A stretch of 51,234 nucleotides of DNA, taken from assembly GCA_021811155.1 (NCBI GenBank), contig JAJZPO010000009.1:1-51234 (forward strand), read 5' to 3'. This document shows, piece after piece, positions 1 to 51,234 of this stretch. Made by a program: the position numbers and the translations under genes. The notes under the pieces were generated by a model that saw only the letters and a list, made by a program, of their open reading frames with translations, ran no database searches and had not been told where the DNA came from. Source of the DNA: Bacillota bacterium (GTDB taxonomy: Bacteria > Bacillota > Desulfitobacteriia > Desulfitobacteriales > JAJXUE01). Positions within the stretch are counted from its first letter, which is position 1. Each line of letters begins with the position of its first letter.

Positions 1-101
1 TTTAATTAAGGGTCCTTTCATCCGGACACCTCGTATTTTACCAGGAGGGGCTTACTTTTTTCAAAGACCATCTGTTTTCATTACAGGAATGCTGAGGTAT
101 G

Positions 102-125
102 AAAAAAGATCTCCCAGAGGAGATC
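102..125 (-). terminator. possible minus-strand intrinsic terminator
   Basis: GATCTCC and GGAGATC form a perfect 7-bp stem around a CAGA loop at 108-125. Read on the minus strand the stem is followed by six T residues (102-107), the layout of an intrinsic terminator. No convincing minus-strand gene was found to its right, so the transcript it would end is unknown. Confidence 0.4.
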
Positions 126-193
126 CAGTGGTTGTTGCTGCGATTTTGGAGTAATTTGACGACAGAAATCTGTGGCGCTTTTGCACGCATAAT

Positions 194-202
194 TGGTATA
201 AT
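194..202 (+). promoter_or_regulatory. extended -10 promoter candidate
   Basis: TGGTATAAT at 194-202 matches the extended -10 form TGnTATAAT exactly. There is no good -35 hexamer 17 bases upstream, as is tolerated for extended -10 promoters. Transcription would begin near 209 and run through the 50-codon ORF to the strong terminator at 550-590, giving an RNA of about 380 nt. Confidence 0.5.
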
Positions 203-243
203 TTGGCTGAGGCCAGTCCCTCCATCAAAAGGAGTGATTGGGA

Positions 244-396
244 TTGAATCTTATGGAGTTTCTAGAGACGACGTTCCAGGTGATTTTTCGCCTGGGCGTG
301 GTGGTTTCGCTGCTCAATAATGTTACCACCCTGTGCCGGAACCTGAAAAAGTGGCTGTGCCACAAAGATTCCAGTAACGGTCCCCAGAACCTGTAG
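244..396 (+). CDS. small hydrophobic/amphipathic protein, hypothetical
   Basis: This 50-codon ORF is not recognised. A TTG start at 244 lies 9 bases after AAAAGGAG (227-234), much better spaced than the in-frame ATG at 253. The product has an acidic N-terminus (MEFLETT), a hydrophobic stretch of about 20 residues (FQVIFRLGVVVSLLNNV) and a basic segment with two Cys (CRNLKKWLC). That shape resembles small membrane-active peptides, including type I toxins and holin-like peptides, but I see no specific family signature. It sits alone between an extended -10 promoter and a structured 3' region with a strong terminator. Coding status is uncertain; a longer frame at 99-320 overlaps it out of frame and would need a different promoter. 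Confidence 0.35.
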   Translation: MNLMEFLETTFQVIFRLGVVVSLLNNVTTLCRNLKKWLCHKDSSNGPQNL

Positions 397-414
397 GCAT
401 CCGGTTCCATAAAC

Positions 415-548
415 TCTTGGAGGGACTGGTCTCATTCCATAGTGTATGTCAGGGAAGGAAAATACATGTAAGCCCTGCAGCGGTTCGGGGACCCAGCTAA
501 TAGCTCTAAGCGGAGTAGGAAGCAGCGAGACAAGACAAATAAAACAGT
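415..548 (+). ncRNA. possible structured RNA segment, unidentified
   Basis: The 3' part of the transcript from the 194-202 promoter has no ORF but can fold. CTGGTCTC (428-435) pairs with GAGACAAG (527-534) in 7 of 8 positions as a closing stem. Inside are smaller complementary pairs such as AGGG/CCCT and AGCT/AGCT. I compared it by eye with 6S RNA, tmRNA, RNase P, SRP RNA and common riboswitches and could not make a secure match. It may be a long 3' UTR or a novel or unrecalled small RNA. Confidence 0.25.
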
Positions 549-549
549 G

Positions 550-590
550 ACAAGGAACGGCGCAAACTGCCGTTCCTTGTTCTTTTTATT
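550..590 (+). terminator. strong intrinsic terminator
   Basis: A perfect 12-bp stem, ACAAGGAACGGC paired with GCCGTTCCTTGT (550-561 and 569-580) around a 7-nt loop, is followed by TCTTTTTATT. It ends the transcript carrying the 50-codon ORF and the possible structured RNA. Confidence 0.85.
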
Positions 591-645
591 AATCTTTCAC
601 TCCGCTGGGTAAGCTATCTGAGAAAACAAACAAGAGGTGTTGCTG

Positions 646-906
646 ATGCTTGACCCGCTGAATTATTTTGACGAGTACGGTTTTGCCACTGAACCCATCT
701 CTTTTACCACCTTGGAGGACCTGGACAGCTCAGCGCGGGACTTCTACAACGAAATCTATGCTGACAAGATTGCCAACCCGGACATGCTGCGGCAGGTCTT
801 CCGTGACTTCGCCGATGAGCGGGGCTGGAGCGAGCTGGACCGCCGCCTGATGGCAGCTGCTTTGAGCGAGACCTACGGGGTAGAGGATATGCGCATGTTT
901 GGCTAG
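646..906 (+). CDS. small acidic hypothetical protein
   Basis: An 86-residue soluble protein that I do not recognise. The ATG at 646 is preferred over the in-frame GTG at 637 because AAGAGG (632-637) lies 8 bases ahead of it. The sequence is acidic and probably helical, beginning MLDPLNYFDEYGF and containing a FRDFADERGWSELDRR segment. There is no signal peptide, membrane segment or metal motif. It stands alone between the terminator at 550-590 and a hairpin terminator at 942-964, so it is probably monocistronic. Good codon structure and a clean ribosome site support a real gene; the function is unknown. Confidence 0.7.
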   Translation: MLDPLNYFDEYGFATEPISFTTLEDLDSSARDFYNEIYADKIANPDMLRQVFRDFADERGWSELDRRLMAAALSETYGVEDMRMFG

Positions 907-941
907 CGCGGTTCCGGGACTCAATAATCCTTTGCTCGTTT

Positions 942-973
942 GCAGGCCCCCCTGAGGGGTCTGCTTTGAATTT
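942..973 (+). terminator. intrinsic terminator candidate
   Basis: GCAGGCCCC and GGGGTCTGC form a 9-bp stem with one G-U pair around a 5-nt loop (942-964), followed by the short T-rich run TTTGAATTT. It lies 35 bases after the stop of the 86-residue gene. Confidence 0.6.
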
Positions 974-1129
974 GCCTCCCGCTCAACCGGCCTGGGTGCC
1001 TGATGTGTCTCTGGACCCCGGTTGAATAGGGTTAAGCCCGGCAGGAAATGACTGTGCTTGGCAGGATTTTCCCTGGCTGGCCTAGAATTCATAACCATTC
1101 CGCTGGCCGGATGGAAACGAGGTATAATT

Positions 1130-1972
1130 ATGGCTAATCCTGGCGAGAGCGCTGCTCCCAGGCGCAGAGAAAAAGGTTCAGCCTTCGGCTGTTTTATCAT
1201 GGGCATCATGCTGCTGGTGGTTTTGGGCAGCGTAATCCAGCTCTTGGCCGGTAGGCCCGATTTCAAGACCGCATTCCTAATTCTTGTTCTGGCAGCGGTG
1301 AGTTTGCTCCTCATCTACCAGGTTATCAAGGGAGGGGAAAAGTCCCAGCAGGTGCGGCATCTCAAGCTGGACTATGAAGACAGGGTGATGATGGAGTACC
1401 TGGGCATGGACGAAGCTTACCTGGACGACAACCTCGATCAGCGCCTGAAACGGAGTGGGGAACGGGGAGAGCAGCAGGTCATGCACGCTTTGAGCTGGCT
1501 GCCCCAGGAACAGTATGCTTCTTTCAACCAGATTTACATTGCCGCCAAAGGACGGGGCCAGCAGTTTGACCATCTTGTGGTGGGGCACAATGGGATATTT
1601 CACATCGAGACCAAAAATCATTCCGGCAGGATCACGGTCACCCCGGAAGGCAATTGGGAAATAACCCGCACCATCGCCGGCAAGGTGAGGACAGAAGGCA
1701 TGGAAAGCCCGCTGGAGCAGATTCGCCGCCATGAGATGGTATTGAAGGATTTTCTCGACGAACTTCTGGGCAAACACCGCATCCCGATCCAGGAGATAGT
1801 GGTAATCGCCAACCCTAAGTCCATGCTCAAAGGAGAGCAGCACAGCCCCTTTGTGATCTTGAAACGGGAAAAGCTCCTGGATTTCATTCTGAATTTCGGT
1901 AAGCCCGGGTCAATCACTCCGGACAACCGGCGCCGCATTGTCAACGAACTGGAAAAGCGCATTAAGCAGTAA
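1130..1972 (+). CDS. membrane-anchored NERD (nuclease-related) domain protein
   Basis: A 280-residue protein with two N-terminal membrane helices (about residues 22-40 and 47-65) and a cytoplasmic NERD domain (about 105-225). The domain shows the family pattern: GERGEQQV, then a core strand FNQIYI, then QFDHLVVGHNGIFHIETKNHSG. The D of FDH and the E and K of ETK correspond to the restriction-nuclease-like catalytic positions. NERD domains are assigned to the PD-(D/E)XK nuclease fold, but substrates are mostly unknown. The ATG at 1130 is chosen because ACGAGG (1117-1122) precedes it by 7 bases; the longer reading from 1058 has no ribosome site. It is flanked by hairpins and appears monocistronic. 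No toxin, phage or helicase partner is adjacent, so a defence role is not supported. Confidence 0.85.
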   Translation: MANPGESAAPRRREKGSAFGCFIMGIMLLVVLGSVIQLLAGRPDFKTAFLILVLAAVSLLLIYQVIKGGEKSQQVRHLKLDYEDRVMMEYLGMDEAYLDDNLDQRLKRSGERGEQQVMHALSWLPQEQYASFNQIYIAAKGRGQQFDHLVVGHNGIFHIETKNHSGRITVTPEGNWEITRTIAGKVRTEGMESPLEQIRRHEMVLKDFLDELLGKHRIPIQEIVVIANPKSMLKGEQHSPFVILKREKLLDFILNFGKPGSITPDNRRRIVNELEKRIKQ

Positions 1973-2000
1973 ACCGCATCCAGCATAGAGGAAGCGGTTT
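1971..2000 (+). terminator. weak terminator-like hairpin
   Basis: AAACCGC (1971-1977) and GCGGTTT (1994-2000) form a 7-bp stem around a 16-nt loop, beginning inside the stop codon of the NERD gene. The downstream T content is poor (ATTCGTTCC), so termination is uncertain. Confidence 0.4.
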
Positions 2001-2060
2001 ATTCGTTCCCGGGGATTTGTGCGAGTTTTTGACGGCTTTGAGAGGATTTTGTCCAAAACA

Positions 2061-2091
2061 TTGCGAATTAACAGAATAATATCAATATACT
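2061..2091 (+). promoter_or_regulatory. promoter candidate for the kinase-regulator-DctP operon
   Basis: TTGCGA (2061-2066) and TATACT (2086-2091) are separated by 19 bases in an AT-rich stretch about 85 bases upstream of the kinase start. The spacing is slightly long, so this is a plausible but unproven sigma-A promoter. Confidence 0.4.
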
Positions 2092-2174
2092 GAATTATGA
2101 CCTGAGGAAGTTTTGGTTTGACTGAACTAATGCCAAAGCTGGGCGCTTAAACAAGCGTAAGCGGGAGTGCAACG

Positions 2175-3758
2175 ATGACTAAAATTAAACTCCGCACAAA
2201 AATTGCCTTGCTCTCGTTCAGCTTGGTGCTTTTGTCCGTTCTGGTGGCCAGCCTGGCTATCCTGGAACGGACCATGGCAGAGGCACGGCAGGAAATTGGT
2301 ACGCGGGCCATGGCCATTGCCCGAACGGTAGCAGAATTGAAAGATATACAGGACAATTTGGGCCAGCCTGAGGGCTGGAAGGCAGTTCAACCTATTGCGG
2401 AACGCATCCGGATAGCGACGCACGTGGAATACATTATAATTTTCGATATGAACAGGGTTCGCTATTCTCACCCGCTGCAGGACAGGATTGGCACATTGTT
2501 TGACGACGGGGACGAAGGACCTGCTCTGAGGCACCAGGAATATCTTTCCCAAGCAGTTGGTGTGCTGGGCCCGGCTGTCAGGGCTTTTGTTCCCGTGATG
2601 GCTGACGAGGGCACGCGCCAGGTAGGAGTGGCGGTAGTTGGTATTCTGGTTCCGACCCTCAGCCAGACTCTCACATCACTGCGTTTGCAGCTGTATTCTT
2701 CTCTCCTGATTGGAGCAGCTTTCGGTCTGGCCGGCTCTTTCTACCTGGCCAGAAACATCAAGAAGAAGCTTTTCAGTTTGGAACCGCCGGAAATCGCACG
2801 GATTCTGGAAGAACGTGTGGCAATACTCCAGTCCTTGACAGAGGGAGTGATTGCAGTGGATAAGGAGGGAGTTGTAACCCTGATCAACGCTGAGGCCTGC
2901 CGGATCACTGGGGCTGCACCGGAAAGCTACGGCAAACCCATCGAAGAGGTCGCTGATGTGCCCGGACTGCGGGAAACAGTGCTGAGCGGGGAAACCCAAT
3001 TCAACCGCGATTTGCTGATCAACGAAAACCTGGTTATTGCCAACCTCCTGCCCATCAAGGTCAAAGCGCAAGTTGCAGGCGCAGCCATTACTTTTCAGGA
3101 CAAGACCGATGTGCGCAGAATGGCTGAAGAACTGACTGGGGTCAAAACATTTATTGAAGCCCTGCGGGCCCAGAATCACGAATCTCTCAACAAGCTGCAT
3201 ACGATTGCCGGACTGATTCAGTTGGAAAAGTATCAGGCAGTAATGGATTATATCTTTACCGTAACCGAAGAGCAGCAGGAAATAACCAGGTTTCTCAGTT
3301 CCCGCATTCGCAATCCGGCCCTGGCCGGCTTGCTGCTGGGGAAATACAACCGGGCCAAGGAATTGAAGGTTCAGCTGTATTTTGACCAGGAGTCAGGCAT
3401 CCGAGAATTGCCCCCCGGAATCGAAATCAGCAGTTTGGTCATTATCTTGGGCAACCTGCTGGAAAATGCGCTGGAGGCTGTCAACGGCCAAAGCCTGAGT
3501 GAGGTCCATTGTTTACTCCAGCAGAATGACTGGGAACTTCTCCTCTCCGTGGAGGACACAGGACCGGGAATTCCCGGTCCTGACATGGAAGCCGTGTTTG
3601 AGTGGGGATTTAGTACCAAAGGCAATAACCGGGGCATCGGCCTGTTTCTGGTCAAACAGGCTGTGGACAAAAACGGGGGAAAAATAGAGGTTGAGTCGGG
3701 AAGCTGGGGAACCAGATTTCTGGTTCGCATCCCTCTTCCCGGGCAGCCTGCAAGATAG
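2175..3758 (+). CDS. CitA/DcuS-family sensor histidine kinase
   Basis: A 527-residue membrane sensor kinase. It has a first membrane helix (about 10-30), an extracytoplasmic Cache/PAS-like domain (about 31-170), a second helix (about 174-192), a cytoplasmic PAS domain (about 213-310), a SpoB-type dimerisation segment with candidate phospho-acceptor His335 in RAQNHESLNKLH, and a C-terminal HATPase with NLLENALEA, EDTGPGIP and RGIGLFLVKQ boxes. This layout is typical of citrate and C4-dicarboxylate sensors (CitA, DcuS, DctS). The ATG at 2175 follows GGGAG with good spacing. The next gene is its regulator and the third encodes a TRAP dicarboxylate-type binding lipoprotein, which supports carboxylate sensing. 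The actual ligand is not shown by the sequence. Confidence 0.92.
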   Translation: MTKIKLRTKIALLSFSLVLLSVLVASLAILERTMAEARQEIGTRAMAIARTVAELKDIQDNLGQPEGWKAVQPIAERIRIATHVEYIIIFDMNRVRYSHPLQDRIGTLFDDGDEGPALRHQEYLSQAVGVLGPAVRAFVPVMADEGTRQVGVAVVGILVPTLSQTLTSLRLQLYSSLLIGAAFGLAGSFYLARNIKKKLFSLEPPEIARILEERVAILQSLTEGVIAVDKEGVVTLINAEACRITGAAPESYGKPIEEVADVPGLRETVLSGETQFNRDLLINENLVIANLLPIKVKAQVAGAAITFQDKTDVRRMAEELTGVKTFIEALRAQNHESLNKLHTIAGLIQLEKYQAVMDYIFTVTEEQQEITRFLSSRIRNPALAGLLLGKYNRAKELKVQLYFDQESGIRELPPGIEISSLVIILGNLLENALEAVNGQSLSEVHCLLQQNDWELLLSVEDTGPGIPGPDMEAVFEWGFSTKGNNRGIGLFLVKQAVDKNGGKIEVESGSWGTRFLVRIPLPGQPAR

Positions 3759-3773
3759 AAGGGAGCTTCGCAT

Positions 3774-3794
3774 ATCGAACGTCGAACGTCGATT
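3774..3794. repeat. 7-bp-period repeat, three units
   Basis: ATCGAAC, GTCGAAC and GTCGATT lie in tandem in the 56-base gap between kinase and regulator. It is one of six such heptamer arrays in the window. Confidence 0.75.
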
Positions 3795-3814
3795 TATGGA
3801 TGGGGGGAAAGCCG

Positions 3815-4516
3815 ATGGACGAAATCGCGTTGGTTTTGGTTGAGGATGACCCTATGGTCATGTCAATCAACGAAGAGTTCATCAACCGGGTCGGAGGATA
3901 TAAGGTAATCGGAACAGCCCACTCCGGCCGGAGGGCCTTGGAGATACTCAAAGAATCACGTCCGCGTCTGACAGTGCTTGACATCTACCTGCCTGATCTG
4001 GACGGTCTGCAGGTCCTCCGCACAATCCGCCAGGAACAGATCCCAACCGACGTGATTATGCTTACCGCAGTGCATGATGTACCTACGGTGCAGGAATTTC
4101 TCCGGCTCGGAGTGATCGATTATATCATTAAACCTTTCAAATTTGAGCGCATCAGGACCGCCCTGCTGAAATACCGGGAGTATGCGGACAAGCTGGCGGG
4201 GTGTGAGGCTCTTGACCAAAGGGAGTTGGACAGTCTGCTTGCCAGGGTTGGAGCTGACAGGCAGCGTGACAACACAGCAGCCGATCTGCCGAAAGGTTTA
4301 CGCGAGATAACCTTGCGGCAAGTCCTCACATTCCTGGAGGAGATGGCGCAGCAAGTTTCCGCCGAAGAGGTTGCCGAAGGAGTGGGCCTGGCCAGGGTCA
4401 CGGCACGGCGCTACCTGGAATACCTGGAGAAAACAGGGAAGGTGCGTCTGGAAACGCGTTACGGTTCCATAGGCAGACCGGTGAACATGTATAAGTTTGT
4501 CAGCTCAAGGCTGTGA
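3815..4516 (+). CDS. CitB/DcuR-family response regulator
   Basis: A 233-residue regulator. The receiver domain (about 1-125) has the acidic pair D11/D12, the phospho-acceptor D56 in TVLDIYLPDLDG, a conserved T in VIMLTAV and K in YIIKPF. The C-terminal part (about 165-230) is a helix-turn-helix with SAEEVAEGVGLARVTARRYL followed by a wing, as in CitB/DcuR/DctR regulators. The ATG at 3815 is preferred because a G-rich ribosome site (3802-3807) sits 7 bases upstream; the in-frame ATG at 3800 has none. It should accept phosphate from the upstream kinase and control carboxylate uptake or catabolic genes, possibly including the next gene. The stop lies 14 bases before the DctP start, so the three genes are likely one operon. 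Confidence 0.92.
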   Translation: MDEIALVLVEDDPMVMSINEEFINRVGGYKVIGTAHSGRRALEILKESRPRLTVLDIYLPDLDGLQVLRTIRQEQIPTDVIMLTAVHDVPTVQEFLRLGVIDYIIKPFKFERIRTALLKYREYADKLAGCEALDQRELDSLLARVGADRQRDNTAADLPKGLREITLRQVLTFLEEMAQQVSAEEVAEGVGLARVTARRYLEYLEKTGKVRLETRYGSIGRPVNMYKFVSSRL

Positions 4517-4530
4517 CAGGGGTAGGGACT

Positions 4531-5556
4531 ATGGCCAGGAAGATATTTTTTTGCTTAATGGGATTTGTTTTGCTTGTTTCCGGCTTAGCCGGATGCAGCA
4601 AACCGGTTACGGACCACCAGCAAGTCGCCAAGAATGAAAAAATAGTGATTAAATTCTCCCATGTCACGGCGGAGAATTCCCCCAAGGGGTTGGCGGCCAA
4701 GCGCTTTGCCGATTTGGTGCGGGAGAGAACGGGCGGTTATGTGGAAGTTCAGGTTTTCCCCAATTCTACGCTCTACAAAGACGGTGAGGAAATCGATGCC
4801 CTGGAGACAGGGGCTGTACAGATGATTGCCCCTGCCACATCCAAGTTGTCCGCTCTGTTTCCGGAGTGGCAGCTGCTGGACCTTCCCTTCGCTTTTCCAG
4901 ACCTGCAAGGTGTGCACACATTTATGGCCGGCCCGGTTGGCCGGCAGTTGCTTGCCCAGTTTCAAACCAAAGGCATGCTTGGTCTGGCCATGTGGGACAG
5001 CGGTTTTAAGGAAATGACCGACAACAAGCGGCCCTTGCTCAAGCCCTCTGATTTTCAGGCGCTGCGGTTCCGGATCATGCCCTCCCAGGTTCTGAGGGAT
5101 CAGTTTGAACTGTTGGGGGCCTCGACCTATGAGATGCCCTTTAACGATGTTGGACGGGCTCTGACCTCAGGCCAGGTAGACGGTGAAGAAAATACGATCT
5201 CCAATATCTATACCCAGGAATTTGATCAGTCGCAAAAATATCTTACTCTCAGCGACCACGGGTATTTGGGTTATGTCGTACTGACCAATGCGCAGTTTTG
5301 GCACAGCCTGCCGGCAAATATCCGCAAGACATTGGAGGATACCCTGGCGGAAGTGACGCAGTGGGAATGGTCCCAGGCAGAAGAGGTAAACAAACGGCAA
5401 CTGGCCGAGATCGAAAAGCAGGGACGCCTCCACATCGAGCGCCTGACTCCCGCTGAAAAACAAGCCTGGGAACAAGCCCTGCGCCCGGTCTACGACCGCC
5501 TGGCAGAGCGAATCGGCGCCGGCCCCGTAAACAGCGTCAAAGAACTTGCCAAGTAG
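4531..5556 (+). CDS. dctP: TRAP transporter solute-binding lipoprotein, DctP family
   Basis: A 341-residue lipoprotein. The signal peptide ends in the lipobox LAGC (Cys about 22) and a DctP domain fills the rest. Family features are KFSHVTAENSPKG at the first strand, the ligand-contact region FRIMPSQV with the conserved Arg, and MPFNDVGRALTSGQVDGEEN. Known members bind C4-dicarboxylates and other carboxylates and pass them to DctQ/DctM membrane subunits. The ATG at 4531 follows GGGGTAGGG. No dctQ or dctM lies downstream; the DNA after this gene is repeats and then convergent genes. The protein may deliver substrate to a transporter encoded elsewhere, or act with the upstream kinase as a co-sensor, as DctB does with DctS in Bacillus. 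The latter is inference. Confidence 0.9.
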   Translation: MARKIFFCLMGFVLLVSGLAGCSKPVTDHQQVAKNEKIVIKFSHVTAENSPKGLAAKRFADLVRERTGGYVEVQVFPNSTLYKDGEEIDALETGAVQMIAPATSKLSALFPEWQLLDLPFAFPDLQGVHTFMAGPVGRQLLAQFQTKGMLGLAMWDSGFKEMTDNKRPLLKPSDFQALRFRIMPSQVLRDQFELLGASTYEMPFNDVGRALTSGQVDGEENTISNIYTQEFDQSQKYLTLSDHGYLGYVVLTNAQFWHSLPANIRKTLEDTLAEVTQWEWSQAEEVNKRQLAEIEKQGRLHIERLTPAEKQAWEQALRPVYDRLAERIGAGPVNSVKELAK

Positions 5557-5597
5557 ATCCATACCGCTGACCAGAGGAGAAGGAAAAAGGCTGGTTA

Positions 5598-5696
5598 GCT
5601 GAAGGGTGAGTTTACTTTCTGCGCAGAGAAGCATTACGAAGGAGCCGTTAGCATACTCGGCGATCGCCCTTCCGATTACCCCCAGAAATTCCGGTG
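5598..5696 (-). mobile_element. half copy of a MITE-like element
   Basis: About 100 bases here match, in inverted orientation and at about 90 percent by eye, the right half of the 190-bp element at 27807-27996. The match runs from the terminal GGGTGAGTTT through TTCTGCGCAGAGAAGC and GGAGCCGTTAGCAT to GAAATTCCGGTG. The left half is missing; a repeat of the GGGGACGG family follows directly. Confidence 0.75.
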
Positions 5697-5835
5697 GGTG
5701 TCAGGGGGACGGGTGGGTGTCAGGGGGACGGGTACAGTGACAGCGACTTGATTGAAAGGGGAACACGTGTGCAGGAACGTTAGAGCAGTGTCAACGTACC
5801 TGGAGCAGTGTCAACGTACCTGTCCCCGTGACACT
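5693..5835. repeat. inverted-repeat element with both arms duplicated
   Basis: The left side has two tandem 19-bp copies of GGTGGGTGTCAGGGGGACG (5693-5711 and 5712-5730). The right side has two tandem 20-bp copies of GAGCAGTGTCAACGTACCTG (5783-5802 and 5803-5822). The inner left end GTGTCAGGGGGACGGGTAC is nearly the reverse complement of GTACCTGTCCCCGTGACAC on the right. This is a variant of the GGGGACGGTTC hairpin family found elsewhere in the window. With the neighbouring half-MITE and heptamers it fills the 364-base gap after dctP, which holds no gene. Confidence 0.8.
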
Positions 5836-5869
5836 CCCTCAGTGGTGCCGCGTAGCGGCATGCCAATCC

Positions 5870-5907
<38 letters not shown>

Positions 5908-5920
5908 CAGCGGCCGGCAG

Positions 5921-6622
5921 CTATAGGCCGAGATAGGCTACCCTCAATTTTTCGTCGCTGAGCAGACCGGCGGATGTGCCTGACATGACAATCCGGCCCC
6001 CTTCCAGGACATATCCCCTGTCCGCCCGGCGCAAGGCTTCTTCCACATCTTGTTCCACCAGTAATATCGTTGTGCCCTGACGGCGGATCTCAGACACCAG
6101 GTCTAACAGCATGTCCACAACGATGGGGGCTAGGCCAAGGCTCATTTCATCGAGGAGAAGGAGCGCCGGGCGGGACATCAATGAACGCCCCAGAGCGCAC
6201 ATCTGCTGCTCGCCCCCGCTCAGGGTGCCGGCAGTCTGATGCCTGCGCTCACCCAGACGCGGGAAAAACCCGTAAATGCGGGCCAGATCCTGCTTTATTT
6301 CCTTGTCCCGGCGCAGGTAAGCCCCAGTCAGGAGGTTGTCCTCCACACTCATGCCGGCAAACAGCCAGCGTCCCTGCGGGGTCATGTTCAGGCCCTGCTT
6401 AACTATGTAGTACGTGTCCTTGCCGCCAATCTCCTGACCGCGAAACCTGACGTTACCCGACCAGGGGGTGTTTAACCCCATCAGGGTTTTTAACAGGGTT
6501 GTTTTCCCCGCGCCGTTCACACCGATCAAGGCAACAATCTCGCCCTCATTGATTTCCAGACTGATGTCCCACAGGACTTGGGTGTCACCGTATCCGGTAC
6601 TGAGATTATTGATCGCCAGCAT
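5921..6622 (-). CDS. livF: branched-chain amino-acid-type ABC transporter ATPase LivF
   Basis: A 233-residue ATPase, the last gene of the minus-strand liv operon. It shows Walker A GVNGAGKTT, a Q-loop region ending NMTPQGR, ABC signature LSGGEQQM, Walker B LLLLDEMSLGLAP and the switch region LLVEQDVEEAL, all typical of LivF. Its length matches the family (about 235). The ATG at 6622 overlaps the livG stop as TGATG, with GGGGGTGA just upstream, so it is probably translationally coupled. LivF pairs with LivG to power LivHM. Substrates of this family include branched-chain amino acids, urea, amides and other amino acids, so leucine specificity is not proven. Confidence 0.95.
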   Translation of the reverse strand: MLAINNLSTGYGDTQVLWDISLEINEGEIVALIGVNGAGKTTLLKTLMGLNTPWSGNVRFRGQEIGGKDTYYIVKQGLNMTPQGRWLFAGMSVEDNLLTGAYLRRDKEIKQDLARIYGFFPRLGERRHQTAGTLSGGEQQMCALGRSLMSRPALLLLDEMSLGLAPIVVDMLLDLVSEIRRQGTTILLVEQDVEEALRRADRGYVLEGGRIVMSGTSAGLLSDEKLRVAYLGL

Positions 6623-7380
6623 CAAGCATCACCCCCGAGTCCGGTTCCCTCAGCTTTGTGTTTGACATAGCGGCTGCCCAGATATGCTTCCTGCACCTGG
6701 CTCATGTTAACCACTTCTGTTGGCTGGCCGTCCGCAATCAACTGGCCCTGATGCAGCACAATCACCCTATCCGAAATATTCATGATAACCTTCATCAAGT
6801 GTTCAATTACCAGCATGGTGATTCCCTGCAGGCGCAGCCGGTTTAAAAGTGCAATCGCCTTATCCAGTTCAACAGGATTTAGGCCGGCCATTACTTCATC
6901 CAGCAGGAGCAATTTCGGCTGCAAGGCGAGGGCCCGTGCCAACTGGAGGCGTTTTTGATCCGGCAGGGTCAGGTCGCTGCACAGGACACCGGCTTTATCA
7001 GATAATTCCGTTAAGTCGAGGAGCCGATCCACCTCTGCTTCGAGTCTGGATCCGCGCAGCCCGATGGTCCAGGCCGCCAGGCGGATGTTCTCCCGCAGGG
7101 TCAGATCCCTGAATATTCGGGTAATCTGAAAAGTGCGGGCCAAGCCCAGGCGGGCAATGCGCCAACTGGCAAGATTGTGTACCGGGCGGGAAAAGAAATA
7201 GATTTCACCCCGGGTCGGACGGTCACTGCCGGCGATCAGGTTGACCAGGGTGCTTTTGCCCGCGCCGTTTGGACCGATCAGACCGGTGACAGTGCCCTCG
7301 GCCAGGGAAAAGCTAATGTTCTCCAAGACCCGCAAACCGCCGAAATCCTTGCCTAAACCTTTGACTTCCAAAATCCCCAT
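6622..7380 (-). CDS. livG: branched-chain amino-acid-type ABC transporter ATPase LivG
   Basis: A 252-residue ATPase. It has Walker A GPNGAGKST, the LivG-typical segment LARTFQITRIFRDLTLRENI, Walker B LLLLDEVMAGLNP and a switch region VIEHLMKVIMNISDRV. The signature motif is degenerate: DLTLPDQKRLQLARAL occurs where LSGGQ or LSYGQ is usual, a variation known in some LivG proteins. The C-terminus carries the expected VVNMSQVQEAYLG. It starts with ATG, and only one base separates it from livM. With LivF it forms the asymmetric nucleotide-binding pair of the importer. Confidence 0.95.
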   Translation of the reverse strand: MGILEVKGLGKDFGGLRVLENISFSLAEGTVTGLIGPNGAGKSTLVNLIAGSDRPTRGEIYFFSRPVHNLASWRIARLGLARTFQITRIFRDLTLRENIRLAAWTIGLRGSRLEAEVDRLLDLTELSDKAGVLCSDLTLPDQKRLQLARALALQPKLLLLDEVMAGLNPVELDKAIALLNRLRLQGITMLVIEHLMKVIMNISDRVIVLHQGQLIADGQPTEVVNMSQVQEAYLGSRYVKHKAEGTGLGGDA

Positions 7381-7381
7381 G

Positions 7382-8326
7382 TTAACCGCGCAGCGGGAAG
7401 TTGCTTTGTCCGCGGCGCTTTCCTCCTTTCCCGGGCCGGCGGAATCCCAAGATTCCCTTGGGCAGGAACAGTACTACGGCAATAATCCCCAGCCCCAAAA
7501 CAAGGGAAGAAGCGTTCTGGGATACTTCCATGGCCAGTTGAGTGAGAATGCCGATGAGTACGGCGCCCAGAACCGGTCCGGCCACAGTTCCGGCCCCGCC
7601 CATCATGGTCATCACGAGCATGAGTACGGTAATGCTCGGTTCAAAGACTGTGGGAGGGTCGATATAGCTTTGCCAGAGGGCGTAAACCACGCCGGCCATG
7701 GCCCCCAGCACGCCCGAAAGGGCAAAAGCGCTGCTTTTGGCCAACACGGTGTTGATGCCGATTGCCTGAGCAGCCACTTCATCCGATTTAATGGCCAAAA
7801 GGGTATTGCCGTACTCGGAATGTATCAGCAGGTAAGTAATCAGGGCTGAGAGAACCGCGATGGCGAGCATTGCGTAGTAAAATACTGCAGGGGAGCCAAC
7901 TATAGGCAGGGACATTCCCATGCCTGCCCCCAGAAATTTGGTGTTGGTGACCACGGCAAGGGTGGCTTGGGCCAGGGCCAGGGTGGCAATGGAAAAATAG
8001 TGCCCTTTCAGGCGCAAGAGCGGCAGCCCCAGGAGCAGGGCAAATATGCCGGTGCCAAGGACAGCTGCCGCTGCAGCCAGCCAGTAGGGCCAGTGCGAGT
8101 TGACACTCAAAGCCCCGGCCAGCATGGCCCCAAGACCGAAGAAAGCGACATTGCCGAAGGACGGGTACCCGGTCAGGCCGCCGATAAGATTCCAGCCGCC
8201 GGCTAAGGCAGCATACATAGCCATTTCCGTACCCACCTGGACTATATAGTCATTGGTAAGAGGCGGAATCCCCAAGGCAATGAGCAGGATACCCGCGGCC
8301 AGTAACATATCACGCTTTTTCTTCAT
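7382..8326 (-). CDS. livM: branched-chain amino-acid-type ABC permease LivM
   Basis: A 314-residue polytopic permease with about eight to ten membrane helices. LivM markers include GGWNLIGGLTGYPSFGNVAFFGLGA near the N-terminus, the EAA-like coupling region YGNTLLAIKSDEVAAQAIGIN and the later GGAGTVAGPVLGA. Its length is normal for LivM. The ATG at 8326 overlaps the last base of the livH stop, so the two permease genes are coupled. With LivH it forms the membrane channel of the importer. Confidence 0.94.
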   Translation of the reverse strand: MKKKRDMLLAAGILLIALGIPPLTNDYIVQVGTEMAMYAALAGGWNLIGGLTGYPSFGNVAFFGLGAMLAGALSVNSHWPYWLAAAAAVLGTGIFALLLGLPLLRLKGHYFSIATLALAQATLAVVTNTKFLGAGMGMSLPIVGSPAVFYYAMLAIAVLSALITYLLIHSEYGNTLLAIKSDEVAAQAIGINTVLAKSSAFALSGVLGAMAGVVYALWQSYIDPPTVFEPSITVLMLVMTMMGGAGTVAGPVLGAVLIGILTQLAMEVSQNASSLVLGLGIIAVVLFLPKGILGFRRPGKGGKRRGQSNFPLRG

Positions 8327-9189
8327 CAGCCTGCCCTCCCCAGGACGCCGTTAGGGCGCAAAACCAGAATGATCAGGAGCAGGCCGAAAGTAATCACGTT
8401 GACATAAGTGGGGCCAAACACAACTGAACCAACGGCATCAAGCACGCCCAGGATCAAGCCGCCGGCCAGGGGCCCCCAGGAAGTTCCCGCTCCGCCCAGG
8501 ATTGTTACCACAAAGGCGCCGACAGTAAGCGGCCCGCCAGAAGCCGGGGAAAAAGCGTTGCTCAAGCCGAAGAAAACCCCGCCGATTGCTGCCAGGCCGG
8601 AACTCAGGGCAAAAGTAAGGGCATAGACATGAGGAATCTTCAGACCCATCAAACGCGCCGGCTCCATGCCCATGGAGGTGGCCCGGATAGCCCTGCCCGG
8701 CCGGCTATATTCCAGAAACAGCCACAACAAGACAGAGAGCACAATGAGGAAAAGCAGGGCCAGGGTGCGCACAATCGGAAACTGCAGACCGAACCATTGC
8801 CAGGAAGAGTTGGCGTAGGGTGTGTTAATCGACTTGAAATCAGCCGTAAAGAACAGGATCATCAGGTTGGCCAGCACAAAATCCATGCCAAAGGTGAGCA
8901 GCAAGGTCATAAACAAATTGCTGGTGATAACCCGGTTGATCAGGAAAAACTGGACCAAATAACCCCAGGCGAAAAAGACAAGAAAAATCAGGGGTACAGC
9001 CAGCAATGGGTCAAGGCCAAGATGCTGCAGGATCAGGACAGCCAAGTAGGCGGCAAGCACCTGAAACGAGCCATGGGCCAGATTAATCAGGTTCATTACT
9101 CCCCACTGCAGTGAAAAGGCCAAAGCCGAAATCCCCAGAATCCCCCCCTGCAAAATTCCGTTAACCAAAACCTGCAACCATAAATGCAT
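8326..9189 (-). CDS. livH: branched-chain amino-acid-type ABC permease LivH
   Basis: A 287-residue permease with about eight membrane helices. It shows the LivH pattern: GGILGISALAFSLQWGVMNLINLAHGSF near the N-terminus, the coupling helix SRPGRAIRATSMGMEPARLMGLK and GGAGTSWGPLAGGLILG. The ATG at 9189 follows GGGGAG. It is the first gene after the binding protein. A stem-loop and a heptamer array separate them (9315-9384), which would lower livHMGF expression relative to the binding protein. Confidence 0.94.
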   Translation of the reverse strand: MHLWLQVLVNGILQGGILGISALAFSLQWGVMNLINLAHGSFQVLAAYLAVLILQHLGLDPLLAVPLIFLVFFAWGYLVQFFLINRVITSNLFMTLLLTFGMDFVLANLMILFFTADFKSINTPYANSSWQWFGLQFPIVRTLALLFLIVLSVLLWLFLEYSRPGRAIRATSMGMEPARLMGLKIPHVYALTFALSSGLAAIGGVFFGLSNAFSPASGGPLTVGAFVVTILGGAGTSWGPLAGGLILGVLDAVGSVVFGPTYVNVITFGLLLIILVLRPNGVLGRAG

Positions 9190-9314
9190 AAATCTCCCCG
9201 GTCCACTCTTGAGCAGGCCGGGGCTCCCTCCTCCCGGAAAGAAATAAGAGTACTACTCCTGAAACCGACTTCCTTATCCGGAGTTTACCGCCACTTGCAT
9301 TTCTGCTATGTATT

Positions 9315-9349
9315 GTCGAACTTCGGACCTCGGACTTCGGACTTCGAAA
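9315..9349. repeat. 7-bp-period repeat, five units
   Basis: GTCGAAC, TTCGGAC, CTCGGAC, TTCGGAC and TTCGAAA lie in tandem in the livJ-livH intergenic region. They are the same family as the array at 5873-5907 at the other end of the operon. Confidence 0.85.
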
Positions 9350-9350
9350 A

Positions 9351-9384
9351 CCAGGTGGAGCCGTTGAGAAACCCCAACGGCTCC
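9351..9384 (-). terminator. intra-operon terminator/attenuator after livJ
   Basis: GGAGCCGTTG (9357-9366) and CAACGGCTCC (9375-9384) form a perfect 10-bp stem with an 8-nt loop. On the minus strand it is followed by ACCTGGTTTTCG, a modest T-run. Partial termination here would give excess binding protein over the membrane complex, as is common in ABC import operons. Confidence 0.7.
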
Positions 9385-9399
9385 GGATATCAAAGTTAT

Positions 9400-10647
9400 T
9401 TACCGCTTGTTCCAAGCCGGCAGCGGGAAATCCTTAAAGCTCTGGCTGAAGGAACCCGGCCAGACAGTTACGGCTTTGCCGTCCTGGATCTGGATCACCG
9501 GCAGTTTTAAACCGCTGATTGATCCATTGGATTCAATTGTAAAGTCGCCGTCAAAAAGGTGAACGGTACCAAGGCCGGCTAAAGCGTCCCTGACTTTCTG
9601 GGGATCCTGGGATCCTGCCTTTTGAATGGCCAGGCCCATCAACTCGGCGGCAGCAGAGGCCATGGCCGAATGGTAATCCGGGTCAACCCCGAAGGTTTGC
9701 TTGTAAAGTGCGGCATAGTCTTTTGACGTGCCGAAGACGTCATCTTTGTAGGGCAGGTCCGGTGTCCAGAGGCTGGCGCCCAGGATGCCTTCAGCATCTT
9801 TCCCAAGGGTTTTGGCAAAGGATGGCATGGTCGGTCCCACGGTAAAAGCTATGGATTTAAAATTGACGTTCATCTGTTTGGCTTCTTTGACCAAAAGAAC
9901 AGCTTCCTGGAAGTGGCCGGTGCCGATCAGGGCATCGGGCGCCTTCTGGGCAATCTGGGTGAGTTGGGAAGTCAGGTCGGAAGCGTTGCTGGGATACTGG
10001 GCGCTGTAAACGATATCGAACCCGTGGCTCTTGGCGTATTCCTCCCCGCCCTGGTCCGCCTCCTTGGAGAAAACATCGTCAGCGTGCAGAAAAGCCAGCG
10101 TTTTGACCCCCTGGGTTTTCAGCAGATCCAACACGGAACCCAAATAGGCGCCGGAATAGGGGTAAGCAGAAAAGACGTATTTGTAGTCGCGGGTGAAAAT
10201 GGACTTGGCTCCGCCGCCGCCAGAAATCATCGGCACCTTATGTTTTTCGGCTACCGTGGTGGCGGAGAAAATATTGCCCGAAGCATACGGGCTGAGGAAA
10301 AGTCTGATATTGTCCTGGGTATACATTTTTTCGGTCAGAGAAGCGCTATTGGTAGCAACGCTCTGATCATCCTGAAAATTGATATTTACTTTGTAACGTT
10401 TGCCGTCCACCAATAAGCCGCCTTGTTTGTTCACGACATTTTGCCACAAGGTATAGCCGTCGTGAACAAGCTTCCCTTCATTGGCCAGACTGCCTGTGGC
10501 GGCCACCGGAGCGCCGATGGTGATTGTACCGGCGCTACTGCCGGAATCCTTGCTCGCGGTATTGCTGCTGCCGCACCCGCTTAATACCAGGGTCAAAGTT
10601 ACCGACACTGCTACCAGGGCCTTTGCCAGCCTTTTGGATTTGTGCAC
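9400..10647 (-). CDS. livJ: branched-chain amino-acid-type ABC substrate-binding lipoprotein
   Basis: A 415-residue type I periplasmic-binding-fold lipoprotein. The signal peptide ends in LVLSGCGSS (lipobox LSGC). The mature protein shows the family pattern: ITIGAPVAATGSLANEGK, then INFQDDQS, then ISGGGGAKSI, with a C-terminal region including DYHSAMASAAAELMG. The GTG at 10647 is chosen because GGAGG lies 7 bases upstream; the in-frame ATG at 10653 is only one base from that site. It heads the liv operon and should hand ligand to LivHM. Ligand identity cannot be read from the sequence; long two-domain members of this family also bind aromatic acids or amides. Confidence 0.93.
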   Translation of the reverse strand: MHKSKRLAKALVAVSVTLTLVLSGCGSSNTASKDSGSSAGTITIGAPVAATGSLANEGKLVHDGYTLWQNVVNKQGGLLVDGKRYKVNINFQDDQSVATNSASLTEKMYTQDNIRLFLSPYASGNIFSATTVAEKHKVPMISGGGGAKSIFTRDYKYVFSAYPYSGAYLGSVLDLLKTQGVKTLAFLHADDVFSKEADQGGEEYAKSHGFDIVYSAQYPSNASDLTSQLTQIAQKAPDALIGTGHFQEAVLLVKEAKQMNVNFKSIAFTVGPTMPSFAKTLGKDAEGILGASLWTPDLPYKDDVFGTSKDYAALYKQTFGVDPDYHSAMASAAAELMGLAIQKAGSQDPQKVRDALAGLGTVHLFDGDFTIESNGSISGLKLPVIQIQDGKAVTVWPGSFSQSFKDFPLPAWNKR

Positions 10648-10722
10648 ATCCATTCCTCCTTTTTTGAATTTTCAATTATTTATTATAAGGTCTGGAGACC
10701 GGTAAAAAACAATTTGAACATA

Positions 10723-10751
10723 TTGATATTGTTTTGGTCATTTCGGTATTT
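10723..10751 (+). promoter_or_regulatory. promoter candidate for the ion transporter gene
   Basis: TTGATA (10723-10728) and GTATTT (10746-10751) are separated by exactly 17 bases. A start near 10757 would place the structured leader at the 5' end of the mRNA. Confidence 0.45.
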
Positions 10752-10756
10752 GAGAC

Positions 10757-10876
10757 TGCAGGACCGGATCCTTGCCCGGCACCACCATCGGCAAAGCTCG
10801 GCCAACCCTGAGGACGTGCCGAGAATCTGCTCTTAGGTGGCAAACCTGTTGTTAAAGACGGGCAGGTATTTTTCTT
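10757..10876 (+). promoter_or_regulatory. structured leader with terminator, possible unidentified riboswitch
   Basis: The leader has a CCGG/CCGG hairpin (10764-10779), then an outer stem CCACC (10782-10786) with GGTGG (10836-10840) enclosing an inner hairpin CTCGGC (10797-10802) with GCCGAG (10818-10823). The junction contains GGCAAAG and GAATCTGC. Next comes a terminator-like stem ACCTG/CAGGT (10844-10867) and the U-run ATTTTTCTT. This is riboswitch-like architecture upstream of an ion carrier. Because some Na+-type carriers are controlled by Na+ riboswitches, that class is a candidate, but I cannot confirm its consensus from memory. Confidence 0.4.
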
Positions 10877-10929
10877 GTATTGTGGAAGTAGAAGATACCA
10901 ACGATTTCGATTTCACAGGAGTAGGGAAC

Positions 10930-12213
10930 ATGAACGCAAGTTACCAGGTAGTTTTTGCGGTTGTTGTCTTTCTGGCAACCTATGCATTAATCATCGCCGA
11001 AAAATTCCACCGTACTGTAGTGGCATTAGCCGGGGCCGCCCTGGTCTTGGTGTTTGGCGTGATTTCCCAGGAAACAGCGGTGGAGTCCATCGATTTCAAC
11101 ACTCTCGGCCTGTTGATCGGGATGATGCTGATTGTGGGAATTACCCGGCGCAGCGGGGTATTCGAATACCTGGCAGTGAAAGCGGCACAATGGGCCAAAG
11201 GGGATCCTTGGCGCCTGATGCTGTACCTGGCCATAGTCACCGCCGTCACCTCGGCTCTGCTGGATAATGTGACCACGGTCCTGCTGATTGTGCCTGTCAC
11301 TTTCTCCATTACCGCGGAACTGGAGTTAGACCCCACGCCCTTTTTGATATCGCAGATTCTTGCCTCAAATATCGGCGGGACCTCGACTTTAATCGGTGAC
11401 CCGCCCAACATCATGATTGGCAGCGCTACCGGGCTCGGTTTTTCAGACTTTATCGTCAACCTGTTTATTCCGGTGGCCCTGGTGTTCGCAGTCAACATGC
11501 TGCTGCTGAGGCGGATTTTCCGCAGCAAAATGGCGGTGGAGGAGGGACTTAAACTCAAACTGGCTGGGCTGGACGCCAACCGGCAGATCAAGGACTACAG
11601 CCTGCTAAAGAAATCCCTCACCGTGCTTGCCCTCACCATCCTGGGCTTTGTGCTGCACCAGGCCCTTCACCTGGAATCAGCCACCATAGCCCTGGGCGGA
11701 GCCTCTTTGCTGCTCCTGATCACCCGGGAAGAGCCCGAGGATGTGCTTTTAACGGTTGAATGGCCCACCATTTTCTTCTTTGCCGGGCTGTTTGTTGTGG
11801 TAGGCGCTCTTGACCATGTCGGCATCATTGAGTGGATAGCCAGGCAGTCTTTGGCTGCGACAGGCGGGGCAGTGAAGGCATCCACCATGCTCATTCTCTG
11901 GCTGTCCGCTCTCGCCTCGGCCTTTGTCGACAACATACCTTTCGTCGCTACCATGATACCCCTGATCCAGAAGATGGGGGAAATCGGCGGGATTGCGAAC
12001 CTGCGGCCCCTGTGGTGGGCCTTGTCCCTGGGGGCCTGCCTGGGTGGAAACGGCACCCTGATCGGGGCCTCAGCCAACGTGACGGTTGCAGGGCTGGCGG
12101 AAAAGCAAGGGGTGATTATTTCCTTTAAAGGTTTTATGAAGGTGGCCTTTCCCCTGATGCTGGTCTCAATTGCCATATCTACGGTTTATATCTATCTGGT
12201 GTATCTGTTATAG
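10930..12213 (+). CDS. ArsB/NhaD-like (IT superfamily) ion transporter
   Basis: A 427-residue integral membrane protein with about eleven or twelve helices. It has the two inverted-repeat signature hairpins of the ion-transporter superfamily: SALLDNVTTVLLIVP with NIGGTSTLIGDPPN, and SAFVDNIPFVATMIP with LGGNGTLIGASAN. This pattern is shared by ArsB, NhaD and the P-protein family. Transport of Na+/H+ or another ion or anion is likely, but the substrate is not determined by these motifs. The ATG at 10930 follows AGGAG at 8 bases; earlier in-frame codons belong to the leader. No arsenic genes (arsR, arsA, arsC) are nearby, which argues against arsenite efflux. Its structured leader and the osmotic-stress genes next door fit an Na+/H+ role. 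Confidence 0.88.
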   Translation: MNASYQVVFAVVVFLATYALIIAEKFHRTVVALAGAALVLVFGVISQETAVESIDFNTLGLLIGMMLIVGITRRSGVFEYLAVKAAQWAKGDPWRLMLYLAIVTAVTSALLDNVTTVLLIVPVTFSITAELELDPTPFLISQILASNIGGTSTLIGDPPNIMIGSATGLGFSDFIVNLFIPVALVFAVNMLLLRRIFRSKMAVEEGLKLKLAGLDANRQIKDYSLLKKSLTVLALTILGFVLHQALHLESATIALGGASLLLLITREEPEDVLLTVEWPTIFFFAGLFVVVGALDHVGIIEWIARQSLAATGGAVKASTMLILWLSALASAFVDNIPFVATMIPLIQKMGEIGGIANLRPLWWALSLGACLGGNGTLIGASANVTVAGLAEKQGVIISFKGFMKVAFPLMLVSIAISTVYIYLVYLL

Positions 12214-12224
12214 CTCGAGTCCAA

Positions 12225-12248
12225 AAGAAAAAGACCCCCGGACGGGGG
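12225..12248 (-). terminator. intrinsic terminator of the aminomutase gene
   Basis: CCCCCG (12235-12240) and CGGGGG (12243-12248) form a GC-rich stem. On the minus strand it is followed by TCTTTTTCTTTT, a good U-run. On the plus strand the stem is followed by A residues, so it serves the convergent minus-strand gene rather than the transporter. Confidence 0.75.
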
Positions 12249-12265
12249 CCAAAAAAGAGGAGGGA

Positions 12266-12297
12266 TAGGACAACGGGGACGGTTCCTGACGTCCTAG
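12266..12297. repeat. GGGGACGGTTC hairpin repeat, AGGAC/GTCCT arms
   Basis: AGGAC and GTCCT flank a constant core GGGGACGGTTC. The core recurs at 15 kb, 18 kb, 39.7 kb and 49.8 kb. The degenerate mate GGGACAGGTTTCC follows at about 12316-12328. Confidence 0.8.
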
Positions 12298-12407
12298 CGA
12301 ATAGAGTCGCTTTGGGACAGGTTTCCCCGAATTGACCAGAAAAAATTCCCAGCGGACTTAAAGATTCTCTGCCGGTTGTGGTGGGGCAGCCCTAATGGGG
12401 CTCTCTT

Positions 12408-13652
12408 TCATACTGGGTTTGGGTAGCTGTAGACTTTACCTTCCCAGGTACGCAGCATTATCCGCTTGGACTGGAGCCCAAGCACATATTGGGGCAGGAC
12501 TGGGGTTTTGCCGCCTCCGTCAGGGGTATTGATGATGTAAGTCGGAATAGCCAGACCCGAGGTGTAGCCGCGCAGTTTTTCCATGATTTCCATGCCTTCT
12601 TCCACCGGGCAGATAAAATGCCTGGTCCCGGTGACGTGTTTGGCCTGGAAGATGTAGTAGGGCCGGATGCGCACTTTCAAGAGTTCCTGCATCAATTTTT
12701 TCATGATATGGGGATTATTGTTGATGCCCTTGAGCAGCACGGCCTGATTGCCCAGCACCACGCCCGCCTTGACCAGCCGTTCTGTGGCATCCCAGACTTC
12801 CGGGGTAATTTCCATGGGGTGGTTGAACTGTGTATTCAGGTAGATAGGGGGGTACTTGGCGAGGATTTCACACAGTTCAGGCGTTATGCGCATCGGCAGG
12901 GTAACTGGCACCCGTGTGCCCAAGCGTTTGATTTCCACATGCGGAATGGAACTAAGCTCGCCCAGGAGCCAGTCGAGGAGGCTGTCGGACAAGAGCAGGG
13001 CATCCCCGCCGGTAATCAAAACGTCGCGGATTTCCCGGTTGGCCCTGACGTAGGCGATGGCTGCTTCCAAATCTGCCCGGGTTTTGTGCAGGTCCCGCCC
13101 GCCGATATTCCTGCGCCTTTGGCAGTGGCGGCAGAAGGAGGCACACTGGTTGGTCACGTTTATGATCAGCCGGTCCGGGTAGCGCCTGGTGATGCAGGGG
13201 GCGGGTGAGGTCAGTTCTTCCCCCATTGGGTCGTCTACCCCGCAGCTGTCGTCCAACTCCAGCAGGGAAGGGATGCTCATAAGTCTCACAGGGCAGTTTG
13301 GGTCCTTGGGGTCCATCAGGCTGGCATAATAGGGCGAGATGGCCCAGCGGAAGGTTTTGGCCACTAGCTCTATTTCCGCCTGCTGCTCGCGGTCTAACTC
13401 CAGCAGCTGCGCCAGGGCAGCAACGTCGCTGATGCGGTGTCCCACCTGCCATTTCCAGTTATTCCACTGTTCAGGACCGGCGCCCATGAGCTGCATTATT
13501 CTTTCTTTATTGGCCTGAATTGTTTTTTGCAGGCGGAAGCCTGTGGGTATGTCGGGTTCTTTCTCCAGGTAATCACTGATTCTGTGCTTCAACTGCTTTG
13601 CCCTAAATTCTGCGCGTTTCTGTTTTTGCAAAACGTCTTCACGAAGGGCCAT
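12408..13652 (-). CDS. eam: glutamate 2,3-aminomutase (radical SAM, PLP)
   Basis: A 414-residue radical-SAM aminomutase of the lysine 2,3-aminomutase family. The cluster motif CASFCRHC gives Cys170, Cys174 and Cys177, and the PLP lysine is in PDGGGK (Lys382). Lysine 2,3-aminomutase binds the substrate side-chain amine with two Asp (293 and 330, Clostridium numbering). Here those positions are Lys338 (FQAKHVTG) and Asn375 (YIINTP), the same 37-residue spacing and the same Lys/Asn pair reported for glutamate 2,3-aminomutase. The product would be beta-glutamate, a compatible solute. The ATG at 13652 follows AAGGAG; upstream codons lie in the riboswitch leader. A c-di-AMP riboswitch and terminator precede it, fitting osmotic control. 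Confidence 0.88.
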   Translation of the reverse strand: MALREDVLQKQKRAEFRAKQLKHRISDYLEKEPDIPTGFRLQKTIQANKERIMQLMGAGPEQWNNWKWQVGHRISDVAALAQLLELDREQQAEIELVAKTFRWAISPYYASLMDPKDPNCPVRLMSIPSLLELDDSCGVDDPMGEELTSPAPCITRRYPDRLIINVTNQCASFCRHCQRRRNIGGRDLHKTRADLEAAIAYVRANREIRDVLITGGDALLLSDSLLDWLLGELSSIPHVEIKRLGTRVPVTLPMRITPELCEILAKYPPIYLNTQFNHPMEITPEVWDATERLVKAGVVLGNQAVLLKGINNNPHIMKKLMQELLKVRIRPYYIFQAKHVTGTRHFICPVEEGMEIMEKLRGYTSGLAIPTYIINTPDGGGKTPVLPQYVLGLQSKRIMLRTWEGKVYSYPNPV

Positions 13653-13677
13653 AAAATCACTCCTTTTCTTGCTCCTG

Positions 13678-13711
13678 AAAAAAAGCAGGAACCGGGAGGT
13701 TCCCGGTTCCT
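13678..13711 (-). terminator. riboswitch-controlled leader terminator
   Basis: AGGAACCGGGA (13687-13697) and TCCCGGTTCCT (13701-13711) form a perfect 11-bp stem with a 3-nt loop. On the minus strand GCTTTTTTT follows immediately, only about 20 bases before the ribosome site of eam. Its position makes it the expression platform of the c-di-AMP riboswitch. Confidence 0.9.
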
Positions 13712-13737
13712 GAATATACAAGAAACCAAAGCCAAGC

Positions 13738-13910
13738 TTAAGGTGACTATAAGCAAAGCTTCCCCCCTTCAACGCTTACGAGGTTAGCTGACGGATTCGG
13801 GTCGAAAAAGGTTGACCCTACCTGCGTGTGCAGGATTCACCCCTGAGACAAAAGTGGTTCCCCCGTTCCTGTCCGGCTGGAAACAGCCGGCAAGGATTCA
13901 GCGAGTCTGC
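13738..13910 (-). promoter_or_regulatory. c-di-AMP riboswitch (ydaO/yuaA class)
   Basis: On the minus strand the leader contains the conserved blocks of this class in order: GGGGGAACCAC, GGGGTGAATCCTGC, AGGTAGGGTCAACC, GACCCGAATCCGTCAGCTAA, then CCTCGTAAGCG and GAAGG. These are the near-invariant ydaO/yuaA positions. In known examples ligand binding favours termination, shutting off osmolyte and K+ uptake genes when c-di-AMP is high. Here it precedes a terminator and the eam gene, so beta-glutamate synthesis would be repressed by c-di-AMP. Confidence 0.92.
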
Positions 13911-13926
13911 TTATGCAATTAATTCA

Positions 13927-13955
13927 ATTATACATGGAGTTTGGCGGGAAGTAAA
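13927..13955 (-). promoter_or_regulatory. eam promoter
   Basis: On the minus strand TTTACT (-35, 13950-13955) and a perfect TATAAT (-10, 13927-13932) are spaced by 17 bases. Transcription would begin near 13920, just ahead of the riboswitch. Confidence 0.65.
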
Positions 13956-14013
13956 TTCTCTCAAAGGAGATAATTTTGACATTATTCGATTAGATGCGGG
14001 TTAAACTACTACT

Positions 14014-14190
14014 ATGAATATTGTAAGTAGGTTAAATGGCTTGTGGCAGAAGCTAATTGCCTGGCAGCGGCGGCTTCACCCCTGGCGCAAGTTCTACTTG
14101 GGTTTCTTGCTGTCCCTCGGCCTGCTGCAGGGAATAATTTCGATAATTGTCCTTTTGTTAAGTCCCAGTCCGCCCGCCGGCAGCCGCTAA
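14014..14190 (+). CDS. small single-span membrane protein, hypothetical
   Basis: A 58-residue ORF, not recognised. The N-terminal half is basic (KLIAWQRRLHPWRKFYLG). A membrane helix of about 22 residues follows (FLLSLGLLQGIISIIVLLLS), and the tail is short and proline-rich (PSPPAGSR). The composition fits a small tail-anchored or positive-inside membrane protein. A TTGACA at 13976-13981 lies upstream, but the -10 and ribosome site are poor, so a leaderless mRNA or no expression are both possible. It lies between the eam promoter and the end of a convergent surface-protein gene. Coding status is moderate only. Confidence 0.4.
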   Translation: MNIVSRLNGLWQKLIAWQRRLHPWRKFYLGFLLSLGLLQGIISIIVLLLSPSPPAGSR

Positions 14191-14218
14191 ACTGGCGCCC
14201 AGGAGACCTGGTGCAGGC

Positions 14219-15094
14219 CTAAGTCTCGGACTGGAACCAAACATTAAGGCTGGTGGCATTGCCGGGGTTGGTGGATTTATAAGCAAGTCTGGTCCATTTG
14301 GCCAGATGGGTTGAGGTAATGGCAGAGTTTTCACCTGGATTCACAATTGAAACTGCGCTGTCGTCAAGCCAGGTGGAGCTGGTATTGTCGGGGCTGATCT
14401 GGGCCACAACTGTGACCGGATTGGCCCCTTTGTTCTGGATAAAAAAGGTGTGAAAGAACACCGTAGAAACATCGCGCGGAAATGTATACAGGTAATCGTC
14501 CCCGCTCACCAGGCTCTTTTCCACATCGGCAAAGAAAAAATGCGCGCTCAAAGAGAAACTCTGGGCAGGTTCCTGCAGGTTGACGGTAATGTTGGGACGC
14601 CGGTCCATGCTGGCGCTTTCGCGGCTGTCAAAAGCCAGGAGGCTTGGCTGGGCTTCATCCCGGGCTTTAAGCAGCAAACCGCGGTTTTTGACTTCACCCG
14701 AACACCAGCGCTGGAGAATGTGGGTGATGTCCCAGGCAACGAAAATGCCGTTCTCATTTCTCACTTCGGCGCTGGAGATGATAGCGGCATCATAAGCCGG
14801 CTGCTTGCGCCAGGTTATCTCATCTTCCTCGAAGCGTCTGGTAAGACGATGGATGTCAAAGGTCTTGGCAATCTGAGCATAATCGTTGCGTTTGACGAAC
14901 AGGTGCAAGATGGCGGAGGAGATGAGAGAATTCTTGGGGACCTGGTTTACGTCAAATTTCATAAATATGCGAAACACAGCGGTTGAGCCCGTAGTGGAAC
15001 CTACGAACAAGGACTCCGCATCTGCAAAATTCTTTTTAATTAAATGGCTGGCGACAAAGGCGTCTTTGGCTGGGGCGGGGATAAAAACTGACAT
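14219..15094 (-). CDS. DNRLRE-type domain and DUF6385-like surface protein
   Basis: A 291-residue protein. The N-terminal part (about 1-170) resembles DNRLRE/carbohydrate-binding-like beta domains: opening PAKDAFVAS, then VFRIFMKFDVNQVP, AILHLFVKR, TFDIHRLTRRFEEDEITWRKQP, VAWDITHILQRWCSG and GLLLKARDE. The C-terminal 90 residues (YTFPRDVSTVFFHTFFIQNKG to LNVWFQSET) match the end of the repeat protein encoded next door and resemble DUF6385. There is no recognisable signal peptide; similar Firmicute proteins occur on spore or cell surfaces. The ATG at 15094 follows AGGTGA. It lies head-to-tail with the NxT-repeat gene and beside three glycosyltransferases, suggesting a decorated surface structure. 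Function is inferred from context only. Confidence 0.75.
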   Translation of the reverse strand: MSVFIPAPAKDAFVASHLIKKNFADAESLFVGSTTGSTAVFRIFMKFDVNQVPKNSLISSAILHLFVKRNDYAQIAKTFDIHRLTRRFEEDEITWRKQPAYDAAIISSAEVRNENGIFVAWDITHILQRWCSGEVKNRGLLLKARDEAQPSLLAFDSRESASMDRRPNITVNLQEPAQSFSLSAHFFFADVEKSLVSGDDYLYTFPRDVSTVFFHTFFIQNKGANPVTVVAQISPDNTSSTWLDDSAVSIVNPGENSAITSTHLAKWTRLAYKSTNPGNATSLNVWFQSET

Positions 15095-15132
15095 TTTTGA
15101 CTATCACCTGCCCTTACAGAACCAGGAAGTGG

Positions 15133-15188
15133 AATTCAGGGTCGGAATTCAGAAGTCAGGAGTCAGAATTCAGAAGTCAGAATTGATA
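15133..15188. repeat. 7-bp-period CAGAA-type repeat array
   Basis: Units such as TTCAGAA, GTCAGAA and GTCAGGA repeat with 7-bp period between the two DUF6385-type genes. A second array of this type is at 39685-39705. Confidence 0.8.
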
Positions 15189-15325
15189 GGACAAAGGGGA
15201 CGGTTCTTATCGTCCTAGCAAATCTTGTTGAATTTTGACGTTTTCCCTTGAGTCGCTTGGGCACGGTTATTCAATGCTTAGTTTTGAGTCAGTCAGGAAC
15301 CGTCCCTAAGTGACTCACTTTAGCT
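15184..15325. repeat. paired GGGGACGGTTC hairpin repeats with different arms
   Basis: The left unit has AGGAC and GTCCT flanking GGGGACGGTTC. About 80 bases on, an inverted unit carries GAACCGTCCC flanked by TGAGTCA and TGACTCA. The core is the same on both sides but the flanking inverted repeats differ completely. The element fills most of the 318-base gap, which contains no gene. Confidence 0.8.
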
Positions 15326-15412
15326 GTATGTATCCTGCCGGGCCCTGACGGGGTAGGCAGGTGTCAGGGTAGGGTCCACAGCCTCCCGCTTTAAGCAGTG
15401 TTATGTCTGGCT

Positions 15413-16114
15413 CTATACGCGGGACTGGAACCAGATGCTGAGGGAAACAGTGTTGCCTGCGGTAACGGCAGCATAGGAAACACGGGCGTACTTGACAAAC
15501 CGGCCGGGGACAAGGAAGGTCATGGCGTTTTGGGCAATGGTAACGGTTGTTGTACCGGGATCGTCAGCATAGTTGGTGTTATCCGGGCTAAGCGTAATTT
15601 TGACTAAAGCTGAGTTCGCTGCGATTGAGTTGTTAAGTACCGTAAAGGTGCAGTCGGTTAAGGAGAGTATGTTTTGGCTTGTGGCGTTGGCGAAGGTGGT
15701 GACTGAGCTGGTAACACCTTCGCTGGTATCAGTGGTGGTTCTCGCTCCAAGCTGGGTGACGAAACAGGCCGCGGTGGTATTATTTATTGTGGCGAGGAAA
15801 CTGGCCGCGGTGGAGTTGCTCACGGTGGCGAGGAAGCTTGCGGCGGTGGAGTTGCTCACGGTGGCGAGGAAGCTTGCGGCGGTGGAGTTGCTCACGGTGG
15901 CGAGGAAGCTTGCGGCGGTGGAGTTGCTTACGGTGGCGAGGAAGCTTGCGGCGGTGGAGTTGCTTACGGTGGCGAGGAAACTGGCTGCGGTGGAGTTGCT
16001 TACGGTGGCAAGCAAGCTTGCGGCGGTCGAGTTGCTTACTGTGGCCAGAAGGCAGGCCGCAGTAGCGTTGTTGATATTTAGCCCCAGGTCGCTAAAAACT
16101 TTGATGGCTGGCAC
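15413..16114 (-). CDS. NxT 12-residue-repeat protein with DUF6385-like C-terminus
   Basis: A 233-residue protein. After a short head (PAIKVFSDLGLNIN), about residues 16-123 are nine tandem 12-residue units of consensus [12 protein letters not shown]; seven carry NST, the first NAT and the last NTT. The first and last units have Cys where internal units have Ser (TAAC versus TAAS). The C-terminal ~90 residues match the DUF6385-like end of the neighbouring protein, ending SIWFQSRV. There is no signal peptide. GTG at 16114 is used, 10 bases after AAGGAG. It is divergent from three GT2-TPR glycosyltransferases. Dense NxT and S/T make it a plausible glycosylation target on the spore or cell surface; this is inference. 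A plus-strand antisense frame through the repeat is an artefact. Confidence 0.75.
   Translation of the reverse strand: MPAIKVFSDLGLNINNATAACLLATVSNSTAASLLATVSNSTAASFLATVSNSTAASFLATVSNSTAASFLATVSNSTAASFLATVSNSTAASFLATVSNSTAASFLATINNTTAACFVTQLGARTTTDTSEGVTSSVTTFANATSQNILSLTDCTFTVLNNSIAANSALVKITLSPDNTNYADDPGTTTVTIAQNAMTFLVPGRFVKYARVSYAAVTAGNTVSLSIWFQSRV
15768..16076. repeat. 36-bp coding tandem repeat
   Basis: Nine in-frame 36-bp units encode the 12-residue repeat. The internal copies are nearly identical at DNA level, differing mainly at a few synonymous positions (CTCACG versus CTTACG) plus AGCTTG versus AACTGG. Such homogeneity points to recent expansion by slippage or unequal exchange, so copy number may vary among strains. 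Confidence 0.95.
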
Positions 16115-16310
16115 TGCGCATCAACTCCTTCAAGTCATAGCAAAGTTCTTATTTAGTTTATGGAAAGCGGGGTTGACCGGTGCCTGCCAAGGATAATTAC
16201 GGGACTTTTTTTGCATCCAACAGGATGCCTTCGGGGATGCACCGGCATATATTTTTACCAGGCCGGCAGTGTGCCTGTGTAATAAATAATTTCTCTGGGG
16301 GTTCTCTGGT

Positions 16311-17894
16311 GTGAAGAAAGCTAAGCCGCGCCTAAGTCTGTGCATGCTGGTGCGGGATGAGGAGGGCGACCTCCCCAGGGCGCTTGGCAGCGTGCAGGGA
16401 CTTGTGGATGAAATCATAGTCGTGGATACAGGGTCCGTGGACCACAGCAGGCAGATAGCCCGCTCCTTCGGCGCCAAAGTCTATAACCACGCCTGGCAGG
16501 ATGATTTCTCAGCGCCCAAGAACCTGGCTCTCCAGAAGGCCAGGGGGAAATGGGTATTGATTCTGGACGCCGATGAGGAGTTAATGCCGGAAGACAGGGA
16601 AAAAATCCGCCAGGCGGTTGAGTCTCCCGGCAAGGCCGAAGGGTTTCTCCTTGGAGTCGTCAATTACACCGGGGAGGCTCCCGGCGTCCAGTACGAACTG
16701 ACACTGAACCTGCGTCTGTTCAGAAACAGGCCGGGCTGCCGCTTTACCCGTCCGGTGCATGAGCAACTTAGCGGCCTCGGCCCGGGCGCCGAATTGGCAA
16801 GCCGTCCGGACATCCGCATTTTGCACTACGGCTACCTGGAACCTTATCTTGTCCGCAAGCGGAAGCGGGAGCGCAATTTCCTGCTCCTGCAGCGGCGGCT
16901 GGAGCAGGGACAGGCCGATGCCTTCGACTACTTCAACCTTGGGGTGGAATACAACCGGCAAAATCTTTGGCAGGAAGCGCTGAGAGCCCTGGAGCTGGCC
17001 CGAAAACTGGAGCCGGGTGAACCTATGTGGCTGAGCGCTTGCCGCAGGCTGCAAATCCAGTGCTTGCTCCAGCTGCAGGCCTGGGACGAAGCTCTGCAGG
17101 CGGCGGAGGAGAGCCTGGAGGTTTACCCCGATTACGCCGACATGGTGTACCTGCGGGGAATAGCCCTGACCGGCAAGGGCCGGTACACCCAGGCGCTTGG
17201 CGCTTTTTACCAGGCTGCGGCCATGAACGGCCTGGTGCCGCCCGGTTACGCCCATGACCCCGGTCTCACCGGCTTTAAGGCTTATTACTCTATAGGCCAG
17301 GCCCAGCTTCAGCTGGGGAAGCTTGATGAGGCGGTTTCAGCCCTGCGCAAGGCTCTGCAGCTTGAGCCGGGATACCGCCCCGCCCTGCTTGCTTTGGCCC
17401 GCTGCCTGGCAGGTGATGGGGAGGCAGAAACCGGTGAGCTGGAATCCCTGGTGGAGGACGGAACGGCAGAGCGCTGCCTGACTTTGGCGGAGATTTGCCA
17501 CGAGGCCGGTCTGTTTAAGCTCGCCCAGGGGTTTTTGAACAGGCACCCCGCTCAACTGCCCCCAGACTACATTTTTCTGCAGGGGGTACTGCACTGGAAA
17601 CTGGGAGAGTACCGTGAGGCGGTAAAAGTCCTGGGGCAGTTCTCCGGAGAACAGGCCGCGGAAGCCCGGCTCATCAGCTGGGGCTGCCGCTGGCTGCTCG
17701 GAGAAGCTCCGGAGGCGGAGCTGCAGGAATTATGCCGTTCCCAGGCAGATTATGATTTCCTGGTCCAGTTCTGCCTGGATGAGGCTGAGCGGGCGCTGCA
17801 GCGGACTGAAAAAGCTTTTCCCGCCCTCCCTATCCTGGCCGACTACCGGGCCAGGCTGGACCGCTGCCGCCGGCTGGCACTCCGTCCCGGTTAG
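16311..17894 (+). CDS. GT2 glycosyltransferase with TPR repeats (A)
   Basis: A 527-residue protein. The N-terminal GT2 domain (about 1-225) opens RLSLCMLVRDEEGDLPRALGSV, has IIVVDTGSVD and the nucleotide-sugar/metal motif LDADEE, and ends around RPVHEQLSG and ILHYGYLE. The rest (about 215-525) is a TPR array (YFNLGVEYNRQNLWQEALRALELARKLEP and later units). GT2-TPR proteins of this SunS-like class glycosylate proteins or peptides in several Firmicutes, the TPR part probably holding the acceptor. The GTG at 16311 follows a G-rich site. There is no membrane segment, so the enzyme is cytoplasmic. It is the first of three related genes and divergent from the NxT-repeat protein, its best candidate acceptor. 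Confidence 0.88.
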   Translation: MKKAKPRLSLCMLVRDEEGDLPRALGSVQGLVDEIIVVDTGSVDHSRQIARSFGAKVYNHAWQDDFSAPKNLALQKARGKWVLILDADEELMPEDREKIRQAVESPGKAEGFLLGVVNYTGEAPGVQYELTLNLRLFRNRPGCRFTRPVHEQLSGLGPGAELASRPDIRILHYGYLEPYLVRKRKRERNFLLLQRRLEQGQADAFDYFNLGVEYNRQNLWQEALRALELARKLEPGEPMWLSACRRLQIQCLLQLQAWDEALQAAEESLEVYPDYADMVYLRGIALTGKGRYTQALGAFYQAAAMNGLVPPGYAHDPGLTGFKAYYSIGQAQLQLGKLDEAVSALRKALQLEPGYRPALLALARCLAGDGEAETGELESLVEDGTAERCLTLAEICHEAGLFKLAQGFLNRHPAQLPPDYIFLQGVLHWKLGEYREAVKVLGQFSGEQAAEARLISWGCRWLLGEAPEAELQELCRSQADYDFLVQFCLDEAERALQRTEKAFPALPILADYRARLDRCRRLALRPG

Positions 17895-17930
17895 GCTCGC
17901 TTAGGGGCAACATCACGAAGGGTGTCAAGG

Positions 17931-18088
17931 GGACGGTTCTTTTGACACCAACTTACTCGCGCGGAGAGAGGACTTGTGGCAATAGGACGTCGGGGACGGT
18001 TCCGGTTGTCCTAGCTAAAATAGTAGAATTGGGCATGGCCATTGCTAGGACGTTGCTAGGACGTTGAGAACCGTCCCCGTTATCCTAG
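17931..18088. repeat. cluster of three GGGGACGGTTC hairpin repeats
   Basis: Unit 1 has GGTGTCAA/TTGACACC arms (17931-17949), unit 2 AGGAC/GTCCT (17983-18012), and unit 3 is an inverted core with AGGAC/TCCT arms (18058-18086). The cluster fills the gap between glycosyltransferases A and B. Confidence 0.85.
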
Positions 18089-18104
18089 TTGAGGTGGGAT
18101 TGAG

Positions 18105-19238
18105 ATGGGTGAGAACAAGGCGCAGGTCAGCCTGTGCATGATTGTCAAGGATGAGGCGGAAAACCTGGCCCGCTGCCTGAAGAGCGTTGACGGCCTGGCG
18201 GACGAAATCGTGATCGTCGATACCGGTTCCACGGATGCTACCAGAGCGCTGGCGGAGGGCTTCGGCGCCAGGGTATTTTCCTTTGCCTGGGCGGATGATT
18301 TCAGCTCCGCGCGCAACCACTCCCTCGAGCAGGCCAGCGGGGAGTGGATTCTGGTCATGGATGCCGATGAGGAATTAGCGCCAGGGTCTGCCGCCGTGCT
18401 TAAGCCTTTTCTGCAGCGGCGGGACTTGGAGGGGCTGTTTATTACCATGCTTAATTTTCAGGGGGAGAGACCAGGGGAGGACCTGGAGACCTACCTGTAT
18501 CTGAAGCTTTTTCGCAACAGGGCCTGCTACCGTTATACCCGTCCCCTGCATGAGCAGCTCTTGGGAGTTCCGGCCGATCTGAAGGGGTTTGCGGCTGTGC
18601 CGGAGGCAAGGTGCCTGCATTATGGCTACTTAAGTGCACAGGAAAGCGGGAAGGACAAATCCAGCCGCAACTTCAAGATCATCCGGGCGGAGATTGCACG
18701 CAACCCGGATGCCTTCAACTATCTCAGCCTGGCCCAGGAATATTTCCGGGCAGGCAGGCTGGAGGAGGCAGCAGGCGCTGCGCTTGAGTCCCGCCGGCTT
18801 TTGGACAAAAAAGCCTATTACGGGGCCAAGCTGTATAAGCTCCTTGGCACGGCATACTGCCGGCTGGAGCGTCACCGGGAAGCCATTGAGGTTTGCCGGG
18901 AAGGAGTCAGCTTTTATCCGGACTACCCCGATATAGTGTATCTCCTGGGTGCGGCTTGTCTGGGGTTGGAGCTTTACGCCCAGGCTGTGGGGCATTTCCG
19001 CCAGTGTCTGGCCATGGGCAGTCTCGCATCCCCGCTCTTAATGCGGGACCAGGCCTACACAGGGTACCGGGCCTATCTGGCCCTTGCCCGGGCCTACACT
19101 GGCCTGGGCAAGGCGGAAGATGCCCTGGAGTGTTACGGCCGCGCCCTTGCGCTCAATCCTGAAGCTGCAGCGGCAGGCGCGGCTGAACTGCTGCGCGGGC
19201 CAAACGTAAGCGGAAGCGGGGGTAAAAAGAATGGCTGA
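18105..19238 (+). CDS. GT2 glycosyltransferase with TPR repeats (B)
   Basis: A 377-residue paralogue of the upstream enzyme. The GT2 domain has VSLCMIVKDEAENLARCLKSVDGLADEIVIVDTGSTD, the catalytic metal motif MDADEE, and RPLHEQL followed by CLHYGYLS. A shorter TPR region (about 205-365) follows, with units around FNYLSLAQEYFRAGRLEEA and AEDALECYGRALALNPEA. The ATG at 18105 is preceded by GAGGTGGGATTGAG, a good ribosome site. Its 3' end overlaps the start of the next glycosyltransferase by 8 bases, so B and C are probably translated together. The similarity of A, B and C suggests local duplication with divergence of acceptor-binding repeats. Confidence 0.9.
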   Translation: MGENKAQVSLCMIVKDEAENLARCLKSVDGLADEIVIVDTGSTDATRALAEGFGARVFSFAWADDFSSARNHSLEQASGEWILVMDADEELAPGSAAVLKPFLQRRDLEGLFITMLNFQGERPGEDLETYLYLKLFRNRACYRYTRPLHEQLLGVPADLKGFAAVPEARCLHYGYLSAQESGKDKSSRNFKIIRAEIARNPDAFNYLSLAQEYFRAGRLEEAAGAALESRRLLDKKAYYGAKLYKLLGTAYCRLERHREAIEVCREGVSFYPDYPDIVYLLGAACLGLELYAQAVGHFRQCLAMGSLASPLLMRDQAYTGYRAYLALARAYTGLGKAEDALECYGRALALNPEAAAAGAAELLRGPNVSGSGGKKNG

Positions 19239-21237
19239 ACCAAAGCTTTCCCTGTGCATCATAGCCAAAGACGAGGAAAAAAACATCGCCCGCTGCATTG
19301 CGAGCGTGGACGGGTTGGCTGATGAAATCATTGTGGTGGACACCGGCTCCCGGGACCGTACAGCGGAAGTTGCGAGAGAACTGGGAGCCCAGGTGTTTTT
19401 CTGCCCCTGGGAGGAGGACTTCAGCGGCCCCAAAAACTTCGCACTGGACCGGGCCAGGGGAGAGTGGGCGCTCTTAATGGACGCCGACGATGTGTTGAGC
19501 AGGGAGGCGCATGCGGAGATTCTTAACCTTACCCTGGAGACTGATGTGGATGGGTTCTTGCTGCAAACCGTGAGCTTTCTGGGCAGAAGTCCGGGCTTGA
19601 GCCGGGTTACCAACCTGCAGGTCAGGCTGGTAAGAAACCGCCCCCAATACCGCTATCGGGGGAGGATACATGAGCGCATTCTGTCTGAACCGGGGTCCAG
19701 GGTAAGGGCAGTCCCCTTGAAGGTTTATCACTATGGTTATCTTGACAGTGAACTCTCAGGCAAGGGCAAGCTTAAACGCAACCTGAGAATCCTGCGGGAG
19801 GCAGTACGCCAGGAGCCAAGCGATTTCAACCGCTTCAACCTTGGCATGGAATATTTGCGGACAGGGCGCCTGGGCCAGGCAAAAGCGCAGTTGGAGCAGG
19901 TGTGGCGGCACGCTGCGCCCGAGGCGGGGTATTTTCCTGATCTGGTAATTAAACTGGCCTCAACTTACCTGGAACTGGCAGAATATGAAGCCGGCCTGTC
20001 TGTCCTGACAAAAGGTATTGAGCAGCATCCGAAGTTTACCGATCTCTTTCTGATTCAGGGACGGGTTTACCAAGCTATGGGCGAATATGCTCTTGCTGCC
20101 AGGGCTTTCGAAACCTGTCTCAGCAAAGGGGAGGCGCCCTTTATTTATGCCTCGGAACTGGGGTGCGGCTCTTACCTGGCCTGGAACGCTCTGGGGGATC
20201 TGGCCAGTGACCTGTATGACTACAAGCGGGCAGCGGGCTGTTACCTCGAGTCCCTGACCCATGCTCCGCAGCAAGCAGAAACTCTGGCAGCATTGCTCAA
20301 GGCGCTGGGGAAATTCATGGGACTGCCGGAGCTGCGAAAGTTTCTGCGGGACAACTTCAACCTGGATGATGCGTCAGGGAGCGCCAGGCTCGTATCAGCT
20401 CTCTTGGCGGCGGACCAGCCGGAATTGGCCCGGGAGATTCTCTCCCGCATTGATGCCGCCGCGTCGGATGAACAAATATTGAGCTATCTGCGCGGACAGT
20501 ATCTGCTCATGTCCGGCTGCTTTGAGCAGGCTCACCGGCATCTGGGGGGGATAGCCGGGGAATCCGCTTTTTATACGGAAGCCATCACCTCTTTGTGCGT
20601 AATCCATTGGGTTCTGCACGCCTGGCCACGGGCGGAACAGGATCTGCGCTGCCTGCAGAGCGCCCCGGGCGGAGCGCTAAGGGGCAGACTCTTCAGACTG
20701 GTTCACGTCTGTTTCCGTTGGGGCAAAGTTGGGCGTCTTAAACTTAACCGGCAGGAATCTGCCCCTGCTTTGAGTGAGATACTGGCGCTGCTGCGTTTAT
20801 CCCTGCAGCTGAAGCAAGAGAATTTGCTCCAGGCAGTTTGCAGGGTGGTTGAGAGCGTCCCTGGCTGGGGACAAGGGCTCATCCAGGCGGCTCAGATCTG
20901 TATGGAGTATGGAGCCTTGGACTCAGCGCTGCCCCTCTTGGCAAGAGCGTCTCAAAAGCCGGAGTCAGGCTCAACCGGTGAAAGGGACAAAAAAAAGGCA
21001 GAAGTCAGGAAACTGACTACCCTGCTTAGGGCTCAGCGCTTCGCTGCTGCAGGTCAATGGTCTTTGGCCTGGTCAGCTTTTCAGCTGGGTAATGCTGATT
21101 TGACCCGGGACTTGGGCATGATTCACGCTCTGGCCGGTATGGCCGGGAGCGTGCTCCGCAACTCACCGGAGCCGAGGCCCGCCCTGGCCCAGGGGCTGAG
21201 TGAACTGCTTGAACTCTTTCCAGTTAAGAAAGCTTAG
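19231..21237 (+). CDS. GT2 glycosyltransferase with long TPR-like C-terminus (C)
   Basis: A 668-residue protein. The GT2 domain (about 1-220) has LSLCIIAKDEEKNIARCIASVDGLADEIIVVDTGSRD. Its metal motif MDADD replaces the DADEE of A and B, and RIHERIL replaces their HEQL. About 430 residues of helical TPR-like repeats follow, with clear units near FNLGMEYLRTGRLGQA and YQAMGEYALAARAFETCLSKGE and less regular ones toward the end. This is roughly twice the repeat length of the upstream paralogues. The ATG at 19231 lies inside the end of gene B. The role is presumably sugar transfer to protein or to a glycan begun by A or B; acceptor and sugar are unknown. The different active-site neighbourhood suggests it is not redundant. 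Confidence 0.87.
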   Translation: MAEPKLSLCIIAKDEEKNIARCIASVDGLADEIIVVDTGSRDRTAEVARELGAQVFFCPWEEDFSGPKNFALDRARGEWALLMDADDVLSREAHAEILNLTLETDVDGFLLQTVSFLGRSPGLSRVTNLQVRLVRNRPQYRYRGRIHERILSEPGSRVRAVPLKVYHYGYLDSELSGKGKLKRNLRILREAVRQEPSDFNRFNLGMEYLRTGRLGQAKAQLEQVWRHAAPEAGYFPDLVIKLASTYLELAEYEAGLSVLTKGIEQHPKFTDLFLIQGRVYQAMGEYALAARAFETCLSKGEAPFIYASELGCGSYLAWNALGDLASDLYDYKRAAGCYLESLTHAPQQAETLAALLKALGKFMGLPELRKFLRDNFNLDDASGSARLVSALLAADQPELAREILSRIDAAASDEQILSYLRGQYLLMSGCFEQAHRHLGGIAGESAFYTEAITSLCVIHWVLHAWPRAEQDLRCLQSAPGGALRGRLFRLVHVCFRWGKVGRLKLNRQESAPALSEILALLRLSLQLKQENLLQAVCRVVESVPGWGQGLIQAAQICMEYGALDSALPLLARASQKPESGSTGERDKKKAEVRKLTTLLRAQRFAAAGQWSLAWSAFQLGNADLTRDLGMIHALAGMAGSVLRNSPEPRPALAQGLSELLELFPVKKA

Positions 21238-21253
21238 GAGTACCGTCTCCTGG

Positions 21254-22084
21254 TCAGGCGCTGGGGATGTTGGTGGTGTTGTTGAGCATTTCTCTGAGCA
21301 GCAGGGCCAGATTGCCAGCGACCATCTGGCTGAAGGTATTGTATTTGCGCATAAATTTTCCGTTGCTGCGCTGTGAAATCGCACGGATTACCACAAAGGG
21401 AATGCCCGTCAGGGCGCAGACCTGAGCCACAGCCCCGCCTTCCATCTCCACGCACAAACCGTTAAAGAGAGTCCTGAGAAACGAAATCTTGCTGCTGATA
21501 AACTGGTCCCCGGTCAGAACACGTCCCCGGTATGCCTTCACCCCTAGCAGGGCGGAGCTGCATTTCAGGGCCAGCAGGATCATGCTCTCATCAGCGGCAA
21601 TGGCGCGTATTCCCAGACCGGGCAATACTCCCGGCGGATGGCCGAGCCTGGTCGCATCCAGATCATGCTGGATCAGGTCCTCAGATACAACTATGTCACC
21701 GCGCTTCAGTCTGCTGAACAGGGCTCCGGCCATCCCAACCAAGATAACGGAGCGGGCGGAAAACTGTTTGATTAAAATGGCAGCGCAGAGGGCGGCGTTT
21801 ACTTTGCCCACACCGCAGCGCACCAGGACTACCTGCCGGTTATTGATCAATCCGCGGTAAAAGGTCAGCCTGTCCAGAATCACTGCTTCCTGGACAACCG
21901 TATAGTGCAGCAGCAGTTCGACTACGCCGTCCAGAGCGGCCATGATGCCAATCGGCTCATATGGAGCATCCAACGGACCTGCCACCCCCTCTGCCTCAGG
22001 TCTATAACAGTATATGAGTGGTAGCAGGTCGCGGTTAGGGAGTGAAGGGTCTGTAAAAGGGGTGACGGTCGGGCGGCACCTCAA
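21254..22084 (-). CDS. MTA/SAH nucleosidase-like protein with altered catalytic residues
   Basis: A 276-residue reading from TTG at 22084, overlapping the upstream stop; about 230 residues match MtnN/Pfs nucleosidases. The fold is clear: PIGIMAALDGVVELL, VRCGVGKVNAALCAA, VLVGMAGALFSRLKRGDIVVSEDLIQHDLDA and CVEMEGGAVAQVCALTGIPFVVIRAIS. However, the Glu that activates water (E12 in E. coli) aligns with Asp in AALD, and the catalytic Asp197 of RAISD is Gln in RAISQRSNG. The enzyme may be inactive, altered in specificity, or a different nucleoside hydrolase. The true start may be GTG 21985 or TTG 21973, since the first ~35 residues are outside the family. An active relative would serve SAM recycling or the futalosine pathway (mqnE is at 40.5 kb). 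Confidence 0.8.
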   Translation of the reverse strand: MRCRPTVTPFTDPSLPNRDLLPLIYCYRPEAEGVAGPLDAPYEPIGIMAALDGVVELLLHYTVVQEAVILDRLTFYRGLINNRQVVLVRCGVGKVNAALCAAILIKQFSARSVILVGMAGALFSRLKRGDIVVSEDLIQHDLDATRLGHPPGVLPGLGIRAIAADESMILLALKCSSALLGVKAYRGRVLTGDQFISSKISFLRTLFNGLCVEMEGGAVAQVCALTGIPFVVIRAISQRSNGKFMRKYNTFSQMVAGNLALLLREMLNNTTNIPSA

Positions 22085-23739
22085 CGAAATCCCCTGCTTG
22101 TCTTTTTTATGATACGGTAACCGTTCTGGCTTGTGAATGAGGGCAGGGGGCCAGCCGGTTTGGGGCCAGCCGGTTTGGGACCGGCCGGAGGTTGGTCAAT
22201 TCCCTGCGATTGGTGCCCCAGGCCTGCCGCAGACTGCCGCGGTACGGTTAAATCACCTATGGATCCTTTCTTTAAACCCGCTTGCTGCGAAGCACCGTAC
22301 CGGATGGGTGGTTTGGAGGGGGCATGAAGCTTACTGTTGGTGCGCGGTACAGGGGTGGGGCGATATCCCAGGGGTACTCCGGCTATTTCCGCTGTTAAGG
22401 GGTCCAGGGCGTAGAGATCTCCTTTGGTAACCTGGGACAGAGCCGATTTGCCCAGGACCCGCACTCCTTCAGCGATTTCCAGGGTGCAGGAATTGATGAA
22501 ATTGGCCAGGTTTTGGGCCCCAAGGTTTTCGTCGTAACGGTCGGAGTATTTGGCGTTGTACCAGACGATTTGGGTAGGCGGTTCCCAGGGCAAAGCTTGC
22601 AGCACCTGGGTATGGGAAATGGCAAACAGGGCAGCTGTGCCGATATAGATGGCATCTGCCCCCAGGGCCAGGGCCTTGAGCATTTCCCCCGGCTCGGTGA
22701 AACCGCCGGCAGAAATCAAAGTGATGCGGTCTTTGGCCCGGTTTTCTTCCAGGAAGCGCGCGGCCCTGACCAGGGCGTAAAGAGTGGGCAAACCAAAATT
22801 ATCCCCTAGGGACGGGGGGGCTGCATGGGTGCCGCCTTGGGCTCCGCCAAGAGCGATAAAGTCCACTCCGGCTTGCAGCGCGATTGCCAGGTCCAATTCC
22901 AAATCCTTGCTGCAGGCCATCTTTACTCCTACCGGTATGCCACCTGTTATGCTCCGGATGTACTCAACCAATGCGCCCAGGTCTTCCGGTTTCTCCAGTT
23001 CCTGGTGGCGGGCTTTGACCACTGCGTCACGCCCTGGGGGAATGGGGAAGGCGCCCTGTAAGCGGGGGTCAATATCTTTGGACTTCAGGCTGAAGCTCAT
23101 GCCCGCCATAGCTCCCTGGCCGAACTGAATTTCCACAGCATCGGCCAGGCTCAGGATTTCCGGTTCCTTGCTCCAAAAACCGCGGCTGTACTGCAGGATC
23201 CAGTATTTGCTGTTGTCCCTCTCAGCCTGGAGAAAAGGACCCTGCCCACTGTTTACAGCGGTGCCTGCCATGGCCGTTCCCCGGGCCAGAGCAATCTTGG
23301 CCTTGGCGCTTAAGGCCAGACCAAAAGCCATGCCGCTTACTATCAGAGGAGTATCCAGGATGAGCGGCTTTTCGGCCTGGGGTCCCAGGACCACCTTGGT
23401 ATCAACGGAGGTGGAGGCTTCAGTAGGGAAGGTGTGCAGCTGGGCCACATCGAACATCAGGCCGCTGAAGTCCGGGAATTTGCGGCCGCTCCCCAGGGGC
23501 CGTTCGATTACCTTGCCTTCCTGAGCGCGCAGATTAAGCTGCAGGATGGACAAAAGGCCGGTGCGTTGCGCGGCGGAAAAAAACTCCGTCAGGTTTTCCT
23601 GGTAGGGGTCAGTCATCAGTACAGTCATGAATGACTGGAAGAGTTTTTTCACGGCAAGCTTGAAAATGCTCTGCCAGACAAACAGAAACGCCAACCCTAT
23701 TCCTGCCAACGCCACCAACCAAATCCCAACAAGCTGCAC
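22081..23739 (-). CDS. FMN-binding glutamate synthase-family protein, membrane anchored
   Basis: A 552-residue protein. It has an N-terminal membrane helix (IWLVALAGIGLAFLFVW), then a glutamate-synthase-like FMN barrel (about 75-470) with PLIVSGMAFGLALSAKAKIALARG, the GGIPVGVKMACSKDLE strand, FIALGGAQGGTHAAPPSLGDNFGLP and ALALGADAIYIGTAALFA. It lacks the amidotransferase domain of full-length GltB. The GTG at 23739 follows GGAGG by 7 bases; a longer frame reaches 23871 without a ribosome site. The C-terminus has an unusual ~80-residue tail with tandem PAGPKPAGPKPAGP, low in complexity. The electron donor and true substrate of these stand-alone proteins are not established. The next gene overlaps its stop. 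Confidence 0.85.
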   Translation of the reverse strand: MQLVGIWLVALAGIGLAFLFVWQSIFKLAVKKLFQSFMTVLMTDPYQENLTEFFSAAQRTGLLSILQLNLRAQEGKVIERPLGSGRKFPDFSGLMFDVAQLHTFPTEASTSVDTKVVLGPQAEKPLILDTPLIVSGMAFGLALSAKAKIALARGTAMAGTAVNSGQGPFLQAERDNSKYWILQYSRGFWSKEPEILSLADAVEIQFGQGAMAGMSFSLKSKDIDPRLQGAFPIPPGRDAVVKARHQELEKPEDLGALVEYIRSITGGIPVGVKMACSKDLELDLAIALQAGVDFIALGGAQGGTHAAPPSLGDNFGLPTLYALVRAARFLEENRAKDRITLISAGGFTEPGEMLKALALGADAIYIGTAALFAISHTQVLQALPWEPPTQIVWYNAKYSDRYDENLGAQNLANFINSCTLEIAEGVRVLGKSALSQVTKGDLYALDPLTAEIAGVPLGYRPTPVPRTNSKLHAPSKPPIRYGASQQAGLKKGSIGDLTVPRQSAAGLGHQSQGIDQPPAGPKPAGPKPAGPLPSFTSQNGYRIIKKTSRGFR

Positions 23740-24054
23740 GCGTATGCCTCCGTCACCCAAAATCTGAACCTGTGTAAGTTTGAGATATACCTTCTCAGAG
23801 TTTCGGTCCAAGCCTCTGATTTTCTTAGTATTACCTGTAAATAGGAATAAATGAATGTACAGATTTGGCACGAGAAAACGTCAGGCACTCTGTCCTTTTC
23901 TTGGCAGCCTGAGTCGCGAAAAAAGAGAAAGGCGTACTCCCACAGGGGGCGGCCAGGAGGCAAACCACACCATGGGGTACGCTTGCTTATTAACCATCTG
24001 CGGTTAAACAAAAATCAGTTGAGAATCTGCGGTGAAGTGTTCCGCTGCAGCATC
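23740..24054. other. intergenic region without recognised gene
   Basis: This 315-base stretch separates the DUF6125-like gene from the FMN protein gene. It holds two direct copies of CCGCAGAT on the minus strand (about 23997-24031) and a CAGGC/GCCTG inverted pair (about 23883-23912). I see no convincing ORF, riboswitch or repeat family member. Confidence 0.5.
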
Positions 24055-24567
24055 TTAATCCTCCAGGGTGAATTCCCAGGCGCAGAAAAATTCGCGCGGG
24101 TGCTCATCAGGCGGGCAGGCGATGCAGCGGGTTTTGATTCTTGCGTCAATCGTTTTGGCAAAATAGGCGTATTCCACCAGGCCCACGGATTTGCAAGGAA
24201 AGTCAGCCAGCCCCTTGCGGCTGCGGGCAGACTGGACCCGGCATTCCGTCATCTTTAAAATCAGGGTTTTTGCGTCAACCCGCTCGATTTGCTGCACATT
24301 GATCAAGGCGTAAAGCCGAAACTTTAAGGCCTGTTCAAGAGCTTCCAGCCCGCCGCCGGGAGTCAGCCCGAGAAAGTCCATAATGCGCTTGGCCTCAATC
24401 ACCGTGAACTTCTCCCAGGCGTCGGCGTCATATCTTATGGCCTCCTCAAGATCCCGGCCGCGCTCGACAGCCTGAAACCACAGGCCGTCATGGGCCAGCC
24501 AGCGCTTGGAGAAATCAACAATCAGTTTTTCCAGTTGTTCACGGCTCAGGGCTTTAAGTTGTTCCAT
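24055..24567 (-). CDS. DUF6125-like Cys-rich protein
   Basis: A 170-residue soluble protein of a family common in anaerobic bacteria. It has the N-terminal segment RWLAHDGLWFQAVE and the middle FTVIEAKRIMDFLGLTPGGGLEALEQALKFRLYA. A conserved C-terminal block follows: MTECRVQSARSRKGL, FPCKSVGLVEY, IDARIKTRCIACPPDEHP and CAWEF. The five Cys in this block suggest metal or cofactor binding. I believe this is the DUF6125 family, whose function is unknown. The ATG at 24567 follows GGGGG. It lies downstream of zur on the same strand, separated by a hairpin and about 100 bases, so co-regulation with zinc genes is possible but unproven. Confidence 0.8.
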   Translation of the reverse strand: MEQLKALSREQLEKLIVDFSKRWLAHDGLWFQAVERGRDLEEAIRYDADAWEKFTVIEAKRIMDFLGLTPGGGLEALEQALKFRLYALINVQQIERVDAKTLILKMTECRVQSARSRKGLADFPCKSVGLVEYAYFAKTIDARIKTRCIACPPDEHPREFFCAWEFTLED

Positions 24568-24601
24568 CCAAGTCCCCCCAAAACAAATTATGCTTAATAT
24601 A

Positions 24602-24620
24602 TTCCTGCCCCAGGCAGGAA
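24602..24620 (-). terminator. hairpin after zur, possible weak terminator
   Basis: TTCCTGCC and GGCAGGAA form an 8-bp stem with a 3-nt loop. On the minus strand AT-rich TATATTAAGC follows rather than a clean U-run. It lies 49 bases beyond the zur stop. Confidence 0.4.
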
Positions 24621-24668
24621 ACCCTTTCGCCTGCAGAAATAATTACTTGAGCAGAAGTTGGAGTTCAC

Positions 24669-25100
24669 TCAGTTTGCCGGTTTGTTCTGGCAGTTGGGGC
24701 AGAGGCCGAAAAAGCGCAGCCAGTGGGCGTGAATCTTGAAGCCGGAGGAATTCTCCAGGCTGCGGGCCAGGTTGTGCATGCTGCACTCGCCAAATTCGGT
24801 GGCTGCGCCGCAGCCCGAGCAGATGAGCTGATGGGTGTGGGTGTTTTGCGCCAAGCGGAATTTCTCGCCCCCGGCGCCGAATTCTTCCTGCTGCACCAGG
24901 TTCATTTCGCACAGGAGGCTCAGCGCCCGGTAAACCGAGGCGACTCCTACATTTACTCCCCGGGCTTTCAAACTGTTGTAAATCTCATAGGCTCCCAGAT
25001 AGCCGTCCGCTTCGCATAAAACCAGGCAAACCTGGGTTCTGGCTGAGGTCAAACGGAAGCCCTTGCGGCGCATTGCGCCGGTTAGTTTGTCATAATCCAT
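24669..25100 (-). CDS. zur: Fur-family regulator, probably zinc regulator Zur
   Basis: A 143-residue Fur-family repressor. The winged helix (about 10-80) contains LTSARTQVCLVLCEADGYLGAYEIYNSL and the recognition region VGVASVYRALSLL. The C-terminal dimerisation domain carries the HTHQLICSGCG metal region and the second Cys pair CPNC near the end, the structural Zn(Cys)4 site. The ATG at 25100 follows AGGTGA; a longer frame upstream lies inside znuB. Its position as the last gene of znuA-znuC-znuB supports Zur rather than Fur or PerR. It would bind the 15-bp 7-1-7 palindrome upstream of znuA when zinc is sufficient. Metal specificity is inferred from context. Confidence 0.88.
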   Translation of the reverse strand: MDYDKLTGAMRRKGFRLTSARTQVCLVLCEADGYLGAYEIYNSLKARGVNVGVASVYRALSLLCEMNLVQQEEFGAGGEKFRLAQNTHTHQLICSGCGAATEFGECSMHNLARSLENSSGFKIHAHWLRFFGLCPNCQNKPAN

Positions 25101-25107
25101 TTCCTTG

Positions 25108-25953
25108 TCACCTCTGTTTGAAGCCCAAACTCTTGCCCAGGGGCTTGCGTTTGGGTGAAAAGATGTAAGCAATGACAAAGAGGAGGGAAGCGCAGAGGGC
25201 GATGCTGGCCCCTGAGGCAATATTGAGGTAGTAAGAGGCATAGAGGCCGCTTAAAGAAGCCAGGAGGCTGATACCCACAGCAATCAAAATCATTCTTTCC
25301 AGGCGGGAAGTCAACTGGTAGGCAGAGGCCGCCGGGGTGATGAGCAGGGCGGTGACGAGAATTATCCCCACAGTCTGGGAAGCAATCACCACCGCAGTAG
25401 CGATCATGGCCAGAAGCAGGTAGTGGAGGAAAGTGCGGGGTACGCCGGAGACTTCTGCCATCTCTTCGTCAAAGGCGCAAAAAACCAGTTCTTTATAGAA
25501 GAGAAAGGTGAGCAGCAAAATAACGCCTGTCCCCGCCAGCATAATCTTTAAATCCGTGCCGGAAATGGAGAGGACGCTGCCAAACAGGTACCCGGTCAGA
25601 TCCGTGGTGTAAAACTTCATGCTGCTGATCAGGGCCACCCCCAGTGCCATGGAAGCGGAAAAGATGATGCCGATCGCCACATCAAAACTCACCCGCATCT
25701 TCTGGTGCAGAAAGCCGATCAAGAGGGCCAGGGCTGCGGTGTAAACGTTCCCCGCCAGGTACAGGTTCGCATGGAGCAGGTAGCCGAGTGCCAGACCGGC
25801 CAGGGAGCCGTGGGCAAGGCCCTCCCCGATGAAGGCAATCTTTTTCAGGACCACAAAGGCGCCAAGGACCGCGCAGAGAACGCCCACAGCCACCGTCCCC
25901 AGCATGGCCCGCTGCATAAAGCCATACTGCAAAGGTTCAAGCAGGTAATGCAT
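25108..25953 (-). CDS. znuB: zinc ABC transporter permease ZnuB
   Basis: A 281-residue membrane protein of the ABC-3 metal permease family with about eight helices. Family features include LGTVAVGVLCAVLGAFVVLKKIAFIGEGLAHGSLAGLALGYLL near the N-terminus and VIASQTVGIILVTALLITPAASAYQLTSRLERM toward the C-terminus. Its start overlaps the last base of znuC, and zur begins 8 bases after it. It forms the channel of the ZnuABC importer. Permeases of Zn and Mn systems are hard to tell apart; the Zn call comes from the binding protein and the linked Zur. Confidence 0.92.
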   Translation of the reverse strand: MHYLLEPLQYGFMQRAMLGTVAVGVLCAVLGAFVVLKKIAFIGEGLAHGSLAGLALGYLLHANLYLAGNVYTAALALLIGFLHQKMRVSFDVAIGIIFSASMALGVALISSMKFYTTDLTGYLFGSVLSISGTDLKIMLAGTGVILLLTFLFYKELVFCAFDEEMAEVSGVPRTFLHYLLLAMIATAVVIASQTVGIILVTALLITPAASAYQLTSRLERMILIAVGISLLASLSGLYASYYLNIASGASIALCASLLFVIAYIFSPKRKPLGKSLGFKQR

Positions 25954-26735
25954 CAGTTAATCACCCCGCTGTCGTTGGTCCTGCCTGCCGCTCTGCCAAG
26001 GGGAATGGGAAAGCCGGAGAAGGTTTTGGCCAGAATTTCGTTGGTCAGGACCTCTTGCGGGGGGCCAAAGGCCACCAGCTCCTTGTTGATGCAGGTGATA
26101 AAGCCAAAATGATGAAAATCCAGCGCCAGGAGGTCATGGGTCGTGGTCAGAGTGGTAACACCCTCCTGGTGCAATTCCTCCAGCAGCTCGTAAATACTCT
26201 GCTGGGTGGGGATGTCGAGACCGGTGGCCGGTTCATCCAAAAGGAGCAGGGAAGATTCCTGGGCCAGGGCCCGGGCGATAAAGGCCCGCTGCTGCTGCCC
26301 ACCCGACAGGGCGCCGATTTGTTTGCCGGCCAGGTCAGTCATGCCCACCTTGGCCAGGCAGGATTCCACCACTTGCCGGTCCTTGCGGCCCGGGCGGCGC
26401 AGCAACCCCAAACTGCCTGTCCTTCCCTGCATGACCACATCGTAGACAGTAATGGGAAACTCCCGGTCCACATTCCTCACCTGAGGCACATAGCCTATCT
26501 GCCTTTCCCGCCTGCTGCGCCGGGTGGGGACGCTGCCCATCACTTCAATCCTGCCGCTGCCGGGACTGATGAGTCCCAGTACGGAGCGCAGCAGACTGGT
26601 CTTGCCTGACCCGTTCGGACCGATAATTCCTACGCAAGCGCCCCGCGGAATCTCCAGGGACAGGTTGCGCAGCACCATGCTGCCCCCAAGGCTGACATTA
26701 ACATGTTCCAGCTTGATGATGGGTTCGGCTCTCAA
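25953..26735 (-). CDS. znuC: zinc ABC transporter ATPase ZnuC
   Basis: A 260-residue ATPase. It has Walker A GPNGSGKTS, Q-loop IGYVPQ, signature LSGGQQQR, Walker B LLLLDEPATGLD and the H-loop TTTHDL, all intact. The leading segment with RREREIGYVPQ-like sequence (VPTRRSRRERQIGYVPQ) is typical of metal ABC ATPases. A TTG start at 26735 follows AGGTGG closely. It lies between znuA (8-base gap) and znuB (1-base overlap) in one operon and powers zinc uptake through ZnuB. Confidence 0.93.
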   Translation of the reverse strand: MRAEPIIKLEHVNVSLGGSMVLRNLSLEIPRGACVGIIGPNGSGKTSLLRSVLGLISPGSGRIEVMGSVPTRRSRRERQIGYVPQVRNVDREFPITVYDVVMQGRTGSLGLLRRPGRKDRQVVESCLAKVGMTDLAGKQIGALSGGQQQRAFIARALAQESSLLLLDEPATGLDIPTQQSIYELLEELHQEGVTTLTTTHDLLALDFHHFGFITCINKELVAFGPPQEVLTNEILAKTFSGFPIPLGRAAGRTNDSGVIN

Positions 26736-26743
26736 TCTGCCAC

Positions 26744-27673
26744 CTACTTCAGCGCCTTGACTATGGTCTGGACGTCAAGGGTCATCATCTTGATATATGT
26801 GTTGGCTTCACTGTCAGGGGAAACAGTGTCGTCATAGAGGTTGCCGACAAACTTCACCCCGGTGTCCCTGGCCAGCTGCTGCACCAGTTTAGGGTTGAAT
26901 CCCACTTCCCCAAACACCGCTTTCACATGGTGGGAAGTAATATATGTAATCAAATCCGCGTACTCGCGGGCGGACGGCTCGCTGTCCGAATTCTTGACCA
27001 GAGACTTTAGTTCAAGGCCGTAGCGCTTGGCGAAGTAGGGCCAGGCAGCGTGAAACACCACCATCTGCCGGTCGGCCTGGGGCAGTGAGGATATTTCAGC
27101 GGCAATTGATTTGTCCAGCTGGTCCAGGTCCTGCAGGTATGTGGCAGCCCTCTCCGCGTAATAATCCCTGTTTTGAGGTGAAACTTCACTCAGGCTGTCC
27201 CGGATTTTACGCACATAGGCTTCGGCGTTTTGGACATCCAGCCAGAGGTGAGGGTTTCCCGTCTCGGCATAATCCCCGTTCCAGCCTTTATCTAAGATTT
27301 CCAGGCCGTCGGAAAGGGTGACCAGCTTCAGGCCGGGCGAAGCGGCGTTTTTCACCAGCCTTTCCAGATACGGTTCTTCGCCCGCACCGTTGGCAAAGAA
27401 AATCCTGGCTGTGGACACAAGTCTCACATCCTCAGGGGTGGGCTCGTAGTCATGGGGGTCGTTGCCGGGCTTGACCAATGCGGTAACCTGTACCTTATCC
27501 CCGCCAACATTCTTGATCAAATCAGCCAGGGGCGAAATGCTGGTCACCACCTGCAGGCCGGAACCGGTTTGCGCCGGGACAGCCGGTTTGCCCTGGTCCT
27601 GGGCGCAGCCGGAAAGCAAGAAGAGTAGCAGGAAGAGGAGCAGGAAGGCCGGCAGGGGCTTAAGGTAACGCAT
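26744..27673 (-). CDS. znuA: zinc ABC transporter binding lipoprotein ZnuA
   Basis: A 309-residue cluster A-I metal-binding lipoprotein with lipobox LSGC. Metal-ligand positions are visible: His in GNDPHDYEPTPED, His in NPHLWLDVQ, His in VVFHAAWPYFAKRYGL and Asp in LYDDTVSPDSEANTY. Mn-type relatives (PsaA, MntC) carry Glu at the third position, so His there favours zinc. It lacks the His-rich loop seen in many ZnuA proteins, which occurs in a subset. The ATG at 27673 follows AAGGAG. It leads znuA-znuC-znuB-zur and has a Fur-type palindrome over its transcription start. Confidence 0.92.
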   Translation of the reverse strand: MRYLKPLPAFLLLFLLLFLLSGCAQDQGKPAVPAQTGSGLQVVTSISPLADLIKNVGGDKVQVTALVKPGNDPHDYEPTPEDVRLVSTARIFFANGAGEEPYLERLVKNAASPGLKLVTLSDGLEILDKGWNGDYAETGNPHLWLDVQNAEAYVRKIRDSLSEVSPQNRDYYAERAATYLQDLDQLDKSIAAEISSLPQADRQMVVFHAAWPYFAKRYGLELKSLVKNSDSEPSAREYADLITYITSHHVKAVFGEVGFNPKLVQQLARDTGVKFVGNLYDDTVSPDSEANTYIKMMTLDVQTIVKALK

Positions 27674-27688
27674 CGGAACACTCCTTAT

Positions 27689-27738
27689 TGAAACATTATT
27701 TCAGTAGCAAGTTTATAGAAATAAATGGTGTTTGTCAA
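27689..27738 (-). promoter_or_regulatory. znuA promoter with Fur-type 7-1-7 operator
   Basis: On the minus strand TTGACA (its core at 27733-27738) and TAAACT (27710-27715) are 17 bases apart. At the predicted start site lies the 15-bp palindrome TGAAACATTATTTCA (27689-27703), a 7-1-7 inverted repeat with 6 of 7 symmetric pairs, the architecture of Fur, PerR and Zur boxes. It differs from the Bacillus Zur consensus, so Zur binding is an inference from position. Confidence 0.65.
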
Positions 27739-27806
27739 GCAAACAGCGCCCAGCCGCACATTCCAAGGCATTCTGACTCCTGCCCTGAAACAAGCCTTTT
27801 GGGTCT

Positions 27807-27996
27807 GCTCGGGTCGAATTTTCTTTCTGACGGGGATAAGGAAGCGAGCATTCGTGCCAAATTGGGGTCCCCACGAAATTAAGTCCCAAGAGAAGTGCAC
27901 CGGAATTTCGTGGGGTAATCGGAAGGGCGCTCGCCGAGCATGCTAACGGCTCCTCCGTAATGCTTCTCTGCGCAGAAAGAAAATTCACCCTTGAGC
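27807..27996. mobile_element. MITE-like element with terminal inverted repeats
   Basis: GGGTCGAATTTTCTTTCTG (27811-27829) and CAGAAAGAAAATTCACCC (27973-27990) are near-perfect terminal inverted repeats, extending outward as GCTC/GAGC. The roughly 190-bp interior has no credible ORF but contains a perfect 12-bp inverted repeat CCCCACGAAATT/AATTTCGTGGGG (27869-27880, 27904-27915). Half of it recurs inverted at 5598-5696. No clear target-site duplication was seen. Confidence 0.75.
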
Positions 27997-28068
27997 TTAG
28001 CGGCCTGTTTCATTCATCAGTGGTGCAGTCAAACGGCATGCAAGTCTGAATTCCCCAACAGCAGGTGA

Positions 28069-28097
28069 TTGACCCCACCTTGGATTTGTGTTAGAAT
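28069..28097 (+). promoter_or_regulatory. promoter of the cobalamin-riboswitch transcript
   Basis: TTGACC (28069-28074) and TAGAAT (28092-28097) are separated by 17 bases. Transcription would start near 28104, directly before the riboswitch. Confidence 0.75.
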
Positions 28098-28109
28098 AAG
28101 ACCAAACTT

Positions 28110-28282
28110 CAATCCAGAGCAAGGGATTTCTTGCCAGCAAGAAATCAAAGGGAAGCCGGTGTAAGTCCGGCGCGGTCCCGCCACTGTAAGGGGGAGTGTT
28201 CTGCCATAGCCACTGAGGTGACTTGGGAAGGGGCAGAAGACGGTGAACCTGAGCCAGGAGACCTGCTTGCTTTGACGCTTTA
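28110..28282 (+). promoter_or_regulatory. cobalamin (AdoCbl) riboswitch
   Basis: Conserved blocks appear in order: AAAGGGAAGCCGGTG, AAGTCCGGCGCGG, TCCCGCCACTGT, then the B12 box region AGCCACTGAGGTGACTTGG, GGGAAGG, GACGGTGAACC and GAGCCAGGAGACCTGC. This is a full class I cobalamin riboswitch. A terminator follows at 28324-28350, so B12 is expected to shut off transcription of the downstream gene. Confidence 0.97.
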
Positions 28283-28323
28283 CCCACGGTAGATGGGAGG
28301 TGGCGCAAATCTGAGTGATTTGA

Positions 28324-28350
28324 CCCCTCTGCCCTGGCAGAGGGGTTTGT
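28324..28350 (+). terminator. riboswitch-linked intrinsic terminator
   Basis: CCCCTCTGCC (28324-28333) and GGCAGAGGGG (28336-28345) form a perfect 10-bp stem with a 2-nt formal loop, then TTTGTGTCT. It is the likely expression platform of the cobalamin riboswitch. Confidence 0.8.
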
Positions 28351-28390
28351 GTCTCTCAACCTGCGAACGGTTTCCTGAGGGGAAATATGA

Positions 28391-28591
28391 TCTTGTTGCA
28401 GCTGGCTTTTCCTCCAACAATGCGAAGGCGGCCTGGAGGATAAGGAGAACATTGTTCGGGGCAACCGGAGCCTGGCCATGGCGGCAGGCATGCGGTTGCC
28501 CCGTTTTCTGGGCTTTGACGCCAGAGTTGAGCCAAGTTCAGGTGAAAAAACAGTCTTTCGCAAACCTTTTTTGGAGGCAATAAATAAATGA
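28391..28591 (+). pseudogene. possible gene remnant or small ORF coupled to cobK
   Basis: A frame open from 28391 ends in TGA at 28589-28591, overlapping the cobK ATG as ATGA. It reads DKENIVRGNRSLAMAAGMRLPRF then a hydrophilic tail. An in-frame ATG at 28478, 7 bases after GGAG, would give a 37-residue product. In another frame, just upstream, EGKYDLVAAGFSSNNAK is open, so a gene decayed by frameshift is possible. I do not recognise the product. The stop/start overlap suggests the region was once translated ahead of cobK. Confidence 0.35.
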
Positions 28592-29349
28592 TCTTTCTAT
28601 TGGGTGAAACGGCAGCAGGTCGCGAGATTGCCGCTGAGCTTACCTTCCGGGGAATAGAATTCCGGCAGCCTGCGTTCGATACCGCTTTGGAAACGGACCA
28701 AGGGCTGAACTTAACGGATATTTCCCTGGTAATCGACGCCGCACACCCTGGTGCAAGTTCCAGGCTGAATCAACTGCGCTCCGGCTGTGAACAGGCGGGT
28801 ATCCCCTATGTGCGGCTGGAAAGGCCCGCGACCATGCTGCCTGCGAGCCCACTGCTCTATCCTGCGGACAGCTGGGAGGAGGCTTTGACCCGCCTGGCTG
28901 AGCGGGTTGAAGCCCTGCAAGGGTCCAGCCGGCGCCCCACGGTGTTTGTAACAACCGGAAGTTATCAGTTGGAAAGCCTGGTCTCCCGCCTGGCGGAAAA
29001 GGCCCGCCTGGTGGTGAGGGTGCTTCCCGAAGGCAGGCTGGTGCAAAAGTGCCAGGACCTGGGCTTCTCACCCAGGGACATTGTGGCTATGCAGGGGACC
29101 TTCTCCAAGGACATCAACCGTTCCCTGTTCAAGTTTTACGGCGCCAACCTCCTACTGACCCGGGACAGCGGGGCGCCAGGGGGCACCGACACCAAGATCG
29201 CCGCCGCTCTTTCCCTGGGCATGGAAGTCGTCCTGGTGAAACGGGCCGCGGCCAGCCAGGGCTTTGCCCTGCCTTCGGTGAAGGAACTCCTGGCCTGGCT
29301 GGAGTCCGAGGGATTTCCAGATGATGGAGCCAGGCGGCAGATTCGCTGA
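28588..29349 (+). CDS. cobK: precorrin-6A reductase CobK/CbiJ
   Basis: A 253-residue enzyme that reduces the corrin precursor precorrin-6A (or its cobalt form) with NADPH. Family features are the N-terminal MIFLLGETAAGREIAAEL, LVIDAAHPGAS (usual DATHP), the central TVFVTTGSYQLESL, EGRLVQKCQDLGF, IVAMQGTFSKDINRSLF and the C-terminal LLTRDSGAPGGTDTKIAAAL. Its length is normal. The ATG at 28588 overlaps the stop of the small upstream frame. A B12 riboswitch precedes it, confirming a cobalamin link. No other corrin gene is adjacent: downstream is a convergent mntH. So it is a solitary pathway gene, with the rest of the pathway presumably elsewhere in the genome. Confidence 0.93.
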   Translation: MIFLLGETAAGREIAAELTFRGIEFRQPAFDTALETDQGLNLTDISLVIDAAHPGASSRLNQLRSGCEQAGIPYVRLERPATMLPASPLLYPADSWEEALTRLAERVEALQGSSRRPTVFVTTGSYQLESLVSRLAEKARLVVRVLPEGRLVQKCQDLGFSPRDIVAMQGTFSKDINRSLFKFYGANLLLTRDSGAPGGTDTKIAAALSLGMEVVLVKRAAASQGFALPSVKELLAWLESEGFPDDGARRQIR

Positions 29350-29498
29350 TTTCTGCGTATTTTTCAACAGTAAACCGCCATATCGCCCGGCGTCAAGAGA
29401 TGGAAAACTCGATTGTGGCAAACCCAAAGAGCTTGTGTTTTTTGAAGGCAGGTAACGAAAAGTGACTCGTTAGGCCAGGACGTCGGAAACGTCCCCCC

Positions 29499-29544
29499 AA
29501 AAAAGAAATTGGCATGCCAACAATAGATAAGTCGGCATGCCAAT
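29499..29544 (-). terminator. intrinsic terminator of mntH
   Basis: ATTGGCATGCC (29508-29518) and GGCATGCCAAT (29534-29544) form a perfect 11-bp stem with a 15-nt loop. On the minus strand TTCTTTTTT follows. It lies about 35 bases beyond the mntH stop. A GACGT/ACGTC inverted pair and a C-run lie further on; nothing else is seen in the 29350-29577 gap. Confidence 0.85.
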
Positions 29545-29577
29545 ATTTGCTTTCCCACCCGAGGTGTCTCCAGAGCT

Positions 29578-30858
29578 TTAACCTGTAAAAGTCAGGTACA
29601 ACAACACCGTGTTTAAGGCTATAATCAGACTGACAATCACGCTTCCTATCCAGTTGGTAGCCCTGCGGTTTGCCATCTCCCCCATGACATCCCTGCGGCG
29701 GGTAATCAACAGGAGTGGGATAATAGCCGCCGGCAGGGCGAAACTCAGAGTGACTTGGCTCATGATGAGAATTTTCATCGGATTGAACCCCAGCCACAGG
29801 AGAACCAGCGCAGGGATCATGGTGATAACACGCCTCGCGTTGAGCGGGATGTCCAGTCCGATGAAACCTTTCATCATACATTCACCGGCCATAGCTCCCA
29901 CCGTTGAGGAGGAGAGACCTGAGGCCAAGAGCGCCAGGCCGAAAGCTCCGCTGGACAGGGAACCCAAGAGAGGCGCCAGGGACCGGTGAGCCTCTTCAAT
30001 GGATTCCACCCGCAGGCCCTGGGCATAAAACACAGAGGCCGACACCACAACCATCGCGGCATTCACCAGGAAAGCAATATTCATGGCGAAGATGATGTCA
30101 AAGCGTTCCATGCGAAAATGCCGCCTGGCATCGACCAGATCCTCACTCTTGCGCCGCGCCTTGACCAGATCCGAGTGCAGGTAAATGACGTGAGGCATCA
30201 CTGTTGCTCCCAGCATGCCCACCGCCACCAGGATACTTTCCGGTCCCAGACTCGGCACCAGGGTGTGGTAAACCACTTCTCCCCAATTGGGCTTGGCCAG
30301 AAATATTTCCACCAGGTAGGAAACCCCGATAACCGCCACCAAACCTACGATCACCCGTTCCACCACCTGCTGGCCGAAGCGCTGCAGGTAGACGATGAGA
30401 AAGGTTATGCCGACCGTAATCACTCCTGCTGTAATCAGGGGTACCCCGAAGAGGAGGTATAAACCCAAGGTGGCGCCGAGAAACTCGGCCATGTAAGTGG
30501 CAATGGCGGCCAGAAGCATGACGCTCCAGAGCATTACATTCACCGGGCGCCGGAATACCAGCCCGCAGTGGGTTGCCAGGTCAACACCGGTGACTATGCC
30601 CAGCTTCGCGGAAAGAGTCTGCAGGAAAATGGCCATCAGATTACTCCAGAGGATAACCCAGACCAAGGCGTAATTGAAATTGGAACCGCCGCTGATATTT
30701 GTCGCGAAATTTCCGGGGTCTATGTAGGCTACACTGACAATGAAGGCCGGCCCAAGGTATTTGGGCAGCGCCCTGAATCTGTCCTGCCAGGTTTCCCGCG
30801 GCAGGGGCAGGGGTAGAGAGACGTTGCGGCCCAGGAGAGGATTTACGCCGTTACTCAT
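29578..30858 (-). CDS. mntH: NRAMP-family Mn2+/Fe2+ transporter MntH
   Basis: A 426-residue membrane protein with about eleven helices. Helix 1 has the metal-binding motif YIDPGN, and helix 6 has GATVMPHVIYLHS, where the Met of VMPH favours transition metals over Mg2+ and Ca2+. A further conserved segment is AGECMMKGF. These residues mark a canonical proton-coupled MntH, in contrast to the NrmA-type paralogue at 46.5 kb that lacks them. The ATG at 30858 begins a monocistronic minus-strand unit ending at the terminator at 29499-29544. No clear MntR box could be assigned upstream. Confidence 0.94.
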   Translation of the reverse strand: MSNGVNPLLGRNVSLPLPLPRETWQDRFRALPKYLGPAFIVSVAYIDPGNFATNISGGSNFNYALVWVILWSNLMAIFLQTLSAKLGIVTGVDLATHCGLVFRRPVNVMLWSVMLLAAIATYMAEFLGATLGLYLLFGVPLITAGVITVGITFLIVYLQRFGQQVVERVIVGLVAVIGVSYLVEIFLAKPNWGEVVYHTLVPSLGPESILVAVGMLGATVMPHVIYLHSDLVKARRKSEDLVDARRHFRMERFDIIFAMNIAFLVNAAMVVVSASVFYAQGLRVESIEEAHRSLAPLLGSLSSGAFGLALLASGLSSSTVGAMAGECMMKGFIGLDIPLNARRVITMIPALVLLWLGFNPMKILIMSQVTLSFALPAAIIPLLLITRRRDVMGEMANRRATNWIGSVIVSLIIALNTVLLYLTFTG

Positions 30859-31155
30859 CCGGGATCACCCTTCCACCATAGCAAATTGCCACTATAACTC
30901 ATCACCTCTCCTTGCCGGCTCATGCCGGTTAAATGCCTTATACTAGAGTATGGAGAAGGCTCAGGGGTTGTGAGTTATCTCTGAGACAGTAAAATAGTGG
31001 CAGTTTGACATGGCCCAGGCAGAACCACTCATGGAAAAGAAAAGGACCGGGCTTAGCGAGAACAGGAACTGGCGGTCAGGACTTAGAATCACAAACACTA
31101 AAGCCGGTTAGCGCTAGGCTTTCCTGCCGGAAAAACATCAACTCCGGCCTTGTGA

Positions 31156-31183
31156 ATCGAACATCGAACCTCGAACATCGAAT
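31156..31183. repeat. 7-bp-period repeat, four units
   Basis: ATCGAAC, ATCGAAC, CTCGAAC and ATCGAAT lie in tandem in the 658-base gap between mntH and the kdp operon. The gap also contains the KdpE-box-like promoter region and an AAGAC/GACTG hairpin (about 31228-31258), and otherwise no gene. Confidence 0.8.
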
Positions 31184-31303
31184 TGGGGTGAAGCCGCTTG
31201 AACTATGTGATTGGGGCTATGACAATAGAAGACTGATTGTTGGGGCAACAGTCCGTCTTGTGCCGAGTGTCTCTGTGAAACACCCGCGAAAAGGAGCCTG
31301 TAT

Positions 31304-31349
31304 TGCCGGTCCTGGTGAAGCCATGGCCGGCATTTTTATGTTTTTTTTA
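31304..31349 (+). terminator. hairpin with long T-run upstream of kdp
   Basis: TGCCGG (31304-31309) and CCGGCA (31327-31332) with inner pairs are followed by TTTTTATGTTTTTTTT. It could terminate a short upstream transcript, but the T-run also matches a KdpE box, so which role applies is uncertain. Confidence 0.5.
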
Positions 31350-31400
31350 TGCCTGCGCTGTTCTTTTTTACGCCGATTTGACCGCCGGCAGGTCTATAAT
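31331..31400 (+). promoter_or_regulatory. KdpE-box-like site and kdp promoter
   Basis: CATTTTTATGTTTTTTTTA (31331-31349) closely resembles the T-rich KdpE site of the E. coli kdpFABC promoter (as I recall it, CATTTTTATACTTTTTTTA). A perfect TATAAT lies at 31395-31400 with no -35 match, typical of an activator-dependent promoter. The box would span about -76 to -58 from a start near 31407, close to the E. coli spacing. KdpE is encoded in this operon. Confidence 0.65.
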
Positions 31401-31516
31401 TGGGCTGCGTTCAGAGTTAAACGGAGCCTGAGGGGGTAAAATAGGCACGATATGGTAACGGTCGTCACTGGAATCAATGCCTAGTATCAGAAGGAGGACG
31501 GAGGAGGGATAAGACA

Positions 31517-31762
31517 ATGCTGGCTGCTGTTGCTGATAGTTTCATTATAGGAATCCTGGCAATTATGATATTTATGACTCTTGAGAGACTAGCATTTGTT
31601 ACAGGCAAAAAGATGCTTACCGATAAATTGCTGAATTATCTTGCAGGCGTTCACTCCAAGACAGCTCCAGACGCAAAGGGTCAAGTCAAATGTTATACCT
31701 TTGTCAGGCAAAGTCACCGCAACAATGAAGTTTATTTTCAACAAGTTAAAGAAGAGGCTTGA
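31517..31762 (+). CDS. small membrane protein preceding kdpF
   Basis: An 81-residue protein, not recognised. It has one membrane helix near the N-terminus (about residues 8-25, SFIIGILAIMIFMTL), then a basic amphipathic region (ERLAFVTGKKMLTDKLLNYLAG) and a polar tail. The ATG at 31517 follows GGAGGAGGG, a very strong ribosome site. It is the first ORF after the KdpE-box promoter and lies 22 bases before kdpF, so it should be co-transcribed with the K+ pump. It could be a Kdp accessory subunit or a stress peptide; the sequence does not say which. Confidence 0.7.
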   Translation: MLAAVADSFIIGILAIMIFMTLERLAFVTGKKMLTDKLLNYLAGVHSKTAPDAKGQVKCYTFVRQSHRNNEVYFQQVKEEA

Positions 31763-31784
31763 TTTTAGCTAGGAGGGAAACAAA

Positions 31785-31871
31785 ATGGCTGACATGATTC
31801 TGGGCGGCATAGTAGCCCTGGGTCTTTTAGTTTATCTTGGTTACACTCTGTTGAAAGCGGAGGAGTTATGA
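31785..31871 (+). CDS. kdpF: KdpF subunit of the K+ pump
   Basis: A 28-residue single-span hydrophobic peptide (MADMILGGIVALGLLVYLGY, then TLLKAEEL). KdpF stabilises the KdpFABC complex in the membrane. The ATG at 31785 follows AGGAGGGAAA. Its stop overlaps the kdpA start as ATGA (31868-31871), which fixes the kdpA start and indicates coupling. Length, hydropathy and position are diagnostic. Confidence 0.93.
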   Translation: MADMILGGIVALGLLVYLGYTLLKAEEL

Positions 31872-33577
31872 TGTCGGGCAATGAATTGCTGCAGCTGGGG
31901 TTTTACCTGGTTGTGCTGGTTCTTCTCGCCATCCCCCTCGGCCGTTACATGGCCAAGGTGCTGCAAGGAGAGAAGACTTTTATGGACGTCGTTATGGGAC
32001 CGCTGGAACGGATTATTTACCGCGCCTGCGGGATAGATGGCCAACAGGAAATGACATGGCGGGAATACGCCGCATCCCTTTTGGCCTTTAACATTTTGGG
32101 CATTATCTCACTGTTACTGCTGCAACTTGCCCAGGGGCTCCTGCCTCTGAACCCCCAGGGGTTTGGCGCGCCGCGCTGGGACCTGGCCCTGAACACAGCG
32201 GTGAGTTTTGTCACCAATACCAACTGGCAGGCCTACAGTGGAGAATCTACCATGAGTTACCTGACTCAAATGGCCGGTCTTACAGTGCATAACTTTGTTT
32301 CAGCAGCCACCGGGGTGGCAGTGGCGGCGGCGCTGATCCGGGGCCTGACCCGGCGTCAGGCCAATTCCATTGGCAACTTCTGGTCAGACCTGACCCGCAC
32401 CACCCTGTGGATATTGCTGCCCTTGTCCCTGCTGGGCGCTTTGGTGCTTGTATCCCAGGGAGTAATCCAAAACTTTTCTCCCTACGTAAATGTGCATACC
32501 CTGCAGGGAGCAAACCAGACCTTGGCGATGGGGCCGGTGGCATCCCAGGAGGCCATCAAGGAGCTGGGCACCAACGGAGGCGGCTTCTTTAACGCCAACT
32601 CGGCCCACCCGTTTGAAAACCCCACGCCTTTCACCAACTTGTTTGAGATGTTGTATATCCTGCTTATCCCGGTGGGATTGACCTTCGCCTTCGGCCACAT
32701 GGTTAAAGATACGAAGCAGGGAAGGGTGCTCTTTGCTGCTGCCCTGGTCCTGTTCGTACTGATGTTGGGAACGGTTTACAGCTCGGAAATTGCCGGGAAC
32801 CCATTGGTGAGCAAAATCGGCATCAGAGGCGCCTCCGCCATGGAAGGAAAAGAAGTGAGGTTTGGGGTTGTGAACTCTGCCTTGTGGGCTGCGATTACCA
32901 CGGTCACATCCTGCGGTGCGGTGAACGCTATGCATGACAGCCTTACCCCGCTGGGGGGCATGATACCAATGCTTGCCATCATGCTGGGCGAGTGCGTGTT
33001 CGGCGGTGTGGGGACGGGACTCTACAGTCTGTTGACCTTTGTGATTTTGACGGTGTTCATCGTCGGGCTTATGGTCGGACGCACGCCGGAATATCTGGGC
33101 AAGAAAATTGAGGGCTTTGAGATGAAAATGGCGGTCTTGGCGGTGCTCATACCTTCAGCCAGCATCCTCTTGGGCAGCGGCCTGGCTACGGTCATCCCTG
33201 CGGGTACCTCCTCCATTGCCAACCCAGGACCCCATGGCCTGAGTGAGATCCTCTACGCTTTCTCTTCTGCCTCGGGCAATAACGGCAGCGCCTTCGCCGG
33301 GATTAACGCCAACACCCTCTTTTATAACCTGGCCCTGGCATTAGCCATGTTTATTGGCCGCTTTGGCGTGATCATACCGCTCCTGGCTGTGGCGGGGAGC
33401 TTGGCCAAGAAGAAAATTGCCCCTGCCGGCGCAGGCACCTTCGAGACCACAGGAGGGCTTTTTGCCGGTTTACTGTCCGGGGTAATCCTCATCGTGGGCG
33501 CTCTGACCTTTTTCCCAGCCCTGGCCTTGGGGCCGATTGTTGAGCAGTTGATGATGTGGGCTGGCAAGGCTTTTTAA
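31868..33577 (+). CDS. kdpA: K+-transporting ATPase subunit KdpA
   Basis: A 569-residue channel-like subunit that selects and moves K+. The four selectivity-filter-like regions are recognisable, including [34 protein letters not shown], and later [16 protein letters not shown] and [11 protein letters not shown]. About ten membrane helices are predicted, and the length is as in other KdpA proteins. The start overlaps kdpF. It works with KdpB, KdpC and KdpF as the high-affinity K+ pump induced at low K+ or high osmolarity. Confidence 0.97.
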
Positions 33578-33594
33578 GGGGGAACGAGACAAGC

Positions 33595-35622
33595 ATGAGC
33601 AAAAAGTCAGGCCTGGACCGGGCAATTCTGGGGCAGGCCGTGAAAGAATCCTTTGTAAAATTAGATCCCCGGGCTTTGTGGCGAAATCCGGTGATGTTTG
33701 TGGTCTTGATTCTGGCGGTTATAACCACCTATTTCACCATCCGGGCTGTGGGAGGGGCAGGCAAGAATTTTTGGTTCGACCTGCAGATTGCCTTGTGGTT
33801 ATGGATTACCGTACTCTTTGCCAACTTTGCTGAGGCCCTGGCGGAGGGCCGGGGAAAGGCCCAGGCCGATGCCTTAAGGAAAACCAGAAGTGAAACGGTA
33901 GCCAAAAAACTGGCGGGGGAAAAAACAGAAAAAATTTCCGCTTCGCAGCTGCGCAAGGGTGATGTCGTCCTGGTGGAGGCTGGGGATTTTATTCCCGGGG
34001 ACGGGGAAGTAATCGAGGGGATTGCTTCTGTGGATGAAAGTGCGGTTACCGGAGAATCCGCCCCGGTTATCCGGGAATCAGGCGGGGACCGAAGCTCGGT
34101 AACCGGCGGCACCAGGGTGCTATCCGACTGGATCAAGGTGCAAATTACCGCCAATCCGGGTGAAACCTTCCTGGACCGGATGATTAGCCTGGTGGAAGGA
34201 GCCAAGCGCCAGAAAACTCCTAATGAGGTTGCCCTAACCATCCTGCTGATCGGCCTGACGATAATATTTTTGCTGGCGGTGGTTACTTTGGAGCCCTATG
34301 CCATCTATTCGGGCACAATCTTATCCATCCCGGTCTTGGCGGCTTTGATGGTCTGCCTAATCCCAACCACCATCGGAGGCCTGCTCAGCGCCATCGGCAT
34401 TGCAGGCATGGACCGGCTCCTGAAGCGCAATGTCCTGGCCATGTCGGGCAGGGCGGTGGAAGTGGCGGGGGATGTGGGTGTGCTTCTCCTGGACAAGACC
34501 GGGACAATCACCTTGGGCAACAGGATGGCTACGGAATTTGTGCCGGCTCCCGGTGTATCGCCGGAGAGGTTGGCGGATGCTGCGCAATTGTCTTCTCTGG
34601 CTGACGAAACCCCAGAGGGCAGGAGTATCGTTATCTTAGCCAAGGAGGAATTCAACCTGAGGGAACGGGATATTGCCGCTATCGGGGCAAAATTCATACC
34701 CTTTAGCGCCCATACCCGGATGAGCGGTGTTGACCTGCAGGGCAGAGAAATCCGTAAGGGGGCTATGGACTCTGTTGCCAGATATCTTCAGGAAAAGGGC
34801 AGTGAAATGGCCCCTGAAGTGAAAGCGGCAGTTGAGGATATCGCCAAAAAAGGCGGTACGCCTTTGGTTGTGGCGGAAGGAAAGCAGGCTTTAGGAGTAA
34901 TCTACCTCAAAGACGTTGTCAAAGGTGGAATCAAGGAGCGGTTCGCCCAACTGCGCCGCATGGGCATCAAGACAGTGATGATTACTGGGGACAACCCCTT
35001 GACTGCCGCCGCCATCGCTGCTGAAGCAGGGGTGGATGATTTTCTCGCCGAAGCCACGCCGGAAGCCAAATTGAAACTGATCCGGGAATATCAGGGCAAT
35101 GGCAACCTGGTGGCTATGACCGGAGACGGGACCAATGACGCTCCCGCCCTGGCCCAGTCCGATGTGGGCGTGGCCATGAACAGCGGTACCCAGGCAGCCA
35201 AGGAAGCGGGCAACATGGTAGACCTTGACAGCAATCCGACCAAACTGATTGAGATTGTGGAAATCGGCAAACAGCTGCTCATGACCAGGGGGGCCCTGAC
35301 AACTTTCAGCATCGCCAATGATGTTGCCAAATACTTTGCCATTATTCCCGCCCTGTTCATCGTCACCTATCCCCAACTGGGGGTGCTAAATATCATGGGC
35401 CTGGCCACACCTCAAAGCGCCATTTTGTCGGCGGTAATTTTTAACGCCTTGATTATTATCGCCCTCGTTCCCCTAGCCTTGCGGGGCATTCCCTACCGCC
35501 CCCTGGGGGCTAACGTGATTCTGCGCCGCAATATTTTGATCTACGGTGTGGGAGGGTTGATTGTCCCCTTTATTGGGATTAAGCTGATTGATATGATTCT
35601 GACGGTCTTGCGTTTGAGCTGA
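33595..35622 (+). CDS. kdpB: K+-transporting P-type ATPase subunit KdpB
   Basis: A 675-residue P-type ATPase that drives the pump. The phosphorylation motif DKTGTIT, the actuator motif [10 protein letters not shown], the hinge region [14 protein letters not shown] and [36 protein letters not shown] are all intact. SAVTGES includes the serine phosphorylated in the inhibited E. coli enzyme. The ATG at 33595 follows AAGGGGGAACGAG, 17 bases after the kdpA stop; an earlier in-frame ATG lies inside kdpA. There are about seven membrane helices and a normal family length. Confidence 0.97.
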
Positions 35623-35679
35623 CAGAACCAGGTTTTAGCGCCTGATTTCCTGTGAACGAGAAAGGGTGAGAATTCTTAA

Positions 35680-36249
35680 ATGCTAAAAACGACGGCAAGG
35701 GCCTTGAGGTTATTACTGATAATGACCCTGATAACCGGCATTGCTTATCCACTGGTTGTCACAGGCCTGGCCCAGGTTATCTTTCCCAAACAGGCTAACG
35801 GGTCCCTGGTGTATCAGAACGGCAAGCCGGTAGGTTCGGCTTTGATTGGACAAAGCTTCAGCGACCCGCGCTATTTTCATGGCCGCCCGTCCCAAGCCGG
35901 CAAGGGCTATGATGCGGCGAGTTCCGGTGGCTCCAATTTAGGGCCCACCAACAAAACTTTTCTGGCTGGGGCGGCAGCTCAGGCTGACCGGGTAAGGCAG
36001 GACAATAACCTGGCCCCTGGCGCTCCGGTGCCCAGTGATTTGATTACAGCTTCCGCCAGCGGCCTGGATCCGGATATTACGCCGGAAGCCGCCCAAATCC
36101 AGGCAGCCAGGGTTGCTAAAGGCAGGGACCTGAGCGTTGAGAAGGTTCAGGCCCTGGTGGAGCAGTACACCAAGGGCAGGCAGTTCGGATTTCTCGGCGA
36201 GCCGCGGGTCAACGTGTTAGAATTAAATATGGCCTTGGATTCTATTTAG
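35680..36249 (+). CDS. kdpC: K+-transporting ATPase subunit KdpC
   Basis: A 189-residue single-span subunit. The N-terminal helix (about 10-30, LLLIMTLITGIAYPLVVTGLAQVIFP) is followed by an extracytoplasmic domain with the family motifs GSALIGQSFSDPRYFHGRPS, AASSGGSNLGPTNK, VPSDLITASASGLDPDITPEAAQIQ and GEPRVNVLELN. KdpC raises ATP affinity of the complex. The ATG at 35680 lies 57 bases after kdpB. Its length matches the family. Confidence 0.97.
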   Translation: MLKTTARALRLLLIMTLITGIAYPLVVTGLAQVIFPKQANGSLVYQNGKPVGSALIGQSFSDPRYFHGRPSQAGKGYDAASSGGSNLGPTNKTFLAGAAAQADRVRQDNNLAPGAPVPSDLITASASGLDPDITPEAAQIQAARVAKGRDLSVEKVQALVEQYTKGRQFGFLGEPRVNVLELNMALDSI

Positions 36250-36265
36250 GTCAGGTGATTACTGG

Positions 36266-38995
36266 ATGCTTAGGGAGAAAAGAGCGGACCCCGATGAACT
36301 TCTGGCTTGCCTGGAAAAAGAAAACTGCGGTAAACTGACCGTGTTTTTGGGGGCTGCCGCAGGGGTTGGCAAAACCTATGCCATGTTGGAGGCCGCGAAG
36401 GAAAGGCTGGCTGAGGGCGTAGATGTGGTGGTGGGCTTGGTTGAAACCCACGGACGGGCCGATACCGAGGGGATGCTCGAGGGGATGCCCATGGTGCCTA
36501 CCCGGAAAATGGAGTACAAGGGCAGAACTTTTGCCGAGATGGATTTGGATGCCCTTTTGGCCCGCCGTCCCCAGCTGGCCCTGGTGGACGAACTGGCCCA
36601 CACCAACATACCCGGGTCCCGCCATCTGAAGCGGTACCAGGATGTTGAAGAGCTGTTGACGGCGGGCATCAACGTTTATACCAGTTTGAACATCCAGCAT
36701 CTGGAGACCTTGAACGACATTGTCGCCCAAATCACCGAGGTCTCCGTGCGGGAGACTGTGCCTGACCGGTTTCTGGAAATTGCCTCCCAAATCCAATTGA
36801 TTGATATACCGCCGGAAGAACTGATTCAACGGCTGAAAGAAGGAAAAGTCTATGTTCCCGGCCAGGCCGCCGCGGCCTTGAAGAAGTTCTTTCGTCCCGG
36901 GAACATCAATGCCCTGCGTGAACTGGCCCTGCGCTATACTGCTCAGAGGGTGGACCGCCAACTCGAATCCTATATGCGGGTGCACGGCATTGCCGGGCCC
37001 TGGCCCACCGGGGAGAAGGTAATGGTGTGTGTCAGCGCCAGCCCCTTTTCCGCCCAGTTAATCCGCTATGCCAAAAGGATGGCGACCAGGCTGCAGGCGG
37101 AATGGCTTGCCGTGCACGTGGACAGCCCGCGCCGCTTAGCTGGAAGTGAAGCCGAACGGGATTTCAAGGCGAAGAACCTGCACCTGGCTGAGCAACTGGG
37201 GGCAGAAACCATTGGCCTGAGCGGGGAGGACATCGCGGAAGAAATTGCTGAGCTGGCCAAGAAACGCAACGTATCCCAGATAATAATCGGCAAACCGGAG
37301 CACACCCGCCTTTGGGATTTGATGCATGGTTCCTTGGTTGACCAGGTTATTCGCCGCAGCCAGGGGATCAGCATTCATGTCATCCCTGGCCACCAGGAAC
37401 AGACAGGACTGGGCACAACCTGGTACCGGGCAAAGGACAGCAGCCGCCGCGACAAGGCGGAGGCTCTTTCACCTGCGCCTTTTCTGATTTCCGCCGCTGC
37501 AATGGCCTTGCTGACATTGATCCTGCACCCGTTCACCGCTGCCCTTGGCCTGGTCAACGTAGCTATGCTCTACTTGCTTCCGATCTTAATCACTGCGGCT
37601 CGTTGGGGTATGCGTCCGGCTATTTTCTCGGCGGTTTTGGGGTTAATTACCTTCGATTTTCTTTTCGTGCCCCCGGTTCTCACGTTTACCGTGGATGATG
37701 TGCGCTATTTGATCACCTTTGTGATATTCCTGCTGGTAGGGATAATCACAGGCTCTCTCTCTACTCGCTTAAAAAAACAAGTCACCTATTCCAGACAGCG
37801 GGAAACAAGGGTTTCAGCCCTTTATGCCTTGAGCCGGGACATCGCTGCAGTGGATAAGTTAAATGAGGTTTTGGAAAGCATTGCGCGCAATGTGGCGGAC
37901 AGCCTGGATGGACAGGTGGTCTTATTGTTGCCAAACGAAAAGGGCAAGTTGGAGCTGCAGCAAAGTTCGGCGCAGGACAATTTTCTGACGGAAAGTGAAC
38001 TTGCCGTAGCCACCTGGGTGTTTGAGCGGGGACAAAAAGCCGGTCGCGGCACAGAAACCTTAGGTGCAGCCGAGGGATTGTACTTGCCAATGGCCACGGA
38101 ACAGGGGACTCAGGGAGTTTTGGGTATTCGCTTTAAGACGGGGGAAGGACAGTTTGAGCCTGAACGTTTGAGGCTGTTGGAAGGATTCGTCGGGTTAGCG
38201 GCCATGTCCATCAACCGCATCAAGTTGACGGAACAGGCCCGGCAAGCTCAGACCCTGGCTGAATCGGAACGCCTGCGCAGCGCCCTGTTCAACTCCCTTT
38301 CCCATGATTTGCGTACACCCCTGGCCTCCATCATCGGAGCGGTGACAGGGCTGTTGGAAGAGACCCAGGCAGTATTCAGCCCCGAAGCGCGGCGCGACTT
38401 GTTAAAAACTATCTTGTTCGGTGCGGAGCGCATGAACAGGTTCGTCAATAACCTGTTGGACATGGCACGCCTGGAAAGCGGTTTGCTCAAACTGAACAAG
38501 GATTGGTGCGACATCCAGGACATAGTAGGTGTGGCCATTGGGCGTCTGGGAGAGCAGCTTGCCAGCCGCCCCTTGAGCATCCGTATCCAACCTGACCTGC
38601 CCATGCTGGAGGCCGACTTTATGCTGATAGAGCAGGTTCTGGTTAATCTTTTGGATAATGCGCTGAAATATTCTGAGCCTGAGAGCAAGATCTCGATTTC
38701 AGCCCAGGTAAGGGTCAACCGCATGGAGACAACCGTATCTAACCTGGGCCAGGGGATTCCCCAGGCTGACTTGGCAAAAGTCTTTGACAAGTTCTACCGT
38801 TTGAATTCCCCGCTGCAGGTCAGCGGCACCGGATTGGGACTGGCAATTTGCAAGGAAATCATTGAGCTCCATGGAGGCAAGATTTGGGCCTCAAACACCC
38901 CGGCCGGGGGTGTGGAAATTACATTTTACTTGCCCGTTAATCCCATCCCGGACAAGGTTCTTGGGCGGGAAGAAGGTGATTCTGCTGGAAACTAA
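36266..38995 (+). CDS. kdpD: K+/osmotic sensor histidine kinase KdpD
   Basis: A 909-residue sensor kinase. Order: KdpD N-terminal domain with Walker-A-like GAAAGVGKTYAML and ELAHTNIPGSRHLKRYQDVEELL, a universal-stress-protein domain (about 250-370), four membrane helices (about 405-500), a GAF-like domain (about 520-650), HisKA with phospho-acceptor SLSHDLRTPLASI, and HATPase with NLLDNALKYS and GTGLGLAICKEI. The USP domain has Ser-Ala-Ser followed 20 residues later by WLAVH, resembling the SxS-X20-FTAxY c-di-AMP motif of S. aureus KdpD, though the second half is imperfect. The ATG at 36266 lies 16 bases after kdpC. It phosphorylates KdpE. Confidence 0.96.
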   Translation: MLREKRADPDELLACLEKENCGKLTVFLGAAAGVGKTYAMLEAAKERLAEGVDVVVGLVETHGRADTEGMLEGMPMVPTRKMEYKGRTFAEMDLDALLARRPQLALVDELAHTNIPGSRHLKRYQDVEELLTAGINVYTSLNIQHLETLNDIVAQITEVSVRETVPDRFLEIASQIQLIDIPPEELIQRLKEGKVYVPGQAAAALKKFFRPGNINALRELALRYTAQRVDRQLESYMRVHGIAGPWPTGEKVMVCVSASPFSAQLIRYAKRMATRLQAEWLAVHVDSPRRLAGSEAERDFKAKNLHLAEQLGAETIGLSGEDIAEEIAELAKKRNVSQIIIGKPEHTRLWDLMHGSLVDQVIRRSQGISIHVIPGHQEQTGLGTTWYRAKDSSRRDKAEALSPAPFLISAAAMALLTLILHPFTAALGLVNVAMLYLLPILITAARWGMRPAIFSAVLGLITFDFLFVPPVLTFTVDDVRYLITFVIFLLVGIITGSLSTRLKKQVTYSRQRETRVSALYALSRDIAAVDKLNEVLESIARNVADSLDGQVVLLLPNEKGKLELQQSSAQDNFLTESELAVATWVFERGQKAGRGTETLGAAEGLYLPMATEQGTQGVLGIRFKTGEGQFEPERLRLLEGFVGLAAMSINRIKLTEQARQAQTLAESERLRSALFNSLSHDLRTPLASIIGAVTGLLEETQAVFSPEARRDLLKTILFGAERMNRFVNNLLDMARLESGLLKLNKDWCDIQDIVGVAIGRLGEQLASRPLSIRIQPDLPMLEADFMLIEQVLVNLLDNALKYSEPESKISISAQVRVNRMETTVSNLGQGIPQADLAKVFDKFYRLNSPLQVSGTGLGLAICKEIIELHGGKIWASNTPAGGVEITFYLPVNPIPDKVLGREEGDSAGN

Positions 38996-39668
38996 AGGTG
39001 CCCGCATTCTGATTGTTGACGATGAGACCCAAATACGCAGGCTGTTAAAGGTTGCTTTGGCCGGCCACGGTTATGAGGTCGAAGAGGTCGCCGCTGGTCA
39101 GGAAGGCCTGAACCGGGCTGCGTTGTTCAGGCCTGATTTGGTGATTCTGGACCTGGGCCTGCCTGATGTGGGCGGAATTGAGGTGGTGCGCCGCCTGAGG
39201 GAGTGGAGCAAAGTTCCGGTAATCATTCTTTCGGTCAAGGAGCAGGAAGAAGACAAGGTTTCCGCCCTGGACGCCGGTGCGGATGATTATGTCACCAAGC
39301 CCTTTGGCATGGGCGAACTGTTGGCGCGTATCCGGGCAGCCCTGCGCCATGCCGCAGGGCCGGGGGAGGAGCCGGTGCTGGAGTTTGACGACCTGGTGGT
39401 TGACATGGCCCACCGCCATGTCAACGTGGGGGGAACCGATGTCAGGCTCACCCCTACTGAATATGACCTGGTGAAAACTTTTGCGTTAAATGCCGGCAAG
39501 GTGCTAACCCACAAATACCTGCTGCGTACTATCTGGGGCCCGGCCTATGAAAACGACACCCACTACCTGCGGGTTTACATTGGACAGTTGAGGCGCAAGC
39601 TGGAAAGTGACCCCTCCCGCCCTCGCCATATTATTACCGAGCCTGGGGTGGGGTACCGGTTACTCTAA
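38976..39668 (+). CDS. kdpE: KdpE response regulator
   Basis: A 230-residue OmpR/PhoB-type regulator. The receiver has ILIVDDETQIRRLL, the phospho-acceptor D in LVILDLGLPDVGG, and K in YVTKPFGMGEL. The C-terminal winged helix includes VRLTPTEYDLVKTFALNAGKVLTHKYLLRTIWGPAYENDTHYLRVYIGQLRRKLE. GTG at 38976 is chosen because the family N-terminus begins just after it and a purine-rich site precedes it; a longer frame overlaps kdpD. It overlaps kdpD by 20 bases. Its probable target is the T-rich box at 31331-31349. Confidence 0.95.
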   Translation: MILLETKGARILIVDDETQIRRLLKVALAGHGYEVEEVAAGQEGLNRAALFRPDLVILDLGLPDVGGIEVVRRLREWSKVPVIILSVKEQEEDKVSALDAGADDYVTKPFGMGELLARIRAALRHAAGPGEEPVLEFDDLVVDMAHRHVNVGGTDVRLTPTEYDLVKTFALNAGKVLTHKYLLRTIWGPAYENDTHYLRVYIGQLRRKLESDPSRPRHIITEPGVGYRLL

Positions 39669-39684
39669 GGGGCGGGGGTTAGGG

Positions 39685-39756
39685 GTCAGAAGTCAGAATT
39701 CAGAATGGATGGGGCTTTTTTGCAAAGGGAAGCAAAGGGACGGTTCTTGCGCTTCC
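39685..39756. repeat. CAGAA heptamers followed by a GGGACGGTTC hairpin
   Basis: GTCAGAA, GTCAGAA and TTCAGAA are tandem at 39685-39705. At 39728-39756 GGAAGC and GCTTCC arms flank the core GGGACGGTTC, one G shorter than the usual form. Confidence 0.75.
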
Positions 39757-39798
39757 GGATATCCGTACTGAGAAAAAGAATTTGGGCTTGGTTCCTAA

Positions 39799-39835
39799 GT
39801 AAAACGCAAAAGAGCCTCGTACCGAACGAGGCTCT
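39799..39835 (-). terminator. intrinsic terminator of the DUF1003 operon
   Basis: AGAGCCTCGT (39811-39820) and ACGAGGCTCT (39826-39835) form a perfect 10-bp stem with a 5-nt loop. On the minus strand TTTTGCGTTTT follows. It serves the minus-strand gene ending at 39935 rather than kdpE. Confidence 0.75.
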
Positions 39836-39895
39836 GTCAGGTGATCAGACAATTGCGTGTTTGTCAGTGAGCGTCATAGTTCGGCAAGATTCGCT

Positions 39896-39936
39896 AGGAC
39901 GGAAAGAACCGTCCCCTTCGTCCTCCCCTTCGTCCT
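39896..39936. repeat. inverted GGGGACGGTTC hairpin repeat
   Basis: AGGAC (39896-39900) and GTCCT (39920-39924) flank the inverted core GAACCGTCCCC. A second GTCCT follows 12 bases later. It is the opposite-orientation mate of the unit at 39728-39756, about 140 bases away. Confidence 0.8.
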
Positions 39937-40453
39937 ATTTGGGTGAGGCGGAGCCGAGGGCCTGCCTGATTTCCGTCAGTTGGGCTTCGATGCGGTGGAG
40001 GTGGCTCTGGATGTCGTCGATTTCCAGTTCCGCCTTGTAGTTGATGGCAAAGTCGATGACGGACTCGTGCTTGTCCCGCGCCGCCTGACGGTTTTGGCTC
40101 ATCATGATGATTGGGGCCTGGAAGGCAGCGATGAAGGAGAGGATGAGGTTTAAGAGGATGAAAGGCGGGCTGTCAAAATGCCTGGTGAAGCTCACCAGGT
40201 TCCAGATCATCCACAGGACAAGAAACAGGGCGAACAGCGAGATGAAGTACCAGCTCCCCCCGAAGGAGGCAATTTTGTCGGCCAACTTGTCTGACCAATG
40301 GGTTTGCCTGGCGTATTCAGCGTTGAGATGGGTCAGGATCTGGGACTCATAGGCCTCCACCAAGCGGGTGATGCGGGTTCCGTAGTCTTTTGTCCCCAGG
40401 CTCGCATTCTCTTCGGGTGCTTCAGGGTTGACCGCCGGTTTATAATTTTCCAT
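39935..40453 (-). CDS. DUF1003 membrane protein
   Basis: A 172-residue protein of the DUF1003 family. It has an acidic N-terminal region, two membrane helices (about 68-86 and 96-118) and a C-terminal coiled region. The diagnostic block IASFGGSWYFISLFALFLVLWMIWN, then FDSPPFILLNLILSFIAAFQAPIIMMSQNRQAARDKHES is intact. The function of the family is not known. The ATG at 40453 follows GAGGCGA; an earlier in-frame ATG at 40492 lies within mqnE. It is 28 bases after mqnE on the same strand and probably co-transcribed with it. Confidence 0.9.
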   Translation of the reverse strand: MENYKPAVNPEAPEENASLGTKDYGTRITRLVEAYESQILTHLNAEYARQTHWSDKLADKIASFGGSWYFISLFALFLVLWMIWNLVSFTRHFDSPPFILLNLILSFIAAFQAPIIMMSQNRQAARDKHESVIDFAINYKAELEIDDIQSHLHRIEAQLTEIRQALGSASPK

Positions 40454-40481
40454 TTCTTCGCCTCTTTTCAAGATGCCCGGA

Positions 40482-41582
40482 TTAGGGCTCATAGGTCTTC
40501 AGCACGTGGTAGAAGGTATCCCGTTCCGCCGCCACCAGGCCGGCCTCGTTGATCAGGCGGATGAGTTCCAGTTCGCTCTGCATCTGGGGACTGCCAGCTC
40601 CGGCTGTGTGGTAGATTTTTTCTTCCCGCACCACCCCGTCCAGGTCGTTGGCGCCAAAGGAAAGGGCCATCTGGGCTATGTGCAGGCCTGCGGATACCCA
40701 ATAGGCTTTGATATATTTGAAGTTGTCCAGGACAAGGCGGGATACGGCGATAATTTTCAGGGTGCGCAGGGCGCTGGCCTGGGGAATATGCTCGAATTTG
40801 GTATGGCGGGGGTGAAAAGCCGTGGGGATGAGGGCATAGAATCCGCCGGTCTCGTCCTGCAGGTTGCGCAGGGCCAGGAGGTGGTCGATTAATTCCTCGT
40901 CGGTTTCGATGATGCCGTAAAGCATGTTGGCATTGGTGGGAATTCCGAGTCTGTGGGCGGTGCGGTGGATTTCCAGCCAGCGCTGGGCGCTGATCTTATC
41001 GGGACAGATGATGTCCCTGACCCTTTGGCTGAAGTTTTCCGCCCCGCCGCCGGGGATGAAACTCAGTCCCGCCTGGTGCAGGGTTTTGAGGATTTCCGAG
41101 ACAGGCGCTCCTTCCAATTGGGCAAAGTAATCGTACTCCGCCGCGGTAAAGGCTTTTAAACTCACCTGCGGCACGCGCTCTTTCACTTTTTGCAGCATTT
41201 CCACGTAGTAGGAAAAGGGCAGTTCGGGGTGGATACCGCCTACCATGTGTATTTCCGTAGCTCCAAGGCCTGCGTAGTACTCTGCTTTGTTTACCACTTC
41301 ATCAATTGTCATGGTATAGGAGCCTTTCTCCCCGGGGTCTTTGCCAAAGGCGCAGAAACCGCAGCGCACTTTGCAGACATTGCTGTAGTTGATGTGGGCG
41401 TTGTTATTGAAAAATACCTGATTTCCCACCGCCTGGCGCCGCTTCTCGTTGGCCAGGTAGGCTAAACCGAGGGTGTTGGCGGTCCTTAACAACTCCAGGC
41501 CGTCCTGGCGGTCAAGACGTTGGTTTTGGGTGAGTTTACGCTGAATGTTTTCTAACCCGGCAACGACTGGGGTAAATTCCAC
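40482..41582 (-). CDS. mqnE: aminofutalosine synthase MqnE
   Basis: A 366-residue radical-SAM enzyme of the futalosine menaquinone pathway that makes aminofutalosine from a chorismate-derived enol ether. The cluster motif NVCKVRCGFCAF gives CxxxCxxC. MqnE-type features are NNNAHINYSN, MVGGIHPELPFSYYVEML, LKAFTAAEYDYFAQLEG, SFIPGGGAENFS and PTNANMLYGIIET. Length and these motifs separate it from MqnC. The GTG at 41582 follows AGAAGGGA. No other mqn gene is in the window, although an MtnN-like hydrolase at 21.3 kb belongs to the fold that cleaves aminofutalosine. Menaquinone synthesis is consistent with the cytochrome and Fe-S oxidoreductase genes nearby. Confidence 0.92.
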   Translation of the reverse strand: MEFTPVVAGLENIQRKLTQNQRLDRQDGLELLRTANTLGLAYLANEKRRQAVGNQVFFNNNAHINYSNVCKVRCGFCAFGKDPGEKGSYTMTIDEVVNKAEYYAGLGATEIHMVGGIHPELPFSYYVEMLQKVKERVPQVSLKAFTAAEYDYFAQLEGAPVSEILKTLHQAGLSFIPGGGAENFSQRVRDIICPDKISAQRWLEIHRTAHRLGIPTNANMLYGIIETDEELIDHLLALRNLQDETGGFYALIPTAFHPRHTKFEHIPQASALRTLKIIAVSRLVLDNFKYIKAYWVSAGLHIAQMALSFGANDLDGVVREEKIYHTAGAGSPQMQSELELIRLINEAGLVAAERDTFYHVLKTYEP

Positions 41583-41873
41583 TTACAAGTCCCTTCTTCC
41601 TCGGAGGCCGGCTCGAAACCGAACGGCATCCATTGTTCTTCATATTTCTTTAGGTTATGGTCTGATGGAGCCGTTTCCGGCCCTGACTTCTATTTTAATC
41701 TTCCGCTTGGGGGAAATCAATTGGATGAACTGAGGGCAAGGCTTTTGGCGTTTGCTCTATTGTTCCCCCAGAGAAAGCGAAATAGATTCCCCGGGCAGTG
41801 GACCGGTAGCGCTTGCCGGCCGCAGCTCGGAGAATCTATTCAGTAAACAGACGGAATCTAATAGTTTCAGGCC
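41583..41873. other. intergenic region without recognised gene
   Basis: These 291 bases between mqnE and the DUF5667-like gene contain no convincing ORF. A GCCGG/CCGGC pair occurs near 41800-41820. I see no terminator with a good U-run and no member of the repeat families. Confidence 0.5.
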
Positions 41874-42893
41874 TTAATCGTCATTTTCGCCGCCATCCCC
41901 GCCGGAGGCTTTATGTCCGTCATCCCCTGATGTCCTGCCGCCCTGGGAGTTTTGGGAGGGGGATATGGAGCGGCGTTCTGCTTGATCTCGGCTTTGTGCC
42001 TTGTTAGCTTGGGTAACGGCTTCTTTTTCTCCTTGTTTTTGCTTGTCCTGCTCTGTGGAAATCCCTGCCTCGTGGTCATCAGAAGAGCTGTTTGGCTTGT
42101 TAAGCTTTTCTGAGGCTTGCGCTGCGCCTGCGGTTTCTGCTGTGGTGGAGGCGCTTGGCGCCAAGGATTTTTGCAGGCTCGCCATTACCGGCGCGGCATC
42201 TTCATCGGCTTGAACCTGGTTAAAGACTGTGTCTGACTGGCCCATTTCTTCCCGGACTTTTTGCTTATCCGCATCATCCATCTTGTCCGCCACTTTTTCA
42301 ATCGAGCGCATGATGTTCAGAGCCACTGCTTTGGCTGCTGGGGCGGGAATCTTGACCAATAGACCGCTCAAGACCTGGATGTTGGCGGCATCGGATTTTG
42401 CCATGGCGCTTTGCATGGTTTGCAGCGTATTGGGATCCTGGAGCTTGGCCACTAAAGTTTGCGCGTCAGCAACCTTTTGCGCGTAGGATGCGAGAGCTTT
42501 CTGCGCCGCTGCAGTATTGCCGGCTTTCGCCATTTCCCGGGCAGCGGCCAGGTTCTGCAGCGCCTGATTATCCATCAGAGCTGCTTTCTGGGCGGTGTCG
42601 AAGGTGAAGAAGATCTGGATTCTCTGCATGAGGCCGGCGAGCCAATAGAAGGGGGAACTTGGCAGGGTGCCGGGGGATACGGGCTGTCCGTTGGCGTCGA
42701 GGACAGGGGGCAGGGCAGGTGTTGTTGACCCCGCTGTACCTGCAGTCGTCTGCGTTGTTGCTCCGGCCGCAGGCGCTGGAGAGGCAATGCTGGCGGGCTG
42801 GCTTCCAGCCGCGAGAGATGCAGCCGCGTTAAAGGGCAAAAGGAGAAAGGCCAGCGTTATGGCAATAGCGAGTGGTCTTCTTAAACCATTCAT
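41874..42893 (-). CDS. secreted DUF5667-like protein
   Basis: A 339-residue exported protein. The signal peptide (about 1-29, ending SLAAG) is followed by an Ala/Thr/Pro-rich linker, then the DUF5667 core (about 77-200): LPSSPFYWLAGLMQRIQIFFTFDTAQKAALMDNQALQNLAAAREMAKAG. The central region is helical and Ala-rich. The C-terminal ~90 residues are strongly polar (SSDDHEAGISTEQDKQKQGE) and end GGDGGENDD, so probably disordered. DUF5667 proteins are secreted and of unknown function, often near electron-transfer or stress genes. The ATG at 42893 follows AAGGAGTG. It is on the same strand as the cytochrome genes just upstream, 85 bases away. Confidence 0.85.
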   Translation of the reverse strand: MNGLRRPLAIAITLAFLLLPFNAAASLAAGSQPASIASPAPAAGATTQTTAGTAGSTTPALPPVLDANGQPVSPGTLPSSPFYWLAGLMQRIQIFFTFDTAQKAALMDNQALQNLAAAREMAKAGNTAAAQKALASYAQKVADAQTLVAKLQDPNTLQTMQSAMAKSDAANIQVLSGLLVKIPAPAAKAVALNIMRSIEKVADKMDDADKQKVREEMGQSDTVFNQVQADEDAAPVMASLQKSLAPSASTTAETAGAAQASEKLNKPNSSSDDHEAGISTEQDKQKQGEKEAVTQANKAQSRDQAERRSISPSQNSQGGRTSGDDGHKASGGDGGENDD

Positions 42894-42978
42894 AATCGGT
42901 CACTCCTTTATGCTGGTTGATTCGCTTTCATTGCAAAATACGCAGCAGCAAGGAGTTTTATGGGGGTATTTGCCGAAA

Positions 42979-43995
42979 TTAATCGCCACCCCAACTTTGG
43001 GTATTATGACAGCTGCCGCAGTCCAGGCCTATTCCCTGATGTTCTGCCACATCCTGAGGAGCTGTGTGGCAGAGACCGCAGGATACGCGGCCCTGAGGGG
43101 ATAGGGCCTGATGGGTAAAGTGGACAGGCTGCCAGGAACTAGTCTGGTGGCAGGCTGCACATTGGCTGGTAAACAGGGTGTGGTCCCGGTCCTGGGGTGC
43201 CTTGTGGCAGGATACGCAGGATTGGCCTACGCGGCTGTGGTCGAAACGCGCGCCCTGCCAGGTGGAAGTCGAGTGACAGCTGCCGCAAGCCTGTCCCACC
43301 CCTTGGTGAGTCTGGTCCTGGGGAGGTTTGTGGCACGTCCCGCAGGCTGATTGTCCCTGAGGGGATAGGGCCCGATGTTCGAAACGGGCAGGCTGCCAGG
43401 CTGTGGTCTGGTGGCACGCTGCGCAGTGGCCGGTAACCAAGCTGTGCCGGCTGTCTTTGGGCGCAGCGTGGCAGGAGACGCAGTTATTTAGCTGGGCTGG
43501 AGCCAAGCGGGTATGGTCAAAGCGTGTTCCTTGCCAGCTCCGGGTGGTGTGACAATCCGTGCATTTTACTCCGGCAGCAAAATCTTTGTGGACAGCATCC
43601 TTGGGTGCTGCGTGGCAGGTCTGACAGGTTTGATTGCTCCCGGGCGGAAAGAGCTGGTGGCTGAACTGACGGCTTGCATATGGGTCAGCGCTGCTGGCGT
43701 GCTCCACATGGCAAACCGTACAGGGTTTAGTATTTGGCTGGAGGTGAAACTGAAAACTGGCTGCCGACTTGAAGGTTGTCTTTAGGGCAGGGTGGCAGGC
43801 GATACTGCTGCAGCTCTGAGCAGGGTTTTTGCCTGCAGCGTGGCATGAGACACAGCCAGCTTTGCCTGCGTGAACCCCTTCTCCCGGTGAAAAAAGGGCA
43901 GCTTGCACCTTTGTCAGGGGCAGAAAGAGAATTATTGCCATAACCCCGATGATTGCAGCCATAATGAACAAATAACGGACTAACTGTTTGCGCAC
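42979..43995 (-). CDS. membrane-anchored multihaem cytochrome c, 13 haem motifs
   Basis: A 338-residue cytochrome. An N-terminal signal/anchor helix (VRYLFIMAAIIGVMAIILFL) is followed by 12 CxxCH sites and one CSSIACH site (CX4CH). In the second half haem motifs recur in a ~45-residue pattern with a separate His in WQxxxFxH segments (FDHTRL, FEHRAL, FDHSRV, FTHQAL), which probably supply distal axial ligands. It would be tethered outside the membrane and form a haem wire. GTG at 43995 is chosen because the upstream cytochrome b gene ends at 43998 and GGGGGGTGG precedes it; a longer frame to 44112 is out of frame with that gene. The pair likely takes electrons from menaquinol to an external acceptor. 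Confidence 0.92.
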   Translation of the reverse strand: MRKQLVRYLFIMAAIIGVMAIILFLPLTKVQAALFSPGEGVHAGKAGCVSCHAAGKNPAQSCSSIACHPALKTTFKSAASFQFHLQPNTKPCTVCHVEHASSADPYASRQFSHQLFPPGSNQTCQTCHAAPKDAVHKDFAAGVKCTDCHTTRSWQGTRFDHTRLAPAQLNNCVSCHAAPKDSRHSLVTGHCAACHQTTAWQPARFEHRALSPQGQSACGTCHKPPQDQTHQGVGQACGSCHSTSTWQGARFDHSRVGQSCVSCHKAPQDRDHTLFTSQCAACHQTSSWQPVHFTHQALSPQGRVSCGLCHTAPQDVAEHQGIGLDCGSCHNTQSWGGD

Positions 43996-43997
43996 GC

Positions 43998-44540
43998 TTA
44001 CCACCCCCCGTAAAAAGCTGTTCCTAAAACATGGACGAGCAAGATCCAGAGGAAGAGCCTGGTCATGGGAAGGTGCAGCTTGCGCCAGACCTGAAACCGG
44101 TTGCGCCACCACTGCAGCTGGCTCAGGCTGGACGAATCTTCTCCCAGCTGCTTGCGTCGCCCGAGTTCGCGGCCTAGTTCCATGTGCAAATAGCGCCCAA
44201 CAATACCGCTGGTGCAGAGGGCCAGGAGCAGCAGCACTGCTGCCCAGCCGGTGAGATTATGTACCCTAAGTCCCGTGTGCCATAAGATTATTGCTGTACC
44301 CCAAACGGCCGCCAGTTCATGAAAGCGCAGCCATTTCTTGATGCTGCCCCATTTCCAAAACCGTTTCCGCAGAGAATAGCTCAGGGATAGAAGGATTAGC
44401 AGAGTGCCGGTTGCGCCAGCCAGCAGAAGTTGGCTGTTTGGGACGGCGGAAAGCTGGTTTTGCCCCCACACGCCGGCCAGGAGCAGAACCGAGGCTCCGG
44501 CAGCCACTATCAGGACAGCGCGAAGAATAATTCTGACCAT
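43998..44540 (-). CDS. small cytochrome b-like membrane protein
   Basis: A 180-residue membrane protein with four helices. Candidate haem b ligands are His in RFHELAAVWGT and WHTGLRVHN, and in RKLHLPMTRLFLWILLVHVLG, giving at least two bis-His pairs as in cytochrome b561-like quinol oxidases. The ATG at 44540 follows GAGGATG; a longer frame to 44636 is unlikely. Its stop lies 2 bases before the multihaem cytochrome start (TAAGCGTG), so the two are translated together. It most plausibly oxidises menaquinol and passes electrons to the attached haem chain. The exact family was not identified. Confidence 0.8.
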   Translation of the reverse strand: MVRIILRAVLIVAAGASVLLLAGVWGQNQLSAVPNSQLLLAGATGTLLILLSLSYSLRKRFWKWGSIKKWLRFHELAAVWGTAIILWHTGLRVHNLTGWAAVLLLLALCTSGIVGRYLHMELGRELGRRKQLGEDSSSLSQLQWWRNRFQVWRKLHLPMTRLFLWILLVHVLGTAFYGGW

Positions 44541-44773
44541 AAATTTGCATCCTCGCATATCACGTAGTTGGGACGAAAAGAACTTGGGTCCTCTGCAAGT
44601 TGTGTCTATTTTATTCTTAGTTCTTCTGATTTTCAATACATTTCGACAGAAACCACCGTAATTTGAGTCCGCGAAAAGTTGCTGGAACAGGGAGTTTGTC
44701 GTGGTCAGGCGCTGGTTAGGTCCAGAAAAAATACTCTTTGCCGTCAGCAGGAAAATTTTATCTCTTTAATAAG
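44541..44773. other. divergent intergenic region
   Basis: This AT-rich stretch separates the divergent cytochrome b and Mg2+ transport transcripts. It should contain the minus-strand cytochrome promoter, but I could not pick a convincing pair of hexamers. No ORF or repeat was recognised. Confidence 0.5.
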
Positions 44774-44802
44774 TTGACAAGGGCTGGCAAACTTCATATG
44801 AT
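44774..44802 (+). promoter_or_regulatory. promoter of the M-box transcript
   Basis: A perfect TTGACA (44774-44779) and TATGAT (44797-44802) are spaced by 17 bases. Transcription would start near 44809, just ahead of the M-box. Confidence 0.85.
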
Positions 44803-44825
44803 GATTAGAGACTAACAAAATTCCT

Positions 44826-44985
44826 GTTAGGTGAGGCTTCTGTACGGAGCACATGCTGCTGCCCAGAAATGTCGAAAGACGCCAATGGGTTAACAGGTAT
44901 TACCGGATTAAGGTTTTACCTAATGTAGCTGAGTATAAACACTCTAGCCGTACACGTGCCAAAACTCAACGAGTAGGGAATATAT
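44826..44985 (+). promoter_or_regulatory. M-box (ykoK) Mg2+ riboswitch
   Basis: The leader matches the M-box consensus in order: GTTAGGTGAGGCTTC, TACGGAGCACATGCTGCTGC, CCAGAAATGTCGAAAGACGC, CAATGGGTTAACAGG, then GTAGCTGAGT, ACTCTAGCCGTACACG and AACTCAACGAGTAGGG. A terminator follows at 45005-45039. In known examples Mg2+ binding promotes termination, lowering Mg2+ importer expression. Confidence 0.96.
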
Positions 44986-45004
44986 GTTTTTGGCTGTGCC
45001 ACTG

Positions 45005-45039
45005 ACAAACTTCCCTATGACTGGGAAGTTTGTTTTTTG
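45005..45039 (+). terminator. M-box-linked intrinsic terminator
   Basis: ACAAACTTCCC (45005-45015) and GGGAAGTTTGT (45023-45033) form a perfect 11-bp stem with a 7-nt loop, followed by TTTTTTGT. It is the probable off-state platform of the Mg2+ riboswitch. Confidence 0.92.
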
Positions 45040-45064
45040 TAATACTATTGGCGGAGGTGGTTTT

Positions 45065-45133
45065 ATGGACGCCGGACCTAGTGGTAATTCAGGCAGCTCA
45101 ATAAGAACAGTCCGGTTGTCGAACCACCGTTAA
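45065..45133 (+). CDS. 22-codon leader ORF after the M-box
   Basis: ATG at 45065 follows GGAGGTGG by about 5 bases, one of the strongest ribosome sites in the window, and a short frame (MDAGPSGNSGSSIRT, then VRLSNHR) ends at 45133. The peptide is polar and resembles no family known to me. It lies between the riboswitch terminator and the first Mg2+ gene, a position where translated leaders such as mgtL act in other bacteria. It may be a translational control element or merely coincidental. Confidence 0.5.
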   Translation: MDAGPSGNSGSSIRTVRLSNHR

Positions 45134-45175
45134 CCAAGGTAGCCGGCAACCGGGGAACAAAGGGAGGGATTGCCG

Positions 45176-46474
45176 GTGGTGCACGTAAAAGTTCTGGGGG
45201 AATTTTTCTTCAGTCAGGTTTTGCACAAACCTATCTATGATGCAGACGGCCGTCTGGTGGGCAGGCTGCGGGATATGGCGGTGCGCTGGGACGGGGCTGC
45301 GCCGCGGGTTTCGGGCATCAAATTTGCCAGAGGCCTGCAGGACCATATCGACATCAACCAAATCGAGCACTGGGATGAGACGGGTTTAAAGCTCAATATC
45401 TCGCTCACCCCGGAAAATGTCAAGCCCTTGCAGGCAGATGAAATTTACGTCGGCAAGTGGCTCCTGGACAAGCAGATTATCGACTTGAAAGGGTCCAAGC
45501 TGGTACGGGTAAACGATATCAAGCTGTCCTGGGTGAACCTGGGCGAGACCAGCGACATCATTCTGGTTGCGGTTGACATCGGCTTGAGCGGCATCCTGCG
45601 GCGTTTGGGCATGGGTTTTTTGAGCCGGAGCACGGAAAACAACCAGTTTGTGGGCTGGCAGTATATTAAACCTCTGGAGAACAGGACGGCCAATCTCCAG
45701 CTGAGCCAGGAGCAGTCCAGACTGAGCCAGCTCCACCCGGTGGATATTGCGGATATTATTGAAAACCTGGACCACCAGGAGCGCAGCGAGTTTATCGATG
45801 ACCTGGACAACCAGACTGCCGCTGAGGCCCTGGAGGAATTGGACCTGGATACCCAGGTGGCGATCATTGAGCAGATGGACAGTGAACGGGCTTCCGACAT
45901 CCTGGAAGAGATGGCGCCCGATGAGGCGGCAGACATTCTGGGTGAGCTGACGGAAGAGAAGTCCAGCGAGCTGTTGAACCTGATGGAGCCAGAGGAAGCC
46001 CGCGAAGTCATGGGACTCATGCAGTACCCGGAAGATACCGCTGGGGCCCTGATGACCACCGAGTTCATTGCTTTTGCAGCGGGCATGACGGCGGAAGAAA
46101 CCATTAACCAGCTGCGGGAACTGGCCCCGTCCGCTGAGACAATCTATTACCTTTATGTCCTGGACGAGAATAAAGCGCTGCAGGGCGTGGTCTCCCTGCG
46201 CGATTTAATCGTGTCTAAACCCCAGGCTGCCCTGGGCGAAATCATGTCGGTCAGGTTGGTTAAGGTAAGTCATGACGATGACCACGACAAAGTGCTGGAG
46301 GTTGTCAGCAAGTACAACCTCTTGGCCGTGCCCGTGGTGGATGATGCGGGTATAATGCTGGGCATCATTACTGTAGACGATGTTTTGGAGACGGTACTGC
46401 CCGACCGCAGCAGCCTGGATACTTTTTCTAACTTTGTTATGCCCAGACTGCGGGGATGGAGGTGGGGCGAATGA
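45176..46474 (+). CDS. PRC-barrel, MgtE_N and CBS-pair protein without transport domain
   Basis: A 432-residue soluble protein. The N-terminal region (about 1-160) has a PRC-barrel-like start (KPIYDADGRLVGRLRDM) and a second similar segment (SKLVRVNDIKLSWVN). It is followed by the MgtE N-terminal superhelix (about 180-290), with repeats such as LHPVDIADIIENLDHQERSEFIDDL and DEAADILGELTEEKSSELLNLM, and a CBS pair (about 300-420). It lacks the membrane domain of MgtE. In MgtE these two domains sense cytosolic Mg2+ and gate the pore. The GTG at 45176 is best spaced from GGGAGGG. Its stop overlaps the nrmA start as ATGA, so it probably gates that transporter. Confidence 0.85.
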   Translation: MVHVKVLGEFFFSQVLHKPIYDADGRLVGRLRDMAVRWDGAAPRVSGIKFARGLQDHIDINQIEHWDETGLKLNISLTPENVKPLQADEIYVGKWLLDKQIIDLKGSKLVRVNDIKLSWVNLGETSDIILVAVDIGLSGILRRLGMGFLSRSTENNQFVGWQYIKPLENRTANLQLSQEQSRLSQLHPVDIADIIENLDHQERSEFIDDLDNQTAAEALEELDLDTQVAIIEQMDSERASDILEEMAPDEAADILGELTEEKSSELLNLMEPEEAREVMGLMQYPEDTAGALMTTEFIAFAAGMTAEETINQLRELAPSAETIYYLYVLDENKALQGVVSLRDLIVSKPQAALGEIMSVRLVKVSHDDDHDKVLEVVSKYNLLAVPVVDDAGIMLGIITVDDVLETVLPDRSSLDTFSNFVMPRLRGWRWGE

Positions 46475-47730
46475 CCAACGTATGGCGCAAAAACAAAACA
46501 ATCCGCAGCCTGCTCCTCTTTCTCGCAGTTGTTGGTCCGGGTATTATCACTGCTAATGTTGACAACGACGCCGGCGGCATCACGACTTATTCGGTAGCCG
46601 GCGCTTCGTTTGGCTATAAGCTGCTATGGGTCTTTATCCCCATGACCCTGGCCCTGATCGTGGTGCAGGAAATGAGCGCCCGCATGGGCGCGGTTACCGG
46701 CAAAGGCCTGGCGGACCTGATCCGGGAGAAGTACGGGGTAAAGATTACCCTTGGTGTGATGGTGGCGCTGCTTTTAGGCAATTTGGGGAATACTGTTTCG
46801 GAATTTGCCGGGGTAGCCGCCAGCACCGAGATCCTGGGCATCAACAAGTATATTGCGGTTCCCCTCGGCGCCCTCCTGGTCTGGTGGATGGTGGTCAAGG
46901 GCTCTTACAAAATAGTGGAGCGGCTGTTCCTGGTTGCTTCCGGCCTTTATTTCACTTATGTGGTTTCCGGTCTCATGGCCCATCCGCCCTGGGGATCGGT
47001 ACTGCAGCAGATGGTCACTCCCAGCTTCAGCTTGAAGGGCGATTACCTCACCATGCTGATAGGACTCATCGGGACCACCATTGCCCCCTGGATGCAGTTT
47101 TATATCCAGTCTGCGGTGGTGGAAAAGGGGATAGGGGTGGACCAGTACAAGTATTCCCGCCTGGACGTTATTGTGGGCTGCTTCATGGTTGACTTTGTGG
47201 CCATTTTTATCGTGGTAGCCTGTGCCGCCACCATTTACGCGGCGGGAGTGCACATTGAGACGGCGGAAGATGCCGCACTGGCCCTGGCTCCCCTGGCGGG
47301 GAAGTGGGCATCAATCTTATTCAGCTTTGGCTTGCTCAATGCGTCATTGTTTTCGGCCTCTATCCTGCCTCTTTCCACAGCCTATTTCGTGTGCGAGGCC
47401 TTCGGCTTTGAGGCAGGGATCGATAAGTCCTGGGAGGAAGCGCCGGTGTTTTACTGGCTGTACACCTTTCTGATTGTGGTCGGGGCTGCCATTATCCTGA
47501 TTCCCAACATCTCCTTGATCCAGGTAATGCTCTTGTCTCAGGTGCTTAACGGCATCATGCTTCCCTTTATCCTCATTTTCATGCTGCAGCTGATCAACAA
47601 CCGGGATCTTATGGGCAAATACGTGAATTCGCGCGGATTTAACCTGATAGCCTGGCTGACTACAGGAACCATGATTGTATTGACCCTCCTGTTGGTGACA
47701 ATTTCCCTTTTCCCCAACCTGCTGGCCTAG
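46471..47730 (+). CDS. nrmA: NRAMP-related Mg2+ transporter (NrmA type)
   Basis: A 419-residue, eleven-helix protein of the NRAMP-related Mg2+ transporter group. Helix 1 has NVDNDAGGI in place of the DPGN of metal-transporting NRAMPs, and helix 6 has TTIAPWMQFYIQS, lacking the Met that favours Mn2+ and Fe2+. Both changes are characteristic of NRMT/NrmA proteins, which are known to carry Mg2+ and can be controlled by M-boxes in Clostridia. The ATG at 46471 follows GGAGGTGGGGCGA; an in-frame ATG at 46456 is less well placed. Coupled to the CBS gene and under the M-box, it should import Mg2+ when the ion is scarce. Compare the canonical MntH at 29.6 kb. Confidence 0.92.
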   Translation: MTNVWRKNKTIRSLLLFLAVVGPGIITANVDNDAGGITTYSVAGASFGYKLLWVFIPMTLALIVVQEMSARMGAVTGKGLADLIREKYGVKITLGVMVALLLGNLGNTVSEFAGVAASTEILGINKYIAVPLGALLVWWMVVKGSYKIVERLFLVASGLYFTYVVSGLMAHPPWGSVLQQMVTPSFSLKGDYLTMLIGLIGTTIAPWMQFYIQSAVVEKGIGVDQYKYSRLDVIVGCFMVDFVAIFIVVACAATIYAAGVHIETAEDAALALAPLAGKWASILFSFGLLNASLFSASILPLSTAYFVCEAFGFEAGIDKSWEEAPVFYWLYTFLIVVGAAIILIPNISLIQVMLLSQVLNGIMLPFILIFMLQLINNRDLMGKYVNSRGFNLIAWLTTGTMIVLTLLLVTISLFPNLLA

Positions 47731-47750
47731 AGGATATGGAAAGTGACTCA

Positions 47751-47780
47751 AAACCCGGAGCGAAGCTCCGGGTTTACGCA
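47751..47780 (+). terminator. intrinsic terminator after nrmA
   Basis: AAACCCGGAGC (47751-47761) and GCTCCGGGTTT (47765-47775) form a perfect 11-bp stem with a 3-nt loop. The U-run is short (TTTACGCA). Confidence 0.65.
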
Positions 47781-47813
47781 TACGCATATTAGACTACCTG
47801 TGCAGAGGTTTTT

Positions 47814-49802
47814 GTGAGCAAACTCATTTTCTTTCTTCTTTTAATTCTATCAGTCGGTTTTTTCAGCTCTGAGGTGTACCGGCGTTGGCGGGCCACAAGG
47901 CTGGGCAGGCCGGAGGACCGCAGCGACCGCCGGCGTGAGCGGTGGAAGTATTTTTTCACCCAGGTTGTGCTGCAGCAAAAAATCAGGAAATACCCGTGGT
48001 TTGGCCTGATGCATGTGTTTATGGCAGCGGGATTTCCGGTTTTAGGGTTAAGCAGTATCAACATGGCTGTGGCGGGTCTTTATCATGCCGCGCTTCCTCT
48101 CATCGGAGATAATGCGATATTCCTGGCAATAAGGGATTTGTTTATGGCCCTGGTAATCCTGGGGGTTTGCGGCTTTATCCTGCGCCGGACGGTAAAGAAA
48201 CCGGACTGGCTGCATAATTCCTGGAAGGCCTTTGGGATTTTGCTGTTGATCCTGGTCGTTGCCGGCAGTGAGCTGCTGTTTTACGCGGTTCAAGTTTCTC
48301 TGGCCCAGTCTCCGCAGGGGGGCGCCTGGCTGGTTGCTCCGGTTTCCTATTTGTTCGCTGGCATGAGCAAAGCTGCGGCTTCTGTTTTGCTTGAAAGTTT
48401 CTGGTGGCTGCATTTCCTTGCCATCTTTGCCTTCCTTTTTATTATCCCGCGCTCCAAGCACCTGCACCTGGTCTTTGCTCCTTTCAATACTTACTGGCAT
48501 TCCCTCGCACCCAAAGGCTCACACAGGCCGGTCCAATTGGCGGGGGAGCCGGAAGAAACTTACGGGGCGGGTAAGCTGGAGGACTTCAGTTGGAAACAAC
48601 TGCTTGATGCCTTCAGCTGTGTTAAGTGCGGGCGCTGTCATGGCAGCTGTCCCGCTTTTCAAAGCGGTGAAGAGTTAAAGCTAAAAAAAATCAACGGGCG
48701 CCTGCGCACCCAGATGGAACGAAAAGCCTTAGGAAGAGGGAGAGGCAGCGCTGGAATTTCCGGTGCAAAAGAGCGTAAAAAGGCTGGAAAGAAGAAATTT
48801 ACGGACCAGGGGAAACTAATTGCCGGGGTTGTCAAAGAGGAGGACATCTGGAGCTGCACCACCTGTGGGGCCTGCGAAGAGGCCTGTCCGGTCTCCTGCG
48901 AGCATATTTCCAAGCTCATAGATATGCGGCGCCATCTCGTGTCAAGCAAACAAAGACTTGCCCCGGAAATTGAGCAGGTTTTTTATGGGATTGAGAATTA
49001 CGGCAATCCCTGGGGCAAGAAGCGTGAATGGAGTACGGCATTCGCCTGGGCGGAGGAACTGGGGATTCCAACTTTGGCGGCCAAGCCTGCTGCGCAGTAC
49101 CTGTATTTCGTTGGCTGCACGCCTGCTCATGATGAGTCAGCCCGTAGAGCCGCAGTTGCCTTCGCGAAGATTTTAAAGCAAGCCGGAGTGGATTTTGCGA
49201 TTCTAGGCGCCGAGGAATCCTGCTGCGGCGAGACGGCGCGGCGGCTGGGAAACGAAGCGCTCTTTCAAACTGCAGTCAAAAGAAATATCGCCGCCTGGAA
49301 CAGCCGCAGCATCAGGAAGATCATCACCGCCTGTGCCCACTGTTTCAACACCCTGCACAACGAGTATCCCCAGTTTGACGGGAACTTTGAAGTGATACCA
49401 CATGTGAAGCTGTTGGCAGACTTGCTGCAAAAGGGAAGGCTAAAACCGCAAAAAGCGCGGAATATCACCGCCACTTTCCACGATTCCTGCTATCTGGGGC
49501 GCTACAATGCTTTTTATGATGAGCCGAGGGAAATCCTAAAGGCCATCCCCGGTGTCAGCCTAATAGAGATGCCGCGCAGCAGGGAAAACTCTTTTTGCTG
49601 CGGCGCCGGCGGCGGACGTTTCTGGCAGAAGGCTGAAAACGCGATTACGCAAAACCGGGCCCAGGAAGCCCAGGCAACCGGGGCTGAAGTAGTCTGCACC
49701 ACGTGCCCCTACTGCCGTATAGTCTTGGACAAAGAAATCGGGTGTATGGACAAAGGTATCAGGACCGCGGATATTACTGAAATTCTTGAGGAAAGTCTGT
49801 GA
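47814..49802 (+). CDS. membrane Fe-S oxidoreductase with cytochrome b-like N-terminus (EMO/HdrD type)
   Basis: A 662-residue protein. The N-terminal half (about 1-235) is a NarI-like cytochrome b domain with five or six helices and candidate haem His in GLMHVFMAAGFP, WWLHFLAIF and SKHLHL. A ferredoxin-like domain follows with CVKCGRCHGSCP and CTTCGACEEACPVSC for two [4Fe-4S] clusters, then two CCG domains: ESCCGETARRLGN with CAHCFNTLHNEYP, and FHDSCYLGRYNAFYDEPREIL with CCGAGGGRFW and CTTCPYC. This architecture is known for EtfAB:menaquinone oxidoreductases and HdrD-like enzymes. No etfAB is adjacent, so the partner is inferred. The GTG at 47814 follows AGAGG. Confidence 0.9.
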   Translation: MSKLIFFLLLILSVGFFSSEVYRRWRATRLGRPEDRSDRRRERWKYFFTQVVLQQKIRKYPWFGLMHVFMAAGFPVLGLSSINMAVAGLYHAALPLIGDNAIFLAIRDLFMALVILGVCGFILRRTVKKPDWLHNSWKAFGILLLILVVAGSELLFYAVQVSLAQSPQGGAWLVAPVSYLFAGMSKAAASVLLESFWWLHFLAIFAFLFIIPRSKHLHLVFAPFNTYWHSLAPKGSHRPVQLAGEPEETYGAGKLEDFSWKQLLDAFSCVKCGRCHGSCPAFQSGEELKLKKINGRLRTQMERKALGRGRGSAGISGAKERKKAGKKKFTDQGKLIAGVVKEEDIWSCTTCGACEEACPVSCEHISKLIDMRRHLVSSKQRLAPEIEQVFYGIENYGNPWGKKREWSTAFAWAEELGIPTLAAKPAAQYLYFVGCTPAHDESARRAAVAFAKILKQAGVDFAILGAEESCCGETARRLGNEALFQTAVKRNIAAWNSRSIRKIITACAHCFNTLHNEYPQFDGNFEVIPHVKLLADLLQKGRLKPQKARNITATFHDSCYLGRYNAFYDEPREILKAIPGVSLIEMPRSRENSFCCGAGGGRFWQKAENAITQNRAQEAQATGAEVVCTTCPYCRIVLDKEIGCMDKGIRTADITEILEESL

Positions 49803-49812
49803 ACACAGAAGA

Positions 49813-49912
49813 AGCAAGGGAAGCAAGGGGACGGTTCTTTTGCTCCGCTTCCGCAAGGTGGAAGCAGGAGAACTCGAGCATTGCTTGCCATTGCTTCTAC
49901 CCTTGCTTCCCT
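49813..49912. repeat. GGGGACGGTTC hairpin repeat, GGAAGC/GCTTCC arms
   Basis: GGAAGC (49819-49824) and GCTTCC (49847-49852) flank the core GGGGACGGTTC. Further GAAGCA and TTGCTTC copies follow to 49912, making an imperfect long inverted repeat. The rest of the 302-base gap before the coat-kinase gene holds no clear gene. Confidence 0.8.
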
Positions 49913-50104
49913 GGTGCATGTGCGTAAACAATTAGCCGTGCTATATTGAGTGACGGCGTAAACAGGAGGAAACACACTGCGTATTATATACGAGGGTGTG
50001 AAGTGGTTTGGCGCTGTGTCCCTCCTTATCACAGAAACCCAAGTACTGAAGAGCGCCTGGGTTATTGTTGCCCTTTGAAACAAACACTTTGGAAGTGAAG
50101 AGCC

Positions 50105-51067
50105 GTGGGCGGTGCAAAAAAGATTAGTTGGCCTGTCAAGGAATTGGATTTTTTGCGCCAATACGGCATCAGGGATCTATATCTCAAAGGCGAACACCGG
50201 TCGGTATTGCACCTTGGCAACGGAACAAAAGCTTATGCCCTTAAATGTGTGAACTATGCGCCTGAAAAGTTAATGTTTTTAGCCGGGGTGCAGCAGTTCA
50301 TGGAGGTCAGGGGTTTCGCAAATTTTGCCCGCATGGTTCCGAATTTAGCAGGGGAATACTTTGTCAAGATAGGGCAGGAAAACTACTGCTTGATGGAATG
50401 GATACCGGGGAGAGAGAGCGCTTTTAAAGACCACAATGATCTTTTCACTTACATATCTGTCGTTGCAAATTTACATAAACTTACCCGCGGTTTTGGCGGT
50501 GAGCCGCAAAACCTGAGTGAAAAGTGGTCCGGCAGCTTGCAAGAGCTAAAAGCTGGAGGAGAGCGCAGGTTTTCCGGTGAATTGCACAACCTGCTTTCCC
50601 GTGCTATTGAGTTCGGGCAAATAGCATTGAGCTTTTTACAAAAGCCAGAGGTGCTCAAAAGCGCTTGCCGGTCCTTGGTAGTCTGTCACAAGGACCTGAC
50701 ATACAGAAACCTTTTGATTGATGCAAACAACCAGGGCTATCTGATTGATTTCGACTATGCCAAAGCTGATAGACCGGTTAGAGATTTGGCTCAGTTTCTT
50801 AGAAAGGCCTGGAAGCAGAATGCCTGGGACACTGACCTGGGGCTTCGATTACTGGCTTTTTATGCAAAGGATAATTTGCTAACAAACGGCGACCTGGGGC
50901 TTTTGTTAGCTTATCTCTACTTTCCCCGCTCGCTGCGGCAGTTTGCCAGCCGCATGAAAAAATATGCTTCTAACCCGGTATTGGTTGAAGATACTATCCA
51001 GGACGTCAAAAGCTATCTGGCAAACAAACCGAGCCTGGAGAGGTTTTCCCGCTCTCTCGGTTACTAG
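50105..51067 (+). CDS. CotS-family spore coat kinase-like protein
   Basis: A 320-residue protein of the CotS/YsxE/YutH group, which has an aminoglycoside-phosphotransferase-like kinase fold. Features are the N-lobe KAYALKCVN (Lys near 45), YCLMEWIPGRE, the catalytic loop VVCHKDLTYRNLLID and the DFG-like metal loop LIDFDYAKADRPVRDLAQFLRK. The HKD motif and Asn are intact, so phosphotransfer is possible; relatives such as CotH and CotS act in spore-coat assembly. The GTG at 50105 follows GAAGTGAAGAG at 6 to 7 bases. It is monocistronic with its own terminator, and supports a sporulating host. Confidence 0.87.
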   Translation: MGGAKKISWPVKELDFLRQYGIRDLYLKGEHRSVLHLGNGTKAYALKCVNYAPEKLMFLAGVQQFMEVRGFANFARMVPNLAGEYFVKIGQENYCLMEWIPGRESAFKDHNDLFTYISVVANLHKLTRGFGGEPQNLSEKWSGSLQELKAGGERRFSGELHNLLSRAIEFGQIALSFLQKPEVLKSACRSLVVCHKDLTYRNLLIDANNQGYLIDFDYAKADRPVRDLAQFLRKAWKQNAWDTDLGLRLLAFYAKDNLLTNGDLGLLLAYLYFPRSLRQFASRMKKYASNPVLVEDTIQDVKSYLANKPSLERFSRSLGY

Positions 51068-51081
51068 TATATAAACACAAA

Positions 51082-51125
51082 AACGGTTCTTCCAAATTTC
51101 AGAAGAACCGTTGTCTTTCTTTATA
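51082..51125 (+). terminator. intrinsic terminator of the coat kinase gene
   Basis: AACGGTTCTTC (51082-51092) and GAAGAACCGTT (51102-51112) form a perfect 11-bp stem with a 9-nt loop, followed by GTCTTTCTTTATA. Confidence 0.85.
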
Positions 51126-51137
51126 CCTCAGGAAAGT

Positions 51138-51166
51138 ATATACTCGGCAACTTTTGCCGAGTATAT
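51138..51166. repeat. perfect 13-bp palindromic hairpin
   Basis: ATATACTCGGCAA and TTGCCGAGTATAT are separated by only CTT. There is no U-run on either side, so it is not an ordinary terminator; it may be an operator or a structured RNA element. Confidence 0.75.
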
Positions 51167-51180
51167 CGAACACGGGCACT

Positions 51181-51228
51181 GAAATGCGCGCGCTGAGGAA
51201 AAACGAAGCGCGCATTTCTTGTTATTTA
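51181..51228 (+). terminator. GC-rich hairpin with T-rich tail
   Basis: GAAATGCGCGC (51181-51191) and GCGCGCATTTC (51208-51218) form a perfect 11-bp stem with a 16-nt loop, followed by TTGTTATTTATT. The gene it would terminate is unclear, since the coat kinase already has a terminator; a short RNA from about 51113 to 51228 is one explanation. Confidence 0.6.
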
Positions 51229-51234
51229 TTAAAT

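Follow-up and report, generated by a model that had tools for sequence, protein, structure and literature searches.

A locus in the window (the whole stretch of 51,234 nucleotides analysed here, from a member of the Bacillota) is likely to encode a spore-surface glycoprotein system, in which enzymes combining a family-2 glycosyltransferase domain with TPRs (GT2-TPR enzymes) would glycosylate a repeat-bearing DUF6385 protein. A preliminary description of this DNA had named a 233-residue protein with nine repeats, a second DUF6385 protein and three divergent GT2-TPR genes, and all of these parts lie where it had placed them. The locus comprises the following features:

14219..15094, minus strand: companion protein of 291 aa with CBM96/DNRLRE and DUF6385 domains (Pfam matches; similar companions recur elsewhere)
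15413..16114, minus strand: repeat-DUF6385 protein of 233 aa, candidate glycosylation acceptor (ORF; DUF6385 at 1.1e-20; conserved gene pair)
15419..15670, minus strand: DUF6385 domain of the repeat protein (Pfam match), a jelly-roll head in the predicted model
15752..16075, minus strand: nine 12-residue Thr/Ser-rich repeats (residues 14-121), consensus VSNSTAASFLAT
16154..16182, minus strand: sigma-K-type promoter CACC-N16-CATAAACTA, preceding the repeat gene and matching mACm-N16-CATAnnnTA exactly
16311..17894, plus strand: GT2-TPR glycosyltransferase 1, 527 aa, divergent from the repeat gene (GT2 and TPR matches; invariant catalytic residues)
18105..19238, plus strand: GT2-TPR glycosyltransferase 2, 377 aa (GT2 and TPR matches; closest solved relative GmaR, 3.1e-34)
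19231..21237, plus strand: GT2-TPR glycosyltransferase 3, 668 aa, its first 8 bases shared with the end of glycosyltransferase 2 (GT2 and TPR matches)

The repeat gene starts with a GTG codon, and each of the nine repeats it encodes carries an N-[A/S/T]-T triplet (one NAT, seven NST and one NTT). Tandem Repeats Finder placed the DNA array at 15789-16045 (score 416, 36 bp x 7.1, 93% match); many base changes from copy to copy leave the encoded residue unaltered, which is what a coding repeat array should show. DUF6385 (PF19912) is common to both minus-strand proteins, which score 82.4 and 73.8 bits against a cut-off of 26.8. The N-terminal half of the companion is formed by the CBM96/DNRLRE domain (matches in this protein: DUF6385, 2.5e-23; CBM96, 2.7e-24; DNRLRE, 4.5e-33). 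The companion may be a second acceptor, as the preliminary description had suggested, or its domain could just as well bind sugar. No signal peptide is apparent by eye in the sequence of the repeat protein or the companion, and a Pfam scan found neither collagen GXY repeats nor the BclA C-terminal domain in the window proteins. Two further Pfam matches look spurious, namely MgtE_N in the repeats and TGFb_propeptide in the companion's DNRLRE domain. Among 26 DUF6385 heads, the Pfam scan revealed no other consistent family, and no relatives of the repeat protein were found in viral contigs. In the literature searched, there were no papers on DUF6385 or on Desulfotomaculum spore-coat glycosyltransferases, and nothing tying DNRLRE to spores except one unrelated phage paper.

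All three plus-strand genes encode an N-terminal GT2 catalytic domain (PF00535, 2e-17 to 5e-21) with a DxD motif, followed by TPRs, the domain architecture of the SgtA/GmaR type. Residues D39/G41/S42/D44, the DxD motif (D86, D88), H172 and R188-N189 are invariant in 17 family members, including all three window enzymes. The catalytic domains of these three are 43-47% identical to one another. The three do not form one group in a tree built from 79 such domains, which suggests that the paralogy is old and not the product of a recent triplication. The window genome (3.2 Mb) gave five GT2-TPR profile matches, three of them at this locus and the fifth marginal (4.6e-11). The fourth, on contig 15, adjoins sugar-nucleotide and acetyltransferase genes, and neither flagellin nor DUF6385.

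Many families of spore-formers have kept the repeat-DUF6385 and GT2-TPR genes together as a pair. The window genome is one of 24 in which DUF6385 was found among 61 related genomes, and gene layout was read in these from 20-kb stretches around the matches. Roughly ten genomes from the same order share the layout of the window: three consecutive GT2-TPR genes run divergently from a Thr-rich repeat-DUF6385 gene, a two-domain GT2 protein often comes next after these, and one or two more DUF6385 proteins are encoded at the far end. Neither a same-genus genome (83% complete) nor the same-family genome examined yielded the locus, which counts against the proposed system. A sample of 399 genomes, drawn evenly from the phylum, contains 53 with DUF6385 above its cut-off, and 31 of the 33 tandem-repeat DUF6385 proteins in this sample have a GT2-TPR gene at most 600 bp away. 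The ORF survey accounts for 29 of these, and a profile search added G270 and G349, where the GT2-TPR gene lies approximately 166 and 114 bp from the repeat gene and runs off the contig end. The two exceptions are G092, with a GT2-TPR gene 1,077 bp away, and G291, which is cut by the contig start.

At the genome level, a GT2-TPR match (E ≤ 1e-40, with a profile built from cluster enzymes) is present in 43/53 genomes with DUF6385 versus 109/346 others (P = 8e-12), or in 29/39 versus 109/346 when the profile-building genomes are left out (P = 3e-7), where these genome-level P values overstate independence because the genomes are related to each other. Ten of the 53 DUF6385 genomes have no strong GT2-TPR match, which likewise counts against the proposed system. 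In the named collection, 48 of the 57 loci found with a repeat-DUF6385 profile also hold GT2-TPR genes, including loci of Desulfosporosinus, Desulforamulus, Desulfofundulus, Desulfotomaculum, Pelotomaculum, Carboxydocella, Acididesulfobacillus, Lucifera and Sporomusa. Co-occurrence of the two gene types in other genomes, which had been proposed beforehand as a check on this locus, is therefore strongly borne out. Companion proteins recur as well, with 7 of 10 tested matching CBM96 at E < 0.001, one of these below the Pfam cut-off.

The genomic context also bears on what the enzymes modify. They could glycosylate another target, such as flagellin, which GmaR modifies (PMC9638930), or build a spore polysaccharide, the repeat protein being a structural neighbour in the same regulon. 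GT1-type, CgeB-like and two-domain GT2 enzymes do adjoin many clusters, and the CBM96 companions could bind polysaccharide. We nevertheless consider this unlikely, as it is specifically the Thr-rich repeat gene that a GT2-TPR gene directly adjoins, across unrelated repeat sequences, while DUF6385 genes without repeats more often stand without a glycosyltransferase neighbour than repeat-bearing ones (none in the locus for 34 of 87). Moreover, TPR tails suit a protein substrate.

The repeat unit differs entirely between lineages while the enzymes are retained. It is SNSTAASFLATV in the window, AITPPTGGL/AITSTGL/TVTAPA in Desulfosporosinus and relatives, PICTTSVLPICTTAITPVSAS in Sporomusa, TNPVTIANASLTVAGTVTVSEV in G010 and NGTITSVLGATITAG in G388. 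Thr is abundant in every repeat type, mostly making up 11-27% of the region. The N-x-T triplet, on the other hand, which the preliminary description had noted in each repeat, is not supported as the acceptor signal, being missing from the repeats of most relatives that have the same enzymes. Sequon-directed cytoplasmic N-glycosylation on the Asn of N-[S/A/T]-T, functionally like that by NGT/HMW1C but performed by a GT2 enzyme, would fit the presence of the triplet in every window repeat, and N-x-S/T is also frequent in G010, G081, G388 and G427. However, N-x-S/T is not conserved in the acceptor across DUF6385 relatives: most of those with the same enzymes have only 0-3 sites per 150-250 residues, and the Sporomusa repeats have none. 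The window's N-A-S/T could be a by-product of Thr-rich repeats, and the known close GT2-TPR relatives act on Thr/Ser (PMC7157674; GmaR, PMC9638930). Since Thr is the shared feature and the sequon a local one, N-glycosylation appears quite improbable. O-glycosylation of Thr/Ser would be the chemistry with the best support, because Thr is common to the repeats, GmaR is the nearest solved relative and SgtA modifies Thr of BclA3.

The site of action is suggested by the promoter. The pattern mACm-N16-CATAnnnTA is the sigma-K consensus of B. subtilis, and the match to it ends 39 bases before the start of the repeat gene. Three exact sites occur in the window versus 0.13 expected, the other two lying away from the repeat gene. 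With spacers of 15-17 bases, the pattern is found upstream of 21/135 DUF6385 genes versus 16/793 other ORFs of the same loci (P = 1e-9). When only intergenic upstream regions are considered, 14/105 DUF6385 genes carry it, where shuffles give an expectation of 0.27, compared with 14/564 of the other genes (P = 1.4e-5). A search upstream of the window glycosyltransferase genes revealed no clear sporulation promoter, which counts against the system as proposed; CATAnnnTA elements are present upstream of the first glycosyltransferase gene in many relatives. The window genome has sigK and spoIVA, and spoIVA is found in 51/53 DUF6385 genomes versus 285/346 others (P = 0.004), the two exceptions being 75-80% complete.

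The repeat protein is probably a spore-surface protein, as the preliminary description had guessed: the sigma-K-type promoter and its enrichment in the family, the sporulation genes, the BclA-like neighbours seen in two relatives (see below) and the lack of an apparent signal peptide all favour the spore surface over the vegetative wall. DNRLRE/CBM96 domains do occur in cell-surface proteins, which would suit a vegetative cell-surface or S-layer-like glycoprotein, but given the same observations such a role is highly unlikely. SunS-like S-glycosylation on cysteine can be set aside almost completely, for while the SunS profile matches the catalytic domains (best 4.9e-18) and Cys occurs in the Sporomusa repeats (PICTT) and in the first and last window repeats, the SunS equivalog TIGR04195 scores only 45.6, 51.2 and 65.2 bits against a cut-off of 350, and 7 of 9 window repeats and nearly all of those of relatives are without Cys.

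For the spore-surface glycoprotein system, we propose the following course of events. Late in sporulation, the mother-cell cytoplasm would make the repeat-DUF6385 protein and its CBM96-DUF6385 companion. In the same compartment, the GT2-TPR enzymes would attach sugars, most likely O-linked and of GlcNAc type, to Thr/Ser of the repeats, their TPR tails gripping the long repetitive substrate. The modified protein would then assemble on the spore surface via its DUF6385 head. The three or four enzymes per cluster may divide the sites or repeat contexts among themselves, or act one after another, each adding a further sugar. Sugar type, linkage, transfer order and location are here what we infer from the sequences and their known relatives.

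Structure prediction offers a lead on how such a protein might be built. In the AlphaFold2 model of the repeat protein, the DUF6385 head is confident (pLDDT ∼90) and the repeats are all-beta (∼70). Among the top PDB matches of the DUF6385 model in Foldseek are the endospore-appendage subunits Ena3A, Ena1B, Ena2A and Ena1C, together with PirA, TNF-like lectins and trimeric phage tailspikes; for a second model, of a Desulfosporosinus protein, Ena3A comes first. TMt values for Ena entries are 0.49-0.67 for the two models, and other jelly rolls score similarly. The repeats of the Desulfosporosinus protein were modelled as extended, with no DSSP strands, which would fit a trimeric fibre; this is a monomer model and was given no weight. 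By sequence, none of 26 DUF6385 heads matches the Ena family (PF13157), hhalign of DUF6385 against Ena gave a probability of 2.5% with a two-sequence template, and the head profile retrieved nothing meaningful among PDB sequences. A relation to the F-ENA domain DUF4183 (PF13799) was rejected (hhalign probability 0.2%, no homology). Neither Ena nor F-ENA (DUF4183) was found in the window genome.

F-ENA subunits combine a hook (M-P-hydrophobic-hydrophobic-K/Q) with a head and a beta neck whose length varies, and putative O-glycans on Ser/Thr occur in one clostridial F-ENA (PMC11952670). Repeat-DUF6385 proteins begin with MPNFKIF or MPAIKVF, after which come repeats spanning a variable length and, last, the head. 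They resemble F-ENA in this hook-like MPxxK N-terminus, variable middle and head, and Ena in the predicted jelly roll, a common fold and hence a lead only. They differ in the absence of significant sequence homology and in their Thr-rich repeats and GT2-TPR partners. A glycosylated fibre built by repeat-DUF6385 proteins is thus possible on the predicted models. In its full form, which we put forward tentatively and as less than an even chance by some distance, the proteins would build a so far undescribed spore filament or nap that is O-glycosylated. Each subunit would have an N-terminal MPxxKxF hook, a jelly-roll head and a shaft that is longer the more Thr-rich repeats it contains, and the CBM96/DNRLRE-DUF6385 protein would serve as anchor or tip. 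If true, this filament or nap would be widespread in anaerobic spore-formers with neither Ena nor F-ENA, including the window's host.

To our knowledge, detailed insight into protein glycosylation on spore surfaces comes mainly from BclA proteins in a small number of Bacillus and Clostridioides species. The pairing described here would add a separate acceptor family, DUF6385, joined to GT2-TPR enzymes in dozens of families of mostly anaerobic spore-formers, with cultured carriers including Desulfosporosinus, Desulforamulus, Desulfofundulus, Pelotomaculum, Carboxydocella and Sporomusa. DUF6385 thereby gains a testable function, and the lineage-specific repeats constitute a natural series for learning how GT2-TPR enzymes choose their sites.

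Among characterized enzymes, SunS had been the model of the preliminary description. This peptide S-glycosyltransferase shares a homologous GT2 catalytic domain, but is much more distant than GmaR (1.2e-11 for SunS, PDB 7msp), and its acceptor is a bacteriocin peptide instead of the large repeat protein proposed here. GmaR, the Listeria flagellin O-GlcNAc transferase (PMC9638930; PDB 22ao), is the closest solved sequence and likewise has a GT2 domain followed by TPRs. It differs in having an antirepressor domain and in acting on flagellin, whereas no flagellin gene is adjacent in the window and the partner is DUF6385.

The genomic logic is better matched by SgtA and BclA3 of Clostridioides difficile. 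In both systems, a GT2-TPR enzyme is encoded beside a Thr-rich repeat protein that has no apparent secretion signal. Timing by sigma-K, predicted here from a promoter motif, and the spore surface, as we infer it here, would be further points in common. We take CD3350 to be sgtA, in agreement with the adjacency of sgtA and bclA3. Both bclA3 (CD3349) and the family-2 glycosyltransferase gene CD3350 belong to the C. difficile sigma-K regulon (PMC3789822). SgtA, which we compared by its published description, has 358 aa with a GT2 domain and four TPRs, and puts beta-O-GlcNAc on threonines of repeats in BclA3, encoded next door (PMC7157674). Two relatives place a BclA-like gene and an SgtA-sized GT2-TPR gene beside the DUF6385 cluster. 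At locus L124 (G411), two collagen-repeat proteins are encoded after the repeat-DUF6385/GT2-TPR cluster, one on each side of a GT2-TPR enzyme of 362 aa; the first of the two is BclA-like (Collagen, 5e-41; BclA_C, 1e-5, under its cut-off). The gene row of L200 consists of a BclA-like collagen gene, GT2-TPR genes of 357 and 642 aa and a repeat-DUF6385 gene. In contrast to BclA3, the window acceptor is not collagen-like and is without BclA_C, having a DUF6385 head and lineage-specific repeats, and there are three or four enzymes per DUF6385 cluster versus one. On this comparison, the locus is best read as an equivalent of C. difficile SgtA/BclA3 in which proteins of the uncharacterised DUF6385 family would take the acceptor role of BclA3.

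Many relatives' DUF6385/GT2-TPR clusters contain a fourth gene, encoding a two-domain protein with a divergent GT2 domain at its C-terminus and an N-terminal region weakly similar to Anp1; the locus in the window lacks this gene. Beside the main cluster, relatives also carry paired adjacent genes for additional small DUF6385 proteins without long repeats.

L032, 9286-10854 (-): two-domain protein, with equivalents in other clusters
L035, 4029-5099: small DUF6385 proteins
L043, 8841-10011: small DUF6385 proteins

The window's own genome encodes another GT2-TPR protein, of 768 aa, on contig 15 (L217, 7939-10245). Judged by eye, the genes next to it look like those for aminotransferase, epimerase and acetyltransferase enzymes, and neither flagellin nor DUF6385 adjoins it.

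Further features were recorded in the window itself.

13758-13913 (-): c-di-AMP riboswitch (RF00379, 98.2 bits)
12408-13772: ORF downstream of the riboswitch, resembling lysine 2,3-aminomutase as judged by eye
12276, 15197, 15300, 17930, 17993, 18071, 39737, 39909 and 49828: short elements with core GGGGACGGTTC / GAACCGTCCCC

The short elements, often adjoined by GTCCTAGC and several of them intergenic within the DUF6385/GT2-TPR locus, are possibly REP-like palindromic elements.

In G440, the DUF6385 cluster adjoins genes that, judged by eye, resemble the spoIIA/sigF sporulation operon (L128, 15596-17303). In L124 (15268-18786), the DUF6385/GT2-TPR cluster is immediately followed by two collagen-repeat (GPTGPT) proteins, the first of them BclA-like, on either side of a GT2-TPR similar in size to SgtA, the 358-aa C. 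difficile enzyme acting on BclA3.
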